Below are positions 1-64,000 of a stretch of DNA of 64,000 nucleotides, piece after piece (position 1 is the stretch's first letter; the number at the start of each line of letters is the position of its first letter). Both the position numbers and the translations under genes were made by a program. The DNA is from Caulochytrium protostelioides (Eukaryota; Chytridiomycota; Caulochytriomycetes; Caulochytriales; Caulochytriaceae): positions 48,278 through 112,277 of the forward strand of contig ML014165.1 in the NCBI GenBank assembly GCA_003615045.1. Reading direction: 5' to 3'. Under the pieces are notes generated by a model, which was not told the origin of the DNA, searched no databases, and was given only the letters and a program-made list of their open reading frames with translations.

Positions 1-1295
1 CAGCATGAGCGACGCAACCACCCCCTTGATCCCTGAACCGCATGGCAGGGGCAGGCGGCGGTCGCCTGCGCTCGGCGTTCGGTGAGCGGCATCGACAAGG
101 ACCGGCGCGACCGCCAGAGCGCCCGATGCGCCGGCAGCGCGGGGGCGTCAGGGGCGGCACCTGCCCGATGGACAGGTCGTCTCCCGCGAGCTCTCGCGTG
201 GCATGCATTATGGACGCCATGACGAGACCGGCGGAAAAAAGCGTGAACGGTCGCCAGCGCGGTGGCGATCGCCGATGGGGGTCGACATCGACCCTCGACG
301 GTTTCGTATTGGTCTCACCTCTGGAAACGTTCAGAGGAGGAACGCGGAGGACGACGACCGATGGGCTGCTTTCGGCGTTTCGTCGAAGACCGCGCGGCGT
401 GTGCTCGGTGGCGCGCCTCATTGAAAGGGTCGAGAGGCCCGTGCCATCGTTGGGTGCCATCAGACAGGGCGATGTCGGCGCAGCGAGCGCTGATTGCCCC
501 TCCCCACTAGCGATGCGAATGCTCGACCGCGCAGGATCGCGTGCGATCTGAGAATGACCCAGAACGACTGTGCTTGAACACTTTCTGATGAGACGTGTTT
601 CATACTGACTGATCAGCCATACGCGACCCTTCAGGACAGAGTCTCCCCTCGCGGGCGCCATCGCCCCGACGAGACGAAACGCCCAAGGTGATGCCGTCAG
701 CGCTGACTCACTACCCACGCCGCCGCCCCCGTCTGCCCGAGACGCCGAAGCCGCCGGGGCAAAGAGAGACAAAAGGGGGCTTCTTCCCCCCACAAACCAT
801 CCACCACGACCCCACACACCCACGTGGTTCCTCCCTTCGCCGACTTTTGTACCACCTGACTCGGCACCGTCCTGCCAAGAGTCCGCGCTGAAGCACCTCT
901 TCATACCCGGTAATCGTGCACCCGTCGGCTCTACAACGATCGATCACATGGCTTCATCACCAGCATCGGCCTTGCTTCTCACATCGCACCACGCCCATCG
1001 GCGATCGTCAGCGGTATCGATCGTAGCATGGCCACCTCTGTGCACCATCGTGACTGATTGTACAAAGAAGCGTTGCTGTTCAACCTACGATTGGATGCGG
1101 CGAGCGGCCACGTTGGCACACGATCACCCATTCATCTTGAAACACAGACAGGCATCAACATTCTGATCCTGTTCCTTCTTCCGAGATTCAGAGCCCCGCG
1201 GTGTCCATCCATTGCACCCTTTGACCGACCCCCCGCGCACCGGGTGGTGCATCGCACCGACTGATCCGCGCGTCAGCTGATTTACGCGCCAGCTG
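1..1295. other. intergenic, no gene recognised
   Basis: Short open frames on both strands here are rich in Arg, Pro and Ser, overlap each other, and resemble no family I know. No tRNA or rRNA signature was seen. The stretch just before 1296 is the presumed promoter and 5' UTR of the HMG-box gene. No clear TATA element was found. Confidence 0.5.
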
Positions 1296-4200
1296 ATGGT
1301 TAGGAAGACGCCGTCACCGCCGCCACCGCCGCAGGTTGCCATGATGGTGGTGCGGTCGGACACGGCCACCACCACGTCCATCTCGCCGCCGGCTAAGCCC
1401 TTCCTCCCTGCCCAAGAGCCCACTGATCGATCAGCCGCCTGGCCGCTCCAGCCGATGCCCACCCCGACGTCGAATACGATGGCATCCATGCCCATCCACA
1501 TGCCGCCTATGACCACCGCCTCTACCATGCCACCCCCCCTAGGCCTTCATCCTCCCATGCCCTCCCACCAATCGCATCATCACTGGCCGCAGCAACAACA
1601 GCAATACCAGCAGCAGCAGCAGCCGCAATCGTCTTTGGAGCCGTGGGGCGCCCCCCGGCTGCCGATGAAGACCACCACACCCCTCCAGTCGCCACTGTCC
1701 AAGAAGGTGTCGGCGCCCTTGTCCACGAACCCCTCGTCGGCACCCACATCATCGCGGTATGCGGAGACAGCAATAGCCACACCGATCACGCCGACCTCCC
1801 TCGACTCGTCGGTCTCGACTGTTGGCCCCTCGCATCTCCGTCCGCCGGCGCCGGCGCCGGCGCCGCTCCTGAGTTTTGCAACGACCAAACTTTCGCCATC
1901 ACTCACCGATTTGATGAACGGCCTCAACCAAGCCGCCGTCGGCGACCTGAGTGACTATGTGGGCGGCGACGAGCTGATGCTCGACCAGAGCGCCGGCATG
2001 CGCAATACAGGGGCCGCCTCCGGCAGCAGCCATCGCGGTCTCGATGGCTCCCAGCACAGGATGCCGCCGTCGACCTCTTTGTCGTTGGAAGCCCTCCCGA
2101 ATCGGGTCTCAGTTCCGTCGAGCACCTCCGGCATGGCGAGGCTTTCTCACCCCGCTTCATTCTCCACTGCATCGATGGCGCCGTCCACCGTATCGGCGCG
2201 GGCGCCGTCGACCGTGCGTCATGGGGCGGCCTCACAGCCAGACCACCCGTCCACGAAGGCGGCGTCTACGCGTGTGTCAGGACGTGGCACGATAATGGCG
2301 ATGCCGCCTTCCTCGTCCCACTTCGCCTCGTCTGCCACGACATCGGTCCCCGCAGCTCGGGCTGAAACCAGATCAACGACGATGGCATCTGCAAAGATGG
2401 TGGCCACGACGGCGACGGCGACGACGGCAACCACGATGTCGATCGCTCCGACCGCCTCGGCCGCCGCGGCACCGAAAACCACGCTGGCGTCGCTGCCTAT
2501 TGAGAAAGTGCCGCGACCACCGAACTCGTTTATGACGTTTCGCATGGACAAGCAGCACGCGGTACTCGCGTCGTACCCGGATGCTAACAACATGGACATC
2601 AGCAAGATCATTGGTGCCATGTGGCGCGATGCCGACCCGGCTGTCAAGCAGATCTATCGCGAGCGTGCCGAGGAAGGTCGACGCCTCCACCGTGAGCGCT
2701 TCCCCGGGTATCACTACACGCCAGGCATCAAGAAACGCATTTACAAGGACGTCGACTATGGTTGTGGCCAGCCGAAGCAAATCCGAGCCACAAACTCGAC
2801 ACGAATGAGGACACGTCGTCCCACGAATGCTGCTGCCAGTACGTCTTCGGCGCCGGCCACGACCGCTGGGGCGACAATGACCGCATCGAGCAGCGCCGCC
2901 GTCGCGGAGAATGCTGTCGTCAAGCAGCGTCATCGGCGCTCCGTCTCCAAGCCCCCGGCATCCGGGCTGTCGCAGTCCGCGTTCGCATCGACGTCGACGT
3001 CGACGTCGTCAACCACTGCGAGCACCTCGGCTCTGTCATCCACGTCGTCCACGACGGGAGCACCACCTCCGCGATCCTTGCCACGTGGACCGTCACCCTC
3101 GCATATGCCCGAGCCGGATGCGATACCGCGGACCGTGCCGCGATCTCACCCGCACACCCAAACCGCGAAGGCGGCCCCTGGCGGTCGCCGCCGTCTCGCG
3201 ACCCGTGCGTCTGGGAAAGTCACGACGACTTCACCGTCTTCCATGATGCTGCTGTCGACGGCAAACGACGCGCAGGATGCGCCGGCGCCATCGCATGCCC
3301 TGGCGGCCGGCAAGGCGGCCCAGCGATCCCATTTCCCGTCGCCCACGACGCCCCCGCGGGGGTTCCGTGCGATGGAGACCTCAGTGGGCGTGATCCCGGA
3401 CGTGTCGCCGCCCCACAACCCTCTCGCTGGGATGTCGTCGACGCCAGCACCGTCCCTCTCGATGGCCCCTACAGCTGCCAACGCGACCGTGACGCCGGCG
3501 ACAGCGACAACATTCACGGCGGTGCGCACGCCGGCCGTGACCATGACCCCGACGTCATTGCAGGCGCCCGTCATGCTGTCGCCGCTCGCCACGACACCGC
3601 CGTTCGGTTCTGCCATGATCCCGCTCCAGCTCCCACAACAAGCGCACGGCACGCAGCCGAGGCCAGTGCATCATCGTCCGAGCAGGACCCCTGCCGCCGC
3701 GTTCGCGCCCCCGGCCCCGATCGGCATGGAAGGGCCCTTTGACCGTCTCTGGCCCAGAGTCCCGGACTTTTCAAACTCAGCCGCCGCCGCCTCCGCCGCC
3801 AATCTCCGCATCGACACGCGCTGCACGACCGCTCACGTGCCGCCTGCTGCGCCTTATGCGCCAACCTTGGCCTTCCCGGACCCGCTTGCCGCACCCGCCG
3901 TCATGGCGCCGGTCCCCCCACCGCCGCCGGCCCCCATGCCCGCCCAGGCCGTCTACCCGCCGTCGATCCTCACGACGACGCCGATCGGCACGGAACCCCG
4001 TCTGCATGCGCCACCGTTCCAGTCGATGCCGGCGGCGGGCATTGTCTCGCCAAGCGAGATGCCTGCATCGATGTTCGCATGGTCGAGTCTCTCGCCTGTG
4101 AGCTTACCAAGCAATGCGTCGCTCTCGCTCGTCTCGCCCTCCAGCAGCACGAGCTTCGGAAGACTGCCCACGATGGACATAATGCCCGCCGCGACATCGT

Positions 4201-5531
4201 TTCAATCGTCGTCGACCTCGTCCTATTCGTCGACCTCGTCGTCGTCGACCGCATCGATGTCGCGGGACTCCACGTCGATGCTGTCGTCGACATTATCGTC
4301 GCAATCGCCAGCGTCATCGATGTCAACCTCGTCGGGGCCATCGGCCGCATCATGCTTTGGCTTTGGCGAGTCGGCGTATCCAACATCGACATCCATGACC
4401 GCGATCCCATCCGCGGCCGTGCCGATGCAGACTGCAATGCCGAGCGGCGTTCCGGCAGAACATCTGCTGAATCGTCTGCCCAACGCGCCCTATCGGCCGG
4501 CGGCCCCGCTTCAGGCTAGTGCAGCCTCCGGGCTCATCTCGCCGCGGTTTGCATGGCTGCCCGCGCTGAAAACTACTGACATGGCGGCGCCGACGACCGC
4601 CGTCTCCATTTCGATACCCTCGGCGCCTGCGGCCATGGCCATGGCTGGCACGATGGGCGAGACGGGGTCCACAGCGCTGCGGAACGAGCGTGCCGCACCG
4701 ACCGACCCTGGGGCCTTGGATCTCAGTCTAGACTTGGGCCTTAAGTACACGTCCATCGACACGCTCATTCCGACGGCGGCCTTCGGCAGGGCGCCGGCCG
4801 TCCTGTCGACGCCGGGCCAAACGTTGGGCGACACCGCTGAGCACTGGACACAGAGGGACGCCGAGGCGCTGGATCGGCTCATGTCGCCGGTGCGCTCTGA
4901 CAGCGATGGCGGCAGCGGCAATGGCGGCGACCGCGGACTCGGCCGCATCGTCGAGACCGGCGCCACCGGGACGGCACCGGACGGCCACGTGGCACCGGCG
5001 GCGTTTGTGGCGTCGCCGATGGCGATGGGAGTGAGGCTGGCGACGCCTCATGGCGGGTCCTTCGTGGCGACGCCGCCGTCGCTCCTTGTCTCGAGCACAT
5101 GCCGTCTCGACCCTTCGGGACCCCACGGCGGCGGGTATTCCCCGAGCCGCGGCTACGTCGGCGGCGACGTCCGCTTGCCAAAAACGCCTTGGGGATCGCA
5201 TGAGACGCGGTCGCCCCACTACCACCCTTACCGGCAGCGCGCCCACCCGCCGTCCCAGCAGCCCTTGGAGCAGCTGTCCCAGCAGCCGTCCCACGCGTCG
5301 CAGCAGCTGCAGGATTCTTACAGGCCGTCGCGCGTTCGTACCTGGCGGGGTGGGAGCAGCCAGGACTTGGACGTTGCCGCGATGGCGGCCGGCTCGTCAC
5401 CCACCTCGCTAGGATCGTCTTCGCCCGCCGTGGGGGCGGCCGCCTCACCGACGGCAGACCAGACAGCGCAGTCGATCGCCGTCATGACCCGTGCCGCCGA
5501 CATGATGATTGACGAGCTTCTGGGCCATTAA
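1296..5531 (+). CDS. HMG-box DNA-binding protein, 1411 aa
   Basis: Probable nuclear transcription factor with a single HMG box of the fungal mating-type/SOX class. The box lies at about residues 404-486. It starts with KVPRPPNSFMTFRMDKQ, continues through an ISKIIGAMWRD segment (helix 2) and ends with a basic YHYTPGIKKRIYK tail. The RPPNSFM start is the counterpart of the RPPNAFILYR start of MATA/Rox1-type boxes. The rest is low-complexity: a Gln-rich tract near residues 97-112, then long Ser/Thr/Ala/Pro runs and a poly-Ser stretch near residues 970-1020, so it is probably disordered. The start chosen is the first ATG of the open frame; an in-frame MM at residues 16-17 is an alternative. No intron is needed. 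The family assignment rests on the box alone; targets are unknown. A role in sexual development is possible but is inference. Confidence 0.8.
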   Translation: MVRKTPSPPPPPQVAMMVVRSDTATTTSISPPAKPFLPAQEPTDRSAAWPLQPMPTPTSNTMASMPIHMPPMTTASTMPPPLGLHPPMPSHQSHHHWPQQQQQYQQQQQPQSSLEPWGAPRLPMKTTTPLQSPLSKKVSAPLSTNPSSAPTSSRYAETAIATPITPTSLDSSVSTVGPSHLRPPAPAPAPLLSFATTKLSPSLTDLMNGLNQAAVGDLSDYVGGDELMLDQSAGMRNTGAASGSSHRGLDGSQHRMPPSTSLSLEALPNRVSVPSSTSGMARLSHPASFSTASMAPSTVSARAPSTVRHGAASQPDHPSTKAASTRVSGRGTIMAMPPSSSHFASSATTSVPAARAETRSTTMASAKMVATTATATTATTMSIAPTASAAAAPKTTLASLPIEKVPRPPNSFMTFRMDKQHAVLASYPDANNMDISKIIGAMWRDADPAVKQIYRERAEEGRRLHRERFPGYHYTPGIKKRIYKDVDYGCGQPKQIRATNSTRMRTRRPTNAAASTSSAPATTAGATMTASSSAAVAENAVVKQRHRRSVSKPPASGLSQSAFASTSTSTSSTTASTSALSSTSSTTGAPPPRSLPRGPSPSHMPEPDAIPRTVPRSHPHTQTAKAAPGGRRRLATRASGKVTTTSPSSMMLLSTANDAQDAPAPSHALAAGKAAQRSHFPSPTTPPRGFRAMETSVGVIPDVSPPHNPLAGMSSTPAPSLSMAPTAANATVTPATATTFTAVRTPAVTMTPTSLQAPVMLSPLATTPPFGSAMIPLQLPQQAHGTQPRPVHHRPSRTPAAAFAPPAPIGMEGPFDRLWPRVPDFSNSAAAASAANLRIDTRCTTAHVPPAAPYAPTLAFPDPLAAPAVMAPVPPPPPAPMPAQAVYPPSILTTTPIGTEPRLHAPPFQSMPAAGIVSPSEMPASMFAWSSLSPVSLPSNASLSLVSPSSSTSFGRLPTMDIMPAATSFQSSSTSSYSSTSSSSTASMSRDSTSMLSSTLSSQSPASSMSTSSGPSAASCFGFGESAYPTSTSMTAIPSAAVPMQTAMPSGVPAEHLLNRLPNAPYRPAAPLQASAASGLISPRFAWLPALKTTDMAAPTTAVSISIPSAPAAMAMAGTMGETGSTALRNERAAPTDPGALDLSLDLGLKYTSIDTLIPTAAFGRAPAVLSTPGQTLGDTAEHWTQRDAEALDRLMSPVRSDSDGGSGNGGDRGLGRIVETGATGTAPDGHVAPAAFVASPMAMGVRLATPHGGSFVATPPSLLVSSTCRLDPSGPHGGGYSPSRGYVGGDVRLPKTPWGSHETRSPHYHPYRQRAHPPSQQPLEQLSQQPSHASQQLQDSYRPSRVRTWRGGSSQDLDVAAMAAGSSPTSLGSSSPAVGAAASPTADQTAQSIAVMTRAADMMIDELLGH

Positions 5532-6221
5532 ATCCATGTATCTTCGACGTTTCTTCTAGCACTCGCTCGCGGTGGTTGGGACAGCCCGTCTCGCGGCGGA
5601 GGGTCACGACCCATCGTGGCCGTCGAGCGCCCGATGATCCCTTTTGCATGAGCTAACGGGGCTGCTCGGGGGCTCGGGATGTGTGGCGCAGCCCAGCGCG
5701 ACTGGCGGCCAAAGCACCCTTTGTCACTTTTCACCTTTCGGCGTCACGCCTCGCTTGAAGCGCCGCGGAGCCCCCTTCAGCTTCGGGGCGGCGATGGCGG
5801 TGGCGGTAACCGCGATGCCGGCGGCGGGAGCCGCGAAGCCGGCGGTGGTCCGATGGCCGCCGGAGGATCGGGCCTTGCCAGCACCCGGATGGTCGGTCTT
5901 TTGGTCGCCGACGCCGCCGGCGAACCCCGTGCCGCCACAGGATGAACCCTGTCGGCCGTCTCAGGGGCATGCAGATCAAGACGGCAGCTCGCCGCATCGA
6001 CCGAAGTTCCGACGTAGCCGCCACGATCCGCCGCCGACCCGCCTCCCGGGCCGCCCGGGCCTGCTCCGCGTGCTCGTCACCCCGGATCGCGCGCGTCAAG
6101 CGCTGCCGCTCCCGCACCACCGGTATCCACCGATCCCACCGCAACCCATCGATCCTGCTCTCCATGCGACGACGCGCGCGCCCTCGGCTGCCGTGAGCGC
6201 TGCCTGTACCTTCGCTGCCTC
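5532..6221. other. intergenic, no gene recognised
   Basis: This gap lies between two tandem + strand genes. Overlapping Arg/Pro-rich frames on both strands show no domain. It should hold the 3' end of the HMG gene and the promoter of the carrier gene. Confidence 0.5.
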
Positions 6222-7598
6222 TTGCCGCTGACCCGGCGCTCGGCGGAGTCGCTCGCCATGGCAGCCGCCGTGGCCCATGCGCCGGCCGCCGCGGCTGGCG
6301 AGACCTCAGGCCACGGCGGCTCCGCCACCGCGGTCAGCCCCCGGCACCACGCGATGCCGGCCGACACCGCCGGTAATGCCACCGCTGGCCCGTCCACCGC
6401 GGCGGCGCGCGTCGTTGGCCGGCCAGCCGCGGCAGTCTCGCTCCCGTTGCCGCCGAACCCGTCCCATCTCTCCCGCCAGTCGCAGTTCATTCTCAGCGGC
6501 GCGTTCGCGGGCCTCGTGAGCTGCGTGGCGCTGCAGCCGCTCGATCTGATCAAGACGCGCCTGCAGCAGCAGCAGCAGCAGCAGCAGCAGCCGTCCGTGA
6601 CGATGGTCGCTTCGTCGCCGTCGGCGTCCCGGCCGTGGCATCGGATCCCGCTGGTGCACACCGCGGCCTCCGTCGTGCAGGCCGACGGCGTCCGCGGCCT
6701 GTGGCGCGGTACGACGCCGTCTGTCCTGCGCAACGGACCCGGAATCGCGCTCTACTTTGTGGTCCTGGAGGACCTGCGTGCCCGGCTCAATACGCTCGCG
6801 GCGCGGCCCGCCGTCCGCGCCTACCTGGCAGCGGCGTCCGCGGCGCCGGCGGCGGCCGCGGCGGGAGCGACTGACGGTCTGCTGACGCGGGCCCTGCGCG
6901 GCGGCGACACGCTCATCAACGGCGTCTCTGGCGTCACGGCGCGCGGCCTGGTCAGCATGATTATGATGCCCGTGAGCGTGGTGAAGGTGCGCTACGAATC
7001 GAGCTGGTACCGCTACCCGTCGATGGCGCACGCCGCGAGCGACATCATGGCCACGAACGGCGTTCGCGGGTTCTTTGCCGGCGCGGGCGCCACCGTCCTG
7101 CGTGACGCGCCGTACTCGGGGCTCTACCTCATGCTCTACGAGCAGCTGCGCCGCGGCATCACGGCTGCCAGCGGGTCCGGCACGCGGCCCGCGACCACGG
7201 CCGTCGCTTCGCCGCCGCCGTCCCCTGCCTCCACCTCGCGCGCACCGACGCCACGGGTGCCGGACCCGACGCTCGTGGTGAACCTCGTATCGGCCGGTCT
7301 GAGCTCTGTGCTGGCGACCGCTGTCACACAGCCCTTCGATCTCCTCCGATGCCGGCAGCAGCTGCAGAACCGGGGCCGGCCCGTGGCGCAGCACGCCGCG
7401 GGGACCGCCGCCGCCGCCGGCTCCCTCGGGGCGCGACTGCGCCACACGCTGCCGTGGGCCATGGTGGCGCTCATTCGGCAGGACGGCGTGCGGGTCATGT
7501 TTGCCGGCATCCTGCCGCGGCTGCTGCGCAAAGGCCTCAGCTCGGCGATCACGTGGGCGCTCTACGAAGAAAGCCTTAAGTGGCTCGAACGGACGTGA
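6222..7598 (+). CDS. HEM25: mitochondrial glycine carrier, Hem25/SLC25A38 type, 458 aa
   Basis: Inner-membrane carrier that brings glycine into the matrix for 5-aminolevulinate and haem synthesis. Three carrier repeats are visible. Repeat 1 has QFILSGAFAGLVS and PLDLIKTRLQ. Repeat 2 has the variant PVSVVKVRYES motif followed by a GVRGFFAGAGATVLRDAPYS segment. Repeat 3 has TQPFDLLRCRQQLQ and ends FAGILPRLLRKG. The R-Y-E-S signature and the LRDAPYSGLYLMLYEQ segment are typical of SLC25A38 rather than other SLC25 carriers. It is longer than the usual 300 residues because of an Ala-rich N-terminal extension of about 80 residues, a poly-Gln tract after the first signature, and Ala/Pro-rich loops. 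The start may instead be the second Met at residue 13. Subfamily assignment is fairly firm; substrate is by family. Confidence 0.88.
   Translation: MPLTRRSAESLAMAAAVAHAPAAAAGETSGHGGSATAVSPRHHAMPADTAGNATAGPSTAAARVVGRPAAAVSLPLPPNPSHLSRQSQFILSGAFAGLVSCVALQPLDLIKTRLQQQQQQQQQPSVTMVASSPSASRPWHRIPLVHTAASVVQADGVRGLWRGTTPSVLRNGPGIALYFVVLEDLRARLNTLAARPAVRAYLAAASAAPAAAAAGATDGLLTRALRGGDTLINGVSGVTARGLVSMIMMPVSVVKVRYESSWYRYPSMAHAASDIMATNGVRGFFAGAGATVLRDAPYSGLYLMLYEQLRRGITAASGSGTRPATTAVASPPPSPASTSRAPTPRVPDPTLVVNLVSAGLSSVLATAVTQPFDLLRCRQQLQNRGRPVAQHAAGTAAAAGSLGARLRHTLPWAMVALIRQDGVRVMFAGILPRLLRKGLSSAITWALYEESLKWLERT
6564..6590 (+). repeat. (CAG)9 microsatellite coding poly-Gln
   Basis: Nine uninterrupted CAG codons directly follow the PLDLIKTRL signature of the carrier. 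They place a Gln run in the first matrix loop. Length is likely to vary between strains. Confidence 0.95.
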
Positions 7599-7808
7599 TC
7601 GCCGCTTCTCTCCAGGTTTAGTCTCGTGACGCATCGTTGACGGGGCAATGCTTCGTGACAGTGTCGATGTGGACGCACACTTAACCGAAACTCCGACGCC
7701 CCTGGGGACCACCGGATCACCGCTTTGCTTCTCCGCGCGACCAGCCAGCGTGATCAGCGCCGTCCCATCGCCTACCCGGACCACTCCTATTGAACCCACC
7801 CAGACAGG

Positions 7809-8222
7809 ATGCCGTCTCCATCCCCCACAGCAACCTCCTCCTCCACCACCTCGTATCTGCAGAAGCGGGCCGAGGAGGAGTATCTGATGGAAGAGCTGCT
7901 GGCCGATCGCGCTCTCTTGCGCCAACACCAGGCCCACGTCGCCGTCAACCAGGAAGCGCAGGCTGTGCTCGCCGAGCCGTCGCAGGGCGGCGCCGTCGGG
8001 CCCTCCGACTCTCACGTGTGGTTCCTCGCCGGCCACGTGTTCCTCGCCCTGCCGACGGCGACCTGCGCCGACTTGATCGCGCAGCAGCAGCAAGCGCTGG
8101 ACCGCGCCGCGCAAGAGACCCGTGCCCGCCTCGCGACCCGCGAGGACGCTCTCAACCGGCTGCGCCAGCAGCAGGCCGACGGCCGCGGCCGCCTCGATTT
8201 CTCGCAGCTCCCGCTCTCCTAA
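7809..8222 (+). CDS. PDRG1-like prefoldin-family subunit, 137 aa
   Basis: Small helical protein with two coiled-coil helices flanking a short beta hairpin, the beta-type prefoldin layout. Helix 1 is at residues 16-50 (YLMEELLADRALLRQHQ), the hairpin at about 66-85 (WFLAGHVFLALPTATCADL), and helix 2 at 85-127 (QQQQALDRAAQETRARL). Length and pattern fit PDRG1, a prefoldin-like member of the R2TP/PAQosome co-chaperone involved in assembly of RNA polymerases and other complexes. A canonical prefoldin beta subunit is the main alternative. The ATG chosen is the first in frame. It lies 210 bases after the carrier stop and is convergent with the kinase gene, 146 bases away. Confidence 0.65.
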   Translation: MPSPSPTATSSSTTSYLQKRAEEEYLMEELLADRALLRQHQAHVAVNQEAQAVLAEPSQGGAVGPSDSHVWFLAGHVFLALPTATCADLIAQQQQALDRAAQETRARLATREDALNRLRQQQADGRGRLDFSQLPLS

Positions 8223-8368
8223 ACCCCATCCTGTCCCCATCGCCGTGGCCAGCGGGCCTCGTCGCGTCGATGAACCTATCTCAAGTATATCAAAAAGAAA
8301 GAAAAAAGGAAAAATCTCACCGAAAAACAAACCAAACCAAAACGAAACCAATCGGAGACTACTATGCA
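8223..8368. other. A-rich spacer between convergent stops
   Basis: The two stop codons face each other across 146 bases. The centre (about 8283-8345) is strongly A-rich on the + strand, unlike the surrounding GC-rich DNA. It probably carries 3' processing signals for both transcripts. No perfect AATAAA was seen. Confidence 0.45.
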
Positions 8369-11300
8369 TTAAGCCGCCGGGTTGAGCGAGCCGGTCGGAG
8401 GGCGCACGACGACGGTCGGCAGACGCGGCAGCGGCGGCGACGGGACGCGGGTGCCGGACAGCGCGGTATCGACTGACGGCGAGGCGCGGAACCGCGGCGC
8501 CGTTGTCACGGCGCGGGCGAGCCCCGTCTTGGTCGGCGGCGTGCCTGCGTGCGTGTGCGTGTGCGTATGTGTCCACGCGGCGCCCATCGTGAAGGGTTTC
8601 TTGAGCCACCGCTTCCAGGCGCTGATGACGCTCTGCTGGAAGGGGCGGCTCGTGGACGACGACGCGGAGGGCGAGGGCAGCGGCGAGGGCAGCGGCGAGG
8701 CCGACGGCGGGGTCGAGGCGCGCGGCGGCAGCGACGCGCGGGCCGGGACCTGCTGCAGCGAAGCGGACAGCGAGGCGGATGGCGATGCCGGGCTCGAGGC
8801 CGACGGGGACAGCACGTGCGGCGGCGCGCGGCTCGAGGCAGGCGAGAGCTCGGCCGGGGACGGCGCCGGCGACGACGCGGACGCCGGCAGGATCACCACG
8901 GGCTTGTCGGCCGCGGCGACCCTCGCCGACGCGGTGCTGACGGTGACGACGCCCGCGGCCGGCACGTCCGTGACCCAGCGCGGAGACTGGCCGTCTGAAG
9001 ACATGCCGCTCTGCGTCCGGTGCGACCCCGTCGCGTCGCTCGGGTCGACCGTGACGTTGCCGTCAACGCCGGCGCTCGGCAGCGGGCCCGGCGCGGTCGC
9101 GGTCGCGGTCGCGGTCGCGGTCGCGGTCGCGGTCGCGGTCGCTAGCGTGGAGATCGCCGTGGACGCCGTGGACGCCAGGGCCGTCATGCCCACTGTATCG
9201 TGGCTCAGCCGCGCTTCATCGTGGGGGCCGGCCGCGACCGCGTCGTGGCGAACGGCGCGCATCGTCGTCGCCGCGGAACAAAGAGACCTCGACTCGCAGC
9301 CAGGCCTGGTGGGCGATGACGGTGGCGCTGGCGACGTCGGCGACGAGGTGGCCGGCATCGCAACGGCCAGAGTGGAAAGCGCCGCGTCATCGGCGGCCGC
9401 AGACGCGCTCGAGCCGTCGACGTGGACCGTGTCCAAGACCATCGAGGGCGGCGTGGACGTCGCTTCGGCCACGGCAGCCGCTGTGAGAGGCGCCGTCGCG
9501 GCCGTGTCCGATCGCGGCGGCGGCGCATCTGCTGCCGTGGACGTCGAAGCAACACCCTGTGCCAACGCGGCGCGGCGCGCGGCGGCGCTGCGTCGCGGCT
9601 CCATCATTGTCTTGGCGCGCGCCAGCATCGTCGGACGCGCGGTCGGCGCCAGCATGGGAGCCGGCATCGGCGGCGTCGGCGTCGCGCCCGCCACGAACAG
9701 CGACGGCGACCCGGAGGGACTTGCGCTCCCGTCAGAAACACGCGGGAGCCGTGACGGCGTCGCGGCCTCATGGGCTGCGACGGTCGTGCTCGGGCTCGGC
9801 ACGAGGGCGCCCGCCGCCGTGGCGCTCGCCGGCTTTTTGTCGCGGGACCAAAAGCGGGGCACGCTGATGCTCACGCTGCGCTGGAGCGGGCCCCGGGCCG
9901 ACCGCGTCGAGCCCGCCCCCGCGCTCATGGGCGACGCGTGGCCCGAATACAACGGCGTCGGATCCGTCGCCGTCGCCGTCGGATCCTTCGGCATGTTGGA
10001 GGCTTCCTTGCCGGTGCCGGTGCCGGTGTCCGCCGGCAGCTCCAGAGAGGGGCCGTGGCCGAGCGCGCCTGAGGACGGCGACGGCACGACCCGCTTCGCG
10101 TGACGCCACAGCGAGCCAAAGACTTTGTGGCCGGTCGTGACGGTGCGCTTCAGCCGACGGTCGCGCGCCATGGCGCTCGCGGCGGGCGTCGCCGCCTTGC
10201 CCGCGCCGTCCAACATCAGCAGGAAATCAGGGGGCGCTTCCGGTGAAGCGACGCCGGCGAGCAGGGACTCGGGCGCCGACGTCGACAACGTGGCCGTCGT
10301 CGTGGCCGCAGCGATGGGAATGACTTGAGGAGCGGTCGCGGCCGCCGCCGCGCCATACGTCGCCGCCGCCGTCGCCGCTGTGGGTGTCGCTGCGGCCGTC
10401 GTTGTCGTGCCGTCCGAAGGCGCCAGCGTGGCCACCATGTCGGGCGGCCCACGACTGTGCGGGCTGTCGGCGTCTCCGACGCCTTCCATCCCAGGGAACA
10501 CCGGCTCGTGGTCGCCGCCGAGCTCAGAGGGCTTGCGCAGCGTCTTGGCCGCCTTCGGCTTCTTGCTCTTGGTCTTGGTCACGCGGCGGCCGACCTTGAG
10601 GGCGGCATGGGCGGCGGCCGACGCGGCGCTCGGGAAAAAGAAGCCGCGGTCCTCGGCGGCGGCGGCGGCGTCCACGGCGGGGCCCGGGCCGTAGATCGAG
10701 GTGGGGCCGTGACTGGGGGTATGCGTCGCGCGATGCTGCGCGCTGCGGCCGCTCGTGCTCGGCGAAAAGGAAAAAGGGAACGAAAAGAAGGAGCTCGGCC
10801 CCGGCGCGCCGTTGGCATCCAGCGAGGCCGCGGCGTGCTTGCTGGCGCGCCGCGGGATCGGCTGTGCAGCGCTGCGCTGCATGAGACGGTCGGCGCGGTC
10901 GGCGGCGGCCGCGTCGGCGGCCGCGGCGTGGCGCTGCACCATGTTCGCCGCGACCGCAGGCTCCATCCAGAACGGCACGTCTTCCTCCAGCAGGCGGATC
11001 CACTCGGCCAGGCTGAGCCGCTGCGCGGGATCGAGTACGAGCACGCGGCGCAGCGCCGCTTCGAGTTGGGTCGTGATCTGGAGACGGCGGCGGCAGGCGT
11101 CACGGTCAAAGTCGGAGACGAAGGGGCGCGCGTAGCCCGACCGCGACGACGACGGGCGGTCCAGCGACGGCACGCCCGTCGTCGCCGTTGCCGTCGCCGG
11201 CGCCGGCGCGGGTGCCGCGGTCGTGGCCATAGCCGCCGCAGTGGGCACCGCCGCTGCGGTCGTGGTAGTGGTCGCATCGTCGGCCGTCATCAGAGACGCT

Positions 11301-13555
11301 ACAGAAGCCGAGAGTGGGGCCGCGGACGTGGAGGACGCCGAAGTGTCGCCAGACGCGGGTGAGCACGGCGACGCGGGCGCTGCGGGGCACGAGTCGAGCC
11401 ATAGCCTAAAGTCAGGGTCGAGCGCCGGGTTCGCCTGCTTCCAGGGCACGCAGCCGGTGATGAGGTTCAGCAGCACGATCGCGAGCGCCCAGGTATCGGC
11501 GTCGGCGGAGGAATAGCCCTCGCGGGCGGGCAGTGGCAGCGGCAGCGTCGGCGGGCGGTCGCGGTCGCGGTCGCGGTCGTGGGCGTCGGTCCGCAGCACG
11601 CGGACGTCGGCGATCGCCGCGGGCAGGCACTCGGGCGCCATGTAGCCGACGGCGCCGACGCCAAAGACGGTGGACCACGGGTCGCGGGTGCCGACGCTCC
11701 AGTCGACGACGGTCACGTGCTCCTCGCCGGTCGCGGAGTCCTGCGTGATCAGAATGTTCTCGGGCCGCAGGTCGCGGTGGAAGAAGCCGTGCGCGTGGGC
11801 CGCGGCGACGGCGCGCGCCAGCTGCAGGAAAACGCGGCGGACCCACGCTTCGCGCTCGAGGGCGTCCATGGCACAGGGCAGCTTCGCCACTTGCCACTGC
11901 TTGGGCGGCAGTGGCGGCGGCATGGCGGCGGCGGCGGGCACGAACGCGCTCACGGGCGTCGCCGGTGACGAGCTCGCGGCGGATCGCCCGCTGCTGCCGC
12001 CGCCACCGTAGCTGCCGACGGCGGGAGACGGCGTCGAAGCGGCGATAGGCTGCCGCGCCGCGAGGATCTCGAACAGATCGTCGCCGCAGTGCTCCATGAC
12101 GAGGTATCGCGCATTGACGCCGCGGACAAACGCCAGCACGCGGGGCACGTGCGGGCGAGGCCTGCCGAGGGCCAGGGTCGTCTCGGACGGCCGCGGCGGC
12201 GCGGGGCCGCGGGCGGCCACCGTCTTGCGCCGCAACCCGGCGCGCGCCAGGCCCGTGGCGGCGGCTGCGCCGTCCCCGACGGCGGCGGCAACGGCGGCGG
12301 CGACCGGCGACGGCGTGGACGGCATCGCGAGCACGGCCATGCGCGCGTACAGATCGCGCAGCAGCGCGACCTCGCGGCGCTGCAGCGCGAGCTGCCGTGC
12401 CGTCAGGCCGTAACGGAACAGCACCTTGATGGCGACGCGGCGGCCTGGCGGTGGGAGCGCGAGGTCCGCGTGGACGAAGTGAGCCGGCGCACGGATCACG
12501 GGGCCCATGCGGCGCACGGCGGCCACCAGCGCCGAGGCCGAAGCGGCATGTGCCGCGGCCCCCAGGTCGACCTGATGGCCGGCGTACACGGCCGAGATGG
12601 CGCCGCGGGCGAGCATCCGGTCGAGAACATACCACGCCGGCGCCGCGCCGGCGGACGGCGCGGCCGCTATCGGGGCGGACGGGGCGGACGGGGCGACGCC
12701 GACGCCGACGCCAAAGCGCTGCAGCGGCGAGACCCGGCCGCTTTTCGGACGGGCGAGCGCCGTCGTGGCCGCGTTGACGGCGGCGAAGTCAGAGGCAGCG
12801 GTGACGGGCGGCGACGGGCGCTCGGCGCGGGAGGGTTTGACATGCAGAAGCACCCCGATCTGGTGGGCCATATCGCGGTCGAGGAGCCGGGCGACGGCGG
12901 CCTGGGGCTGTCCGCCGGCGCCGCCGCCGCCCGCATTCATGAGAAAGGGGTAGTCGCTGTTCAGACAGCCGATCGGCGGCAGCGCCACGGGGCTCACGTC
13001 CTGGTAGGACGAGGTCCGGAACGACGGCACGTGGACCGAGTGCGACCGCGACAGCGCTGTCGCCGCGTGGTGGCCGCTGCTGGCGCCCGGAGGGACGGCG
13101 CCGCCGGAGGGCTGCGGCGTGCTCGAGTGCGACGTGCGGGAGAGGCTGTTGGGCAGCGGCTTCCCACGCGGCGGCGGTCTTGGCAACGTGACGTCCGTCG
13201 ATTCGGCGGCGGCCGCGGCCGCCGCCGCCGCCGCGAGGTCTCCGACCGCCGAGAGAGAAGAGGTCGTCACGGGCCTCAGGTACCCTGACGTCGCGCGCTG
13301 CCGCCGTGCGGAGCTGTCGCTCTCGCTGTCGAGCACGCGGTCCTCGCACGGCGAGCTCGGGAACGCCATAGGCATGCGGGGCTTCTTGACGGGCAGCGGC
13401 GCCGAGGCTGCCACGCCGCCGTGGCCGCCGAGGGCGGGCGGCGCCATCGGGTCGAGGCGGTCATCGGCGCCGTCGGCTCTCGGGATTGCGATGGGCACGG
13501 CGGTGACGGCGGGCGCCAGGGCCGCGGCTGGCGGCGCGGCGGCCGGGACCGACAT
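8369..13555 (-). CDS. Ran1/Ksp1-like Ser/Thr protein kinase, 1728 aa, altered DFG
   Basis: Kinase domain at about residues 307-860, interrupted by Ala/Ser-rich inserts. Seen in order: a degenerate glycine loop (ARGAISAVYAG), the beta-3 lysine in RRVAIKVLF, a hinge LVMEHCGDDLFEI, the catalytic loop HRDLRPENIL, VVDWSVGTRD where DFG is expected, an activation segment DPWSTVFGVGAVGYMAPE, and a later LNLITGCVPWKQANP. The W-S-T-x-F-G ... Y-M-A-P-E pattern and the G-x-x-P-W-x-x-A motif are those of the Ran1/Ksp1 group of fungal nutrient-signalling kinases. About 45 residues separate the glycine loop from the VAIK strand. The N-terminal 300 and C-terminal 850 residues are low complexity, with (Ala-Thr)n and (Thr-His)n runs from microsatellites. 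The Asp of DFG is kept, but F-G is replaced by W-S, so activity is uncertain. Convergent with the PDRG1-like gene. Confidence 0.85.
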   Translation of the reverse strand: MSVPAAAPPAAALAPAVTAVPIAIPRADGADDRLDPMAPPALGGHGGVAASAPLPVKKPRMPMAFPSSPCEDRVLDSESDSSARRQRATSGYLRPVTTSSLSAVGDLAAAAAAAAAAESTDVTLPRPPPRGKPLPNSLSRTSHSSTPQPSGGAVPPGASSGHHAATALSRSHSVHVPSFRTSSYQDVSPVALPPIGCLNSDYPFLMNAGGGGAGGQPQAAVARLLDRDMAHQIGVLLHVKPSRAERPSPPVTAASDFAAVNAATTALARPKSGRVSPLQRFGVGVGVAPSAPSAPIAAAPSAGAAPAWYVLDRMLARGAISAVYAGHQVDLGAAAHAASASALVAAVRRMGPVIRAPAHFVHADLALPPPGRRVAIKVLFRYGLTARQLALQRREVALLRDLYARMAVLAMPSTPSPVAAAVAAAVGDGAAAATGLARAGLRRKTVAARGPAPPRPSETTLALGRPRPHVPRVLAFVRGVNARYLVMEHCGDDLFEILAARQPIAASTPSPAVGSYGGGGSSGRSAASSSPATPVSAFVPAAAAMPPPLPPKQWQVAKLPCAMDALEREAWVRRVFLQLARAVAAAHAHGFFHRDLRPENILITQDSATGEEHVTVVDWSVGTRDPWSTVFGVGAVGYMAPECLPAAIADVRVLRTDAHDRDRDRDRPPTLPLPLPAREGYSSADADTWALAIVLLNLITGCVPWKQANPALDPDFRLWLDSCPAAPASPCSPASGDTSASSTSAAPLSASVASLMTADDATTTTTAAAVPTAAAMATTAAPAPAPATATATTGVPSLDRPSSSRSGYARPFVSDFDRDACRRRLQITTQLEAALRRVLVLDPAQRLSLAEWIRLLEEDVPFWMEPAVAANMVQRHAAAADAAAADRADRLMQRSAAQPIPRRASKHAAASLDANGAPGPSSFFSFPFSFSPSTSGRSAQHRATHTPSHGPTSIYGPGPAVDAAAAAEDRGFFFPSAASAAAHAALKVGRRVTKTKSKKPKAAKTLRKPSELGGDHEPVFPGMEGVGDADSPHSRGPPDMVATLAPSDGTTTTAAATPTAATAAATYGAAAAATAPQVIPIAAATTTATLSTSAPESLLAGVASPEAPPDFLLMLDGAGKAATPAASAMARDRRLKRTVTTGHKVFGSLWRHAKRVVPSPSSGALGHGPSLELPADTGTGTGKEASNMPKDPTATATDPTPLYSGHASPMSAGAGSTRSARGPLQRSVSISVPRFWSRDKKPASATAAGALVPSPSTTVAAHEAATPSRLPRVSDGSASPSGSPSLFVAGATPTPPMPAPMLAPTARPTMLARAKTMMEPRRSAAARRAALAQGVASTSTAADAPPPRSDTAATAPLTAAAVAEATSTPPSMVLDTVHVDGSSASAAADDAALSTLAVAMPATSSPTSPAPPSSPTRPGCESRSLCSAATTMRAVRHDAVAAGPHDEARLSHDTVGMTALASTASTAISTLATATATATATATATATAPGPLPSAGVDGNVTVDPSDATGSHRTQSGMSSDGQSPRWVTDVPAAGVVTVSTASARVAAADKPVVILPASASSPAPSPAELSPASSRAPPHVLSPSASSPASPSASLSASLQQVPARASLPPRASTPPSASPLPSPLPSPSASSSTSRPFQQSVISAWKRWLKKPFTMGAAWTHTHTHTHAGTPPTKTGLARAVTTAPRFRASPSVDTALSGTRVPSPPLPRLPTVVVRPPTGSLNPAA
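9093..9142. repeat. (GCGGTC)n hexanucleotide repeat in kinase tail
   Basis: About eight tandem GCGGTC units. Read on the minus strand they encode alternating Ala-Thr in the disordered C-terminal part of the kinase. Shorter runs of the same unit occur near 11560. Confidence 0.9.
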
Positions 13556-15993
13556 GGTCGCGGGGGCGTGGAGGGGTATACCCGTCAGCAGAGGGGACGC
13601 CAGCGAAGCGCGGCTCGCGGCGCGGCGCAGTCAAGCGGCCACCCAGCGGTCAGCGCGCGCGGGAGAAGAATACGGCGGCGGTGGCGGTGAGGAGGCAGGG
13701 CTAAGCAGACAGGGCCGGCAGGTCCGCGCCATGTCCCCGCCGCAGCTGAGGACAGGGGAGGGCGTTAATGGAGGCGATGCGGGAGAGTGCCGAGAAGGCC
13801 GTGGATCCCGCGAGCGCTGGAGAGCGGTTTCCCCGCGCACGTGCGCGGGCAGCGACGATGGCGCGGATCCCACGGCCACGGCGGGAGAGAACGATGGGAA
13901 CTGGAACGGGAGCTTTCCCCTCCAGTGGAAAGGCCAACTCCGACTCACGTCAAGGAACGCTGAGCGCCGATCGGAGCTCGTGGCGCGCGGGCGGAGGGCC
14001 CTTCCCAGGGGTCGGCACGACTGCTGGCGGTGTGGGGCTGACGGTGTGGGACCCCGACAATGCCCGGCGATGCCCGGCGAATTCAAAAGGAGGGAGCCTG
14101 GGAGGTGGACCGATACCAGCTAAGAGACCGGCTGGAGATGGGCGTCCAGGGGGGCACTGCGCGGGGGACAGACAGATGCAATCGGAGGCGTCGGAGCTCG
14201 GATAAGCGTCAGGATGACCACGGTCACGATAGACACGAAGCATACAAGGGATGAGAAGGATGGATGCTGCTGCCGAATCTATCGCGTCTAACGGAAAATT
14301 GCGATGCCGTTCCCCACGTGCGGCTGTTCCACGTGTAAGCGAAGAGCGTGGATACCGCGCTCAGCGGTCCCGCGCGCGTCTGCCACCGGTGGCTGCAGAG
14401 CTGCTCAGGCGTCCGTGCGACCCTCGAAGTCCCCGCCACGCAGCGTCGGCCACGCGGCGTTGGCGGCGCCAGCTGTGGTGGCGATATGGCGGAGGGAGCG
14501 GCAGCAGCGGCGGCGGCCCCGGGGAGGCGTGCAGCCCGTAAAGCGTTCAAGGATGCTGAGGGAGCTGCAGGTCAGGTGGATGTGATGGGGACTCCCATAC
14601 AACCAGCGCGCAGGCACGATTCCCTCTTGTCGAAGTGATGACCGACAGCAGCAACAGGGAACACTGCGCAGCTAGGCGGCAAGATGGAGACGTCCGTGAT
14701 CAGGGGATACGGTAGTGCCCACGGGCCTCGTCAACGCAGGATCTGATGCGGGACCGCCAACGGATGCAGGTTTTGGAAGGAATTCAGCGGGAACCATACG
14801 GGATCGCGCCAGCGGCCGCTCACATTCACATCCCCAACCCCTCGCCTGGGTCCTGCGCGACGCGATCGCCGCGGATCTGCCGAGGCCCGCCGGTTGGTAC
14901 AGGGTGGTACAGCCCACCGGCCCGGCACCCGTCTTCGTCGTCGCCATCGGCCCCGTCGACTGCGTCGCCGCCATGTTCGCACAGGGCTTTGAAACAGGCC
15001 ACGGCTCGTCCGCACGCGAGCGTAGCACTAACGCCATTCCCGCGGTGACCGTCGTTGTCGTTGCCGTTGTCGCTGCCGTCGTCCTCGCCGTCACGAGAAC
15101 CTCGCATACGCCATTTCGCAGGGTCGCCGTGGCCCACACCGTGTGACGTCCGAGGGCCCCCGTGGCCAGCGCCGCGAATGTCCGACCGCACAATGGCGCC
15201 ACAACCCTCCGCATAACGTCGGATCCCGCTGCTGGCACTTGGCCGAGCGCTGCAAGAATTCATACATCGTGCGGTGCCCCCGTCGTCGCCTCCCGCGTCC
15301 GCGGCGTCGCAGAATGCAGGTGCCTGTCATTCCTGTAAAACACGCGTTGACAGGCGTCGCTCAGCACGCCGACGCTCGTTGGTCGTGACTCGGAACGCCA
15401 GCACCGCCTGAGCGTGACCGAAACGGGAAAAAAAGGCGTTCTCATCCTTCATGCGAGACCGATGTCGCGGGAGGTACAAGCGGAGCTCTCGATACAGGTA
15501 TCTCCAAAAAGCTGCGCGGAAGACGTTCACAAGCATCCATGGATCGCCAATTCATATATATTGCATAGAGAGTGAGCGGCGGGACCCCTGTGACGTTGAC
15601 GGGGGCAGACGAGCTGCTCGCTAAGCCACGCTCATGCTCGTGCTCATGCTCATGCTCATGCTCATGCTCATGCTCATGCTCATGCTCATGCTCATGCTCG
15701 TGCTTGTGCTTGTGCTTGTGCTTGTGCTCGTGCTTGGGCTTGTGCTCGTGCTTGTGCCGTGCCGCAACGGGGCTTGAGCTTAATCAGGCTCATGCCCTCT
15801 ATGATGCGATACCAGGCGTCGACGCAAAGGCATCCGACGACGGGACGGCCGGCATGACGGCATTTTCTGCTGGACATCGCCTGTGCTGATCGAGTCGGTC
15901 CAATCACATGCACGACGCTTGCTGGTAGCAGCAATCGGCGAGAGGAAGCCCAATCGCGGGGGATACGGAGGACGCGAGGACCGCCTGCAGCCG
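13556..15993. other. 2.4 kb intergenic region, no gene recognised
   Basis: It separates the start of the kinase gene from the end of the CUS2-like gene. Frames on both strands are short or compositionally biased. One + frame at 14715-15146 ends in a Val/Ala-rich hydrophobic stretch but shows no family resemblance. The main visible feature is the hexanucleotide tract at 15631-15755. A short A/T tract (about 15550-15568) sits just before it. Confidence 0.5.
15631..15755. repeat. (CTCATG)n / (CTTGTG)n tandem hexamer tract
   Basis: About 125 bases of tandem hexamers. A near-perfect CTCATG block grades into CTCGTG and CTTGTG variants, which suggests expansion followed by point mutation. It is intergenic, about 240 bases beyond the stop codon of the CUS2-like gene. 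Confidence 0.92.
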
Positions 15994-17388
15994 TCACCGG
16001 TGGTCGCTGCCGCTATCGCTATCGCTGCTGTCGCCCTGCTGCTCGAGCCATGCGCCAAACGCTTCCAGCCGCGCGGCTTCATCGTCGCTGTCGCCGTCGC
16101 TCGCGCCATCGGCGGGCGCAGGGCCGCCACGTGGCGTCGACGCCGCCGCGCCGCCCGGCCGCGCCGACTCGGCCGCGAGCGCCCGCTCCTCGGCGGAGCG
16201 GCCGTCCGTGCGGCGGAAGCGGGTCGCGCCGTCCCAGATGGCGGCGCCGATGCGCTGCCCGCCGAACCAGCGCCCGCGCATGCAGGCCACGCAGACGTCG
16301 GCGCTCGGCTGCTCGCGGAACCGCACCATCACGACGCCGCGCGGCTCGCGGTCGAACACAATCACCGATGTCACCTCTCCGAAGCGGGCGCACTCCTCGC
16401 GCACGTCCTCCTGCAGGTCGAGCAGCAGCGTCACGTCCGCCGCGAGCTCCGCCAGTGTGAACAGCCCCGTCAGCACGACCGTGCGCTGCGCCTTCTGCGA
16501 GAGCTGTGGCACGCTATCGTCGAACCACTCGAGCTTGTTTTGCAGCGCCCGCAGGTGCTTCTGCTTCTGCTGCCGCTGCGCCGCGCGGCTGAGACCGAGC
16601 AGGCCGCGCGGCGCGTCGGGCGGCCGCCGCGCGGCCGCCGCCGCCGCCTCGGGCGGCTCCGCGGACGGCTTGGGCTTGAACTCGGCTTCAGTGACGCGCA
16701 TCCGCGGCGCGTCGCGGTCGGCGGGCTCCCGAAACGGCCGGTCGTCCAGCAACGTGATGGCAAGATCGACCGACGCGCGCTTATAGAACGTGAGCAGCGC
16801 GTCGCCTTTGGGCGTGACGCCGTCCGCGCCCATATAGAGCTTCACGCGCGGCGTCACGCCGTCCGGGCCGGGCATCAGCACGCCCGCATACTTGCTGAAC
16901 AGCGCCGCGACCTCGTCGACCGTCGCGTCGGGCGGCAGGCCCGTGACGTAGACCGACGTGTGTGGCGCAGCGTTCGAGGCCGCGCCGCGGGGGTTCGATC
17001 GAGCCGCAGTGCGCTGCGCGGCCGGCGGCACGGCGCCCGCGGTGTCCGCCGTCTTCCGCTTCGACGGCGCCGCGGCACGCGGTGCGGTATCCGCGTCGGG
17101 ATCGTCGCCGCCGCCGTACGCCGACTGCTGGAGCGCCAGCTGGCCGGCATCGACCACGGGCATCCATGCGCGGCGCGCCGCGTCGAAGGCGAAGCGGACG
17201 CCGTGGCGCGCCGACGCGTAGGTCCACGCGCCTGACGCGGAGTCGCGGACGACCGTCGCGCCGGGTTCGGGGGCGCGGGGCGGCTGTTCGAGCGCCGGCG
17301 TGGCGGCGGGCGGCGGCGACGGCGACGGCCGCCGCCGCCGCCGTGGCGGCGATGGTGAGGATGGTGGTGGTGGGGAGGAGGAGGCCAT
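15994..17388 (-). CDS. CUS2: HTATSF1/CUS2-like U2 snRNP splicing factor, 464 aa
   Basis: Nuclear factor that in yeast and animals binds U2 snRNP and SF3B1 and helps U2 enter the spliceosome. An N-terminal segment (residues 45-90) resembles the Tyr/Trp-rich unit before RRM1 in HTATSF1 (FDAARRAWMPVVDAGQL ... QQSAYG). RRM1 is at about 143-230 (VYVTGLPPD; GDALLTFYK). Then comes a Lys/Gln-rich linker with LRALQNKLEWFDD, as in the family. The second RRM, at about 299-390, is of the UHM type (TVVLTGLFTL; REPRGVVMVRF; GRWFGGQRI, holding the R-x-F motif that binds ULM peptides). The tail is acidic and Ser-rich. The frame is open further upstream to 17622, but the ATG at 17388 is preferred because family-like sequence begins after it and the extension is unlike any part of the family. 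Confidence 0.88.
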   Translation of the reverse strand: MASSSPPPPSSPSPPRRRRRPSPSPPPAATPALEQPPRAPEPGATVVRDSASGAWTYASARHGVRFAFDAARRAWMPVVDAGQLALQQSAYGGGDDPDADTAPRAAAPSKRKTADTAGAVPPAAQRTAARSNPRGAASNAAPHTSVYVTGLPPDATVDEVAALFSKYAGVLMPGPDGVTPRVKLYMGADGVTPKGDALLTFYKRASVDLAITLLDDRPFREPADRDAPRMRVTEAEFKPKPSAEPPEAAAAAARRPPDAPRGLLGLSRAAQRQQKQKHLRALQNKLEWFDDSVPQLSQKAQRTVVLTGLFTLAELAADVTLLLDLQEDVREECARFGEVTSVIVFDREPRGVVMVRFREQPSADVCVACMRGRWFGGQRIGAAIWDGATRFRRTDGRSAEERALAAESARPGGAAASTPRGGPAPADGASDGDSDDEAARLEAFGAWLEQQGDSSDSDSGSDHR

Positions 17389-17911
17389 GGTCAGAACAGG
17401 TCGACGGTCGCCGACCACAGCGGCCGCGTCAGACGGGAGATCAGCAGCGACGAGGCGGAAAGGGGCCGTGTCACCCGCGTTGTGCGAGCCGGCGATCCGT
17501 GCTGGAGGCGGATCCGATCCTCGGCAGACGGGATCGTCGGCAGACTGGCGTGAGCCGACGTCGACAGTCACGCCGCGGTGCGGACGCGCGGTCCCGTCCT
17601 GGCGGGCGCCGTGCTCGTGCATACATGGTGGAGACGGGCGGTGAAGGGTCCGCGCGCATGTGGCGCAGACGGGCCGCGCCCAACCACGACGGTGTCGGCT
17701 TCCGCAGCGAAAGAGAAATGACGAGAAAACTCAGCCGCAAGACGGAGTTCCGCCGCCACCGCCACATCGTCCACGCCACACGAGGCCCTCGTGGCATCGC
17801 GGGACGCGGCGGCGACCCCAGAAGGCGCCGCGCGCGGGATCGGCGCGTGGCGCGTGGCATCGGGCCGCGAACCCAGGACCCGCGAACCGAAGCGGCCGAC
17901 GTCGAGAGGCC
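17389..17911. other. intergenic, presumed CUS2-like promoter
   Basis: Gap of 523 bases between two minus-strand genes. No domain-bearing frame and no TATA element were seen. Confidence 0.4.
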
Positions 17912-19501
17912 CTAGGCGCCCTGGGGACGCGGCAGCGGCGGACGCAACGGCAGCGCGGCCACCATCCCGCGCTTCGCCTTGACGCCCGCCGACGCCAGGG
18001 CGGACGCAGCATACCGCGAAAGCGGGCGGCCGGCCGAGGCGTGCCGCGCTGGCGTGTGCAACACGGACGGCGGTGTATCGGGAAAGAAAGCGTGGCTGCG
18101 CCGCGGCGTGGCTTTGAACGACGAGGTCGCCGTCGCGAGGGGCGCGGCGCGGCGCCGCGGGCTGCCCGCCGGAGCCGCCGGCGGCGCCGGCGCCGGCGGC
18201 GACGCGAGGAACGTCGTGGCGGTCGGCGTCGAGGACCGCGGCGGCGCGAGCGCGGACGCGGCGGCGCGCGTGCGCGCCATGCTCGCCGTGACGTACGCGC
18301 GCAGCTCGGCCGTGTTCCAGAGCTGCGCGTCCGTCAGGCGCACGTGGTAGCCGTTGAGCAGCCGCGTCGGGGTCGTGGGCCGGGACAAGGAGGGCTTCTC
18401 GCCGGTGAGCACGTGGGCCTCCGAGATGTCGATCGAGCACGTGGACGCCGCCGTCGGCAGCGCGGCGCCCTCCGGCCGGATCGCGGGCTCGAGCACCTCG
18501 GCAAACACGCCGGGGATATGGACCGTGCTGACAAGATGGTGGTTTTGCACGGCCGCGAGCTGCAGCAGGTAGGCTTGCTTCTGCACCACCATCGCGGCGC
18601 GCTCCTGCTGCTCGGCGCCCGCGATCTGATCCAGCTGCGCGAGCATGCGTTCGTTCTGCTGCTGCAGAAACAGCCGCGTCCGCCGCCGCGTCGCCATGCT
18701 GTGGCCCCGGAGCTGCCGCGTCGCATAGCCCCGCCACGCGGCTTGGATCTTGACGGCGGCCCGCGTCCGTCGCATGAACTCGCGGTGCTGCGCGCACTGG
18801 GTGGCTTGGACGGCGGTGCGGATGCGCGCGGCGTGGCTGCGCCACAGCCGCTGGATGCGGAAAGCCAGCCAATGCAGCCGCTTCAGCGCGCGGCGCAGGA
18901 TGAAACCACGGGCGGCGGCTTGCAGCGTGACGGCGGCGGTCCACTCGCGCTCGAGGCAGCGCTGGCGCTCGTCGCTCGCGGCGGCGAAGGCCGCAAAGAA
19001 GTCGGCGCCGCCCGCGAGCAGCGCGGCCGCGATGGGCGCCGCGGTGCGGGGCGACGGCGTGTGTGGCGACGGCGGGCGGCGTGATGAAGCCGCCGAGGCC
19101 GGAGCGCCGCAGAGGGCGTCGCCGTCGGCGGAGGCGCCACGCGCGGGCTCCGAGTCGGCGAGACCGCTCATGGTCGAGGGCGCGCGCGGCGGGCCCGCGA
19201 GCGCGTCGTGGGAGGCGGTGAGGCGGTCGACGCTGGCGCGCGCGCTCGAGCCGCCGCCTGCGAGCGGGAGGCTGACGGCGTTGGCGGCGGCCGCGGCGGC
19301 CGCGGCGCGACTGCGGCCTGCCGACGGCGGACCGGTCGGCATGGCGGCTCGAGCGCACGCGGCGGCGGCGGCGGCGGCGGCGGCCGCGGCGGCGAGAGGC
19401 GCCGACGGGAGGCACGCGGCAGACGCCGGCCGCGGGGTGCCGGCTAGCGCGGCGGCGCGTACGCAGTGTCGTGTCGCGCAGCGGCTGATCAGGGCAAGCA
19501 A
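17912..19501 (-). CDS. SPATA17-like IQ-motif protein, flagellar, 529 aa
   Basis: Three IQ-type calmodulin-binding units lie at about residues 180-268. The clearest are AVTLQAAARGFILRRALKR, FRIQRLWRSHAARIR and AVKIQAAWRGYATRQLRG. A helical, Gln-rich segment follows (FLQQQNERMLAQLDQIAGAE), then the short motif HHLVSTVHIPGVFAEV. That arrangement, with an H-x-L-x-S-T-x-x-I-P-G-x element after the IQ block, is what I recall of SPATA17, an axoneme-associated protein of ciliated organisms. The N-terminal 150 residues are an Ala-rich disordered extension. Because family length is about 360, a later Met such as residue 110 could be the true start. The match rests on motif order, so a generic IQ protein is the alternative. 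It supports a flagellated life stage. Confidence 0.7.
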   Translation of the reverse strand: MLALISRCATRHCVRAAALAGTPRPASAACLPSAPLAAAAAAAAAAAACARAAMPTGPPSAGRSRAAAAAAAANAVSLPLAGGGSSARASVDRLTASHDALAGPPRAPSTMSGLADSEPARGASADGDALCGAPASAASSRRPPSPHTPSPRTAAPIAAALLAGGADFFAAFAAASDERQRCLEREWTAAVTLQAAARGFILRRALKRLHWLAFRIQRLWRSHAARIRTAVQATQCAQHREFMRRTRAAVKIQAAWRGYATRQLRGHSMATRRRTRLFLQQQNERMLAQLDQIAGAEQQERAAMVVQKQAYLLQLAAVQNHHLVSTVHIPGVFAEVLEPAIRPEGAALPTAASTCSIDISEAHVLTGEKPSLSRPTTPTRLLNGYHVRLTDAQLWNTAELRAYVTASMARTRAAASALAPPRSSTPTATTFLASPPAPAPPAAPAGSPRRRAAPLATATSSFKATPRRSHAFFPDTPPSVLHTPARHASAGRPLSRYAASALASAGVKAKRGMVAALPLRPPLPRPQGA

Positions 19502-20199
19502 GCCGTGCCAACACGCGAAAGGCAGAAAGCGCGGGCTATGTCAGGGATCGCGCGTGGTCGATGCTGAACGCATCGGGGCCGAGGCACGAGCGGGACGGCG
19601 GGGGGGACTGGGCGATGGGGATCGGGGCATAAGGGCGCCGCAGACGGCTGAGAGACCCAGGCACGCGGTATGGGACGGCACCTCCTTTCATCATACTACG
19701 CTGCCTTAGCTGGCCGCTGTGCACCGCAGGGGTGCTTCCAGTCACGTGGAGGGTCGATCGTCTTAGCGTCGCACGGATCATCCTCCGCGAAGGCCCGCCG
19801 GCACGCCGCCTCGAAAGATCGGCGGATCGGCGGAGTTTTCCCGACCGGTGGTCCCGCCTGACCCCGGTCTCTCTCCGGCCGCCTGCCCCCCCGCGCCTCC
19901 CCCGCGGCGAACGGGTCATGCCGTCGCCTCACCCCATCCAGCATCGGCCGCGATCAGCAACACGAGGGGTGCTCGCGGTTCACCCCAATCGGAAGCCATG
20001 GCCGTTGGTCCATCCCGGTATCATGGATCGTGACATACAAGTATACCCAAGATACCCGACTTCGATGCGCTGACGAGCCGATGGCGTCGACGGGTGCAGA
20101 CCGTCCTGATCCTGCAGAGCCGCTCGACCATTCTGGAGCCACTGGATCCTCCTTGATCCTGTGAACGAGACGGCCCACCGGCGGCCGGGACGGGCAGCG
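19502..20199. other. intergenic, no gene recognised
   Basis: This gap of about 700 bases holds the promoter of the SPATA17-like gene and the 3' end of the CFAP119-like gene, which are tandem on the minus strand. No frame with recognisable content was found. Confidence 0.4.
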
Positions 20200-21763
20200 C
20201 TAATGGGCAGCCGGCCCGCTCTGCCCGCCCGGAGGCGGTGCCGGCGGGACCGCGGCAGACGGGGCGCCCGCGCGGCCGCTGGAGGCGCCGTGGGGCGTGC
20301 CGCTCGGCGGCTTCGCAGGCGACGCGGGCACCGGCTTGGCGGCGCCCGCTCCCGCGCCGGCCGCGGTGCCGCTGCCCGCCGCGGGAGGACTGGCGGTCGT
20401 GGGCGCGGGCCCCGCCGGCGCGGTCGTGGCCGTGGACGGCGTCGTCGACGCCGACGCAGCGGGCGCCTCGCTGGCCGCGCCCTCGGCGCCCGCGGCCAGC
20501 GCGTCGGCGCTCGCGCGCGCCACGGCGGGCGGCGGCACAACGACGTAGCGGCAGCGCACGCGGAGGTCCTGTTGGCGGTCGTGCGTCAGCGCATACGTCA
20601 CGAGGCGGTACTGCCGGAAGAGCGTTTCGCTGACGAACTCGGCGAGCTGTCGCGACTCGGCCATCGACAGGACCGAGGCCGCCGGCTGGTCGGTCTCGAC
20701 CACGAGGGGGCCCGTGGGGGTCGCCTGGCCGGGCGTGGCGGCGGCTGCGAGCGGCGTCGCCGGCGTGACCGGCTTGGCGTCGACCGAGCCGGCGCCCGTC
20801 ACGAGCGGCGCCCCCGCGCTGCTGGCGGCGCGCGAGGCCAGCGAGGGCAGGTGATGCTCAAGGACCGTCGCGGGCAGCGGCGTGGGCCCCTTCATATGGG
20901 ATCGGCTGAGGCCGCCCGTATGTTCGGTGAGGAGGCGCTGGAACAGCACGATCGCGATCTCGAGCGGGAGCTCGTCCAGCAAACATGTATCCACGAGCAG
21001 CTTGTAGATGGAAAAGACGGCCGAGGTCTGCATCGCGGGCATCTTGTGCATTTGCGCCATACTGGTGCCATGGCATGTGTCAGAAAGTGGTTCGGGTGAG
21101 CCCATGGCACGGGCAACGACAATGTTTGCGTTCATGCGGAAGCGAAACGAACGGCTCGACAGCAAAAAAAAAGAGAGAACTTACAAGTAAGCGTTGGCAT
21201 AGAACGATAAACGCGCTTCGGACTGCATACTCGTCTGCCAGTCTGGGATATCAAGGATCTGCGCAATCCGTCTGCGGTCTCGCCATCACAACACCACCAA
21301 TCGAATCATCATCATCATCAGCAGCAGCAAGTCTACCCAGGTGAGTCATTGTTCTTCCCATCATGTTCATCAGTCTTAACGCGTCCATGGTCGCCTTAAC
21401 GTACACGAGTACTTGATCAGGTTCGAGCGTTTGCAGCTCCGCGCAGATCTCTTCCGTCAGATGGGTCCAAGCGAGGCCCACCTGGTGCTCGGCCTCGGGC
21501 ACCGCGAACGGCGTCGCGACCGATGCGGCCGAGACAGGCCCTTTGGTCTTGCTGAGACCGGCGGCCGCGGCGCCGGTGCTGGCGCGGAGTCCCGGCTTGC
21601 CGGCCGCGCGGCCGCGCGTGGCGGAGGGCGGGCCCGCCAGCCCAGCGCTGCTGCCAGTGCCGTCCATCGATCCCGTGCTGTCCACGTGGCTCAGCAGACT
21701 GTTGCTGCCCATGCCTCGTTCCGCGGCCAGCGAGCGGTTGCTGGACTTGCCGGAGCGCGGCAT
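20200..21763 (-). CDS. CFAP119/CCDC189-like ciliary protein, three exons, 448 aa
   Basis: Exons: 21763-21337, 21242-21185 and 21061-20200. Intron 1 (94 bases) is GTAGAC...CCAG in phase 1. Intron 2 (123 bases) is GTAAGT...CCAG in phase 2. The three exons join in one frame of 1347 bases. The joined core reads LTEEICAELQTLEP in exon 1, QTSMQSEARLSFYANAY in exon 2, then QTSAVFSIYKLLVDTC and, further on, LAEFVSETLFRQYRLVTYAL in exon 3. The QTSAxFSI element and the A-x-(Y/F)-V-x-x-T-x-F-R-x-(Y/F)-(K/R)-L block resemble what I recall of human CCDC189 (CFAP119), a sperm-flagellum protein. An Ala/Pro-rich linker separates the two halves, and the C-terminus is disordered. Splice-phase agreement makes the structure firm; the name depends on remembered similarity. 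Confidence 0.65.
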
Positions 21764-22792
21764 GAGGCGCGTGTGTCAGGAAACGCACGGGGCGGGCACG
21801 TCGCAGAAGATCGATCTCGGCTTGGGACAGCAGCCGGCTACGGGCGAGAGCGGCGGTATGAAGCAATGCAGGGAGCAGAGAGACCGCAGGATAGGCTCGT
21901 TGAGCGATGAGCTACCACGAAGAGAAGCGGTTTGGGAATCGGCAACAGGCTGCGATGACCCGACGAGGCTGGCAAAAGGCGCCATGCAGACGCAGCATCA
22001 TAGAGGACTGGCGGATGGCCAACTCATACCCGTTGGCGGAGGATCGACCGAGAATCGAAGCGATCGGCGTCAGCACGTTTCTGTCTGTTTGCATCCACAG
22101 CTGTCGGAAACCGCGGCTGCGCGTTCGGGCCGTCACCCGAAGCGCCCGTCGGGCCGCTTGAAACCCCGCCGCCGTCTACGGGGACCGCCCTTTGCTCCTC
22201 AGGTTCCATGCCCGACGCGGGGTGCGCTCACGGTCGCTGCTATGCGAGAGCCCATGCAGGCGAGCGCTTATACGCATCAATCCTGAGAATGATCCAATAA
22301 GATGTACTTACTGAAGGTATATAAACACTCGTCATTGGTGGGACCTGCGGGAGCGATCGGTACACACGGGCGACCCCACGTGGGGGGACGACAACATGGC
22401 GTTCATCAGACGCCATCCGCGACTCAGCCTCATCATCGCAAGGCGCGATAGGGACGAGGGCCGCGGGCGCCACAGGTCATCACGTGGCCACTGTCAAGGA
22501 AGAGGCGGCCCACGGCCCACAGCGGATCGGCAGGATCACGACCCTGACGATCCTGTAACAAGCACGTGCCGATCGTGTAGCGTCACACCAGCAAAGCCGA
22601 TCGACAAGGACCGTCATCTGTCATGGCCAGCTCTCCCTCATCAACAAAACACCGCATCAATTGAAATCATTGCCCCACCCACATTAATACCGTTGAGACC
22701 GTTGTCGAGACCGCAGCTCACGTTTCGCTGGTTGTACCCGTGGCTCTGACCGAGGGCTTCATACCTTCAGCTCACGTCGACCTGGGTCGAGT
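21764..22792. other. divergent intergenic region
   Basis: About 1.03 kb lies between the divergent CFAP119-like and PUB genes. It contains the CCAAT/TATA pair at 22294-22325. A 117-residue + frame (22396-22749) has no recognisable domain and may only be upstream leader sequence. Confidence 0.45.
22294..22325 (+). promoter_or_regulatory. CCAAT and TATATAAA pair
   Basis: CCAAT at 22294-22298 is followed by TATATAAA at 22318-22325, in a locally A/T-rich patch. The spacing is promoter-like. The nearest downstream gene on this strand is the PUB gene, whose ATG is about 470 bases away. That would require a long leader, an upstream intron, or a transcript not recognised here. Confidence 0.4.
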
Positions 22793-23680
22793 ATGACGGA
22801 CCCCATCTCAGTCGCGGTTGCTTCGCCTGCCCTCCTAGCCTCCCACATCCTGCCGTCTGCCATTGCCGACGCCGACGCCGACGCCGACGCCAACGCCAAC
22901 GCCAACGCCGACGACGCCGTCGCGCCCTCGACACCCCGATCCGCCGCCAGGATGCTGGGTGGCCACCACGCCGATCAGGCGACGATCCGGGCGGTGACCG
23001 AGGCGCGGCTCCGGCAGCAGGCCGCCGCCACCGCCGCCGCCGCCGCCAGCTCCGGCGCCGACGGCCCGACGCGGGCCGCTCAAGCCACTACGCGCCACCT
23101 CATCGCGCGCCGCATCCGCTCGCAGTATGACCGCGCCACGGTCTTCACGACGCTGTCGACGCTCGCAACACTTCTCGGGAACGTCGTCGCGCACCCGGAC
23201 GAGGAGAAGTACCGCCGGCTGCGGGAGGCCAATCCGCGGTTCCGCACTGCCGTGCTGGACGTCGACGGCGCGCCGGATGTCCTGCTCGCTGCCGGGTTCC
23301 ACGTGGTCGTCTCGAGCTTTGAGCGGATCTGGACCCTTGACTGGCCGAAGGCGGGTGGCGCAGCAACTGAGCCATCTGCCGCACGGCTCCGGGTCGTTGC
23401 GGCCGTGCGGGACGTCGTGGCGGCGGAGCTAGCCAAGGAGACCGATCACCAGCAGCGGATGGCCTCGTATGCACAGCACGCCGCCGACGACGAGCAATCG
23501 CGGGTGGCGCGCGCGCTCCATGCGATCCAAGACAACCGCGAGCGCGTGCGGGATCGCGCTGAGCGCGAGCACCAGCAGCGCCTCGCCATGGCCGCCCAGC
23601 CGATGCCGCCGCGCTCGGCCGACGCGTCGGGTGTGTCGGGCGTGTCGCCGTCGGACGATGATTCCGACTCACCATACTAA
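22793..23680 (+). CDS. PUB-domain protein, 295 aa
   Basis: A PUB domain, the module that docks on the C-terminal tail of p97/Cdc48, lies at about residues 100-195. It runs from RHLIARRIRSQYDRATVFTT through LGNVVAHPDEEKYRRLREAN to VLLAAGFHVV. The pattern TLxTLLxNVxxHPxExKYRxLRxxNP is that of the PUB domains of PNGase and UBXN6. A charged helical tail follows (about 215-270, rich in Arg, Gln and Glu). No transglutaminase or UBX domain follows, so this is neither a complete PNGase nor a complete UBXN6. The N-terminus has an (Asp-Ala)n/(Asn-Ala)n run. The probable role is a Cdc48/p97 adaptor. Convergent with the LRR-LIM gene, 84 bases away. Confidence 0.8.
   Translation: MTDPISVAVASPALLASHILPSAIADADADADANANANADDAVAPSTPRSAARMLGGHHADQATIRAVTEARLRQQAAATAAAAASSGADGPTRAAQATTRHLIARRIRSQYDRATVFTTLSTLATLLGNVVAHPDEEKYRRLREANPRFRTAVLDVDGAPDVLLAAGFHVVVSSFERIWTLDWPKAGGAATEPSAARLRVVAAVRDVVAAELAKETDHQQRMASYAQHAADDEQSRVARALHAIQDNRERVRDRAEREHQQRLAMAAQPMPPRSADASGVSGVSPSDDDSDSPY
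22865..22913 (+). repeat. (GCCGAC)n / (GCCAAC)n coding repeat
   Basis: Tandem hexamers encode alternating Ala-Asp and Ala-Asn near the N-terminus of the PUB protein. Confidence 0.9.
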
Positions 23681-23764
23681 AAATGAAGTGATATTCATCG
23701 ATTCATGCGATACGGTGGCGGGTGTCCAAAGGGCTGTTCCCCAACGAGGGCGTGCCGTCGGCGA

Positions 23765-26070
23765 CTAGAGGTTACTCAGCAGGTCGTTAAAGAACGTCAT
23801 GCTGTAGTAAGGCCCCAAGCTGATGCCCGCGCCGTGGCACGACGCGCACTGCGGCCGGGAGCCCGGGCCCAGAACAGCCGTGGTCGGCACGATCACACCG
23901 CCGTCGCGCGTCTTGTCGGCCTTCAGCGGCGCGTCGCAAATCGCGCACACGAAGCAGTCGCGGTGCCACCACAGCCCGAGCGCCGTCACGACCGCGCTCT
24001 CCGCGGCGTCCGTGCTGTTCGAGGTGAGGGCCGACGTCGACCACGACGTCTTGGACGCCGGCGCCGGCTCGGACCGGAGGCTGATCTGGCACCGCGCGCA
24101 CGTGGCGCCGGCAGGAACGGCCGTCGGCTCGGAGCGGCGGCGGCGCAGCTCGCTTAGCTCCGACGCGGGGTCCTCGCCCCGCCCCATCGGGGTCTCATGC
24201 GCGGTCGCCACGGCGGAGGCGGACGACGAGGCCGCCGCGGAGGCGGAAAGGACCGACGCTGCCGCGATGGGGCCGGCGAGGGCGCCCGTGCTGGCGCCAA
24301 CGCGGCGGGAGGTCGTGGCAAGGTTGGACGAGGAGAGCGGCGCGAAGGGCGAGCGGGCGGCCGAGACGAGCGCGGCGTCGGGCGAGGACGTCGTCGTGAG
24401 GGACGGCGGCGTCGTGGCAGAGTGGCGGCTGCTGCCGTCGAACGCGGGCCCCACGGTCGTCGCGTCGCTGCTGGCCGGCGACGGGTCGTTGTTGGAGTCG
24501 TCGATGGCGGGATGGCTGACGTGACGCTGGTGGAGGTGGTGCTGGCGGCGGCGCTGGGGCAGCGGCGACGAGGAGTGGTAGAGCGCAGCCGCCGGGCCAT
24601 CGGCGGGCTGGCCGTCCAGCATGCGCGTCTGCGGACTCTCTGGGATCAGGGTCGAAGTGCCCGTCAGGATCGGCGAGTCCTCGTGCTCCTCATACGACGA
24701 GAGCGCGGCGATGTTGCGGCGCGTGAACCGGAGCAACGTCGGCACGCGCTGGCTGGTCGTCAGCGTCGCAATGGAAGTATTGATGTGCGCCGGTCGCGGC
24801 GGGCCTTCCACAGGCGAGCTGTTGCCAGTCGCCACCGTCGGCGACATGACCGGTTGCTGTGGCGTGATCGCTGCTTCAGCAACCAGCGCCTCACCCCGCT
24901 GGGTGTTGTTGGCGGCCAGGCCGGCCTCTTCCGCATTACGCTTCAATGCCACCGACGTATCGGAGACGCCTAGAGAATGTGATCAAAGCGTGGCGAAATC
25001 AAACAGCAATTTGGAAAGACAAGCCAGGTGAGTATGCAAGTCGCTGAAGGAGGAGCCGCGGATGGATCTAAGCGGGGGGCATCAGGTCAGGTGATGGGTG
25101 TCGTTACCGAGTGCCGCGACATTGGCAAACGCGGCCGAAGCCGCACGGATTTCGTTCGAGAACGCATTGCCCTGGAGCAGGACACAGGTCAGCTTCGTCA
25201 GTCCGGCAAGGGCCGGCGTGATCGTGCGCAGCCGATTGTGGGCGATGTTGAGGAACGAGAGCCGCTCAAACTGGCCAAGCCACTCAGGCAGGGTGATCAG
25301 CGCGTTGTAAGAGACATCCAGCACCTCGAGCGAGGACTGGAAGGCCATGAAGCTCTCTGGAAGATCAGGCAGATCATTTGAAGCGAGATGCAGAACCTGC
25401 AGCGGCAGCGACGTCATGTCTTCCACGGCAAACGCCTCGCATGTGAGGCGGTTGTAGCTCAGGTACAACTGGCGGAGCTGCGTCATGCGATCGATGCCAC
25501 GTGGCAGCGTCGTCAGCTGATTGTGGGTCACATCCAGAATCTTGAGGCGCTTCATCTGGCAGATCTCCTCTGGCAAACTTTCCAGCGCATTGTAGCTAAA
25601 ACCTCAGAGGGGAAACATCGGAGGATCATGATCAACGGAAGAGACCAATCCCATACCCCAACGAATGAGTAACTGTCTGCTGCATCGAAAACCATATGGA
25701 TGTTGGACGTCGGATGCGCGGCAGCCGCTTCGGTTTATCCTTTAGATAAGACTGGCTTACCTTAAATTCAGGCGCGTGAGATCCAGCCACATATGCGGAA
25801 TTGCGGGCAGCACGGTGAACTGGCGCCGAGTCCAGCACTAATGGATCGGCAGTCGTGGCGGAGTCGTCATAGAAAAAGACAAAAAAAATCGTGAGTGGCG
25901 CATGGTCTTTAAGAGCAACTGAGGCGTGTCGAGGCTCACGCCACCGCATGCGTCGATGATAGAGAAAGAGACAAGCCGTCCGTATTCCAAACAACGAATA
26001 TGCATACCTGAACGGCAGCCTCCTCGTCGACCTCTGCAGGAAGCGAGAGGGACGCCTGAGAGGACGTCAT
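23765..26070 (-). CDS. LRR-LIM protein, four exons, about 604 aa
   Basis: Exons: 26070-26008 (21 codons starting MTSSQASLSL), about 25819-25761, 25595-25108 and 24969-23765. Introns are GTATGC...CAG, GTAAGC...TTTTAG and GTAACG...CTCTAG. All junctions keep phase, for a total of 1815 bases. A second acceptor for exon 2, at 25837, also keeps phase. Exons 2-3 encode about seven short leucine-rich repeats, such as LKILDVTHNQLTTLP and LEVLDVSYNALITLP. Exon 4 encodes a Ser/Thr/Ala-rich linker and one C-terminal LIM-type zinc module (CARC, WWHRDCFVCAIC, QCASCH). About 41 residues lie between the first CxxC and the HxxC, against 16-23 in usual LIM domains. A scaffold or adaptor role is likely. I know no named family with this layout. 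Confidence 0.78.
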
Positions 26071-26640
26071 GACGAGCTAATTCTGATATCCTGTGAACCG
26101 GGGATCGTGGAATAGAGACTACGTGGTCAATGTCGAGTATAATCTATATCCTGCGTGACGGCGGCTCCCTTTTCCGGGTATAAGCTTATTATCAAAGGGA
26201 ATCGGGTCGCGGCGTTGGACTTTCAAGTGGGACCACAAATGGATTGGAATTAAAAAAAGATGTCTAGCTTTTAATGTTTTGACGGCGAATGCTGCTGGCG
26301 GATTGTGGATGGGTATTAATTGTGAGACAGTACAAAGAAGCAATGGGCTTTCCGCGTTGAGTGCGACCCATCACGAATCGTTGCTCTGGCGGCGATCGCC
26401 ACCAACGAATGTACGTGGAGACATTGCGATCGTGACAACAGGGTGCTCTCATGGCTATCGCTCCGACATATGGACCCCATGGCGCCCTTCTCCTGAGTGG
26501 CCGAAGGCATTCAACGCCCAATGCTGCTCCATTCACCGCATGCCGTGCATGCGCGATTCGATGCCCGGTCGAGAACGACTCGTCGTCGGGCCATCCCATG
26601 GGTGAAAAAAATCGACCGAAACCGCATGACCCCCACGAAA

Positions 26641-26852
26641 GGAGAGCCGTCGGCTCTCCGAGGGCCGGAGGGCCGGTGTGCAGATCGCGTGGCGTTTTCG
26701 ACATTCGAACGACGATCGAAGGGGATCGCCGCGGGGTTGTCTTGCCCGCCGATGCGTCCGTTGCCTGCCGAAGGCTGAAGGCCTTCGCCAGCCGGGCCCG
26801 AGCCCGCCGAGCCCGCCGAGCCCGCCGAACCCGCTGGCACCGCCACCAGCGG
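26641..26852. other. cluster of three perfect short hairpins
   Basis: Three perfect inverted repeats lie within about 210 bases. At 26641-26659 the stem is 8 bp with a 3-base loop (GGAGAGCC/GGCTCTCC). At 26769-26787 it is 7 bp with a 5-base loop (CGAAGGC/GCCTTCG). At 26831-26852 it is 7 bp with an 8-base loop (CCGCTGG/CCAGCGG). A GAGCCCGCC tandem lies between the second and third. This could be a structured RNA, or chance in GC-rich DNA. Confidence 0.35.
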
Positions 26853-27385
26853 AACAGCGTGCCGCCGCGGGATCGTCCGTCGTCCATTGACCGTGGTGCC
26901 AGCGACGGCGGCTCCTGTCGCGCACACGGAGCGGTGACCGAGTCCGTCGGCGCCTCAGGGCCCCTGATCCGATACACGATGGGATACACGAGTCCAGGAT
27001 GGCCTTCCATCAGAAGCGCCTGGGGCCCGCAGAACGTCTGCGCAGAACATGGCTCAGCGTCCGGAGGAGCATCCCGCCGCGGCAGATCCCGCACGTCGGT
27101 GTCGTCCTGGCGCGCCAATGCCCACGGAGCTCGATGGCTTGGGCCATCATTCGCCGGGCCCGTGCGACGTGGCGCTGGGCCCGCTGCGGAGCACGAAGGC
27201 GGCACGGCGCGGGACGGCTGGCCATCGGCGCGAGCGGCGGGGGCCTCACGGGCCACTCGTCGTAGCGATGGAGCCCGACCCGGCCGCCCCGGAGGGCAGA
27301 GGAGCGCCCGTAGCGGGGACCTTGCGGGTGGCGAGGCTGCGGCCGGGAGCGGCAGGGGACCGACCCAAGGCCGCCCCCGCCAGGA

Positions 27386-27418
27386 GCCATCCATCCATCC
27401 ATCCATCCATCCATCCAC
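27386..27418. repeat. (CATC)n tetranucleotide repeat
   Basis: About eight tandem CATC units in unassigned DNA. Confidence 0.95.
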
Positions 27419-28520
27419 CCGACGGAAGCGGTGGACGCCAGACATGCCGAGTATGGCCGTTACTAACAGAACGCAGGTCAAAAAACCGGGCCGGCATGGG
27501 TCTTGACGGTGCGAGGGATACCTGCGTGGGGCGGAAGCGCCATCGGAAGACGCACGCGCACAGGTGCACGAGGGGTCTTGAGGGATGGGAGACGCCGTCC
27601 ACCGCCTCCTTGCTTGACCATACTCGTTCCCCGTTTCGTAGTATCAAAACCCTGCCAACATGGTAAAGGCCCCCGACCCTTAATTCCCCAGCGCCGTCCC
27701 TGGCAAGACCGCCGCTGAACGAGCCCCCCCCCCAGCGAAAATGCTGAGCGACGATACTGAGCGAGGACTAGGACGACTTTCTGGCCAAGCGCGACGGACC
27801 GATGTCTGTCGGTGACGATGCCCGTACCTTGGCGCGACGTCTTTGTCTCAACGATCGATATCGGCGAAGTGCCTGCAGGCCGCCCCGTCGTCGTCCGATC
27901 CGCGCGAACGGCGTATCACGAACAGGCGAGCACCCGCATCGTTAGCATTCGACATCGGCGCTGCCATATGCGCCTTTCCGCCCAGGGGTGATACCCGTGT
28001 CTCCATGGGCTTCACGGGGGCGACATCCCGGTGCTCGCGGCCCGGTGTCCTGTTCGGCTGCTCAGCACGAAACCGGGCGGATCCGCTGAACAGCGTTGGT
28101 TCGGAACGCGCTCGTCTTGGACTTCAGATGGTCGAATAGCCGAAGCGCGATGCGGGCTATTGACCCGAGCCTTTGGAGTTTGACGCCCAGTGCTCTCAAT
28201 GATGCGTCGGCTCGCGCTAGTCCTTCGTCCCGGTTCTCTGACGTGGCTGCGGACCGCTCCGTTGGACTCTCGTCAAAGCGATAGCGACGTGGATGCATGC
28301 GGTTGTCCGATCGCATCTTCGTCAAGCACCCAGCGGCTCTTCAGGCGGCTTTGGGCCGCTCTCTGGGCTGCTGGTCGCCGCCGTGTGAGCGAACCCTTGG
28401 CCGATGTCGTCCGCTGCATCTCTCGGTCGCTGCCCGACGCATCGCTGATGCAACGCGTCGACCTCCGGCCGTGCTAGCCTCGCCGTCTCCGTCTAGCTCG
28501 CTCTTCGTTATTATTCGTTC

Positions 28521-28547
28521 ATGCGCTTCAGGGGCTTGTCGTCTCCA
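28521..28547 (+). CDS. candidate first coding exon of RPS18
   Basis: An ATG at 28521 opens nine codons ending at CCA|GTAAAC. Splicing from here to the acceptor at 28635 is in phase 0 and gives an 88-base intron. The product would start with a short extension (MRFRGLSSP) not usual for S18, which normally begins MSLV. No ATG directly followed by a strong GT donor was found closer. Treat this exon as provisional. Confidence 0.35.
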
Positions 28548-28635
28548 GTAAACGGACTCCAAAGTCTTTCCCAGAACTGTGTTTTCTCACCTCGCTTCCA
28601 TGTTCTGTTTCTTTTTGCTGTTGATGTTTCTCTAG

Positions 28636-29100
28636 TCGGGTATCGTCATCCCTGAGCAGTTCCAGCACATCCTGCGTCTGCTGAACACCAACGTCGATGG
28701 CAAGCGCAATGTGATGTACGCCTTCACCCACATCAAGGGTGTCGGTCGCCGTTACTCCAACATTGTCTGCAAGAAGGCTGACATCGACCTCACCAAGCGT
28801 GCCGGTGAGCTCACCAACGACGAGCTCGAGCGTGTCGTCCAGATTCTCCAGAACCCGGCCCAGTACAAGATCCCCGCCTGGTTCCTTAACCGTCAGAAGG
28901 ACGTTGTCGAGGGCACTGACCAGCAGCTCCTCGCTAACGTGCTCGAGTCCAAGATCCGTGAGGACCTCGAGCGCCTGAAGAAGATCCGCGTCCACCGTGG
29001 TCTCCGTCACTACTGGGGCGTCCGTGTCCGTGGCCAGCACACCAAGACCACCGGCCGTCGCGGCCGCACCGTCGGTGTGTCCAAGAAGAAGGGTGGTTAA
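28636..29100 (+). CDS. RPS18: 40S ribosomal protein uS13 (RPS18), main exon
   Basis: Component of the 40S head, at the contact with the 60S subunit and the P-site tRNA. After a TTTCTCTAG acceptor the frame reads [20 protein letters not shown] and continues with [42 protein letters not shown]-like sequence (here [12 protein letters not shown]) and [15 protein letters not shown]. These are near-identical to eukaryotic S18 throughout. The C-terminus GVSKKKGG is complete. The exon supplies about 154 codons of a roughly 153-residue family, so only the initiator codon and perhaps a few residues lie upstream. The ORF's own first Met (28711) is internal and should not be used. Codon choice is strongly C-ending, as expected for a highly expressed gene. 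Confidence 0.96.
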
Positions 29101-30664
29101 ACGCCCTCTGCGCGCTTGGCTTCTGCGCGTGCGCCGCGCCGGCCTTGGTTCGCGCCCACCGCACCCGTCGCCTCCCTACCGACGCTACGTTGTCGCACCA
29201 CCGCCCGCTTCCCCAAGCGCCGTGGACGGGTCTCGCGTCCCGTCCCTTTGTTTATTATGGAGCATGCATCTTTCGTTGTCGAAGTCATGTCTCCACCGCG
29301 GCTTGCGCGCACGTTTCTGTCCACCTCCCCATCCGACGGCTTTGCGGTGGTTGCAGCGCCATTTCTCGGCGTGTGCTGCCGCTCGCTTGTAGCTCCCCCC
29401 CGCCCCTTCTTGGTTGTCTCCGCCGCTGATGAGCCATGCCTGCTCTCGCCCCGTCTGTGAATCACTGCGGCCATCCCTGCAATGGTAAGTCCGCCGGCTC
29501 GCCGCCTCCTCCGCCTCCCTCGTTCTCTGCTGTCTACCAGGTCACTTTTCGATGCTCTTGTGGTGGTGTTCAAAAGTTGTCGTCGCTCGCCTCAGGATGA
29601 TCTTTCAAACTTATTCCTTACCTACATGATCAGTCTTACATCATGGCTGAGAACGTTTTAGAAAGCTGATAGGCATCCCATCGCGACGCTTCCATCCCAC
29701 CACCACAGTGCAAGGACGCGTGTCTGTGTTGCATCCCGGCATCGCGGGTCGCACCGATTGGTGTTCGCTTCACATGGCGATGAAACCATTCAACTCACCT
29801 CATGCTCTTCATTTTTATTCTGGCTATCTTGTCACCTGTCTGGCGATTTTTCGTTGTAGACGCATGAACCACACCCGCTCCGGGAATATGCATATCTTTC
29901 CATAGTCTCGTAGTAACCGAGTTTTCTTTGTCATGGTCGCGTCGGCGTCTAGGTCTCTCTCTGGGTCTGGGTTTGGGTCTGGTTTTGCTTCTCTGGTTCT
30001 GCTTCTCGCAGCGATTGTTAGCGTTGCGGAACAGCCTTTGGGAAGTCTCGTTCAATCATGCTGAACACCAGGTCTACAGTTGGCGAGGCGGTGAAGGGGA
30101 TTGCTGGGGGGCGGTGACGGCGGCGGTCCGGGACCACTCGAAGGGGCAATGGATGCTGCGCCATCTCGCCCATGGCAAAAGGGTCTTGGGGCCGCGGCTT
30201 GATGGTGGCGGAACCGCCGCGGAAGGAGCGGCGTGGCCACGGCCGCCATGAGGCCGCCGTGGGGCCATGCCTACCCCTCGCCGCCACATCAAGGAGGGTG
30301 TCGCGGCTCTCATCGGATGTCTCATGCCTTCGGCTAGAGTCTGAAGCGCGGGCGATGTATCGGGAGCGTCAGATATCGCGCTGATGCGGACGCGCCGGCG
30401 GCGCCTAAGTTCTCCTGGTGGTGAGCGACATCGCGCGCCGTCTCTCGTGCGGGCGCCCTCAGTCGCGTCGCTTTACCCGATCGGCCCCCTCGACCCCAAC
30501 TCCGACATCGCAGCAGCCGGCACGTCGTCTTTGGGTCTTGCAGGCTGCCCGCTTTCGTCTCCGGCCGTGCTCCCGCGCTTCCCTGCGCTCCAGGCGAACG
30601 AGAGCCCTGTCGTCGTGGATCGCTCGCCGCTCATCGCGGGTGGCCCGCACGCGCGCCTGATCCA
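29101..30664. other. 1.56 kb intergenic region
   Basis: It holds the 3' end of RPS18 and the promoter of CWC22. The part from about 29580 to 30060 is less GC-rich than its surroundings. An ATG directly followed by GTAAGT occurs at 29481, but no exon of a known small gene was found beyond it. No tRNA or snRNA signature was seen. Confidence 0.4.
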
Positions 30665-33600
30665 ATGGCGGCTGCCGCGTCGCCGTCGTCTTCGGACGAC
30701 GAGGACTACGGTCCGCAGCCGCCGTCATCGCCGCTGTCATCGCCGCCGGCTGACGCGCCACCGGCCGACTCGCCGTCCGCCGATTCGTCGGCTGCAGATG
30801 CAGAACCGTTTCCGACCGACACATCCGTAGCGAACGCTTCCGCAGCGCGTCCCGCGGCAGATCGGTCGCCCTCGCCCGCATCGTCGCCGACGCGTCGGCA
30901 GAAGGATGCCGCAATTCCTCCGAACGGGCACGTCGAGCCCGCGCCCGCAACTGCGACGGCGACGGCTACCGCCACTGCCACCGCCTCCCGCGTATCGGAG
31001 GTGGACGAGGAGGACGAGGAAGGCGCGGCGTCCGAAGACGAAAACGGCGACGACAACGAAGCGCCGTCGGTTCCCTCTCGCGACAGTCGGCCCGGCGACC
31101 GCGCGACGCACGGGGCATCGGCCGCGCCACGACGGCCGCTCCCGCTCCCGGCCAAACCCCACCTCCCGCCGCCACCGCATCGGGCATCCCGGCCGAGTCA
31201 CCGAGATTCAAACGGCGGGGACGGACGCCATGGCCGCCATCCGGATCGTCACCGCGGCCCTGACCCTAACCGCGTCCGCGAACCCGCGTCCGCGCCATCA
31301 AAGGACCGAGCGTTCGAGCCGGCGCCGCGACGGAACAAGATGTCGCTTGCGGCGCTGGCGAACTACCACCGGACCCACGGGAAGGAAGCGGCGCCGCCGC
31401 TGGACGCCGCGGCGCGGTTCCGCGCGGGCGTGTATGTGCCGCCGTCACGCATGCGCCAGCTGGAGGCCGCCATTGCGCCGGACACCGCCAGCGTCAGCTA
31501 CCAGCGGCTTCAGTGGCAGGCGCTCGCCAAGGGCATCCACGGGCTGATCAACAAGGTCAGCGAGGCCAACGTCCGCGACCTCGTGCCGAAGCTGTTTGCC
31601 CAGGACCTGGTGCGGGGCCGCGGGCTGCTGGCGCGCGCACTCATGGCGGCGCAGGCCGCAGCGCCGTCGTTCACGCCCCTCTACGCGACGCTCGTGTCAG
31701 TGGTCAATACCCAGTTCCCGCAGGTGATCGAGCTCCTGCTGCACCGCCTGATCGCGCAGTTCCGGACCGACTATGCGCGCAACGACAAGGCCGGCGCCTC
31801 ATCCGCGGCGCTGTTCCTGGCGCACCTGTACAATCAGCACGTGGTTGGCGCCCTGCTCCCGATGGAAATGCTGTTTCTGCTGCTGGACCACGCGACCAAT
31901 GACTCGGTGGCGCTCGCCGTCGAGGTCGTCCGCGCGTGCGGCGCCACGCTGCAGGAAAGCAACCCGCGCCTCGTCCAGTCGCTCTTCGACACCTTTCGCA
32001 GCGTGCTCGCCGAGTCAGCGCTCGACACGCGCACCGCATACCTCGTCGAATCGCTGTTCAGCGAGCGCCGCGACGGCTTCCCGCCGGGCATCCCGGACAA
32101 GCTCGATCTCGTGCGGGAGGAGGACCAGCTGGAGCATCAGATTGCGTTAATGGACGAGATTGCGACGCGACCGGAGTGCGACACGTTCGCCTTTGACCCT
32201 GACTTTGAGAAGCACCAGGAAGAATGTCGCCGAGCAAAGCACGAGATCCTGGGTTCTTCTGACGAAGAGGAGGAGGACGAGGAGGAGGACGAGGATGAAG
32301 CCGAAAATGGCGACGACGCAGGATCAGAAAGCAAGCACGCGGCTTTGGCGACGGACGAATCGGTCCCTGTCCCGGCGACGCAAACCATCACGGACGAGAC
32401 GTCCGCATCCCAAATCGCCTTCCGTCGCGCGGTCTATTTGACGATCATGTCCTCGCTCAGCTTCGAGGAATGTGCTCACCAGCTGCTCAAGATCGGCATC
32501 CCGAAGGCGTTCGAAATGGAGCTGGTCAACATGATTATCGAGTGTTGTTCTCAGGAGCGCACGTACATCAACTTCTACGGGCTGCTCGCGGAGCGGTTCG
32601 CGACGCGGTCGCCGCACTGGCGGTCGCAGTTCGCCACCGCGTTCGAGCAGTACTACGCGGTCATCCACCGCTACGAGACCGCGCGACTCCGCAACATCGC
32701 GAAACTGTTCGCCCATCTGATCGCGACCGAAGCCCTCACGTGGCATGTGTTCCGCGTCGTGCGGCTCACCGAGGAGGACACGACGTCCTCGTCACGCATC
32801 TTCCTCAAAATCACGTTTGAGGAACTCGTGGCCGCCCTGGGCCTCGAGCACGTCGTGGCAAAGCTGCATGCGGGGCCCGGGCCCGACCCCGCCAAACGTC
32901 GCGGCCCGCGCCCACGCCCGCCCGCCCGCGGCGACGGCGACGGCGACGGCGCTTCCCCGCCCTCAGACGACGATCCTGCCGCGCATGCGTTCGACGGCAT
33001 GTTCCTCAAGGATCACCCGCGCAACACGCGCTTCGCCATCAACTACTTTACCAGCATCGGTCTCGGCGCCGTCACGGTGCCCCTGCGCGAATGGCTCAAA
33101 GCCCACGTCCAGCAGATGACGCTCGCGGAAGGCGCTGACTCGGACTCGGACTCGGACTCCGACAGCCTGGGCTCGCGGTCGTCGTATACCTCGCGGTCGT
33201 CGTATTCGTCGCGGTCCTCGTATTCGTCGCGGTCCTCGTATTCATCGCGCTCGCGCTCATCATCCCGCAGTCGGTCGTCGTCGCGCGGCCGGGCCCGCCG
33301 CCGCCGCTCGCGCTCGCCCTCCTCGTCCCGCTCCCGCTCCCGCTCCCTCTCCCGCTCCCGCTCGCCGTCCATCGCCTCGTCAGCGCGCCGCGGTCGGCCT
33401 GCGCACCGCGGCCGGCCCGCCAAACGCGCTTCCCGCTTCGATTCGGCTTCGTCGCGGTCGCGGTCGCCATCGCCCTCCCTTTCGCGCTCGCGGTCCCGCT
33501 CGCCGTCACCCTCGCCGTCGCCGGTGCGGCGGGGCCGTCCCCTGCGCCGCGGCCGCGGACACAGTGCTAGCCCGTCTCCCAGTCGCAGCCGTAGCCGCAG

Positions 33601-33919
33601 CTCCAGCTCCAGTCGCAGCCGCAGCGCCAGCGCCAGTCGCAGCCGCAGCCGCTCCCCGAGTCCGCGTCCCGACCGCGGACGACCGCGTAAGCCGGGCCGA
33701 AGCCCCCGCGGCTCCCTGAGCCCGCCGCCGCGGCGGTCCAAGACGGCCCGACGGTCGACGTCTGCTTCGCGCTCGCCGTCGCCGTCGCCGTCGCCATCGC
33801 CGCCGCGCCGCGCATCCGTCAAGCGCAATCGCCACAGCAGCAGTTCGTCGCGCTCAAGGTCAAGCTCGCGATCACCGACCGCCCGTTCGCGGGACCAACC
33901 GCGCCGTCGCCGTCGCTAG
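30665..33919 (+). CDS. CWC22: pre-mRNA splicing factor CWC22, 1084 aa
   Basis: Spliceosome component needed for step one of splicing, and in animals for delivering eIF4A3 to the exon junction complex. A disordered acidic N-terminus is followed by the MIF4G domain at about residues 250-495 (FRAGVYVPPSRMRQLE, WQALAKGIHGLINKVSEAN, RGRGLLARALMAAQAAAP, YARNDKAGASSAALFLAHLYNQHVV). An acidic linker (EEEEDEEEDEDE) leads to the MA3 domain at about 578-722 (FRRAVYLTIMSSLSFEECAHQ, ERTYINFYGLLAERF). The WQALAKGIHGLINKVSEANV segment is the usual CWC22 hallmark. The C-terminal 260 residues form a long RS domain with repeated SYSSRSS units, as in metazoan CWC22 and unlike short yeast Cwc22. Convergent with the poly(A)-polymerase-like gene. 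Confidence 0.95.
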   Translation: MAAAASPSSSDDEDYGPQPPSSPLSSPPADAPPADSPSADSSAADAEPFPTDTSVANASAARPAADRSPSPASSPTRRQKDAAIPPNGHVEPAPATATATATATATASRVSEVDEEDEEGAASEDENGDDNEAPSVPSRDSRPGDRATHGASAAPRRPLPLPAKPHLPPPPHRASRPSHRDSNGGDGRHGRHPDRHRGPDPNRVREPASAPSKDRAFEPAPRRNKMSLAALANYHRTHGKEAAPPLDAAARFRAGVYVPPSRMRQLEAAIAPDTASVSYQRLQWQALAKGIHGLINKVSEANVRDLVPKLFAQDLVRGRGLLARALMAAQAAAPSFTPLYATLVSVVNTQFPQVIELLLHRLIAQFRTDYARNDKAGASSAALFLAHLYNQHVVGALLPMEMLFLLLDHATNDSVALAVEVVRACGATLQESNPRLVQSLFDTFRSVLAESALDTRTAYLVESLFSERRDGFPPGIPDKLDLVREEDQLEHQIALMDEIATRPECDTFAFDPDFEKHQEECRRAKHEILGSSDEEEEDEEEDEDEAENGDDAGSESKHAALATDESVPVPATQTITDETSASQIAFRRAVYLTIMSSLSFEECAHQLLKIGIPKAFEMELVNMIIECCSQERTYINFYGLLAERFATRSPHWRSQFATAFEQYYAVIHRYETARLRNIAKLFAHLIATEALTWHVFRVVRLTEEDTTSSSRIFLKITFEELVAALGLEHVVAKLHAGPGPDPAKRRGPRPRPPARGDGDGDGASPPSDDDPAAHAFDGMFLKDHPRNTRFAINYFTSIGLGAVTVPLREWLKAHVQQMTLAEGADSDSDSDSDSLGSRSSYTSRSSYSSRSSYSSRSSYSSRSRSSSRSRSSSRGRARRRRSRSPSSSRSRSRSLSRSRSPSIASSARRGRPAHRGRPAKRASRFDSASSRSRSPSPSLSRSRSRSPSPSPSPVRRGRPLRRGRGHSASPSPSRSRSRSSSSSRSRSASASRSRSRSPSPRPDRGRPRKPGRSPRGSLSPPPRRSKTARRSTSASRSPSPSPSPSPPRRASVKRNRHSSSSSRSRSSSRSPTARSRDQPRRRRR

Positions 33920-34067
33920 ATCCTAGCCTCCTGCCCGTCTGGATAGGTATCGATAGGTATCGCCGATCATACATAAAAAAGGAAGAAAAAAAAAGAAACA
34001 AGTCTGAAAAAAAAAAGTGTCGGAAAACGACGCGACACCATCGATATCGACATCGACATCGACGCAC
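33920..34067. other. A-rich spacer between convergent stops
   Basis: 148 bases separate the CWC22 and nucleotidyltransferase stops. Runs of A between about 33970 and 34017 on the + strand stand out against the GC-rich surroundings and probably serve 3' end formation. Confidence 0.45.
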
Positions 34068-37000
34068 TTACGGCGTCATGGCAGGCCGGCCACGGCCCCA
34101 GGCGCCCATGCGCTCGAGGTGCACGGCCGGCTCAACGAGCGGCGCGACACCCAGGTGGCCGTTGCGCACGACATCCGCCGCCGTGGGGGCCGTCGTCGTC
34201 GCGCTATTCGTCGTGCGCGGCACGTGGTCTGGCTTGCCCGCTTTGGCGGGGTCGCCCAGACGGGGACTGCCTGCCATCATCGCGCCCGGCGCCGCGGCGT
34301 CATGTCCGGCATGGCGCGCCGGTAAGCCGGGGCCGCCGTGGTCGTGGCGCAGCCCGTCGTCGGTGCGGGAGGCGCTCTTGCTGCGGTTGTTCGCGACCGA
34401 GGACGCGGCCGTAGCCCACACGTGCGGCGGCCGCGGGTGCTGCAGGTGTGGGCCGACAGAGCGGCGGCCCGAGCGCGAGCCGTCGGCGAGGCGGTCGGTT
34501 GACGCCGAACCGTCTTGGTAGAGCGGCGGCACGTCGGCAGCGGTGGCTGCCGTCGCACCGCCGTGACGCCCGTTCGCCCACCCGGTGACGCGCGCGCGCG
34601 TGGGGCGTGTCGCCTCGTCGCCGGCGGCGGGCGCGGCGGCCGCCAACCCGCGGCCCTGCAGACGGACGCGGCCAAGACTCACGAGATCGGCCGAACTGCG
34701 CAGCCGTGCAGAGCCGCCGGGTGTCTCGCCGTTCAGCACAATCGTATCCGGAACCGTCGCGTCCGCGCCGGCTGAGGCGGCCGCCGCCGATGCGGTCGAG
34801 GATGCTGCGGAGGACGGGGACGCGTCGTGCGGCTTGGTGGGCAGCTTCAGCGCGGACACGCCGTTTGGCGAGGCCCACGGGTTCTTGGGGGGCGCCGTGG
34901 CGCCCCACGCGTGCAGCGGGGGCGGCCCGCGGCGCGTCAAGTCGAGGCCCGAGTCAGCCGGATCGCCTTGCAGCGTCGCCGTCGACGACACGGGCGCCGG
35001 CGGCGACATGTGGTCATGCGACACGAGCTGAACGTGGCCATGGTGCGGCATGCGGGGCGGCGCGCCCCCGTGGGCCGACATGAAGGGCAGCGGCGCCATC
35101 ATGGCCGCGGCATCATGAGGCGGCGGCATGGCGATATGGGTCGGGACCGAGGCCGGCGATGCGGCGATCGAGGAGCCCGCGGGGGGGCCTTCGTCCGACC
35201 CCGTCGTCCGTGGGCTCGCATCGAATGGTGGGGGGCTGGTGCCCGCCGTGCTGCGCGCATCCGCAGCGGATCCGGGCTGGGACATCGACCCGCTTGGCGA
35301 GGCGGTATAGGCCATCGAGAGGGCCAGCGGCAGGCCAAAGCGTGGCATGTCATCCAACGACGCGCTGGCCGGGGGTTGGTGGTGGACGTGGTGGTGGTGG
35401 TGGTGGTAGTGGTGGTGGTGGTGCGACAACGACGGCTGCTGCTGCTGTTGTGACGCTTTGTGCGAGCGGCGAGAGCCGGACGCCGGCGGCGGCATGAGGT
35501 CATGGAGACTGCTCATCGGGCCGGCGCGGGCGGTCCGTGATCCGTGGGGATGCACGCCACTGGTGTCATCGGCGCTGCCGCGACCATGACCGGCGCGCAT
35601 CCGCGATGACGAGCGCACCGGCGACAGCGGGTGTGTCTGCACGGCCGCGCTCTGCTGCTGCGTCGGCGCCTTCGTGTCACGGCGACCACACATGGATCGG
35701 CCGCGGCGCAGCGCACTTGAGTTCGAGCCCGTAGCGGCGGCGTGCTCATTGTTGCTCGTGCTATCGTAGGCCAGCCTTTCGTCCGGACCGAGCGAATGCG
35801 CACGCGGCGAGGTGCTCTGCACGGAGGCGCCGCTGCTGACGCGGCCCTGGGCGTTTTCTTGGCGCAGGTGGTGCACCATGCTGACATCGACGGAGAGAGC
35901 GCCATGACCAGCGACATGGTCGCCGTGAAGGCGAGCCACTGAGCCCGAAGTTGAGGCCGAGTTGCTCTGCAATACCGAGGAGGCAGGCTGCGGGCGCTGT
36001 TGAGGCCCAGACGTCGCCGCGTGATGGCTGGCTGGGGCAGGGTTCGTGGGAGCGGACGTCGGCGCCGCGACGCCCGTTGTCGTGCCCGTAGTGCTCGTGA
36101 ACTGGTTCAAGGGGTCGCCGCGACGCCATGGCGTGTGGTACTCATCGGCGCTCTTGGCGCGCTGGTGCGGTTGGAACACCTGGAAGTGCTGAACGTGCGG
36201 GACGTTTGGCGGCGTCTGGTGGGAGTGGGTCTGCTGCTGGGCATGTTCCTGCCGTGGCCCGCCATTCGAGCGGCCACCGTGGCCGTGACCGTGGCGGCCA
36301 TGCGGGTTCCAGGCGCCTGCGCTGTTTTGGTGGTGGCGACCCTTGTTGCTGTTGTTGCCATGGTGACGGGATGGTGTATAGACAGAAGGCGAATTGCCTG
36401 ACCACGAGGCATCGCCATGACCGCGGTAGTGATTGCCGCTGCTGCTGCCGTTAGCGCTGCCGCTACTGCTGTTCCCGTGATGGTAGTAACTGCGATTGCT
36501 GTGGTGGTTGCTGTTGTTGCTGGAGTAGGCAAAAGGGTACCCGGACGCGGGGCCCGCGAACGTCGGGGAGGGCTGCTCGCGACGGAGATGCCAGTACTCG
36601 GAGAGGCAGGGGTGAACAATCGTCTGGAGCATCGACATCGACACGTCGTCCTGCGACGTGTGGGCGTGCGGTGAGGATGAAGAGGAAGGGATCGGGCCCT
36701 GGGTCGAGCCACGACGGCCCTGCGTCGTGACAGTCGTCGTTGTTGTTGCCGTCGACGTCGTCGTCGATGTGTTAACGCCGGCGGTGTTGGGAGCCGCGAG
36801 GATGCTGGAGGTATCAAACGGATCCGTGACTGTGGCCCAGGTGTGGTGGATAGCGTCGTCGATGACCGCCACGTCGTCCTGAGTCAGGTCCCGCTCGGAG
36901 AGCTCCTCAAACAATGAGCAGCTACGCTGCACTTCCGACAGCAAGCCCAGCAGCGACAGAAAGGTCACGGCATTGGTCAGGTTGCGGACGGGGTTGAAGG

Positions 37001-40000
37001 GCTCCTCGACGCAAAGCCAGCGTGACAGGCTGCTGATGTGTTTGCCCCAACCTTTGTCCGCCTTAGGAATCAGCTCGCCCGCACGGACCGAGAGAACCTG
37101 GCGCTCGTAGGGGAGTTCATGTGCCATCCAGTGGAAAAATTCGACCACGAGCTCGGCCAGGGTCGGACCCCGCAACGACGCCGATTCGGCAAGCGACCGC
37201 ATGACTTCGGCCGAGGCGGGCGACATTGGCCGCGGCGATGCCGGCGGCGCGGGCGATGACGGCGACGTAGCGATCGTTGTGGCGTCGGTCTTGGCTTTGC
37301 CGTTCTTCTTAGCTGCGCGGGGACGCGTGCGGGCCGGCGATGATTTGCCCGAGGCTTTGCTGGACCGACGCGGCGTCGATGGCGCCGCGACATCGCCGCT
37401 GGCGCCATCATCATCCGTGTCCGGCGACGAGGTCGTGGCCGATGCGGGGGTGGGGTCCAACTCAGGAGCCGAGGCCAACGGCGGCGAGTGGCCATGGCCG
37501 CGATAATCATGAGATACCCGTTCATCGTCGGTCGCGGGGCCCAGCGTGCCTTCCGCCTCCGAGCCTTCCGTCACCGAGGCGGAGGGGGCGGCAAAGCGCG
37601 GTACATGCAAGAGGAGCGCCTCGTCCGAAACGTCACACCCGTCGCTCGACGACGACGACGACGAAACCGCCGATGCCCTGATTGCTACGCTGGCCGATGC
37701 GGATGGCGCCGCCAAGGAACGCGGCCGGTCCATCGCCTGAAGGTTCAGAGGCATCAGATGATGCAACGCATCACACCGCCTCTCGGGATCACCATCGCCA
37801 TCGCCGTCCGCGTCCGTAGCCGTGGCAGGCGCACTGGTCGTGCTTGGCGATAGCGGCGTCACGACCACGACATCGAGATGGAACGGATGCGTCGCATGGG
37901 TATCCGCCGCCAGCGCCGGACGGTCGTTGGATTTTGGATCGGTGCCGTCCAGCATGCCACCGCTGGGAATGGGCGGGTCGGCGCAGGCATCCATCACAGG
38001 GGTTTCCACATTCGCATCGTCGTCTTCGTCGTCGTCGGGGTGGATGCCGTGGCTGCTGCCCTGGTCACTCAGCGCGTGGCGCGAGTCGGCAGACGAATGG
38101 GCATTGATCGAGACTTCGTCGTCGTCCTCTTCGTCGTCGGCCTCATCACCGAGCAGACTCGCTGGCGCCGGGACCGGCTCTGCCGTCAACATCGCAGCTG
38201 CAGCGGCAGGATCTGAGGTGGCCGGCGAAGACGGCGGTCGCTGCTGACGGGCATGCCAGTCGGCAATCACGCGTTCGTCGTCCGCAAAGGCCACGTCGTG
38301 GCCTTCAATGTAGACCGGCACGCCCTCGCCACGGGCGAGTCGCTCGAGGTAGATGGCATGCAGCGACGGGATGATCCGGTGCGGACGCCGGGTTTGCAAG
38401 AAATTGAGCGCGATCATGCACCAGCCGTAACTCGAGATGGTGCCGGACTTGGCAGCATCAGCGAGGCCGCGCGCCTTTGCCCACGCTTTAACCAGGAACA
38501 AGAATGGCCGGACGCGTGGGTCCAGATCGGCGTATCGTCGAATGAGACGCGTGTTCTGTAGCGCCATCAAGTTGTTGATGTTGATATCACCGGCCAACGC
38601 GGTGGCCGGGTCAAAGAACTTGCAGATCGGCACTTTAGCCTTCGCGATGGTAAACACGTCCGTGAACTGCGCCGTGCGCAGGATATGGGCCACCGTGTGG
38701 ACTGTCACATGACCACAGTTAGTTTCAAGACAGAGATCGACATCGGAGCCGCGGCTCGAAAGACCGTTAGTCGACGAGCCGTAAAGGTGAATCTTGACAT
38801 AGGGTGGCGCCGTCGTCGCCTCGCCGGTCAGCGGATCGACCGTCGTCGCGCCGGGCAGCAAGGCTTGTTCGAAAAGGAGTTGCATTCGGTCCCGGAATGC
38901 ATAGCGCATCCGGATGTTATCGGCGTCAGCCGCCTGCACGGCGACTTCGCGGTAGAGATGCGCATTGAGGCGGTCAAGATAAACGGCGGGCAGCCGCTGA
39001 TGGCCGCAGCGGCGATGCGGTCGCGCGGCGACGTCAGCCGGCGACGTGATCGTAATCGTTGAAGCGCGGGCGGGCGCGGGCGTCGGGACAGACACGGATG
39101 GTACGGTGGTTGCGGGCGTGGTGACCTCCGGCAACGGCGCGGTAGTCGGATATGGTGGCGAAGTCGCGGCCGCGGCGGGCTCCACCGGCGATGACGGCTG
39201 CGTGTGCGCCGTATACAGCGGCTGCACGGGCGTGATGGCTTGGAGGACGCCGAAAGGAGGTTCTTCCGAAGTATGCTGCCGCAGGGCGCTAGCGACATCG
39301 GCAAAGCGCTCTTCGCCGGTCGGCTTGCTCGCCAAGCTGAGATCGGTGGCGCTGGGTGGCGGCAACATCTTGGCGCTGCCAACCGGATGGTGGTTGGCGT
39401 GCGTGGTCATGGTGCCAGCGTGGTGGGAGACGTTACTCCGCTTGTTGCCATGGTGGTGGTTGTAGTGAATGGGCTGCTGGTGGCCGTTGCTGACGTGGTG
39501 GTGGTGGTGGTGGTGGTGGTCTCTCTTGGCGGGCGACGCGTGGGCGGAAGCCGTGGTGGCGGCGATTTTTGGCGTTGAGGGAGAGCTGGCGTCTTTCGGG
39601 GACTTGTTGGGCGTTGAGGCACGCGGTACCGGCGAACTGGCTCGGAGCGGCACGGCAGTAGGAGCCGAAATTGGGGTTGCGGAGGTGGCGGTGACGGGAG
39701 CCGAAGTCGAAGCCGAAACCGAAGCTGACGCTGGAGCCGGATGGGAAGTCGAAGCGGGAGAGGATGCCGCCGCGATCGCGGCGGCGGGTGCTGTCACCGT
39801 CGTTGTGATCAGGGAAGCCGTTGGTAGGATCGCTGGCGCCGTAGGGTTGCCCGTGACATCAGCCACAGGCGCCAGCGAGATACTGGACGCCGATGCCGAT
39901 GCCGATGCCAATGCCAATGCCGATGCCGATGCCGATGCCGATGCCGATGCCGATGCCGATGCCGGAGTGGACGCCGGTGTGGACGCCAGAGCTGAGGCCG

Positions 40001-40151
40001 AAGCGGTGCGCCCGGCAGAAGACTCGGGGGCTTCGGGAGAGGCCGACCGCAGGGTGACGGCGGGAGGGGCCGCGCACGTGGAGGCGGGCGGGGTCGAAGG
40101 CGGCGGCGGCGAGGCAGGGAGGACGGAGCCGGGGCCGGTGCCAATCGACAT
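34068..40151 (-). CDS. non-canonical poly(A)/poly(U) polymerase, Cid1/TUT type, 2027 aa
   Basis: RNA 3'-nucleotidyltransferase of the Cid1/TUTase group. The palm holds the catalytic motif YGSSTNGLSSRGSDVDLCLE (near residue 455; two Asp of the triad) and the third Asp in GDININNLMALQNT. Next come RYADLDPRVRPFLFLVKAWA and SYGWCMIALNFLQTRRP. The PAP-associated half (VVEFFHWMAHELPYE ... SLSRWLCVEEPFNPVRNLT) resumes only about 400 residues later, after an acidic, Ser-rich insert. A further 900 C-terminal residues are disordered, rich in Ser, His, Asn and Pro. The frame is open to 40358, but the ATG at 40151 (MSIGTGPGSV) suits the composition better. Whether it adds A or U cannot be told from what is visible. 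The insert splits a domain that is continuous in other family members. Confidence 0.85.
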   Translation of the reverse strand: MSIGTGPGSVLPASPPPPSTPPASTCAAPPAVTLRSASPEAPESSAGRTASASALASTPASTPASASASASASASASALALASASASASSISLAPVADVTGNPTAPAILPTASLITTTVTAPAAAIAAASSPASTSHPAPASASVSASTSAPVTATSATPISAPTAVPLRASSPVPRASTPNKSPKDASSPSTPKIAATTASAHASPAKRDHHHHHHHHVSNGHQQPIHYNHHHGNKRSNVSHHAGTMTTHANHHPVGSAKMLPPPSATDLSLASKPTGEERFADVASALRQHTSEEPPFGVLQAITPVQPLYTAHTQPSSPVEPAAAATSPPYPTTAPLPEVTTPATTVPSVSVPTPAPARASTITITSPADVAARPHRRCGHQRLPAVYLDRLNAHLYREVAVQAADADNIRMRYAFRDRMQLLFEQALLPGATTVDPLTGEATTAPPYVKIHLYGSSTNGLSSRGSDVDLCLETNCGHVTVHTVAHILRTAQFTDVFTIAKAKVPICKFFDPATALAGDININNLMALQNTRLIRRYADLDPRVRPFLFLVKAWAKARGLADAAKSGTISSYGWCMIALNFLQTRRPHRIIPSLHAIYLERLARGEGVPVYIEGHDVAFADDERVIADWHARQQRPPSSPATSDPAAAAAMLTAEPVPAPASLLGDEADDEEDDDEVSINAHSSADSRHALSDQGSSHGIHPDDDEDDDANVETPVMDACADPPIPSGGMLDGTDPKSNDRPALAADTHATHPFHLDVVVVTPLSPSTTSAPATATDADGDGDGDPERRCDALHHLMPLNLQAMDRPRSLAAPSASASVAIRASAVSSSSSSSDGCDVSDEALLLHVPRFAAPSASVTEGSEAEGTLGPATDDERVSHDYRGHGHSPPLASAPELDPTPASATTSSPDTDDDGASGDVAAPSTPRRSSKASGKSSPARTRPRAAKKNGKAKTDATTIATSPSSPAPPASPRPMSPASAEVMRSLAESASLRGPTLAELVVEFFHWMAHELPYERQVLSVRAGELIPKADKGWGKHISSLSRWLCVEEPFNPVRNLTNAVTFLSLLGLLSEVQRSCSLFEELSERDLTQDDVAVIDDAIHHTWATVTDPFDTSSILAAPNTAGVNTSTTTSTATTTTTVTTQGRRGSTQGPIPSSSSSPHAHTSQDDVSMSMLQTIVHPCLSEYWHLRREQPSPTFAGPASGYPFAYSSNNSNHHSNRSYYHHGNSSSGSANGSSSGNHYRGHGDASWSGNSPSVYTPSRHHGNNSNKGRHHQNSAGAWNPHGRHGHGHGGRSNGGPRQEHAQQQTHSHQTPPNVPHVQHFQVFQPHQRAKSADEYHTPWRRGDPLNQFTSTTGTTTGVAAPTSAPTNPAPASHHAATSGPQQRPQPASSVLQSNSASTSGSVARLHGDHVAGHGALSVDVSMVHHLRQENAQGRVSSGASVQSTSPRAHSLGPDERLAYDSTSNNEHAAATGSNSSALRRGRSMCGRRDTKAPTQQQSAAVQTHPLSPVRSSSRMRAGHGRGSADDTSGVHPHGSRTARAGPMSSLHDLMPPPASGSRRSHKASQQQQQPSLSHHHHHYHHHHHHVHHQPPASASLDDMPRFGLPLALSMAYTASPSGSMSQPGSAADARSTAGTSPPPFDASPRTTGSDEGPPAGSSIAASPASVPTHIAMPPPHDAAAMMAPLPFMSAHGGAPPRMPHHGHVQLVSHDHMSPPAPVSSTATLQGDPADSGLDLTRRGPPPLHAWGATAPPKNPWASPNGVSALKLPTKPHDASPSSAASSTASAAAASAGADATVPDTIVLNGETPGGSARLRSSADLVSLGRVRLQGRGLAAAAPAAGDEATRPTRARVTGWANGRHGGATAATAADVPPLYQDGSASTDRLADGSRSGRRSVGPHLQHPRPPHVWATAASSVANNRSKSASRTDDGLRHDHGGPGLPARHAGHDAAAPGAMMAGSPRLGDPAKAGKPDHVPRTTNSATTTAPTAADVVRNGHLGVAPLVEPAVHLERMGAWGRGRPAMTP
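39889..39963. repeat. (GATGCC)n hexanucleotide repeat
   Basis: Tandem GATGCC/AATGCC units. On the minus strand they encode alternating Ser-Ala and Leu-Ala near the N-terminus of the nucleotidyltransferase. Confidence 0.9.
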
Positions 40152-40607
40152 GGAAGCGACGTGCGACGGGCAGGAGCGCCGGCGGCGTCGACGGTGTCGA
40201 GGCGTCGCTCGCGGGCGGTGCACGGGGCCCTGACCGCGTGTCAAGAGGACCGTGGCCGAGGACCGAGTCCCGCAACAGAGGGCAGCGGTGCTGTTCTCGC
40301 TCTCGTACAAGTTCCGGAGCGCGGAGGACAGCAGAGAAGCGTGACCGGCCAATTCCAAGTAGCGCTGACACGTGGCTCAGCGGAGGATCAAGGGCGGGTA
40401 CGAGGCTCCTCCTCTCGATTCTCGCGCGCGAACGGCGTTGAATCGGGTCGCTCGGCGGTCGTGATCGGTACGGCGAAGACCAAAGTGGGGGTTTGGAACA
40501 AAAAAAAGGGGGGGACACTAAGTGGCCACGTCAGGAAGCGGCGAGCGGACCCGTATATGGGATCACAAGCAGACCGTGTGATCAAGTCTACGGAAATGAG
40601 ACATACA

Positions 40608-40624
40608 GTGTATACGGTATACAC
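40608..40624. repeat. perfect 8-1-8 palindrome
   Basis: GTGTATAC, one G, then GTATACAC. It lies in an A/T-richer patch about 460 bases upstream of the nucleotidyltransferase start on the minus strand. It could be a protein-binding site; function is unknown. Confidence 0.5.
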
Positions 40625-41392
40625 AGAGGCACACGGATGGTCGCAACGAGCGACACGTTTCCTATAGAGGCGGCGGGAATGGGTGGGTCGGTGGGGGGGA
40701 CGATGATCTGTCCGGCAGACACGTCGCAGGTCAGCACCGGCTGTAGGCGGTGGCGGCAGGGATCAGGGAGGGAGCGAGAGGAGCGGACACGAAAGAAGGA
40801 GCGGATGTCGGATCGACGACAGAAAGCAGGGATCGAGTGGATCCTTGTCGTGTGGCACTCGACCGTAAGACACGCCTCACAGGCGGGTGAACGAGACTTC
40901 ACGAGCAAAGCGCACGCGGGAGGGACGAGTGCACGCCCGACAGGTAACGGATATCGGACACACCAGCGAGGGAAGCAACGTGGGAGCGGTCTGATTCGAT
41001 GGCGGTGCGGCGTGCTCCGAAGCGTCTGGCAGAGCGATCGATCGTCCTGGCTGGTGTCGGACAGCGGTATACGTCGGCGAGCCACCCGTCAGCAGGGACA
41101 CCGGCACGGCGCCAACTTTGGAGGGCCGAGCGGTCGGGCAGGACGGAAGAAACACGGCGCCTGGACACCCCACGCCGGTATACCTTTCCCGGGACACGTG
41201 CGATGCCAAGCGGCTGGGCGGACGGCGGTGGGCGTCGGCGTTGGCGTGGTCCCGACGTCCGGCGCCAACGGCGATGCGGCAAGGTGGTGGACGCTTGTCA
41301 AGCCGCGGGGCCGAGATTTGACAGACCGAACCGCGTCATCCGCGCCCGCCGTTCGAGCACGGCCGGGGGACGGAGGGAGGGGGGACCGACGG

Positions 41393-41458
41393 CGGGCGGC
41401 GGGCGGCGGCGGCGGCGGCGGCGGGCGGCGGCGGGCGGCGGCGGCGGCGGCGGCGGCC
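41393..41458. repeat. GGCGGGC/GGC simple repeat
   Basis: Tandem GGC and GGCGGGC units without coding context. Confidence 0.85.
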
Positions 41459-43019
41459 TGACAGCCGTCGGTGGACGGCGTGGGTGGCGCAGCAACCGCG
41501 GCTGCGGACAAAACTAGCCGCGGATGGCCGACCAAACACCGCGACGCCGTGCGATACGACGTGGAGGGTGGACGCTCGCGAAGCAGCGATCGCGGCGCAG
41601 AGGCCGGAAGCAACCTGGCGCACGTGGCCTCAGGGATCTCACGTGCTCGCACGTGGGCCGGACGGGTCGTCGGTCAGACGATTCCGAGTATGCAACGATT
41701 GAGCGCGGCTCCCGAAAAAGGGGCTGAGCGAGCCAGCAGAGCGGGATCCGTCACACCCGAGGCGACGGTCGATCGTGGACTGGCAATGATGGCGACGCCG
41801 CGAGGAGCCGACCTGAGCCGACCACCAAGGTCGTATGAAATGAAAAGAAAAAACAACGATGCAATGCTCGTTGTTGGTCTCGAGTCACAGCCGTTCACGA
41901 AGCGTCACGGCAACCGTGGCTTCGTCAGTGCTGTGGGGTCGCGAGTGGTTCAAGGTGTCATGACGCGATCCAAGATATGTGCACCAAGCCATACCCATGG
42001 GCGTATGACCCTTAATGGGCCTGGCTTGTGACCGCGATGCAGACCCTCTGAGTCCCACCAGGCCCGATCGTGGCGCAACGTGAAGGCGGGATGACCTGAA
42101 CACCAACACATGATATAGACGTTGCCCAAGGCCCGGGCGCCTGCGCGGAAGGCATCTGAGCGGGTATTCCTTCCGTGGCGCGGGTGGGACGGAGCGACGG
42201 CCCGGCGAGCTCGTCTGGCCCCATTCGCCGCCCCGGTCCATTCCACGGTCCATCTTCCATGCTTGGACGCTGGCTCGGGCGACGCCGACGGCGTGTCGAT
42301 GGCGACGAGCAGCGGGCATCGAGCGCTGATTCAGGCGCAGGCGCTCACGCAGACGCAGCGTGTCGTCTTGGGCAGGCTCCGCCACACGGCATCGGCGTCG
42401 GCATGGCCCGGGCCCTCCCGCGTCGCATCGGCGTCGCGGCAGACAGGTCCGACCGGTCGGACTGTCTCCGAGCACTCGCACGCACGAGCCGCTCCCAGAC
42501 AACACGGCACTCTACGGCGCCCCTGTCTCCGACGCATGGTCTCCGCTGACGACGCCATCCGACGGCGGACGGCGGACGGCCGAGAGCCCCCCCGTTCGCC
42601 GCTCTCGAACCATCACAGAACACTTGGCAAGAAAGTGTGTTTCACCGCCGCCGCCGCCGCCGTGGCCGCGATGGCGACGAGCGACCCGCGGCGACACGAG
42701 CGCGCGCCCATCGAGTCGCCGCTCGCCGAGTCGGCACCTTCCGCGTCGGCATGCTTGTTGCCCCATGAGGGACCCAGTGGGACCTACAAGCATGGCGTAT
42801 TGCCATCACGGCAACGTGGCTTGGCAATGAACCGTTATCCTACTGAGGAAATGAGATTGAGAGAGTAGAGAAGGTTGATAGACAAAGTTGAGGAGCTCGC
42901 CTCTGGCGAGCGACATACTTCGATCGTCCGTCGCCTATGGACGGCTGCAGCCTGAGCTTCCGGCGACCGCCGACTGTCGCTACTCATACGCTGAGGATCT
43001 CCGCAGGTCGGTCCCTGCG

Positions 43020-44150
43020 GTTCATGCCGTGGCTGGGCGACCTGTCGCCGGGGTTTCCCGCGACTGCCTTTCACCGCGAAATGCTTACTGCGCCCCTCGC
43101 CGGTCTTCGGACGACACCACGGCTGAGCCATGTGGCGGTCACCCCTTTCGTCGGCCGGTCGTTTGTCTTCCGAAACATGGGGCCCACACAGCAAGAACAG
43201 CACGACAGGCGTATTGCGGTGGGCGGCCTTGGAGGCCCTGGGCGCAACGGGGCCACACCAACATCTTTATCGCCATGGTGGGGTCCAAACGCCAGATCGT
43301 CAGCTGGAAGCTGACATGAAGCTGACACGAAAACAGTACTATGTGGAAGCCGGCATGAAAGCCGCATATCAGCAGTCAGACTTGGCAGCGCCATTTGAAA
43401 GAGCCGCTGCAGCGGCCGTCAGAGGTCAGCATCAAAGGCACAGCGCCCGCCGCGCACCACCGCTTCCTGGAGGTGTGACTCGCCACGGACGAGCCGCTGT
43501 GGGCCGAGTACATGAACCCGCGCTGGGCATGCCAGCGCCTCCGGCTATACGGTGGCAAGCAGCGCGGGTTTGCCCCGTTCTTCAGCCGCGTCGCCAAGGG
43601 GGGCGGCCACGGAGATGGAGCCCGTGGTCGCTGAAGTGGTGATCGCTTATGGCGCCTCCAAATTGGCCCCGGGGGGCAAGGGCAAGATTGCCATCTCGAC
43701 CGCTCGGGCGTACAAGGCGTACGCCCATCGGTCCCGCACCGTCCTGGCCGACGACTTCCGGACGGCCCAGATACATGCCGAGACGAATCGGGTCCTGAGC
43801 AAAATGGAAGAGCCCGGGACCCAACAGCCGTGCCGATCTCTCGCGCGTCCTGGGCGCGCGCCCACCCGACCGCGCCGAGGGCGATCAACCGGATCCGCAC
43901 GACCCGAGTGTATGCCCCGACGCATGTGATCGTAAAACCCGGGCAACGCCGGAGGACCCCAATTCGAGGCTCGCTGTGGTGTAAAGCCACCAACCGCAAG
44001 TTTGTGAACCGCGATCTCGATGCCGCGATGTGCCTCCGACCCTGCCTGGGCGTCCCCGTCAGACGGCGATATACCGCAACCCCGGGCATGGGCCACTGCA
44101 GCCCAAGATCGGCAAACTTATCCGACACGGAACCAAATTACGCGCTGCCT
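43020..44150 (+). pseudogene. decayed Fanzor/TnpB-like RNA-guided nuclease gene
   Basis: Fragments of one protein appear in order on the + strand but in changing frames. From 43233: GGPGRNG, where a RuvC-I Asp-Pro-Gly is expected. Then, one frame over, HTNIFIAMVGSKRQIVSWKL (43254-43313). Next LTRKQYYVEAGMKAAYQQ (from 43322), then LWAEYMNPRWACQRL (from 43497, after an in-frame TGA). Then VVIAYGASKLAPGGKGKIA and VLADDFRTAQIH (43636-43780), and VYAPTHVIVKP with LWCKATNRKFVNRDLDAA (43905-44030), matching the RuvC-III N-R-D-x-(N/D)-A-A. Last, LQPKIGKLIRHG (about 44098-44133). This order, with K-L-T-x-x-x-Y-Y after the DPG segment, the Y-G-x-x-K-x-x-x-x-G-K-G block, the F-R-T element and the C-terminal R-D-x-N-A-A, is that of eukaryotic Fanzor proteins, relatives of transposon TnpB. 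At least six frame changes, the stop, and loss of the first Asp and most zinc-knuckle Cys show it is dead. The N-terminal limit is uncertain. Confidence 0.7.
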
Positions 44151-45650
44151 CTGCGCCCTGGAGGGCTCTCCCCCTGGAGGTCAGCACGGAGGGCACGGGG
44201 TGCGTGTTGGGTCGTGGAGGGTGGGCCCAAAGTCTCTTTAAAATGAATATAAAGATCGCGGTGGAAAACGCGAAACGCAGACGACTCCCTTGATTGTTCC
44301 TTGCTGTGTCATCCTGGGGGTTTCCTCGGTTCGGTCTTTGTTGTCGGCTCTGCCAGCTCCGCCATTGCACCATGAGTCCATGGCCAGCGAGCCGTGGAAA
44401 CGGGTCGGCTTGGATGCGGCTCGGGCTTTTTTTTTTGGTTCGGGACGCGGGTGCACACACGAATGGTTCTGTGTTTTCGGCGCGCTTCGATACCACCCAG
44501 ATTCCAGAAACGGGTAAAAGCGCCAAGGATGCGAGTCGGAACGCCAGCTGCCGAAGCCGCCGGCGAGATGGCCTGATCCTCCTGTGGTTGGGCCTTTCGC
44601 GATCGGCGCCGTCGAGTCGTGTTTGGGCGGATGATTTGTCTTGCCATTATCCCAAAGGACGGCTTCTCTCCCTCTTTTTTTCCTTTTCGGAGCTTCGCCT
44701 TCCGCCCCCCTTTTTTGCCCCTTCTCGCGAAACTCCGCTCGGGGGCCACTGTTTGCGGGGGGGCGTGCCTTGTCGTGTGACGCGGGATGCGCGATGCAGG
44801 CGATCGTTGCCGATGGCCAAGATGGTGTGGATCCCTTGCAGATCCCCTGTCCGCTTCCATGCGGTCGTTCGACGGCGGCGGGCCGCGACTTCCCTCTTCG
44901 ACTCCCGCTTCAATTTCGATGAATCACGAGCGATGATCATCACAAACACGTCGCACGCGACTCACCCGCACGCGTCTGCTCTGGCTCTGGCTCTGCTCGA
45001 CGCGTTTGCTCGAGGATGCCGATGCCGATGACCAGCGTCGCACCCATCGGGGAACGATGGAACCGCCGAAGCACGAACCGCGGTATCGAGCCGGAGGGTC
45101 GCACAGAAGGACGCCGTGGTCGATCTCCGCGAACGAGGGTGGTAGGGCGGGGCACCGGGGACTCAGCGGGCACCGGCAGGAGACGCGGCGCCAGCGGCCC
45201 CTGCTCGGGTCGGAAGGCGGTGGGTTCACCCGCCAACGAAGGAAACGGAGGGCAGCACCCGAAAACTGGAGCGAGCGAGGCCGTCTGAACCTTAATTCGT
45301 GTCCTCCACCCACACCCACCCCCGCCGCTGGCCGGTATATCGGCGCGCCTAGCGGTGGCCGATCGTCCACGCCATTCGAGAAGATCGGCCAGGCCGTGGC
45401 AGGCACGATCCAAGGGCTCCATGCTGCCCCTCGGGACCTCGCCGCACTGTCCGCCCGGCTCGCTCCTTGCCGCCCGCAGCATCCGATCGGCTCGTCTTCT
45501 GCGCTCCAAGGGCTCTGGGGTCGCTCCCTTCTTGAGCCACGAGCGACGCGCGAGGAGACGCATGCCGCCCCTCCCGGCGTCGCGACTCACATCGTGGCAC
45601 GTGGCGCCTCGTACCGCGCCGTGCTAGGCCATCTCCCACCCGCCAGAGCC
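44151..45650. other. intergenic, upstream of LIM-RapGAP gene
   Basis: No recognised gene. Several poly-T/pyrimidine tracts (about 44429-44438 and 44670-44720) lie on the + strand. The LIM-RapGAP frame is open from 45006, but the part before 45651 has no domain and is probably 5' UTR. Confidence 0.45.
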
Positions 45651-48600
45651 ATGGTCGCGCCGCCGTCGCCGCCGTCGCCGCCCGCCTGCGCCGACTGCTT
45701 GAAGCCCGTGTATCCGCTCGAGGCGATCGCCGCCGGCGCCAAGCACTTCCACCGCGGCTGTCTCCGCTGCGCGCGCTGCCGCCGCCTCCTCACTTCCGCG
45801 TCCTACATCGTCGCCGGCAACGAGATCGTCTGCATGGTCCACTCACGCCCCGGCTCGGCCGCCGCCTCGCCGACCGCCTCCGCCACGGTCTCTGCTTCGG
45901 CGACGACCGACCGTCCGCGCCGCGCCGCCGACGCCGACGGGTTTACCGCCGAGGGGCTCGCCGGCGGCTACCACTCGGCCGGCGACCTCCTCGCGGCGGC
46001 GGCCACGACCGCCGCGCGGGATACCGCTGCCCGGGGAGACGCCGCCGCGTGGCGGTCGAGCGACCAGCTGCGCGCCGCGCCGCACAAGCCGAGTGCCGAT
46101 GCCCACAGCCGCAGTCGTCACGACGCCGACGCCGACGGCGCTGGCGATCACGACGTCGATGCCGACGCCGACTTGACAACGCCGCTGACGGCGTCCGGAT
46201 CGGTGCTCTCGCCACGCGGTTCGCAGAGCCGGCGGCAGCCGCTGTCGGCCCGGCCACAGCATGCCGTTTCGGGCGGCCTCCGCCACCCGTCATGCGACAC
46301 CGTCGCGCCGGCATCTACCGCCTCGCTCTCCGCGGCGCTCTCGACCGCCCAGTCCGCCTCGCTTCTCTCGCCCAAGATCGAGGTGTATATCGAGCAGAAC
46401 TTTGTCCGGAACCGCGTGCTCTCGTTCAGCGACCTCGGCACCCCGAACACCGTGGACAGCACCCGCCGCGGCCTGACGGGCGGCAGCCCCACGCCGACCC
46501 GGACGCCGTCGTTGGGTACGACCGCCACGGCGGCCGCCGTGGCGACGGCGCTCACGGCGTCGCCGGCCACGACGCCGATGGCGTCGCCGACGCTTGCAGC
46601 AGCCCCCACCGCCACGATGCCCGCTCTAGCAACACCGGCCGCGGGGGCATCGGCCGCGGGGGCATCACCCGCGGTGACGGCGGCCACGATTTCGACAAGT
46701 CCTGCTGCGCCGCCCACGCCGTTCGCCGTCGCTTCCGCGCTTCTCAGCGGCGCCTCAGACCGGCGCAAGTCCGCGAATGCACCGCATTTCGCCTCGACGC
46801 TCGCGCTTTTTTCGCTCTCCAGAACCTCGATCATCCAGGAAGAGACCGGCACGCGCGCTGAGAGCCGAGAGTCGGACGGGAGCCTCGCGAGCCATGTTGC
46901 GGACGGCAGCGTCGCAGCCCTCGTCACGGACCGGCAGGCCTGGAAGGCGGCGAGCGCACCCGAGACGGCGCCCGAGACGGCACCCGAGACGGCGGCCGCG
47001 ACGGCAGACGCCACGGCGTCGTTCTTGCCGGAGCGCACGGACGCCGACGGCCTCGGTGACCTCAGCGCGTCCTCAAAGAGCCCGCGGGGCCGCGGGCTCC
47101 AGGTCAACACGGCGCCGGCGCCCGCGGCACCGGGCGACGCCGGTGCTGTCCCCAACAACACAGGGCCGTCGTCTGCGACGCCGACGACGGCGGCGGCAGT
47201 CAACGCCGCGGGCTACGACACGACCTGGCTGCGGTTCGCGGAGCGCAAGTCGCCGCGCCGCTCGAGCGCCTCGTACGCCCACCACGGCGCCGGCTCGCCG
47301 GCGAGCGCCGGGCTCGGTGGCGTCGGTGGCGTCGGCGGCAGCGACCCCTACCACCAAATCGGCAAATCGCACGGCCGCGAGATCGTCGAGGCCATTATTC
47401 ACCCGAAGGACGTGATCCTCGACCCGCTGGACGCCGCCGGCTCGCTCGAGCTCCTGGTGCGCAACGCGTCGGACATGGGGATGCCCGGCTTCGAGCGGAG
47501 TTTCACGGGCCTCTCGCAGCGCTCGGGGCCGCACGTGGGGACGCCGGGCGGTGCTGTGGCCTCGGGTGCCGAGACGCCCACGAGTGGGATCGATCTCGTG
47601 ACGCGCCCGCTGCACGCGGCCGCCGCGGCGCCTTTCCGTCCCGAGGCCGGCTCGACCGACCTCCTGGACCACGCGGCGACCGCGCCTGTGAGCCCCGTGC
47701 TCGGTCCCCGCGGCGCGGCTCTCGGATCGGCGCCGCAGCCTCGATCAGCGCAGTCGCTGCTGTCAGAGCAGGGCGCGACCCCGGCGTCGGCCGCCGAGCC
47801 ATACCTCATCGTGGCGCTCGAGCGCTGCGCCGCGCTGGCGCGGTTCCTCGGCAGCAACGACGCGGCGCAACTCGCCGTCGGATGGCAGAACCTCCAGAAC
47901 CTGGTCGAGAAGATGCTCGCCGGCCTGAAGGAGACGCTCGAGCGCGCGGATCCGACCGTGAGCACGACGGGGATTCGGAGGCAGATGCAGGCGTTGCGGT
48001 CACGGCTCAAAGCCGACTCCAAGGACCCGTTCGACCAGATCGCCGCCGTCACGCTGAAGGACGTGGAGGCCCTCGCGGCATCCATCCGGCAGCTGCGTCG
48101 GGGTTTGCAGTGGTTTGAGCTTCATACCCTCATCGCGCGGCGGCCCGGGTACCGTCTGGAAGTGTGGAACCATGCCGCCGGGCCCGTTGACTACGGTCAC
48201 ATGGCGCTCGAGCATCTCGATACGGACGTTGACTGGTACCGGCACTACTTTGTGGGCAAAGTGCACAAGACCTACATCGGCCTCGCCCACAACGGCCCGG
48301 TGCTGATCTCGGTGGTCCACGAGTCGGCATCCTCGCCGTCGCCGGCGTCGTCGTCTTCAGGCAAAACGGGGATGGGCTCCTCGGAGATGCTGCATCGCTC
48401 GGGGCCGAACGAAATATCCTCGTCGTTGGCGGCGGAGGGCGCCCCCGGGCTGATCGCGCGATGGTCAAGCGGCGGCGTCCATGGCGCCTCGGCGACGGCG
48501 GGACCATCTGCACCCGTCACAGCCGCGGCCACAGCCACGGCCGCGACCACACAGGCGGCATTCTCGGCGCCAGCCGCCGCGCCCGTGACGCCGGCGCAGT

Positions 48601-50243
48601 GGCGCATCATTGTGCGGCAGAAGGAGCTACCGATCGTCCGCGGCGTGGTCCAGGACTACGTGCTAGCGCAGTCGAGCACGCTGTGGTCCCGGGGCACCAA
48701 CGCCAAGGCGGCGATCGAGCGGATGCTGAAGGACACGCACAAAATGACGAAGCTCCTCAAAACGAGTCAGGACGCGCAACTTGAAAAGCGCCTGCTCCAG
48801 TTGGACGAGCTGCAGCGCGTCAACCGCTACAAATTCGGCGTGCTGTATGTGCAGCACGGGCAGACGGCGGAGGACGCGTGGTTCGGCAACCACGATGTCG
48901 TTTCGCCCGCATGGGACGCCTTCTTGGCTGTCCTGGGCGACCGCGTCGCGCTCAAGGGCTATGCCGGCTCGTATGCGGCGGGCCTCGACACCAAGAACGG
49001 CCAGACCGGCACAGACGGGCTTCATACCACGTGGCGCGACAACGATGTCATGTTCCACGTGTCGACGTTCCTGCCATACTCTGCCACCGACCCACAGCAG
49101 ATTCAGCGCAAGCGCCACATCGGCAACGATATCGTCTGCCTCGTCTTCCTCGACGCCATCGCCACATGGCCGGATGGGCCCGGCGGGTTCGCCGACGCCG
49201 ATGTCGTTAACAACGCGATCGTGCCCTTCGACCCGGCCTTAATCGCCTCCCAGTTCCTCCACGTGTTTCTCGTCGTTCAGCCCGTCGTGCTCCAGTCCAC
49301 GGGTCGGCACGGTTGGCGCGTGATGGTCACGCGGCTCGAGGCCGTCCCGGCCTTCGGTCCGCCGCTACCGGACCCGCCCGTCTTCACCGATCCCGCCGCG
49401 CTGCACCACTTCCTGCTCGCCAAAATGGTCAACGGCGAGAACGCCGCCTACCACTCTCCGCGCTTCCGCAAGCCTCAGACCCGCACCCGCAACACGCTCC
49501 TCGACGACATCCTCACGCGGTACGGCGACCTGACGCCCGCCGAGCTCGTCGTTCGCTCGAGCGACGACGTCAGCTCGAGCCCCCCGCAGGTCGCGCCGGC
49601 CCGCGTCGCCCGCGCCATCTCGCTCGACCGCGGCACCGTTGCCGCGCGCCGCGGCGGTGGCAGCGGCGCCGCGGCCTCCGAGGCCCACGACGGCGATGAC
49701 GGCACCACGGCCGCCGCGGTGTCGCATGATCCCGCCGATCGCGGCGCCGCGGCACGGGATGCGGCGGCGGCCATGCTGAGTCCGGTGCCCGGCATGCTGC
49801 AAACGGGTCGCGCCTCGTCGACGGGCGCGATGCCCTCGGCGGGCGACAGCAGTCTCCGCGGCAGTACGACCGCGAGCCCGGCGGCCGCGACGGTGGTCGT
49901 GCCCCCCGCGACGACGAGCAACACCCCGTACGGCTCGCGACCGACGACGGCCCACGGCGTGAGCGAGGCGGCCGCGGCCCCGACGCCGGCGCCGGCGCCC
50001 GCCAGCCGCCGGCCGAGTCTGACGGCGTTCATGCTCGGTCATCCGTCGGGTCCGAGCACGCCCGGACCCGGCGGCGCGTCGAGCCTGCCCGCGAGCAAGC
50101 GGCCGACGTTGGTAAGCTCGCTGGCGTCGCGGTTCGCCCGACGGCCGTCGACGGTCACGCCGCCGACGGCGATGGCGGCCGCCGCGCCGAATGGGACCGG
50201 GCGGAGCCGCGAGTCCTTGGAGCAGCGGCATCCGACCAAATAG
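45651..50243 (+). CDS. LIM domain-RapGAP protein, 1530 aa
   Basis: Probable GTPase-activating protein for a Rap/Rheb-like small GTPase, with one N-terminal LIM zinc domain. The LIM domain is at residues 10-65 (CADCLKPVYP, KHFHRGCLRCARC, NEIVCMVH). The RapGAP catalytic domain is at about 1050-1270: RYKFGVLYVQHGQTAEDAWF, then NDVMFHVSTFLPY and RKRHIGNDIVCLVFLD, which holds the catalytic Asn-thumb residue (GND). VPFDPALIASQFLHVFLVVQ and LHHFLLAKMVNGENAAY follow. A conserved pre-domain (about 700-900) includes a helical stretch and LEVWNHAAGPVDYGHMALEH. The rest is Ser/Ala/Pro-rich. The ATG at 45651 is chosen because the LIM domain follows directly; the upstream open frame to 45006 looks non-coding. 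Convergent with RRP5. Confidence 0.88.
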   Translation: MVAPPSPPSPPACADCLKPVYPLEAIAAGAKHFHRGCLRCARCRRLLTSASYIVAGNEIVCMVHSRPGSAAASPTASATVSASATTDRPRRAADADGFTAEGLAGGYHSAGDLLAAAATTAARDTAARGDAAAWRSSDQLRAAPHKPSADAHSRSRHDADADGAGDHDVDADADLTTPLTASGSVLSPRGSQSRRQPLSARPQHAVSGGLRHPSCDTVAPASTASLSAALSTAQSASLLSPKIEVYIEQNFVRNRVLSFSDLGTPNTVDSTRRGLTGGSPTPTRTPSLGTTATAAAVATALTASPATTPMASPTLAAAPTATMPALATPAAGASAAGASPAVTAATISTSPAAPPTPFAVASALLSGASDRRKSANAPHFASTLALFSLSRTSIIQEETGTRAESRESDGSLASHVADGSVAALVTDRQAWKAASAPETAPETAPETAAATADATASFLPERTDADGLGDLSASSKSPRGRGLQVNTAPAPAAPGDAGAVPNNTGPSSATPTTAAAVNAAGYDTTWLRFAERKSPRRSSASYAHHGAGSPASAGLGGVGGVGGSDPYHQIGKSHGREIVEAIIHPKDVILDPLDAAGSLELLVRNASDMGMPGFERSFTGLSQRSGPHVGTPGGAVASGAETPTSGIDLVTRPLHAAAAAPFRPEAGSTDLLDHAATAPVSPVLGPRGAALGSAPQPRSAQSLLSEQGATPASAAEPYLIVALERCAALARFLGSNDAAQLAVGWQNLQNLVEKMLAGLKETLERADPTVSTTGIRRQMQALRSRLKADSKDPFDQIAAVTLKDVEALAASIRQLRRGLQWFELHTLIARRPGYRLEVWNHAAGPVDYGHMALEHLDTDVDWYRHYFVGKVHKTYIGLAHNGPVLISVVHESASSPSPASSSSGKTGMGSSEMLHRSGPNEISSSLAAEGAPGLIARWSSGGVHGASATAGPSAPVTAAATATAATTQAAFSAPAAAPVTPAQWRIIVRQKELPIVRGVVQDYVLAQSSTLWSRGTNAKAAIERMLKDTHKMTKLLKTSQDAQLEKRLLQLDELQRVNRYKFGVLYVQHGQTAEDAWFGNHDVVSPAWDAFLAVLGDRVALKGYAGSYAAGLDTKNGQTGTDGLHTTWRDNDVMFHVSTFLPYSATDPQQIQRKRHIGNDIVCLVFLDAIATWPDGPGGFADADVVNNAIVPFDPALIASQFLHVFLVVQPVVLQSTGRHGWRVMVTRLEAVPAFGPPLPDPPVFTDPAALHHFLLAKMVNGENAAYHSPRFRKPQTRTRNTLLDDILTRYGDLTPAELVVRSSDDVSSSPPQVAPARVARAISLDRGTVAARRGGGSGAAASEAHDGDDGTTAAAVSHDPADRGAAARDAAAAMLSPVPGMLQTGRASSTGAMPSAGDSSLRGSTTASPAAATVVVPPATTSNTPYGSRPTTAHGVSEAAAAPTPAPAPASRRPSLTAFMLGHPSGPSTPGPGGASSLPASKRPTLVSSLASRFARRPSTVTPPTAMAAAAPNGTGRSRESLEQRHPTK

Positions 50244-50368
50244 GCTGCTCCAACAAGCGATCGACCGCGCCAGAACGGGCGACGGGCCAATGCCATCGGT
50301 GATGCCGTTCTTCATCGCATCTTCAAACTTTTTTGGGATCTGCCTCATGTGCATATGAAAAGTGTATA

Positions 50369-50374
50369 AATAAA
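50369..50374 (+). terminator. AATAAA polyadenylation signal, LIM-RapGAP gene
   Basis: A perfect AATAAA lies 126 bases after the LIM-RapGAP stop, in an A/T-rich part of the 297-base spacer shared with the convergent RRP5 gene. Confidence 0.5.
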
Positions 50375-50540
50375 CGGTCATATCGTGCTGTAAGCGTGCG
50401 TATGACAAATCAGAAAAGGCCCGCGACCCCCCGATGCGAGGCGGCTCAAGATCATCGAGAAAGAGAGAGAGAGAGAGAATTTCTCGATAATGGGCAAGGA
50501 ACCTGACGAGCGAGGGCGGGACCGGCATTGCGCCTTGATT

Positions 50541-53500
50541 TTACTTGCCCCATCGCTCGACGTAAGCGAGGGCGGCCTGGCGGACAGCATCGACGCCCTT
50601 GGCGTCGCCATACTGGTTCTCGTACTGGAGCCATTTCTTGAAGAGGGCCTTGCCCTTCTTGGTGCTGAGCTTGTTGGTGAGCACGCGATGGTAGAGGCGG
50701 CGCACGCTTTCGAGGCGCTCGGCACCGCCGCGGGCCTCCTGGTCGAGGTAGACGTTCCAGATGTCGGTGCGCTTCGGGTACTGACTGATCAGGCTCTCGA
50801 AGAGGGTGATGCCGTGCTCGCGGTGGCCGTACACATAGTCGCTGCGCGCGAAATTCTGAATAAGCGCTACGTGGTGGACAGGGTCGACCGACTTGAGCGC
50901 CTTCTCGAGCTGAGACTGCGCGGCCTTGGCCTGGCCCTGGCGGAAGAGGAACTGGCCGTACTGGATCCAGGTCTCGGGCGCGTCGCGGCATTTCTTGATG
51001 AGCTGGTCGTACGTTTGCTGCGCCTTCTCGGTGTCGCTCTTCTTTTCGTACACGTTGGCCACGTGCAGCAGCACTTTGAGCGGCTCGAACGACTGCATCG
51101 CGCGGCTCAGCACGGGCGCCAGCGTCGCCTCGGTGCCGAATGCGAGCTCGAGGTTGAGCCAGGCCTGCATGACGTTGAAGCGCTCGGCCTCCTCGCGAAC
51201 CGAGATGACCTTCAGCGCGCGCTCAGCGGTGGTGCGCGCCATGGGGACCTGGCTCGTCTTGAGGTGGAACGCCATGTAGTGAACCCACACGAGACTCGCG
51301 TTGGGGCTCGACACGACGAGGCGCTCGTAGTCGTCGATCGACTGCGGCGCCGCCGCCGAGAGGCGCTCGGCTTCTTTGCGGCTCACGTCCTCGGCGTGCG
51401 CCTGCTTCGCGGCGCGGCGCGCGCGGCTGCTCGTCTTGCTGCTGCGCTTGCGCTTTGTGCCGGCCGTCGCCGTCGCTTCCGCATCGCTCGCCGCATCACT
51501 GTCCGATGCGTCGACGCCCTCGACCTGCGCATCGTCCGCATCGGCATCCGCATCGACGTCCGCGTGGGTCTCCGCAGCAAGGGCGTCCAAGTCGGCGCCG
51601 CGGACATTGAGCACTTCGAGCTCATCGTCCCAGTCGACGTCAAGCGCCGGGACGTGCGCGCCCACGCGGAGCAGACCCGCCTCGTCGTCGACGGCGTCCT
51701 CGAAGGTGTGATCGGCCATCGCTGCGTCTTCTGGCGTGGTCTCGGCATCGGACGCCTCCTCGTCCTCGTTTTCTGAGTCCGAGTCAGCGTGGAGCATCGC
51801 GTCCGCGTCCTCGGCGTCCGAGTCCATGGCCTCTTCTTCCTCGTCGTCCTCGTCAAAGTAGGACGAGCGCATGCTGAACGAGAGCTGCTTCTTGGCGGCG
51901 TTCTTCTTGAGCACGTGGACGGAGACTCGGTCGCCCGCATGGAAGGCGGCCGCCAGGCCCGCGGCATCGAGCGCCTCGCCGACGTCGGCGCAATGGGAGA
52001 TGTGCACGAGACCCTCGACGGTCGACTGGTCGAGGCGCACGAAGCAACCAAAGTCCTTGACGAGCGTGATCATGCCCGTGTAGTTCTCGTTGATCTGGAC
52101 GTCGTCGTAGGTCAGCATGGCGGTGCCGAGACGCGAGGCCGCGGTGGACAGCAGGATGTGGTTCTTGTCGGCGTTCAGCCCGACGACGGCAGCCTGGACG
52201 TGCAGGCCGACGGGGAAGGCGCGCGCGATGTCGCGGATAAAGAGGTCGGAGCACTGCTTTGGCGACACGTAGCCGATGAGGTCGCGGCTCAGACGGAGGA
52301 AGACGCCCTTCTCAGAGGCCGACTCGACGGCACCGACGACGCGGTCACCCATCGACAGCGCCGCCATGCGGTCCACGACGGGCATGGCCACGTGCTTGGC
52401 GGCCTGCGCGCCGACAACCGCGGCGAGCTCGTCCGCAAAGCCCGTCAGGCTCGGGCGCAGCGACAGGCTGGCGAGCGTCTCGCCCTTGGCATTCGTGTGT
52501 ACCGAGAGCACATAGAAGTGCATCACGTGGTGGACTGCGAAGCCCTTCGTCGGGCGCTCGAGGTTGAGCGTGTCGCCGAGGTGGTACCACGAGACCGTGC
52601 CCGTCATGCCGCCGGGCAGCGTCACCAGCAGACTGGCCTTTGAGACCTTGCTGATGCAGCCGAGCACCGTGGTGCCCATCTTGAGCTCGACATCGAACGT
52701 CGCGTGACCGTCGCTCGCCACCGTCGGCGGCAGCAGCGACAGCTTCGGCAGCTTCGATGCCCCCGTCGCGGCGGCGTCCCCGCCGTTCTTGCCTGCAGCA
52801 GTTACGGCTGCGGTCGAGGGATCTTCGACCGCATCGGCAAAGACGTCGTCGGCCGCCTCCATGTCTTTCTTGTAGTAGCGGACGAGCTGGCCGACCTGGA
52901 AAAAGGTGTGCAGATCCTTGAGGGCGTCCACGTGGCGCGTGGCATCGAAGAGGCACACCGCGCCCGTCGTGTGCTTGGCATCATCCATCGTGACGAGCAG
53001 ACGGTTCTCGGCGACCGAGATGATCATGCCCGTGCCGACGGCGGGGTCCTGCATCGTCTCGGTGAGGCTCGGCTTGAGCGTCAGGTCAAGCACCATCATG
53101 CCCTGCTTGTGCGAGAGGGCGAGCGTCTGGTGGGTGCGCACGTGGCGGTAGCCCACGACGGTGGCGCGGAGGATCTGCTTCGGGCGGAAAGCGCCGCGCT
53201 GGACAAAGGGACGCACCGCGTCGGTGCAGGGCGCGTCGGTCTGGCTGGCGGCCTCAGTGTCGGTGATCTCGCGGACCTGCGAGCCCGAGATGTAGCCGAG
53301 AACGTTGTCGGCGACACGGACCATCAGGGCGCTCGGGCGCACGGCGCGCACGGCGACGTCGATCGTGCAGCCGGGCGCGAGGTCGTCCCACGTCTTGACG
53401 GCGGCGTCGATCGCGTTGATCGGGTCCTTGCGGCGGGCGAGCAGGTCGGCCTCGGCCGAGACGCCGTCGGCGCTGCCGTCCATGCGGTGACGCACGAGCA

Positions 53501-56500
53501 GCGGCGCGCCGCTCGGTCCGTCGACTTCGACGACGCGCGCCGGAATCACCTGGTCCAGGCGGAAGCGGGTCTTGAGGGCGCTCACGGCCGGGAAGCGGGC
53601 AATTGCGAGCTTAGCGTACGTCGGCGGCGGCGGCGTGCTGGACTTAGCGGGACGCTCGACGGCGACCACGAGGTACTCGTCGGCGATATGGACGACTCGG
53701 CTCGAAACGAGGGCGTCGGGCTCGAGCGGGAGGGGCTTGGCGGCGGCACGGCGCGGCTTGGCGGCGGCGGCAGGCACGGGCACACAGATCACGCAGCCGC
53801 GGGCGGCGTCGACGTCAACGACGGTCGCGGCGACGGCGTCGCCAGCCGCGTGCTCGGCGGTCGTCACCAGCAACGACTTAATGCTCTTCGTGAGGGAGCC
53901 CGTGTAGCCATGCTCGGCGCGGCCGTCGAGGACGGTCTCGACGCGCTTGCCGACCGGGTACGCGGCCACAAGGGTCGCCTCGCGCTGGGTGCGGACGGCG
54001 CACGCGGTCTCGAGACGGCCGCCCAAGTAGATGGCTTCGGCGCGGCCGTTAAGCACGGCCATCGAGTCCTTCAGGGCGCCCTCGAGGCGGTGGCCGGCAG
54101 CGTCCACGTTGACGAGCCGCACGACGACGCTCTGGCCGCGGACGAAGCGCGCCGCCGGGTTCGAGACAAACTCGTCGGCCATGCCCGAGAGCAGCACGAT
54201 GCCGCCGACGTCGTTGTACGTGCGGAACAGCACGTACTTGGCCTCGATCGTCGTCAGCACCGCCGGCACCTCGTCGCCCTCCTTCATCTGCGCAAGGCTC
54301 GTGAGCGGCGCCGGCGTCGGGAGGCGCAGCAGCAGCGGCCGGGCGGTCAGCATGACGCGGGCAGCGTCCTTGGCGGGCGCCGCGGCGTCCTTGGCGACTG
54401 TGAACACGGCCGCAGCAAGGGTCGAGCCGACGGCGAGGCGGTCGTGCAGGCGGCGCGCGTCCGCCGGGTGGTCCGCGAGGTGCGCGACCGTGAGGAATCC
54501 GAGCGCCGACTGCGTCGCGGCGCCCTTCACGTAGTCAAACGTGGCGTAGACGCCGCCGCGCGTCAGACAGACCACCGTGGCCGTGACGGCGGTGCCGACG
54601 GCGACGTGCTCAGCCTGCGCGAGGTCCGCGGCGCGCTGCTTCGCCTCCTCGACGGCGACCTCGGCCGTCTCCGGGTTGTAGTGAACGCGGCCGGCGTTGC
54701 ACGGCGGCGCGTCGCTCCCGCCCTCGGTGGCGCGGCGCTTGGCGGCCGCGGCGGCGCCGGCGGGCACGGTGAGGTCGACGGTGGCAAAGAGCTTGTCGCC
54801 CTTGCGGGATTTGAGGCGCACGGTGATGATCTGGCCGCGGCGGTACTTCGTGTCGAGGGGCAGCAGCTCGCCGTCAAGCGGCTGGCTGAGCGGCGTGTCG
54901 AGGCGGCCGACGCAGGCGTTGCAACGGTTGTAGAACTCGACCAGGAAGAAGTTGTCCTTGACGGCGCTGACGAAGCCCGTCACGATCAGGTGCGGAGCAA
55001 ACTCCGACGGGTCGGTGAGCACGGCGCCGGTGGCTTTGACGAGCCCGGGGCGGACGGTCGCGATGAGGCCCTCGCCGGGGAGGTGCTGCAGGATCCGGAC
55101 GGTGACGTTCTTTTTGCCGACGGTAAAGAGGCGGGACGGGTCGACGCCTGTGTCCGAGCACTGCGAGCGCGGCACGAAGGCGGTGACGCGGTCGGAGAGC
55201 TGGACTGTGATGCCCGCGGCCGCAACAGCGGTGACGGTCGTGGCGCGGAACACGGCGCCGACGGCGACGTCCTTAGCCACGAGGCACGACTGCGCCAGCA
55301 CGGACGGCTGCGTCGAGAGCGCGTAGTGGCGGTCGCACGCCGCATAGCCCAGCACGCGAGCGCGGACGACCTGGCCGACATGGAAGAGAGCCGCGATGCG
55401 GGCCTCGGGCAGCTTCTCGTCGGCGATGTGGACGACCTTGACCGAGCCCGCGGCGTAGCGCGACGGGTCGGCGAGCGCCGCGGCGGCGAAGGCCGCGTCG
55501 TCGGCCGCTGTAGCGGCCGCTCCGTCGGTGGCAGCCTCGGGCTCCACGAGCATCGCGAGACCGCTGTCGGGCGACAGGGAGGTAATCACGCCGCGGACGA
55601 AGGAGGATGTCGGGATGGCCTGCTGGACGGCGGCGCTGGCGGCGGCGGCGTCCGCATCAACCCAGTGCGGGAGCACGGAGGCCTGCGCGCGGAGCCCCTC
55701 GTGAATCGCGATGAGGCGGACGGGTAGCTGCGCGCCGGTCGTGAGCGTGGTGCCGACCGGAATCTGGGAGACGTCGATAGCGACGCGCAGCGAGCCGAGC
55801 ACCATGGCGGCCGCGTAGGGCTGGTCGTCGGACACGGGCTCCGAGACGACGGCGGGGATCAGCAGACCCGGCTGGATGGCTTTGACGTGGATTTCGGCGT
55901 CGTTGTACGGCGTCATGGGCAGCCCCGCGGCGAGCGTGAGCAGCGCCGGGTTCGACGCGGGCTGCGTCGTGTGGACGAGCAGCGTCTTGCCGACCGGCCA
56001 CGTGGCGCCGGCCTCGACGTTGGCGGCCACAAAGCCGCGAACGTTCTCGCCGCTCGGCGTCGTGAAGCCGAGGTCCATCAGGTAGCCGTGGTCCTCCACG
56101 GACGCCACGGACGCCATCATGGCAAAACCGGGCAGCAGCGTCATCCCCGACAAGTGGCGGTTGACGATATCGGGGCGGATGGAGACTTCAGCGCGCGGCG
56201 CCACCTTTTTGGCTTTCTTGGACGACTTGGCGGCCTCCTCGTCCACGTGGACAACCGACACTAGCACCGTCTCGCCTGCGGCAACATAGTCCGCGACGTC
56301 CGGGATCTCGACGTCGAGGTCCATCGCAGCCTCCTCGTCGTCGTCGGCGTCGTCGTCGCCACCGGCCGCGCGCTCGACGGCGGCCGTGACAGCGGTGCTG
56401 ATCTCGGTGATGGGCAGGACGGCCGTCATGTGGCGCGGGAGGTCCACGATCGCCTGCATCTTGGTGACGCGCTGCACGGTCGCGAGGAACTGCGTGCCGA

Positions 56501-56978
56501 CCGTGACCATACGGTACTCGAGCCGGTCCTGCGACGTGGCGGCGGACGGCTTGGCCTTCTTGCCGCCGCGGTCCAGCACGTGGCTCGCGGGCAGCTGCAC
56601 CTTGGCGCGCTTCGCGGCGCGCTTCGCAATCTCGGGCAGATCGTCGTGGCCGTCGTCGCTGGCGCCGTCCGCATGCGCGCTCGCCGCTTGGGCGGCGTCG
56701 CTCTCGCTGAACAGCGCTTTGGCAACCGCGATGGTCTTGATCGTCCGGTTCTCGAGCGCCGTCAGACCTGTGCTGCGGCCGCGGGGGAACACGGCCGGCG
56801 AGGCACTCGCCGTGGCGGCGGCTGCCGGTTGGGAGCGCGAGAAGGGCGCCGGGGCGGCGGCAGTGGCGGCGCCGTCAAGGGAAAGCTTCGAGACAAACGC
56901 CGGCTTGGCCGCCGTCGGCGGCGCGGCGGCGTCGGTGTCCGCCATGACAGCGTCCTTGCGCGTCGTGGCGCTGGGCAT
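50541..56978 (-). CDS. RRP5: rRNA biogenesis protein RRP5, 2145 aa
   Basis: Nucleolar factor needed for early cleavages of pre-rRNA that release both 18S and 5.8S/25S precursors. The long N-terminal part is a series of S1 RNA-binding repeats; clear ones include YLMDLGFTTPSGENVRGFV, VTAFVPRSQCSDTG, VLGYISGSQVREIT, VFLRLSRDLIGYVSPKQCSD and CFVRLDQSTVEGLVHISHC. An acidic linker follows (about residues 1720-1830). A C-terminal block of HAT/TPR-like repeats (about 1870-2145) includes LVWVHYMAFHLKTSQVPMAR, APETWIQYGQFLFRQGQ and KRTDIWNVYLDQEA, diagnostic for RRP5. The frame is open to 57185, but the Met at 56978 is preferred; Met at 56945 is another option. It is longer than yeast Rrp5 (1729) through Ala-rich loops. 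Confidence 0.95.
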   Translation of the reverse strand: MPSATTRKDAVMADTDAAAPPTAAKPAFVSKLSLDGAATAAAPAPFSRSQPAAAATASASPAVFPRGRSTGLTALENRTIKTIAVAKALFSESDAAQAASAHADGASDDGHDDLPEIAKRAAKRAKVQLPASHVLDRGGKKAKPSAATSQDRLEYRMVTVGTQFLATVQRVTKMQAIVDLPRHMTAVLPITEISTAVTAAVERAAGGDDDADDDEEAAMDLDVEIPDVADYVAAGETVLVSVVHVDEEAAKSSKKAKKVAPRAEVSIRPDIVNRHLSGMTLLPGFAMMASVASVEDHGYLMDLGFTTPSGENVRGFVAANVEAGATWPVGKTLLVHTTQPASNPALLTLAAGLPMTPYNDAEIHVKAIQPGLLIPAVVSEPVSDDQPYAAAMVLGSLRVAIDVSQIPVGTTLTTGAQLPVRLIAIHEGLRAQASVLPHWVDADAAAASAAVQQAIPTSSFVRGVITSLSPDSGLAMLVEPEAATDGAAATAADDAAFAAAALADPSRYAAGSVKVVHIADEKLPEARIAALFHVGQVVRARVLGYAACDRHYALSTQPSVLAQSCLVAKDVAVGAVFRATTVTAVAAAGITVQLSDRVTAFVPRSQCSDTGVDPSRLFTVGKKNVTVRILQHLPGEGLIATVRPGLVKATGAVLTDPSEFAPHLIVTGFVSAVKDNFFLVEFYNRCNACVGRLDTPLSQPLDGELLPLDTKYRRGQIITVRLKSRKGDKLFATVDLTVPAGAAAAAKRRATEGGSDAPPCNAGRVHYNPETAEVAVEEAKQRAADLAQAEHVAVGTAVTATVVCLTRGGVYATFDYVKGAATQSALGFLTVAHLADHPADARRLHDRLAVGSTLAAAVFTVAKDAAAPAKDAARVMLTARPLLLRLPTPAPLTSLAQMKEGDEVPAVLTTIEAKYVLFRTYNDVGGIVLLSGMADEFVSNPAARFVRGQSVVVRLVNVDAAGHRLEGALKDSMAVLNGRAEAIYLGGRLETACAVRTQREATLVAAYPVGKRVETVLDGRAEHGYTGSLTKSIKSLLVTTAEHAAGDAVAATVVDVDAARGCVICVPVPAAAAKPRRAAAKPLPLEPDALVSSRVVHIADEYLVVAVERPAKSSTPPPPTYAKLAIARFPAVSALKTRFRLDQVIPARVVEVDGPSGAPLLVRHRMDGSADGVSAEADLLARRKDPINAIDAAVKTWDDLAPGCTIDVAVRAVRPSALMVRVADNVLGYISGSQVREITDTEAASQTDAPCTDAVRPFVQRGAFRPKQILRATVVGYRHVRTHQTLALSHKQGMMVLDLTLKPSLTETMQDPAVGTGMIISVAENRLLVTMDDAKHTTGAVCLFDATRHVDALKDLHTFFQVGQLVRYYKKDMEAADDVFADAVEDPSTAAVTAAGKNGGDAAATGASKLPKLSLLPPTVASDGHATFDVELKMGTTVLGCISKVSKASLLVTLPGGMTGTVSWYHLGDTLNLERPTKGFAVHHVMHFYVLSVHTNAKGETLASLSLRPSLTGFADELAAVVGAQAAKHVAMPVVDRMAALSMGDRVVGAVESASEKGVFLRLSRDLIGYVSPKQCSDLFIRDIARAFPVGLHVQAAVVGLNADKNHILLSTAASRLGTAMLTYDDVQINENYTGMITLVKDFGCFVRLDQSTVEGLVHISHCADVGEALDAAGLAAAFHAGDRVSVHVLKKNAAKKQLSFSMRSSYFDEDDEEEEAMDSDAEDADAMLHADSDSENEDEEASDAETTPEDAAMADHTFEDAVDDEAGLLRVGAHVPALDVDWDDELEVLNVRGADLDALAAETHADVDADADADDAQVEGVDASDSDAASDAEATATAGTKRKRSSKTSSRARRAAKQAHAEDVSRKEAERLSAAAPQSIDDYERLVVSSPNASLVWVHYMAFHLKTSQVPMARTTAERALKVISVREEAERFNVMQAWLNLELAFGTEATLAPVLSRAMQSFEPLKVLLHVANVYEKKSDTEKAQQTYDQLIKKCRDAPETWIQYGQFLFRQGQAKAAQSQLEKALKSVDPVHHVALIQNFARSDYVYGHREHGITLFESLISQYPKRTDIWNVYLDQEARGGAERLESVRRLYHRVLTNKLSTKKGKALFKKWLQYENQYGDAKGVDAVRQAALAYVERWGK

Positions 56979-57999
56979 CGTCAGGACGGCGCGGAGCGCG
57001 ACGGGCAAGCCCGGGGAGTGCGGACGCGGAATGTCGTGTGACGCCGTAGCAGAAACGAGACTGCAGCGCTGGTCTTCCACACGCGACCGAAACGCAGGGT
57101 TCGGGAAGAAAGAAAAAGGATCGACGGGATCGCAGAAGGACGGGCGGTTGGTCCCACAGCAGCGGATGGTGTCGCTGGTATGCAATGAAGGCGCGGTGGC
57201 GACGCGAGGAACGCAAAGAGGCGTCGGGAGAGTCTCTCTCTAAGCTCTCTCGAAGACCACAATGTCGTTCGTCTGGGTCGTGAGCACGCAGTATCCGTCC
57301 TGCGTCTCGCAATACACAGGAAGCGACGAGCAAGCGAAACGGTGGGGAGTCGTCAGTATCGGCGTCGTGTAGCGGTGCGGTGCGATGCGGGAATCGCCGT
57401 GCACGGGCCGACAGCTGAGGCTTGTGCGGCCAAAACTCCGCTCGCCTGAGCATCTCCGCTCGCCTTCCGTTTCTTGAGACGCCCGCGAGCATCGGACGCC
57501 CTGGCGCACGTGGACCGGCCTGCGCTCGATGCCGAGCCGCCGGATAGGCGGCTTCATACCGTGCTAGCGACCGTCGCCCATCGCATCGCCGACGCCGATG
57601 GCGAACGCCGCGGGCCTGCCACGACCACCACTGCGGCCGAGGGGATGCGGGGATGCGGGGTGCCGGTGCCGGTGCCGGTGCCAGGGCCCGTGGCGCTATC
57701 TCCGCCGCACACGCCCTCCGACCGAGGGTGCCGCCGCCCCACGCCACACGGCCCGAGGCTGCGGCCGCCGTCGCCGGGTCCGGTGCCACCGATGCTCAGC
57801 CACAGCGGCCGCGCACGGCGGATCCTGCCGAGAGAGGGGGACCGCGCAGGGCCGCCAGGCACGGCCAACGGCGGGTGGCTCAGCCGGGGGCCGATCCCTA
57901 TTTTTTCTTTGACGACGCAGCGATCGCGTGGCGAGCAGGAATCAGCAGCTATCTACATCTAGGGTACACATAACGATGCCACGACACGGACGCCCGGGC
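56979..57999. other. intergenic, RRP5 promoter region
   Basis: About 1 kb between two minus-strand genes. No domain-bearing frame was seen. A short (GGTGCC)n run lies at about 57658-57690. Confidence 0.4.
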
Positions 58000-59133
58000 T
58001 TAGGGCGCCGTGGCGGCGGCCACGTCCTTCTGGGCCTCGCAGTTCACGACCAGATGCCGGACGAGCGCCTGGATCTCGCGGCCGCGCAGCTGGACACTCG
58101 CCAGGACTTCTTCGTGGGTCGCGAGCAGCAGCTCGTCGTCCTGGACCGCATGGGCGCCTTCGACCGCGCCGTCGATCGCGGCGGCGATGGCGCTGCGTCC
58201 GCGGCCAACGGCGACCACGTTGGTGATGAGGCTGACGCCGAGAACGCGCATGCCGGCATGCTTGGCGATGATGACCTCGGGCACGGTGCTCATGCCGACG
58301 GCGTCGCCGCCCATCGAGAGCAGCCAGCGCGCCTCGGCGCGCGTCTCGTAGGAGGGCCCCTGGACCATGCAGTAGACGCCCTCGTGGACCACGCCGGGGT
58401 CGATGCCGGCGGCGCGGGCGGCCTTGACGGCCGCGATGCGCAGATCGAAGTCGTAGGCGTGGGAGACCGGCGGAAAGCGCGGGCCGAACGCAGTGAGGTT
58501 GGGCCCAACAAGCGGGTTGGCGCCGCCCATGCCCGGCACGTTGATGTGATCGGCGAGAATCATGATGTCCCCGACGCGGAATGCGCGGTTGAGGCCGCCG
58601 GCGGCGTTCGAGACAATGAGCACACTGACGCCGAGCAGCTTCATGACGCGGATCGGAAACACGGTGCGGATGAGCGCGTGGCCCTCATACATGTGGTGGC
58701 GGCCGACCATGCACACGGTCGGCTTGTCGCCGAGCATCCCGAAGACCAGCTGGCCCTTGTGGCCCTGGACGGTGCTGACCGCGAAGTGCGGGATGTCCTT
58801 GTAGTCGAACGTCACCGTCGTCGCCGGGTCGAGCTCGTCCACCAGGCCGCCGAGACCCGACCCGCAGACGATGCCGAACTGCGGGCACTGCAGCGCCGCC
58901 GGCAGTCGCTGGCGCAGGAACGCCGTGGTCTCTTGGTACGTCTCCAGCGCATAGAACGCGGCGTTGGACGGCGCGTGGGCCATGGGCGCCACGATGGCCG
59001 GCGTCAGCGACGCCGTTGCCGGCTTTGCATGCTCGTCGCCGGCGCCCGCGCCGGTTCGGAGGCCCGGCAGCGACGTGAGCTTGGGCGGGTGGTCCACGGC
59101 GGACCCGGCCGACGAGGGCGTGATCACAGTCAT
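58000..59133 (-). CDS. purine nucleoside phosphorylase, 377 aa
   Basis: Trimeric-type PNP (EC 2.4.2.1), which splits inosine and guanosine with phosphate in purine salvage. Motifs in order: GIVCGSGLGGLVDEL (phosphate-binding Ser, near residue 88), GRHHMYEGHALIRTVFPIRV (His of the phosphate site), VSNAAGGLNRAFRVGDIMIL, VYCMVQGPSYETRAEARWL (purine-binding Glu), VGMSTVPEVIIAKHAGMRVL, VSLITN (purine-binding Asn) and THEEVL (His). Between that Asn and His there are 34 residues, against about 13 in human PNP. The first Met is at 59133; a second in-frame Met about 50 residues later (MAHAPSNAAFYALETY) would remove a low-complexity leader and give a more usual length. A TATAAAA element lies about 280 bases upstream. 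Confidence 0.95.
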   Translation of the reverse strand: MTVITPSSAGSAVDHPPKLTSLPGLRTGAGAGDEHAKPATASLTPAIVAPMAHAPSNAAFYALETYQETTAFLRQRLPAALQCPQFGIVCGSGLGGLVDELDPATTVTFDYKDIPHFAVSTVQGHKGQLVFGMLGDKPTVCMVGRHHMYEGHALIRTVFPIRVMKLLGVSVLIVSNAAGGLNRAFRVGDIMILADHINVPGMGGANPLVGPNLTAFGPRFPPVSHAYDFDLRIAAVKAARAAGIDPGVVHEGVYCMVQGPSYETRAEARWLLSMGGDAVGMSTVPEVIIAKHAGMRVLGVSLITNVVAVGRGRSAIAAAIDGAVEGAHAVQDDELLLATHEEVLASVQLRGREIQALVRHLVVNCEAQKDVAAATAP

Positions 59134-59410
59134 CTTGCGAGCGGATCTGGATCGATGAGAAAAGCAGTGGTCTTTGACGTTTCTAGGGCGGAATCGGGAT
59201 CACGTTAACCACCCGCTGAAAGCCTGAATGGGTGGAAGCGAGGATGCCAGACGGAGAATGAGAGATCGGTCTGAGTTTTTATTGGAGCCCGCATCCGCAT
59301 CCGCCGTCGTCGGCCACCGACGTCAGACCATCGTGATCGCTGCACGGTATGGCGACGGCCGTGAGCGTCGAATGATGGCATCACCGTTTGGGTCGCCTGG
59401 GTCTCGTCCG

Positions 59411-59417
59411 TTTTATA
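59411..59417 (-). promoter_or_regulatory. TATAAAA box, candidate PNP promoter
   Basis: TATAAAA on the minus strand, 278 bases upstream of the first PNP ATG, in otherwise GC-rich DNA. Position and strand suit the PNP gene; a leader of about 250 bases would be implied. Confidence 0.4.
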
Positions 59418-59430
59418 AGGATGCCACGTC

Positions 59431-59472
59431 ATGCCATGCCATGCCATGCCCGGGCCCGGGCCCGGGCCCGCC
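59431..59472. repeat. (ATGCC)4 followed by (GGGCCC)n
   Basis: Four ATGCC pentamers run into several GGGCCC hexamers, just beside the TATA-like element. The GGGCCC block is self-complementary and could form hairpins. Confidence 0.85.
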
Positions 59473-59725
59473 CCGCTGGAAGCATGGGTCCATCGGCCGG
59501 CCGTCGGGCTGTGTGCCCGTCGCGGCGCCGTGGCCACCGGCGGCCCGGCCGTCATCAGGCCTCGCCTCACGCGCGACGACGGGCGGTGGCCCGCCCGCCA
59601 GCTCGCCGCCGCATGTGTTGGCGCCGTGAGCGTCGCTGAGCGTCGCTGAGCGCCGTCGACGCCGTACAGCGGCTTCGCAGGGACGTCCGGCCGTCGCCGT
59701 TTCAAGCAGCCGCCTCCGACGCTGC

Positions 59726-59775
59726 CGGCCTCCCGCGCCTCCGGCCTCCCGCGGCCTCCCGCGGCCTCCCGCGCC
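59726..59775. repeat. CGGCCTCCCG-type tandem repeat
   Basis: About five imperfect 9-11 base units (CGGCCTCCCG and CGCCTCCGG variants) in tandem. No coding role is apparent. Confidence 0.75.
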
Positions 59776-61002
59776 TCCCCTCGGCCGCAGGCCCGGCCAC
59801 GTCGGCAACGCTCGTGCGAGATGTGATACGCGCATCACATGGCAGTTTCAACGCCCGCCGCCCGCGGATGGCGCAGCGCAGCGCTTTCCCGACCCGTCGA
59901 GGCGCGTCAAGCCACGCGTCGTGCTCACCTGACGTCCCCGCTTCCCCCTTCCTGCGCCTTTCTTTTCGTTGTTGGGTGGTCGCCAGGAGGACCGGTCCGC
60001 TGGGCTCCACAGCACGGCCGTCGCCGCCGCCGCCGCCGCAAGTCAGCGACCACGTGAGGTCCGTCGCCATCGCCCGCGGGGCCTCCCAAGCCAGCAGGGC
60101 CGACGCGCTTGCGGCTCGCGAGCCGCGTCGTCAGAGCGATGGCCGTGCTCATGCGCAATGAGTGATGAGCAATGAGCGAGACGATCGCCGAGCGCGTGAT
60201 ACGTGACCGTGGGGATCACGGGATCACGCCAGCATGAGGAACCAAGGCCGTTCCGAAGTGGGAGGGTCCGACATTGTTTCTATCATAGCCAACACAGGGT
60301 CCTCCAGCCATGCCTCGTGGTGACGGCCATGTCCAAGCACGAGAGATGTATCAGGCGGTCATCGCGATCACGATGGGTGCTCGTGATAGGCCACGGCCAG
60401 TGAAGCCGAGCGTCGCGTCATTGCCATGTCGACAGCGCGTCAAGAAGCTCTCTGGATCGGCCGCGCGGCGGGCTCGTAAGCCGCGCCACGCGACCGATGA
60501 GGGGCGAAGCCTGCGCATGTCAACGCGAGCCGGCCTCCTGAGGGGCCACGCCCCCTCGGGCCGACCGAGCCGTCAACGGAGCCCGGCGGCGATGGCCCCT
60601 TTGTCGCTGTTCGGTCGCCTCGATAGGCCCTTCAGGCGCGCATCGCACCACCGCACATCGCTACAACCTCATCGCCTCCGGTCTCCGTCTCATGGCGCTA
60701 CCACGCGTCGTCGGCTCGGCACAAGCGCCGTAGACGATCCTCGCCGCTCGGTCCCGCACGCAGGATCCCTTCGGCACCGGCTTCCCTGCTCCTCGCCGTA
60801 TCGCGTGCCTCCCAAACTCCGCGGTCGACTCCTCGCCGCCGGCAACCATCGCCAACGTCATTGCTCGTAGCTGCCGCTTGACCGGCCGGTCGTAGAGGCC
60901 CACGCGTCGAGCGCGGTGCTGTTCATACCCGAGACCCGGGCGGCTCGGGACGGGATCGGCTCATCGACCGGATCGCCGTTGCGGCGAAAGACAGAGGTAG
61001 CG

Positions 61003-63684
61003 ATGGCGGCGTCGCTGCTCGGCTTCCTGGCGGATCGCATCGACCCGACCAAGTTCTTTACGCATGCCAGTGCACGCGACGACCCGCGCGATGCCCACCA
61101 CGGGTACGCGCTCGCAGCCAGCGGCGCGGGCGCCGGCGCGGCCGCCGCGTGGTCCACCCCGCCCCGCTTCGCCCACATGCCTTGGCGCGAGCACACCGAG
61201 ACCGCCGCCCACCTCACCCTCGGCTACGGCCTCGCCCTCCTCACCCAGCCCCTCTGCGTCGTCGAGACCCTCCAGGCCATCCAGTATACGCGGCGCTCGA
61301 CGGCCTCCCGCCCGCGGCGCTCCGTGACGCAGCCGCTGGGGGCCTCGCAGTCCCATCGGCCGTCGCCATACCGGCGGAGCGGGAGTCCCGTGCATCCGGC
61401 GGCACCGGGCGACGGCGGCGGCAGCATCGACCCCCACGACAGCGTCTCGCGCGTGCCCTCAGCCCACAGCATGATGCCCTACCAGGGCTCGTCGGGCTCG
61501 CTCGTCAGCGGCACCGGCGTCTGGGCGACGTCCGGCGGCTCGCACGCCGGGGGCCTCTACGGCACCTCGCCGCCCACCCGCGGCGGCTACGCCCCCGGCG
61601 GCGGCGGCCCGGGTTACCTGCCCCCGCACGGCCTGTCGCCCTACCGTGCGGCGATCGAGGAGCAGGACGAGCACATCCCGTTCATCTCCGACAGCGCGTC
61701 GGCCGTGGCCGCGCAGCTGGCGGACCGCGACGACCGCGACCGCGACCGCGACGACCGCGGCGGCCTCGACGGCGACGGCGACGGCGACGGCTTCGGGGTT
61801 GACGGCTACGGCGGCCTTGGCGACGGCCGGGGCGCCGACGCTGACGATGACGCCGACGACGACGACGCGGCGCGCGGCGAGCCCGGGGGCTCCGGCGACG
61901 AGGCGGGCTTCCGCAGCAGAGATCGCGAGCGCGCCGGCGCTGACGACCGGTATGAGGGGGACGGCGGCGGGTACGGATCCGGCGAGCCGGATGCGTATGA
62001 CGACAGCGGCCGCCGTCGGCGCCACCTGCATGCGCGCCGCCGCACGACGCGGCGGTACCTGGACCCGCTGCACCAGGCCTGCGACGGCCCGTTGCACCTG
62101 GAGCCATTCCACCTCGGCGTCTGGGAGTCGGTCCGGCAGGTGAGCGACTCGGCGCAGGAAGGCGCGCTCGGCCTCGTGAAGGGCCACTTCACGCAGTGGC
62201 TGTGGTTCCAGTCGACCGCGGCGCTGCAGCCGGCGGCGGCCGAGGCCCTCAACGAGTGCTTCGGCGTGCTTGCCGAAACGCATCCCGCCACGGACGCCGC
62301 GGCCGAGGCGATCGTGCGGACGCTCCTGTCGCCGCTCGAGTGGGTCCGCACGCGGCTCATTGCGCAGAGCAGCGTTGCCGGGTACAAGATGTACTGGGGC
62401 CCCGTGGACGCGCTGATGGCGCTGCGGTCTGAACCGGACGCCACGGGCGCCGGGGGCTCTGGCCGCGCGTCGGTGCTCGCGTGGTGGACGCCGCGGCACC
62501 TGCTGCCGTCCCTCGTGCTGCATGCGACGACGGCCGCCCTCCGCGCCGCGGCCGCCCACGTCATCCTCCATGTGCTCGCCCTCGACGAGGAGTTCACGCC
62601 CTGGCTCTACCGCGTCGCGCAGGTCGTCGCCATCGCCGTCGAGACCTTCGTCACCTGCCCGCTGGCGCTCGCGCGCATGCGCCTCCAGACCCAGCGCATC
62701 AAGCCGCTCTCCCGCCGCCGCCCGCGCCGCTGGACCTCGGCGTCCTCGAGCAACGGCGCCCCCGGCATGGGCGCTGCCACCATCACCAGCGGTGGCGGCG
62801 GCGGCGACGGCAGCCGCCCCTCGCTCCTGCTCACGCGCCATCTGCCGTCCGCGGTGGCGGCGCTGGCGCCGGGCGGCCCGGCCTCCGCCGTCGGTGGCGG
62901 CACCGGCGGCGGCGTGCCCTCGGTCCCGCCGCCGCTGAACTGCATTGACGCCGCCCGCAACTGCGTCGCCACCTCGCCGCGGTGGTACACGGGCGTGTTC
63001 GACGTCTGGCGCTGGGTCATCCGCGACGAGGGCCACGCCGAGCGGCTGTATCCCTCGAGCCGGGGCGGGCCCATCGGCCTTGGCTACGGCGGCCGCTCCG
63101 CCCGCAGCGCGGGCTTCGGGACCGGCGCCGGCGCCGGCGCCGGCGCCGGCGGGTCGGGGCCCGGTTCGACGGTCGGCGCGGCCGAGACGGGCCTGAGCTC
63201 GACGTCGCCGACCCAGACCCTCGGCGCCTCTCCCAGTATGCCCGCGACGGCGCCGTCGGCCGGCGCCGCCGCTGGTGGTGGGGGTGGGCCCGCGACCCTG
63301 CCGAGCGGCGGCGGCGCCGGCGGGACGGGCCAGTACGCACCATGGTGGCTGCCGTCGGGCGCGCCGCCGCCGAGCGGCAGCCTCGGCCCCCGCCACGTGG
63401 CCGATGCGATGGCCGACACGATGCTGGCGTTTGCGAGCGGACAGGCAGGCTACCCCGCCAGCGAGTATGCGGCGTCGGCGATCGGCGGCCCTGCGGGTGG
63501 CAGCTATGTGCATGGCGGCGGCGGTCGTTCGGGCCTGCCCCGCGACCGTCCCCGCGACCGCGACCGCGACCGCAGCACGACGCCGCCGGGCAAGTGGACG
63601 GGCTTCACGAGTCTGTGGCGGGCCTTCTGGCCCGCGTTCTACCACAAGCTCACCCTCTACCTGCTGGTGGACCCCATGGGCTAG
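61003..63684 (+). CDS. Ugo1/SLC25A46-like mitochondrial outer-membrane carrier, 894 aa
   Basis: Divergent mitochondrial carrier-fold protein resembling Ugo1/SLC25A46, which acts in outer-membrane fusion and cristae organisation. An N-terminal helix (HLTLGYGLALLTQPLCVVETLQ, about residues 66-88) precedes a roughly 270-residue Gly/Asp/Arg-rich insert. Then come LHLEPFHLGVWESVRQV, GLVKGHFTQWLWFQST, LLSPLEWVRTRLIAQS (a carrier-type P-L-x-x-V-R-T-R-L signature near 444) with YKMYWGPVDALMAL, HLLPSLVLHA, and TCPLALARMRLQTQ (near 550). A second long Gly/Ser-rich insert precedes the C-terminal helix WRAFWPAFYHKLTLYLLV. Ordinary carriers are about 300 residues with no such inserts. The ATG at 61003 (MAASLLGFLADRIDPTKFF) is preferred to 60916. 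Assignment rests on the R-T-R-L-I-x-Q-S ... Y-W-G-P-x-D pattern. Confidence 0.72.
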   Translation: MAASLLGFLADRIDPTKFFTHASARDDPRDAHHGYALAASGAGAGAAAAWSTPPRFAHMPWREHTETAAHLTLGYGLALLTQPLCVVETLQAIQYTRRSTASRPRRSVTQPLGASQSHRPSPYRRSGSPVHPAAPGDGGGSIDPHDSVSRVPSAHSMMPYQGSSGSLVSGTGVWATSGGSHAGGLYGTSPPTRGGYAPGGGGPGYLPPHGLSPYRAAIEEQDEHIPFISDSASAVAAQLADRDDRDRDRDDRGGLDGDGDGDGFGVDGYGGLGDGRGADADDDADDDDAARGEPGGSGDEAGFRSRDRERAGADDRYEGDGGGYGSGEPDAYDDSGRRRRHLHARRRTTRRYLDPLHQACDGPLHLEPFHLGVWESVRQVSDSAQEGALGLVKGHFTQWLWFQSTAALQPAAAEALNECFGVLAETHPATDAAAEAIVRTLLSPLEWVRTRLIAQSSVAGYKMYWGPVDALMALRSEPDATGAGGSGRASVLAWWTPRHLLPSLVLHATTAALRAAAAHVILHVLALDEEFTPWLYRVAQVVAIAVETFVTCPLALARMRLQTQRIKPLSRRRPRRWTSASSSNGAPGMGAATITSGGGGGDGSRPSLLLTRHLPSAVAALAPGGPASAVGGGTGGGVPSVPPPLNCIDAARNCVATSPRWYTGVFDVWRWVIRDEGHAERLYPSSRGGPIGLGYGGRSARSAGFGTGAGAGAGAGGSGPGSTVGAAETGLSSTSPTQTLGASPSMPATAPSAGAAAGGGGGPATLPSGGGAGGTGQYAPWWLPSGAPPPSGSLGPRHVADAMADTMLAFASGQAGYPASEYAASAIGGPAGGSYVHGGGGRSGLPRDRPRDRDRDRSTTPPGKWTGFTSLWRAFWPAFYHKLTLYLLVDPMG

Positions 63685-63962
63685 AGAGGCGTGGCGACAT
63701 GGACCGACGGCGGGCCGCGTGGTTGCGTGGTTGCTTCCGTCGGCGTGATACTTATGAAACATGAACAGGCTTCCGTCGGGATCTGATGGGGTGTTGCGGG
63801 ATGACCCTTGCCGAAGCTGGATGCCAATGGCGGGGGTTCGAGGGTAGCGGCGTGATGGCCGCGTCTTCCACCCTTGCGGGAGGCCGCAAGGCCAGGCTGC
63901 GCCGCTCTCTTGAGCCAAGCGCCGCGGCGGGCGGCGGGCGGCGGGCGGCGGCGACGGCGGCG

Positions 63963-64000
<38 letters not shown>
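63685..64000. other. window end, GGC simple repeat
   Basis: Downstream of the Ugo1-like gene. The last 80 bases (about 63920-64000) are GGC/GACGGC triplet repeat running off the window. No gene was seen. Confidence 0.6.

Follow-up and report, generated by a model that had tools for sequence, protein, structure and literature searches.

The 64,000-nucleotide stretch analysed here (hereafter the window), from the genome of the parasitic chytrid fungus Caulochytrium protostelioides, carries open reading frames with HMG-box, kinase, MIF4G/MA3, poly(A)-polymerase-like, LIM/Rap-GAP, RRP5 and mitochondrial-carrier domains. Between a nucleotidyltransferase ORF on the minus strand (34068–40358) and the LIM/Rap-GAP ORF on the plus strand (45006–50243) lies a decayed, internally deleted mobile element that carries a Fanzor gene. 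The element occupies 42796–44249 of the plus strand, limits that were set by DNA similarity to other copies in the genome (query 1297–2752 of window positions 41500–45500). Reading 5' to 3' along that strand, it consists of a non-coding, partly deleted leader at about 42796–43244, recognised by its matches to the leaders of other copies and containing no recognised domain or conserved ORF; an internal-deletion junction at 43245–43250; a frameshifted, Fanzor1-like pseudogene at 43251–44128 that represents the RuvC half of the protein; and a 3' untranslated part with the 3' terminus at 44129–44249, common to other copies. The junction was placed by alignment with four of these copies (L026, L027, L028 and L038) and by a profile match that begins at 43248, its exact base following from the alignment ends, and the coding end at 44128 was set at the aligned stop position. 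Several T-rich runs lie 3' of the element on the plus strand (44420–44720).

Three-frame translation from 42900 revealed ordered, collinear plus-strand peptide fragments spread over all three frames: firstly, GHTNIFIAMVGS..WKLT (frame from 42900); secondly, DMKLTRKQYYVEAGMKAAYQQ (frame from 42902); thirdly, TWQRHLKEP..FLEV*LATDEPLWAEY..RLRLYGGKQRGFAPFFSRVAKGGG (frame from 42900); fourthly, PVVAEVVIAYGASKLAPGG..VLADDFRTAQIH (frame from 42901); and finally, RVYAPTHVIV..RGSLWCKATNRKFVNRDLDAAM (frame from 42900), after which comes a short tail (frame from 42902). An earlier, sequence-only reading of this locus had proposed a Fanzor relic, and homology searches confirm it. All fragments align in order to one full-length metagenomic relative, P0002: with the entire protein as the tblastn query, 43251–44063 matches residues 373–595 (E 1.4e-30, 120 bits), whereas the same query scored at most 30.4 bits when the window was shuffled 20 times (single nucleotides within 200-base blocks), and the pseudogene as a whole corresponds to residue 373 through the C-terminus. 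At the DNA level, nine other copies of the same genome were combined into a profile, and an nhmmer search with it (cut-off 1e-3) identified 43248–44212 as its sole match in the 64 kb (E 1.6e-237). The interval first proposed for the relic, 43020–44150, stands as coding sequence over 43251–44128, while its left 230 bases (43020–43247) are leader rather than protein.

The window contains 256 mechanically called ORFs of at least 100 amino acids, and the query P0001 produces a second window match of 32.7 bits, so that the fragments might be read as chance peptide matches in GC-rich sequence full of long open frames. This reading is refuted by the margin of 120 bits over a shuffled maximum of 30.4, by the nucleotide-profile match, and by 148 other related places in the genome with 44–72% protein identity; we consider it vanishingly improbable.

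The window copy is inactivated, as had been suspected. Besides several frame changes, it carries an in-frame TGA at 43476–43478 where relatives encode tryptophan. The RuvC-I site reads Q-R-G and has lost its aspartate, the RuvC-II position at 43753–43755 is GAC (Asp) in place of the alternative glutamate that relatives carry in the motif DEFRT, and only the RuvC-III aspartate is kept (44013–44015, the last codon of NRD at 44007–44015). With two of three catalytic acidic residues gone, the window copy is, as it stands, unable to make a nuclease.

A decayed family in the Caulochytrium genome

The sequence-only reading had also suggested searching the genome with the window fragments. In the 20.9-Mb, 337-contig assembly, a 123-residue query made from two of them matches at least 150 places (all 150 scored, the best of 465 candidates); these include the window copy twice, and some are pieces of one copy. 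The copies sit on many different contigs. Residues 1–342 of P0002, its N-terminal part, likewise match at least 126 places (118 scored, from 209 candidates), the best of which contains three in-frame stops. The longest open copy read, L046, encodes 497 amino acids, has no N-terminal half and is out of register over a stretch between RuvC-II and RuvC-III. Among the copies scored, none had an open frame of full length. The possibility of intact relatives elsewhere in the same genome had been raised; none appeared among the places scored, and full-length relatives were found in metagenomic data instead. An intact copy in this genome is unlikely.

Of 48 copies, 42 have more than 500 aligned positions; these differ from the column majority by 10.3% on average, and the window copy, at 11.6%, is close to this value. 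Repeat-induced mutation was rejected as the cause of decay, as C-to-T rates over these 42 copies (0.051 at CpA, 0.063 at CpG, 0.080 at CpC and 0.058 at CpT) show no excess at CpA or CpG. A trace of purifying selection between the same copies was also set aside as weak, with divergence of 0.210, 0.174 and 0.226 at the first, second and third codon positions. One pair, L053 (contig C17) and L059 (contig C216), is 98% identical over 732 bases, against a usual level of 75–80%, and represents either a recent duplication or one locus assembled twice.

Several searches count against the Fanzor identification: PF07282 gave four matches in the genome, none over its cut-off; Pfam at E 0.001 found nothing in two relic ORFs; and single-sequence searches of the PDB returned no Fanzor, nor anything credible, from the raw window fragments or one relic ORF. 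A 554-residue Caulochytrium gene model, P0009 (CXG81DRAFT_23488), opens with a piece of a Fanzor relic, followed by unrelated sequence; its start has the same residues as an ORF of locus L005 on contig C6 near 206985, and the model is either a mis-annotation or an exonised relic. Individual copies vary further. Four (L015, L017, L024 and L047) carry a variable insert rich in Ala, Pro, Arg and Thr between RuvC-II and RuvC-III that is missing from others, and a repeated T-E-H-P / D-Q-rich peptide lies just before the DPG motif in L052 (2560–2690), L036 and L044.

Ends, leader and mobility of the element

Most fetched copies share one 3' point, marked by a motif like TTAAA-N-AATA that was not recognised in every row. 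In the window this motif reads TTTAAAATGAATA at 44237–44249, which places the 3' terminus of the element near 44249, and the window 3' end was recovered among the 29 matches of its own 80-base search. By contrast with the shared 3' end of the profile, reached by 53 of 67 chained matches, 5' starts range from column 2 to column 2136, a spread that partly reflects locus limits and copy choice, a few starts being contig or locus ends. Coverage of the protein shows the same gradient, the N-terminal depth rising from 16 places at residue 15 to 64 places at residue 280. When the genome was searched with a 191-base 3' end, 10 of the best 40 places scored (269 candidates) lay close to an ORF match of the same strand, and an eleventh lay by a weak PF07282 match; these were compared by hand, and the ORF places are a lower bound.

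In L052, about 1.3 kb of leader precedes the Fanzor start. The window leader is 78% identical to L052:28–292 and 73% identical to L052:613–721, both upstream of that start, and its right part is 91% identical to L026 and 87% to L027. Searched alone, it gave at least 47 matches (40 scored, from 61 candidates), nine of which begin at query base 27. At the window junction the leader is joined to the codons that follow the DPG of RuvC-I, and the same junction recurs in L026, L027, L028 and L038; in L029 the leader is joined at a different point. Since these four copies were picked as the best DNA matches to the window, the shared junction shows that the deleted form multiplied and says nothing of how common it became. 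The genome records the spread of a Fanzor element as 5'-truncated, internally deleted copies, and then its death.

How the element moved can be approached from the same anatomy. Graded 5' truncation combined with a common 3' end would fit target-primed reverse transcription by LINE enzymes of the same genome, the copies being retrotransposed; the genome does yield 19 RVT_1 matches (15 over the cut-off) and LINE-type ORFs, and many copies have A-rich 3' ends. However, many of these ends fit a fixed terminal motif and not a poly(A) tail, many leaders start at one left point (the nine of 47 rows noted above), and no tail longer than 13 bases was shared between the element and six reverse transcriptase loci, not all of which reach a LINE 3' end. 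Nor was there a target-site duplication signal in 33 copies (a mean of 5.42 versus 5.51 for mismatched pairs), a comparison of low power at this age. We regard retrotransposition as rather doubtful. The LINE-type ORFs of two loci, L063 and L065, include both endonuclease-like and reverse transcriptase regions, and one reverse transcriptase frame stays open for 1165 codons.

The Fanzor1 elements CRe-1, 2 and 3 of Chlamydomonas reinhardtii offer a different model: they are often truncated at the 5' end, carry internal deletions and keep their 3' ends, features that have been attributed to Helitrons (PMC3627910). The Caulochytrium copies share this anatomy and have a fixed 3' end, and no inverted terminal repeats were found in 42700–44350, as would suit a non-autonomous, rolling-circle element of the Helitron type. 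Against this, the genome returned no Helitron_like_N match, a result that is not evidence of absence because the control was silent too, and the expected 3' hairpin is only slightly commoner than in shuffles. That hairpin, by the 3' terminus and convincing by eye, was rejected as a feature: stems of at least four pairs occur in 27 of 39 copies versus 65% of shuffles, and stems of at least five in 18 of 39 versus 35%. A Helitron-like origin is a tentative proposal, which we favour over reverse transcription purely by analogy with the Chlamydomonas elements. No transposase partner of the element was identified.

In an alignment of 30 copies the 3' untranslated part is conserved, and we examined it as a candidate guide RNA. 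RNAalifold consensus folding of this part returned no pairs, and seven single 3' sequences fold only modestly better than their shuffles (z -0.3 to -2.0). For a hand-drawn stem, derived from a single sequence of the set and reduced to its better pairs, 82.7% of cells are paired, a value that 37 of 500 shuffles reached; both sides are changed in 11 cells (equalled in 5 of 500), and the covariation score is 0.152 (10 of 500). A control slide of this stem by +2, however, scores 0.162 with 18 both-side changes, above the stem itself. With support this mixed, we do not claim an omegaRNA structure. From what is known of Fanzor biology, the live protein would have bound RNA made from the 3' end of the element, and the RNA-guided protein would have cut DNA matching the flank beside that end; such cutting may have helped the element to persist, with another protein supplying transposition.

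Full-length relatives and the C4 zinc finger

We gathered 184 relative proteins, 173 of which were assessable for the motifs below, and aligned 24 of them (alignment A2). At E <= 1, the A2 profile matched two distinct sequences in the PDB, Parasitella parasitica Fanzor 1 (2.5e-16) and the Spizellomyces punctatus Fanzor (1.6e-10). A structural model of P0002 computed with A2 (pLDDT 90.6, pTM 0.85) has a Fanzor1 fold: in a Foldseek search of the PDB the first seven chains are Fanzor1, with SpuFz at 1.0e-21 (TM 0.68), PpFz at 3.1e-18 and GtFz at 1.1e-15, and the next matches are Cas12 proteins, from 3.5e-06. By sequence homology and modelled fold, then, the protein family is a Fanzor1-like clade, in keeping with the identity that had been predicted from the fragments. 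PF07282 recovers little of it, its cut-off being passed by P0081 only, of seven proteins scanned.

RuvC-I contains DPG in 164 of the 173 assessed proteins (the near-complete relics L052 and L044 read GNDP at this site). All 24 proteins of A2 have the alternative glutamate of RuvC-II (E535 in P0002) and the R578 and D579 of RuvC-III. A pattern of our own that resembles the published one but omits the cysteines, DPG-x-[DE]E-[aromatic or other]-[RK]-[TS][TS]-x-RD, fits 128 of the 184 proteins. Among the relatives listed, an organism name is given for three: a protein of Tetrabaena socialis, one of Chlamydomonas eustigma (without DPG) and the Caulochytrium fragment. Four others (P0112, P0115, P0159 and P0172) are encoded on long metagenome contigs, the longest 121–561 kb, and could separate eukaryote from giant-virus hosts.

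Viral proteins have this fold as well. In a viral library the best matches of the P0002 model were an unnamed entry at TM 0.82 (29% identity) and a Tetraselmis virus 1 protein at TM 0.78 (23%), and the window copy could therefore be imagined as part of an endogenised giant virus and not a fungal transposon. Yet the copies lie scattered across many contigs and share one element terminus, the ORFs that flank the window copy carry fungal-type nuclear domains, and viral contigs gave 600 pattern matches of which tblastn confirmed none. A viral origin is very improbable, and we retain the mobile element as the source of the relic.

The relatives depart from described Fanzors in one respect. A C4 zinc finger has been described as part of a strictly conserved Fanzor/TnpB motif (Bao and Jurka 2013, PMC3627910), and it is reported in many TnpBs and Fanzors and needed by a published search pattern (Yoon et al. 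2023, PMC10711439). In the family described here, 23 of the 24 A2 relatives have no CxxC between RuvC-II and RuvC-III, and a C-x(2-4)-C pair is missing from the zinc-finger region in 168 of the 173 relatives assessed (11 of the 184 were unassessable). Cysteine pairs are kept in five relatives, with two each in P0098 and P0099 and one each in P0105, P0155 and P0158. Among the 168 pair-free proteins, 153 are at least 550 amino acids long, and 145 of these 153 have DPG. The published cysteine-requiring pattern fits none of the 184 gathered proteins, and eight relic ORFs of this genome, inspected by eye, have no CxxC at that place.

Because fold and homology are Fanzor1-like but one feature of the strict motif fails, we name the family a zinc-finger-less Fanzor1-fold variant and not a standard Fanzor1. 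The pseudogene at 43251–44128, together with the leader that begins at about 42796 and the 3' end that reaches about 44249, is very probably a dead, internally deleted copy of a C. protostelioides mobile element whose live form encoded one Fanzor1-fold protein of about 620 amino acids without a C4 zinc finger. More tentatively, full-length Fanzor1-fold nucleases, RNA-guided and without this zinc finger, may form a broad clade in eukaryotes, represented in Caulochytrium, in the volvocine algae Tetrabaena and Chlamydomonas eustigma and in many environmental sequences; in this chytrid it would have reached a very high copy number and then died.

In the part of the literature covered, no prior description of zinc-finger loss in Fanzors was found, and an earlier report is possible; none of the papers listed mentions both Caulochytrium and Fanzor, and the available text of the 2018 Caulochytrium genome paper (PMC6784888) makes no mention of Fanzor or TnpB. 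The loss of the zinc finger is the interesting part of these observations, the relic and its copy number being ordinary, with old multi-copy Fanzor families on record. Should the 153 relatives cut DNA, enzymes of this class can do without the zinc finger, and there would be compact, zinc-free nucleases to test.

Comparison with known systems

Fanzor2 and the IS607 TnpB proteins belong to the same superfamily as the proteins described here. Neither was matched by the A2 profile in the PDB at E <= 1, and the structural matches beyond Fanzor1 are the Cas12 proteins (from 3.5e-06).

The closest known proteins are SpuFz1, PpFz1 and GtFz1, which are alike in fold over the whole length of the P0002 model (Foldseek 1.0e-21, 3.1e-18 and 1.1e-15, respectively); SpuFz1 and PpFz1 also show profile similarity to the relatives. 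All share DPG in RuvC-I, the alternative glutamate in RuvC-II and the aspartate of RuvC-III. They differ in that sequence identity is 12–17% and the window copy is dead. Moreover, SpuFz1 carries a CCCC zinc finger (Saito et al., PMC10432273), whereas 168 of the 173 assessed relatives are without the cysteine pairs.

As an element, the Caulochytrium family resembles CRe-1, 2 and 3 in carrying a Fanzor1 gene within copies that have 5' truncation, internal deletions and intact 3' ends; those elements, however, have introns, Helitron-like ends and often target-site duplications, for which the 33 copies gave no signal here. In age and abundance the nearer parallel is CMe-1A of Cyanidioschyzon merolae, for which PMC3627910 describes about 150 old, decayed Fanzor1 copies, approximately 80% identical to their consensus and without terminal inverted repeats. 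Although the host is different, both families have an unclassified carrier, and both are old, present in high copy number and without terminal inverted repeats.
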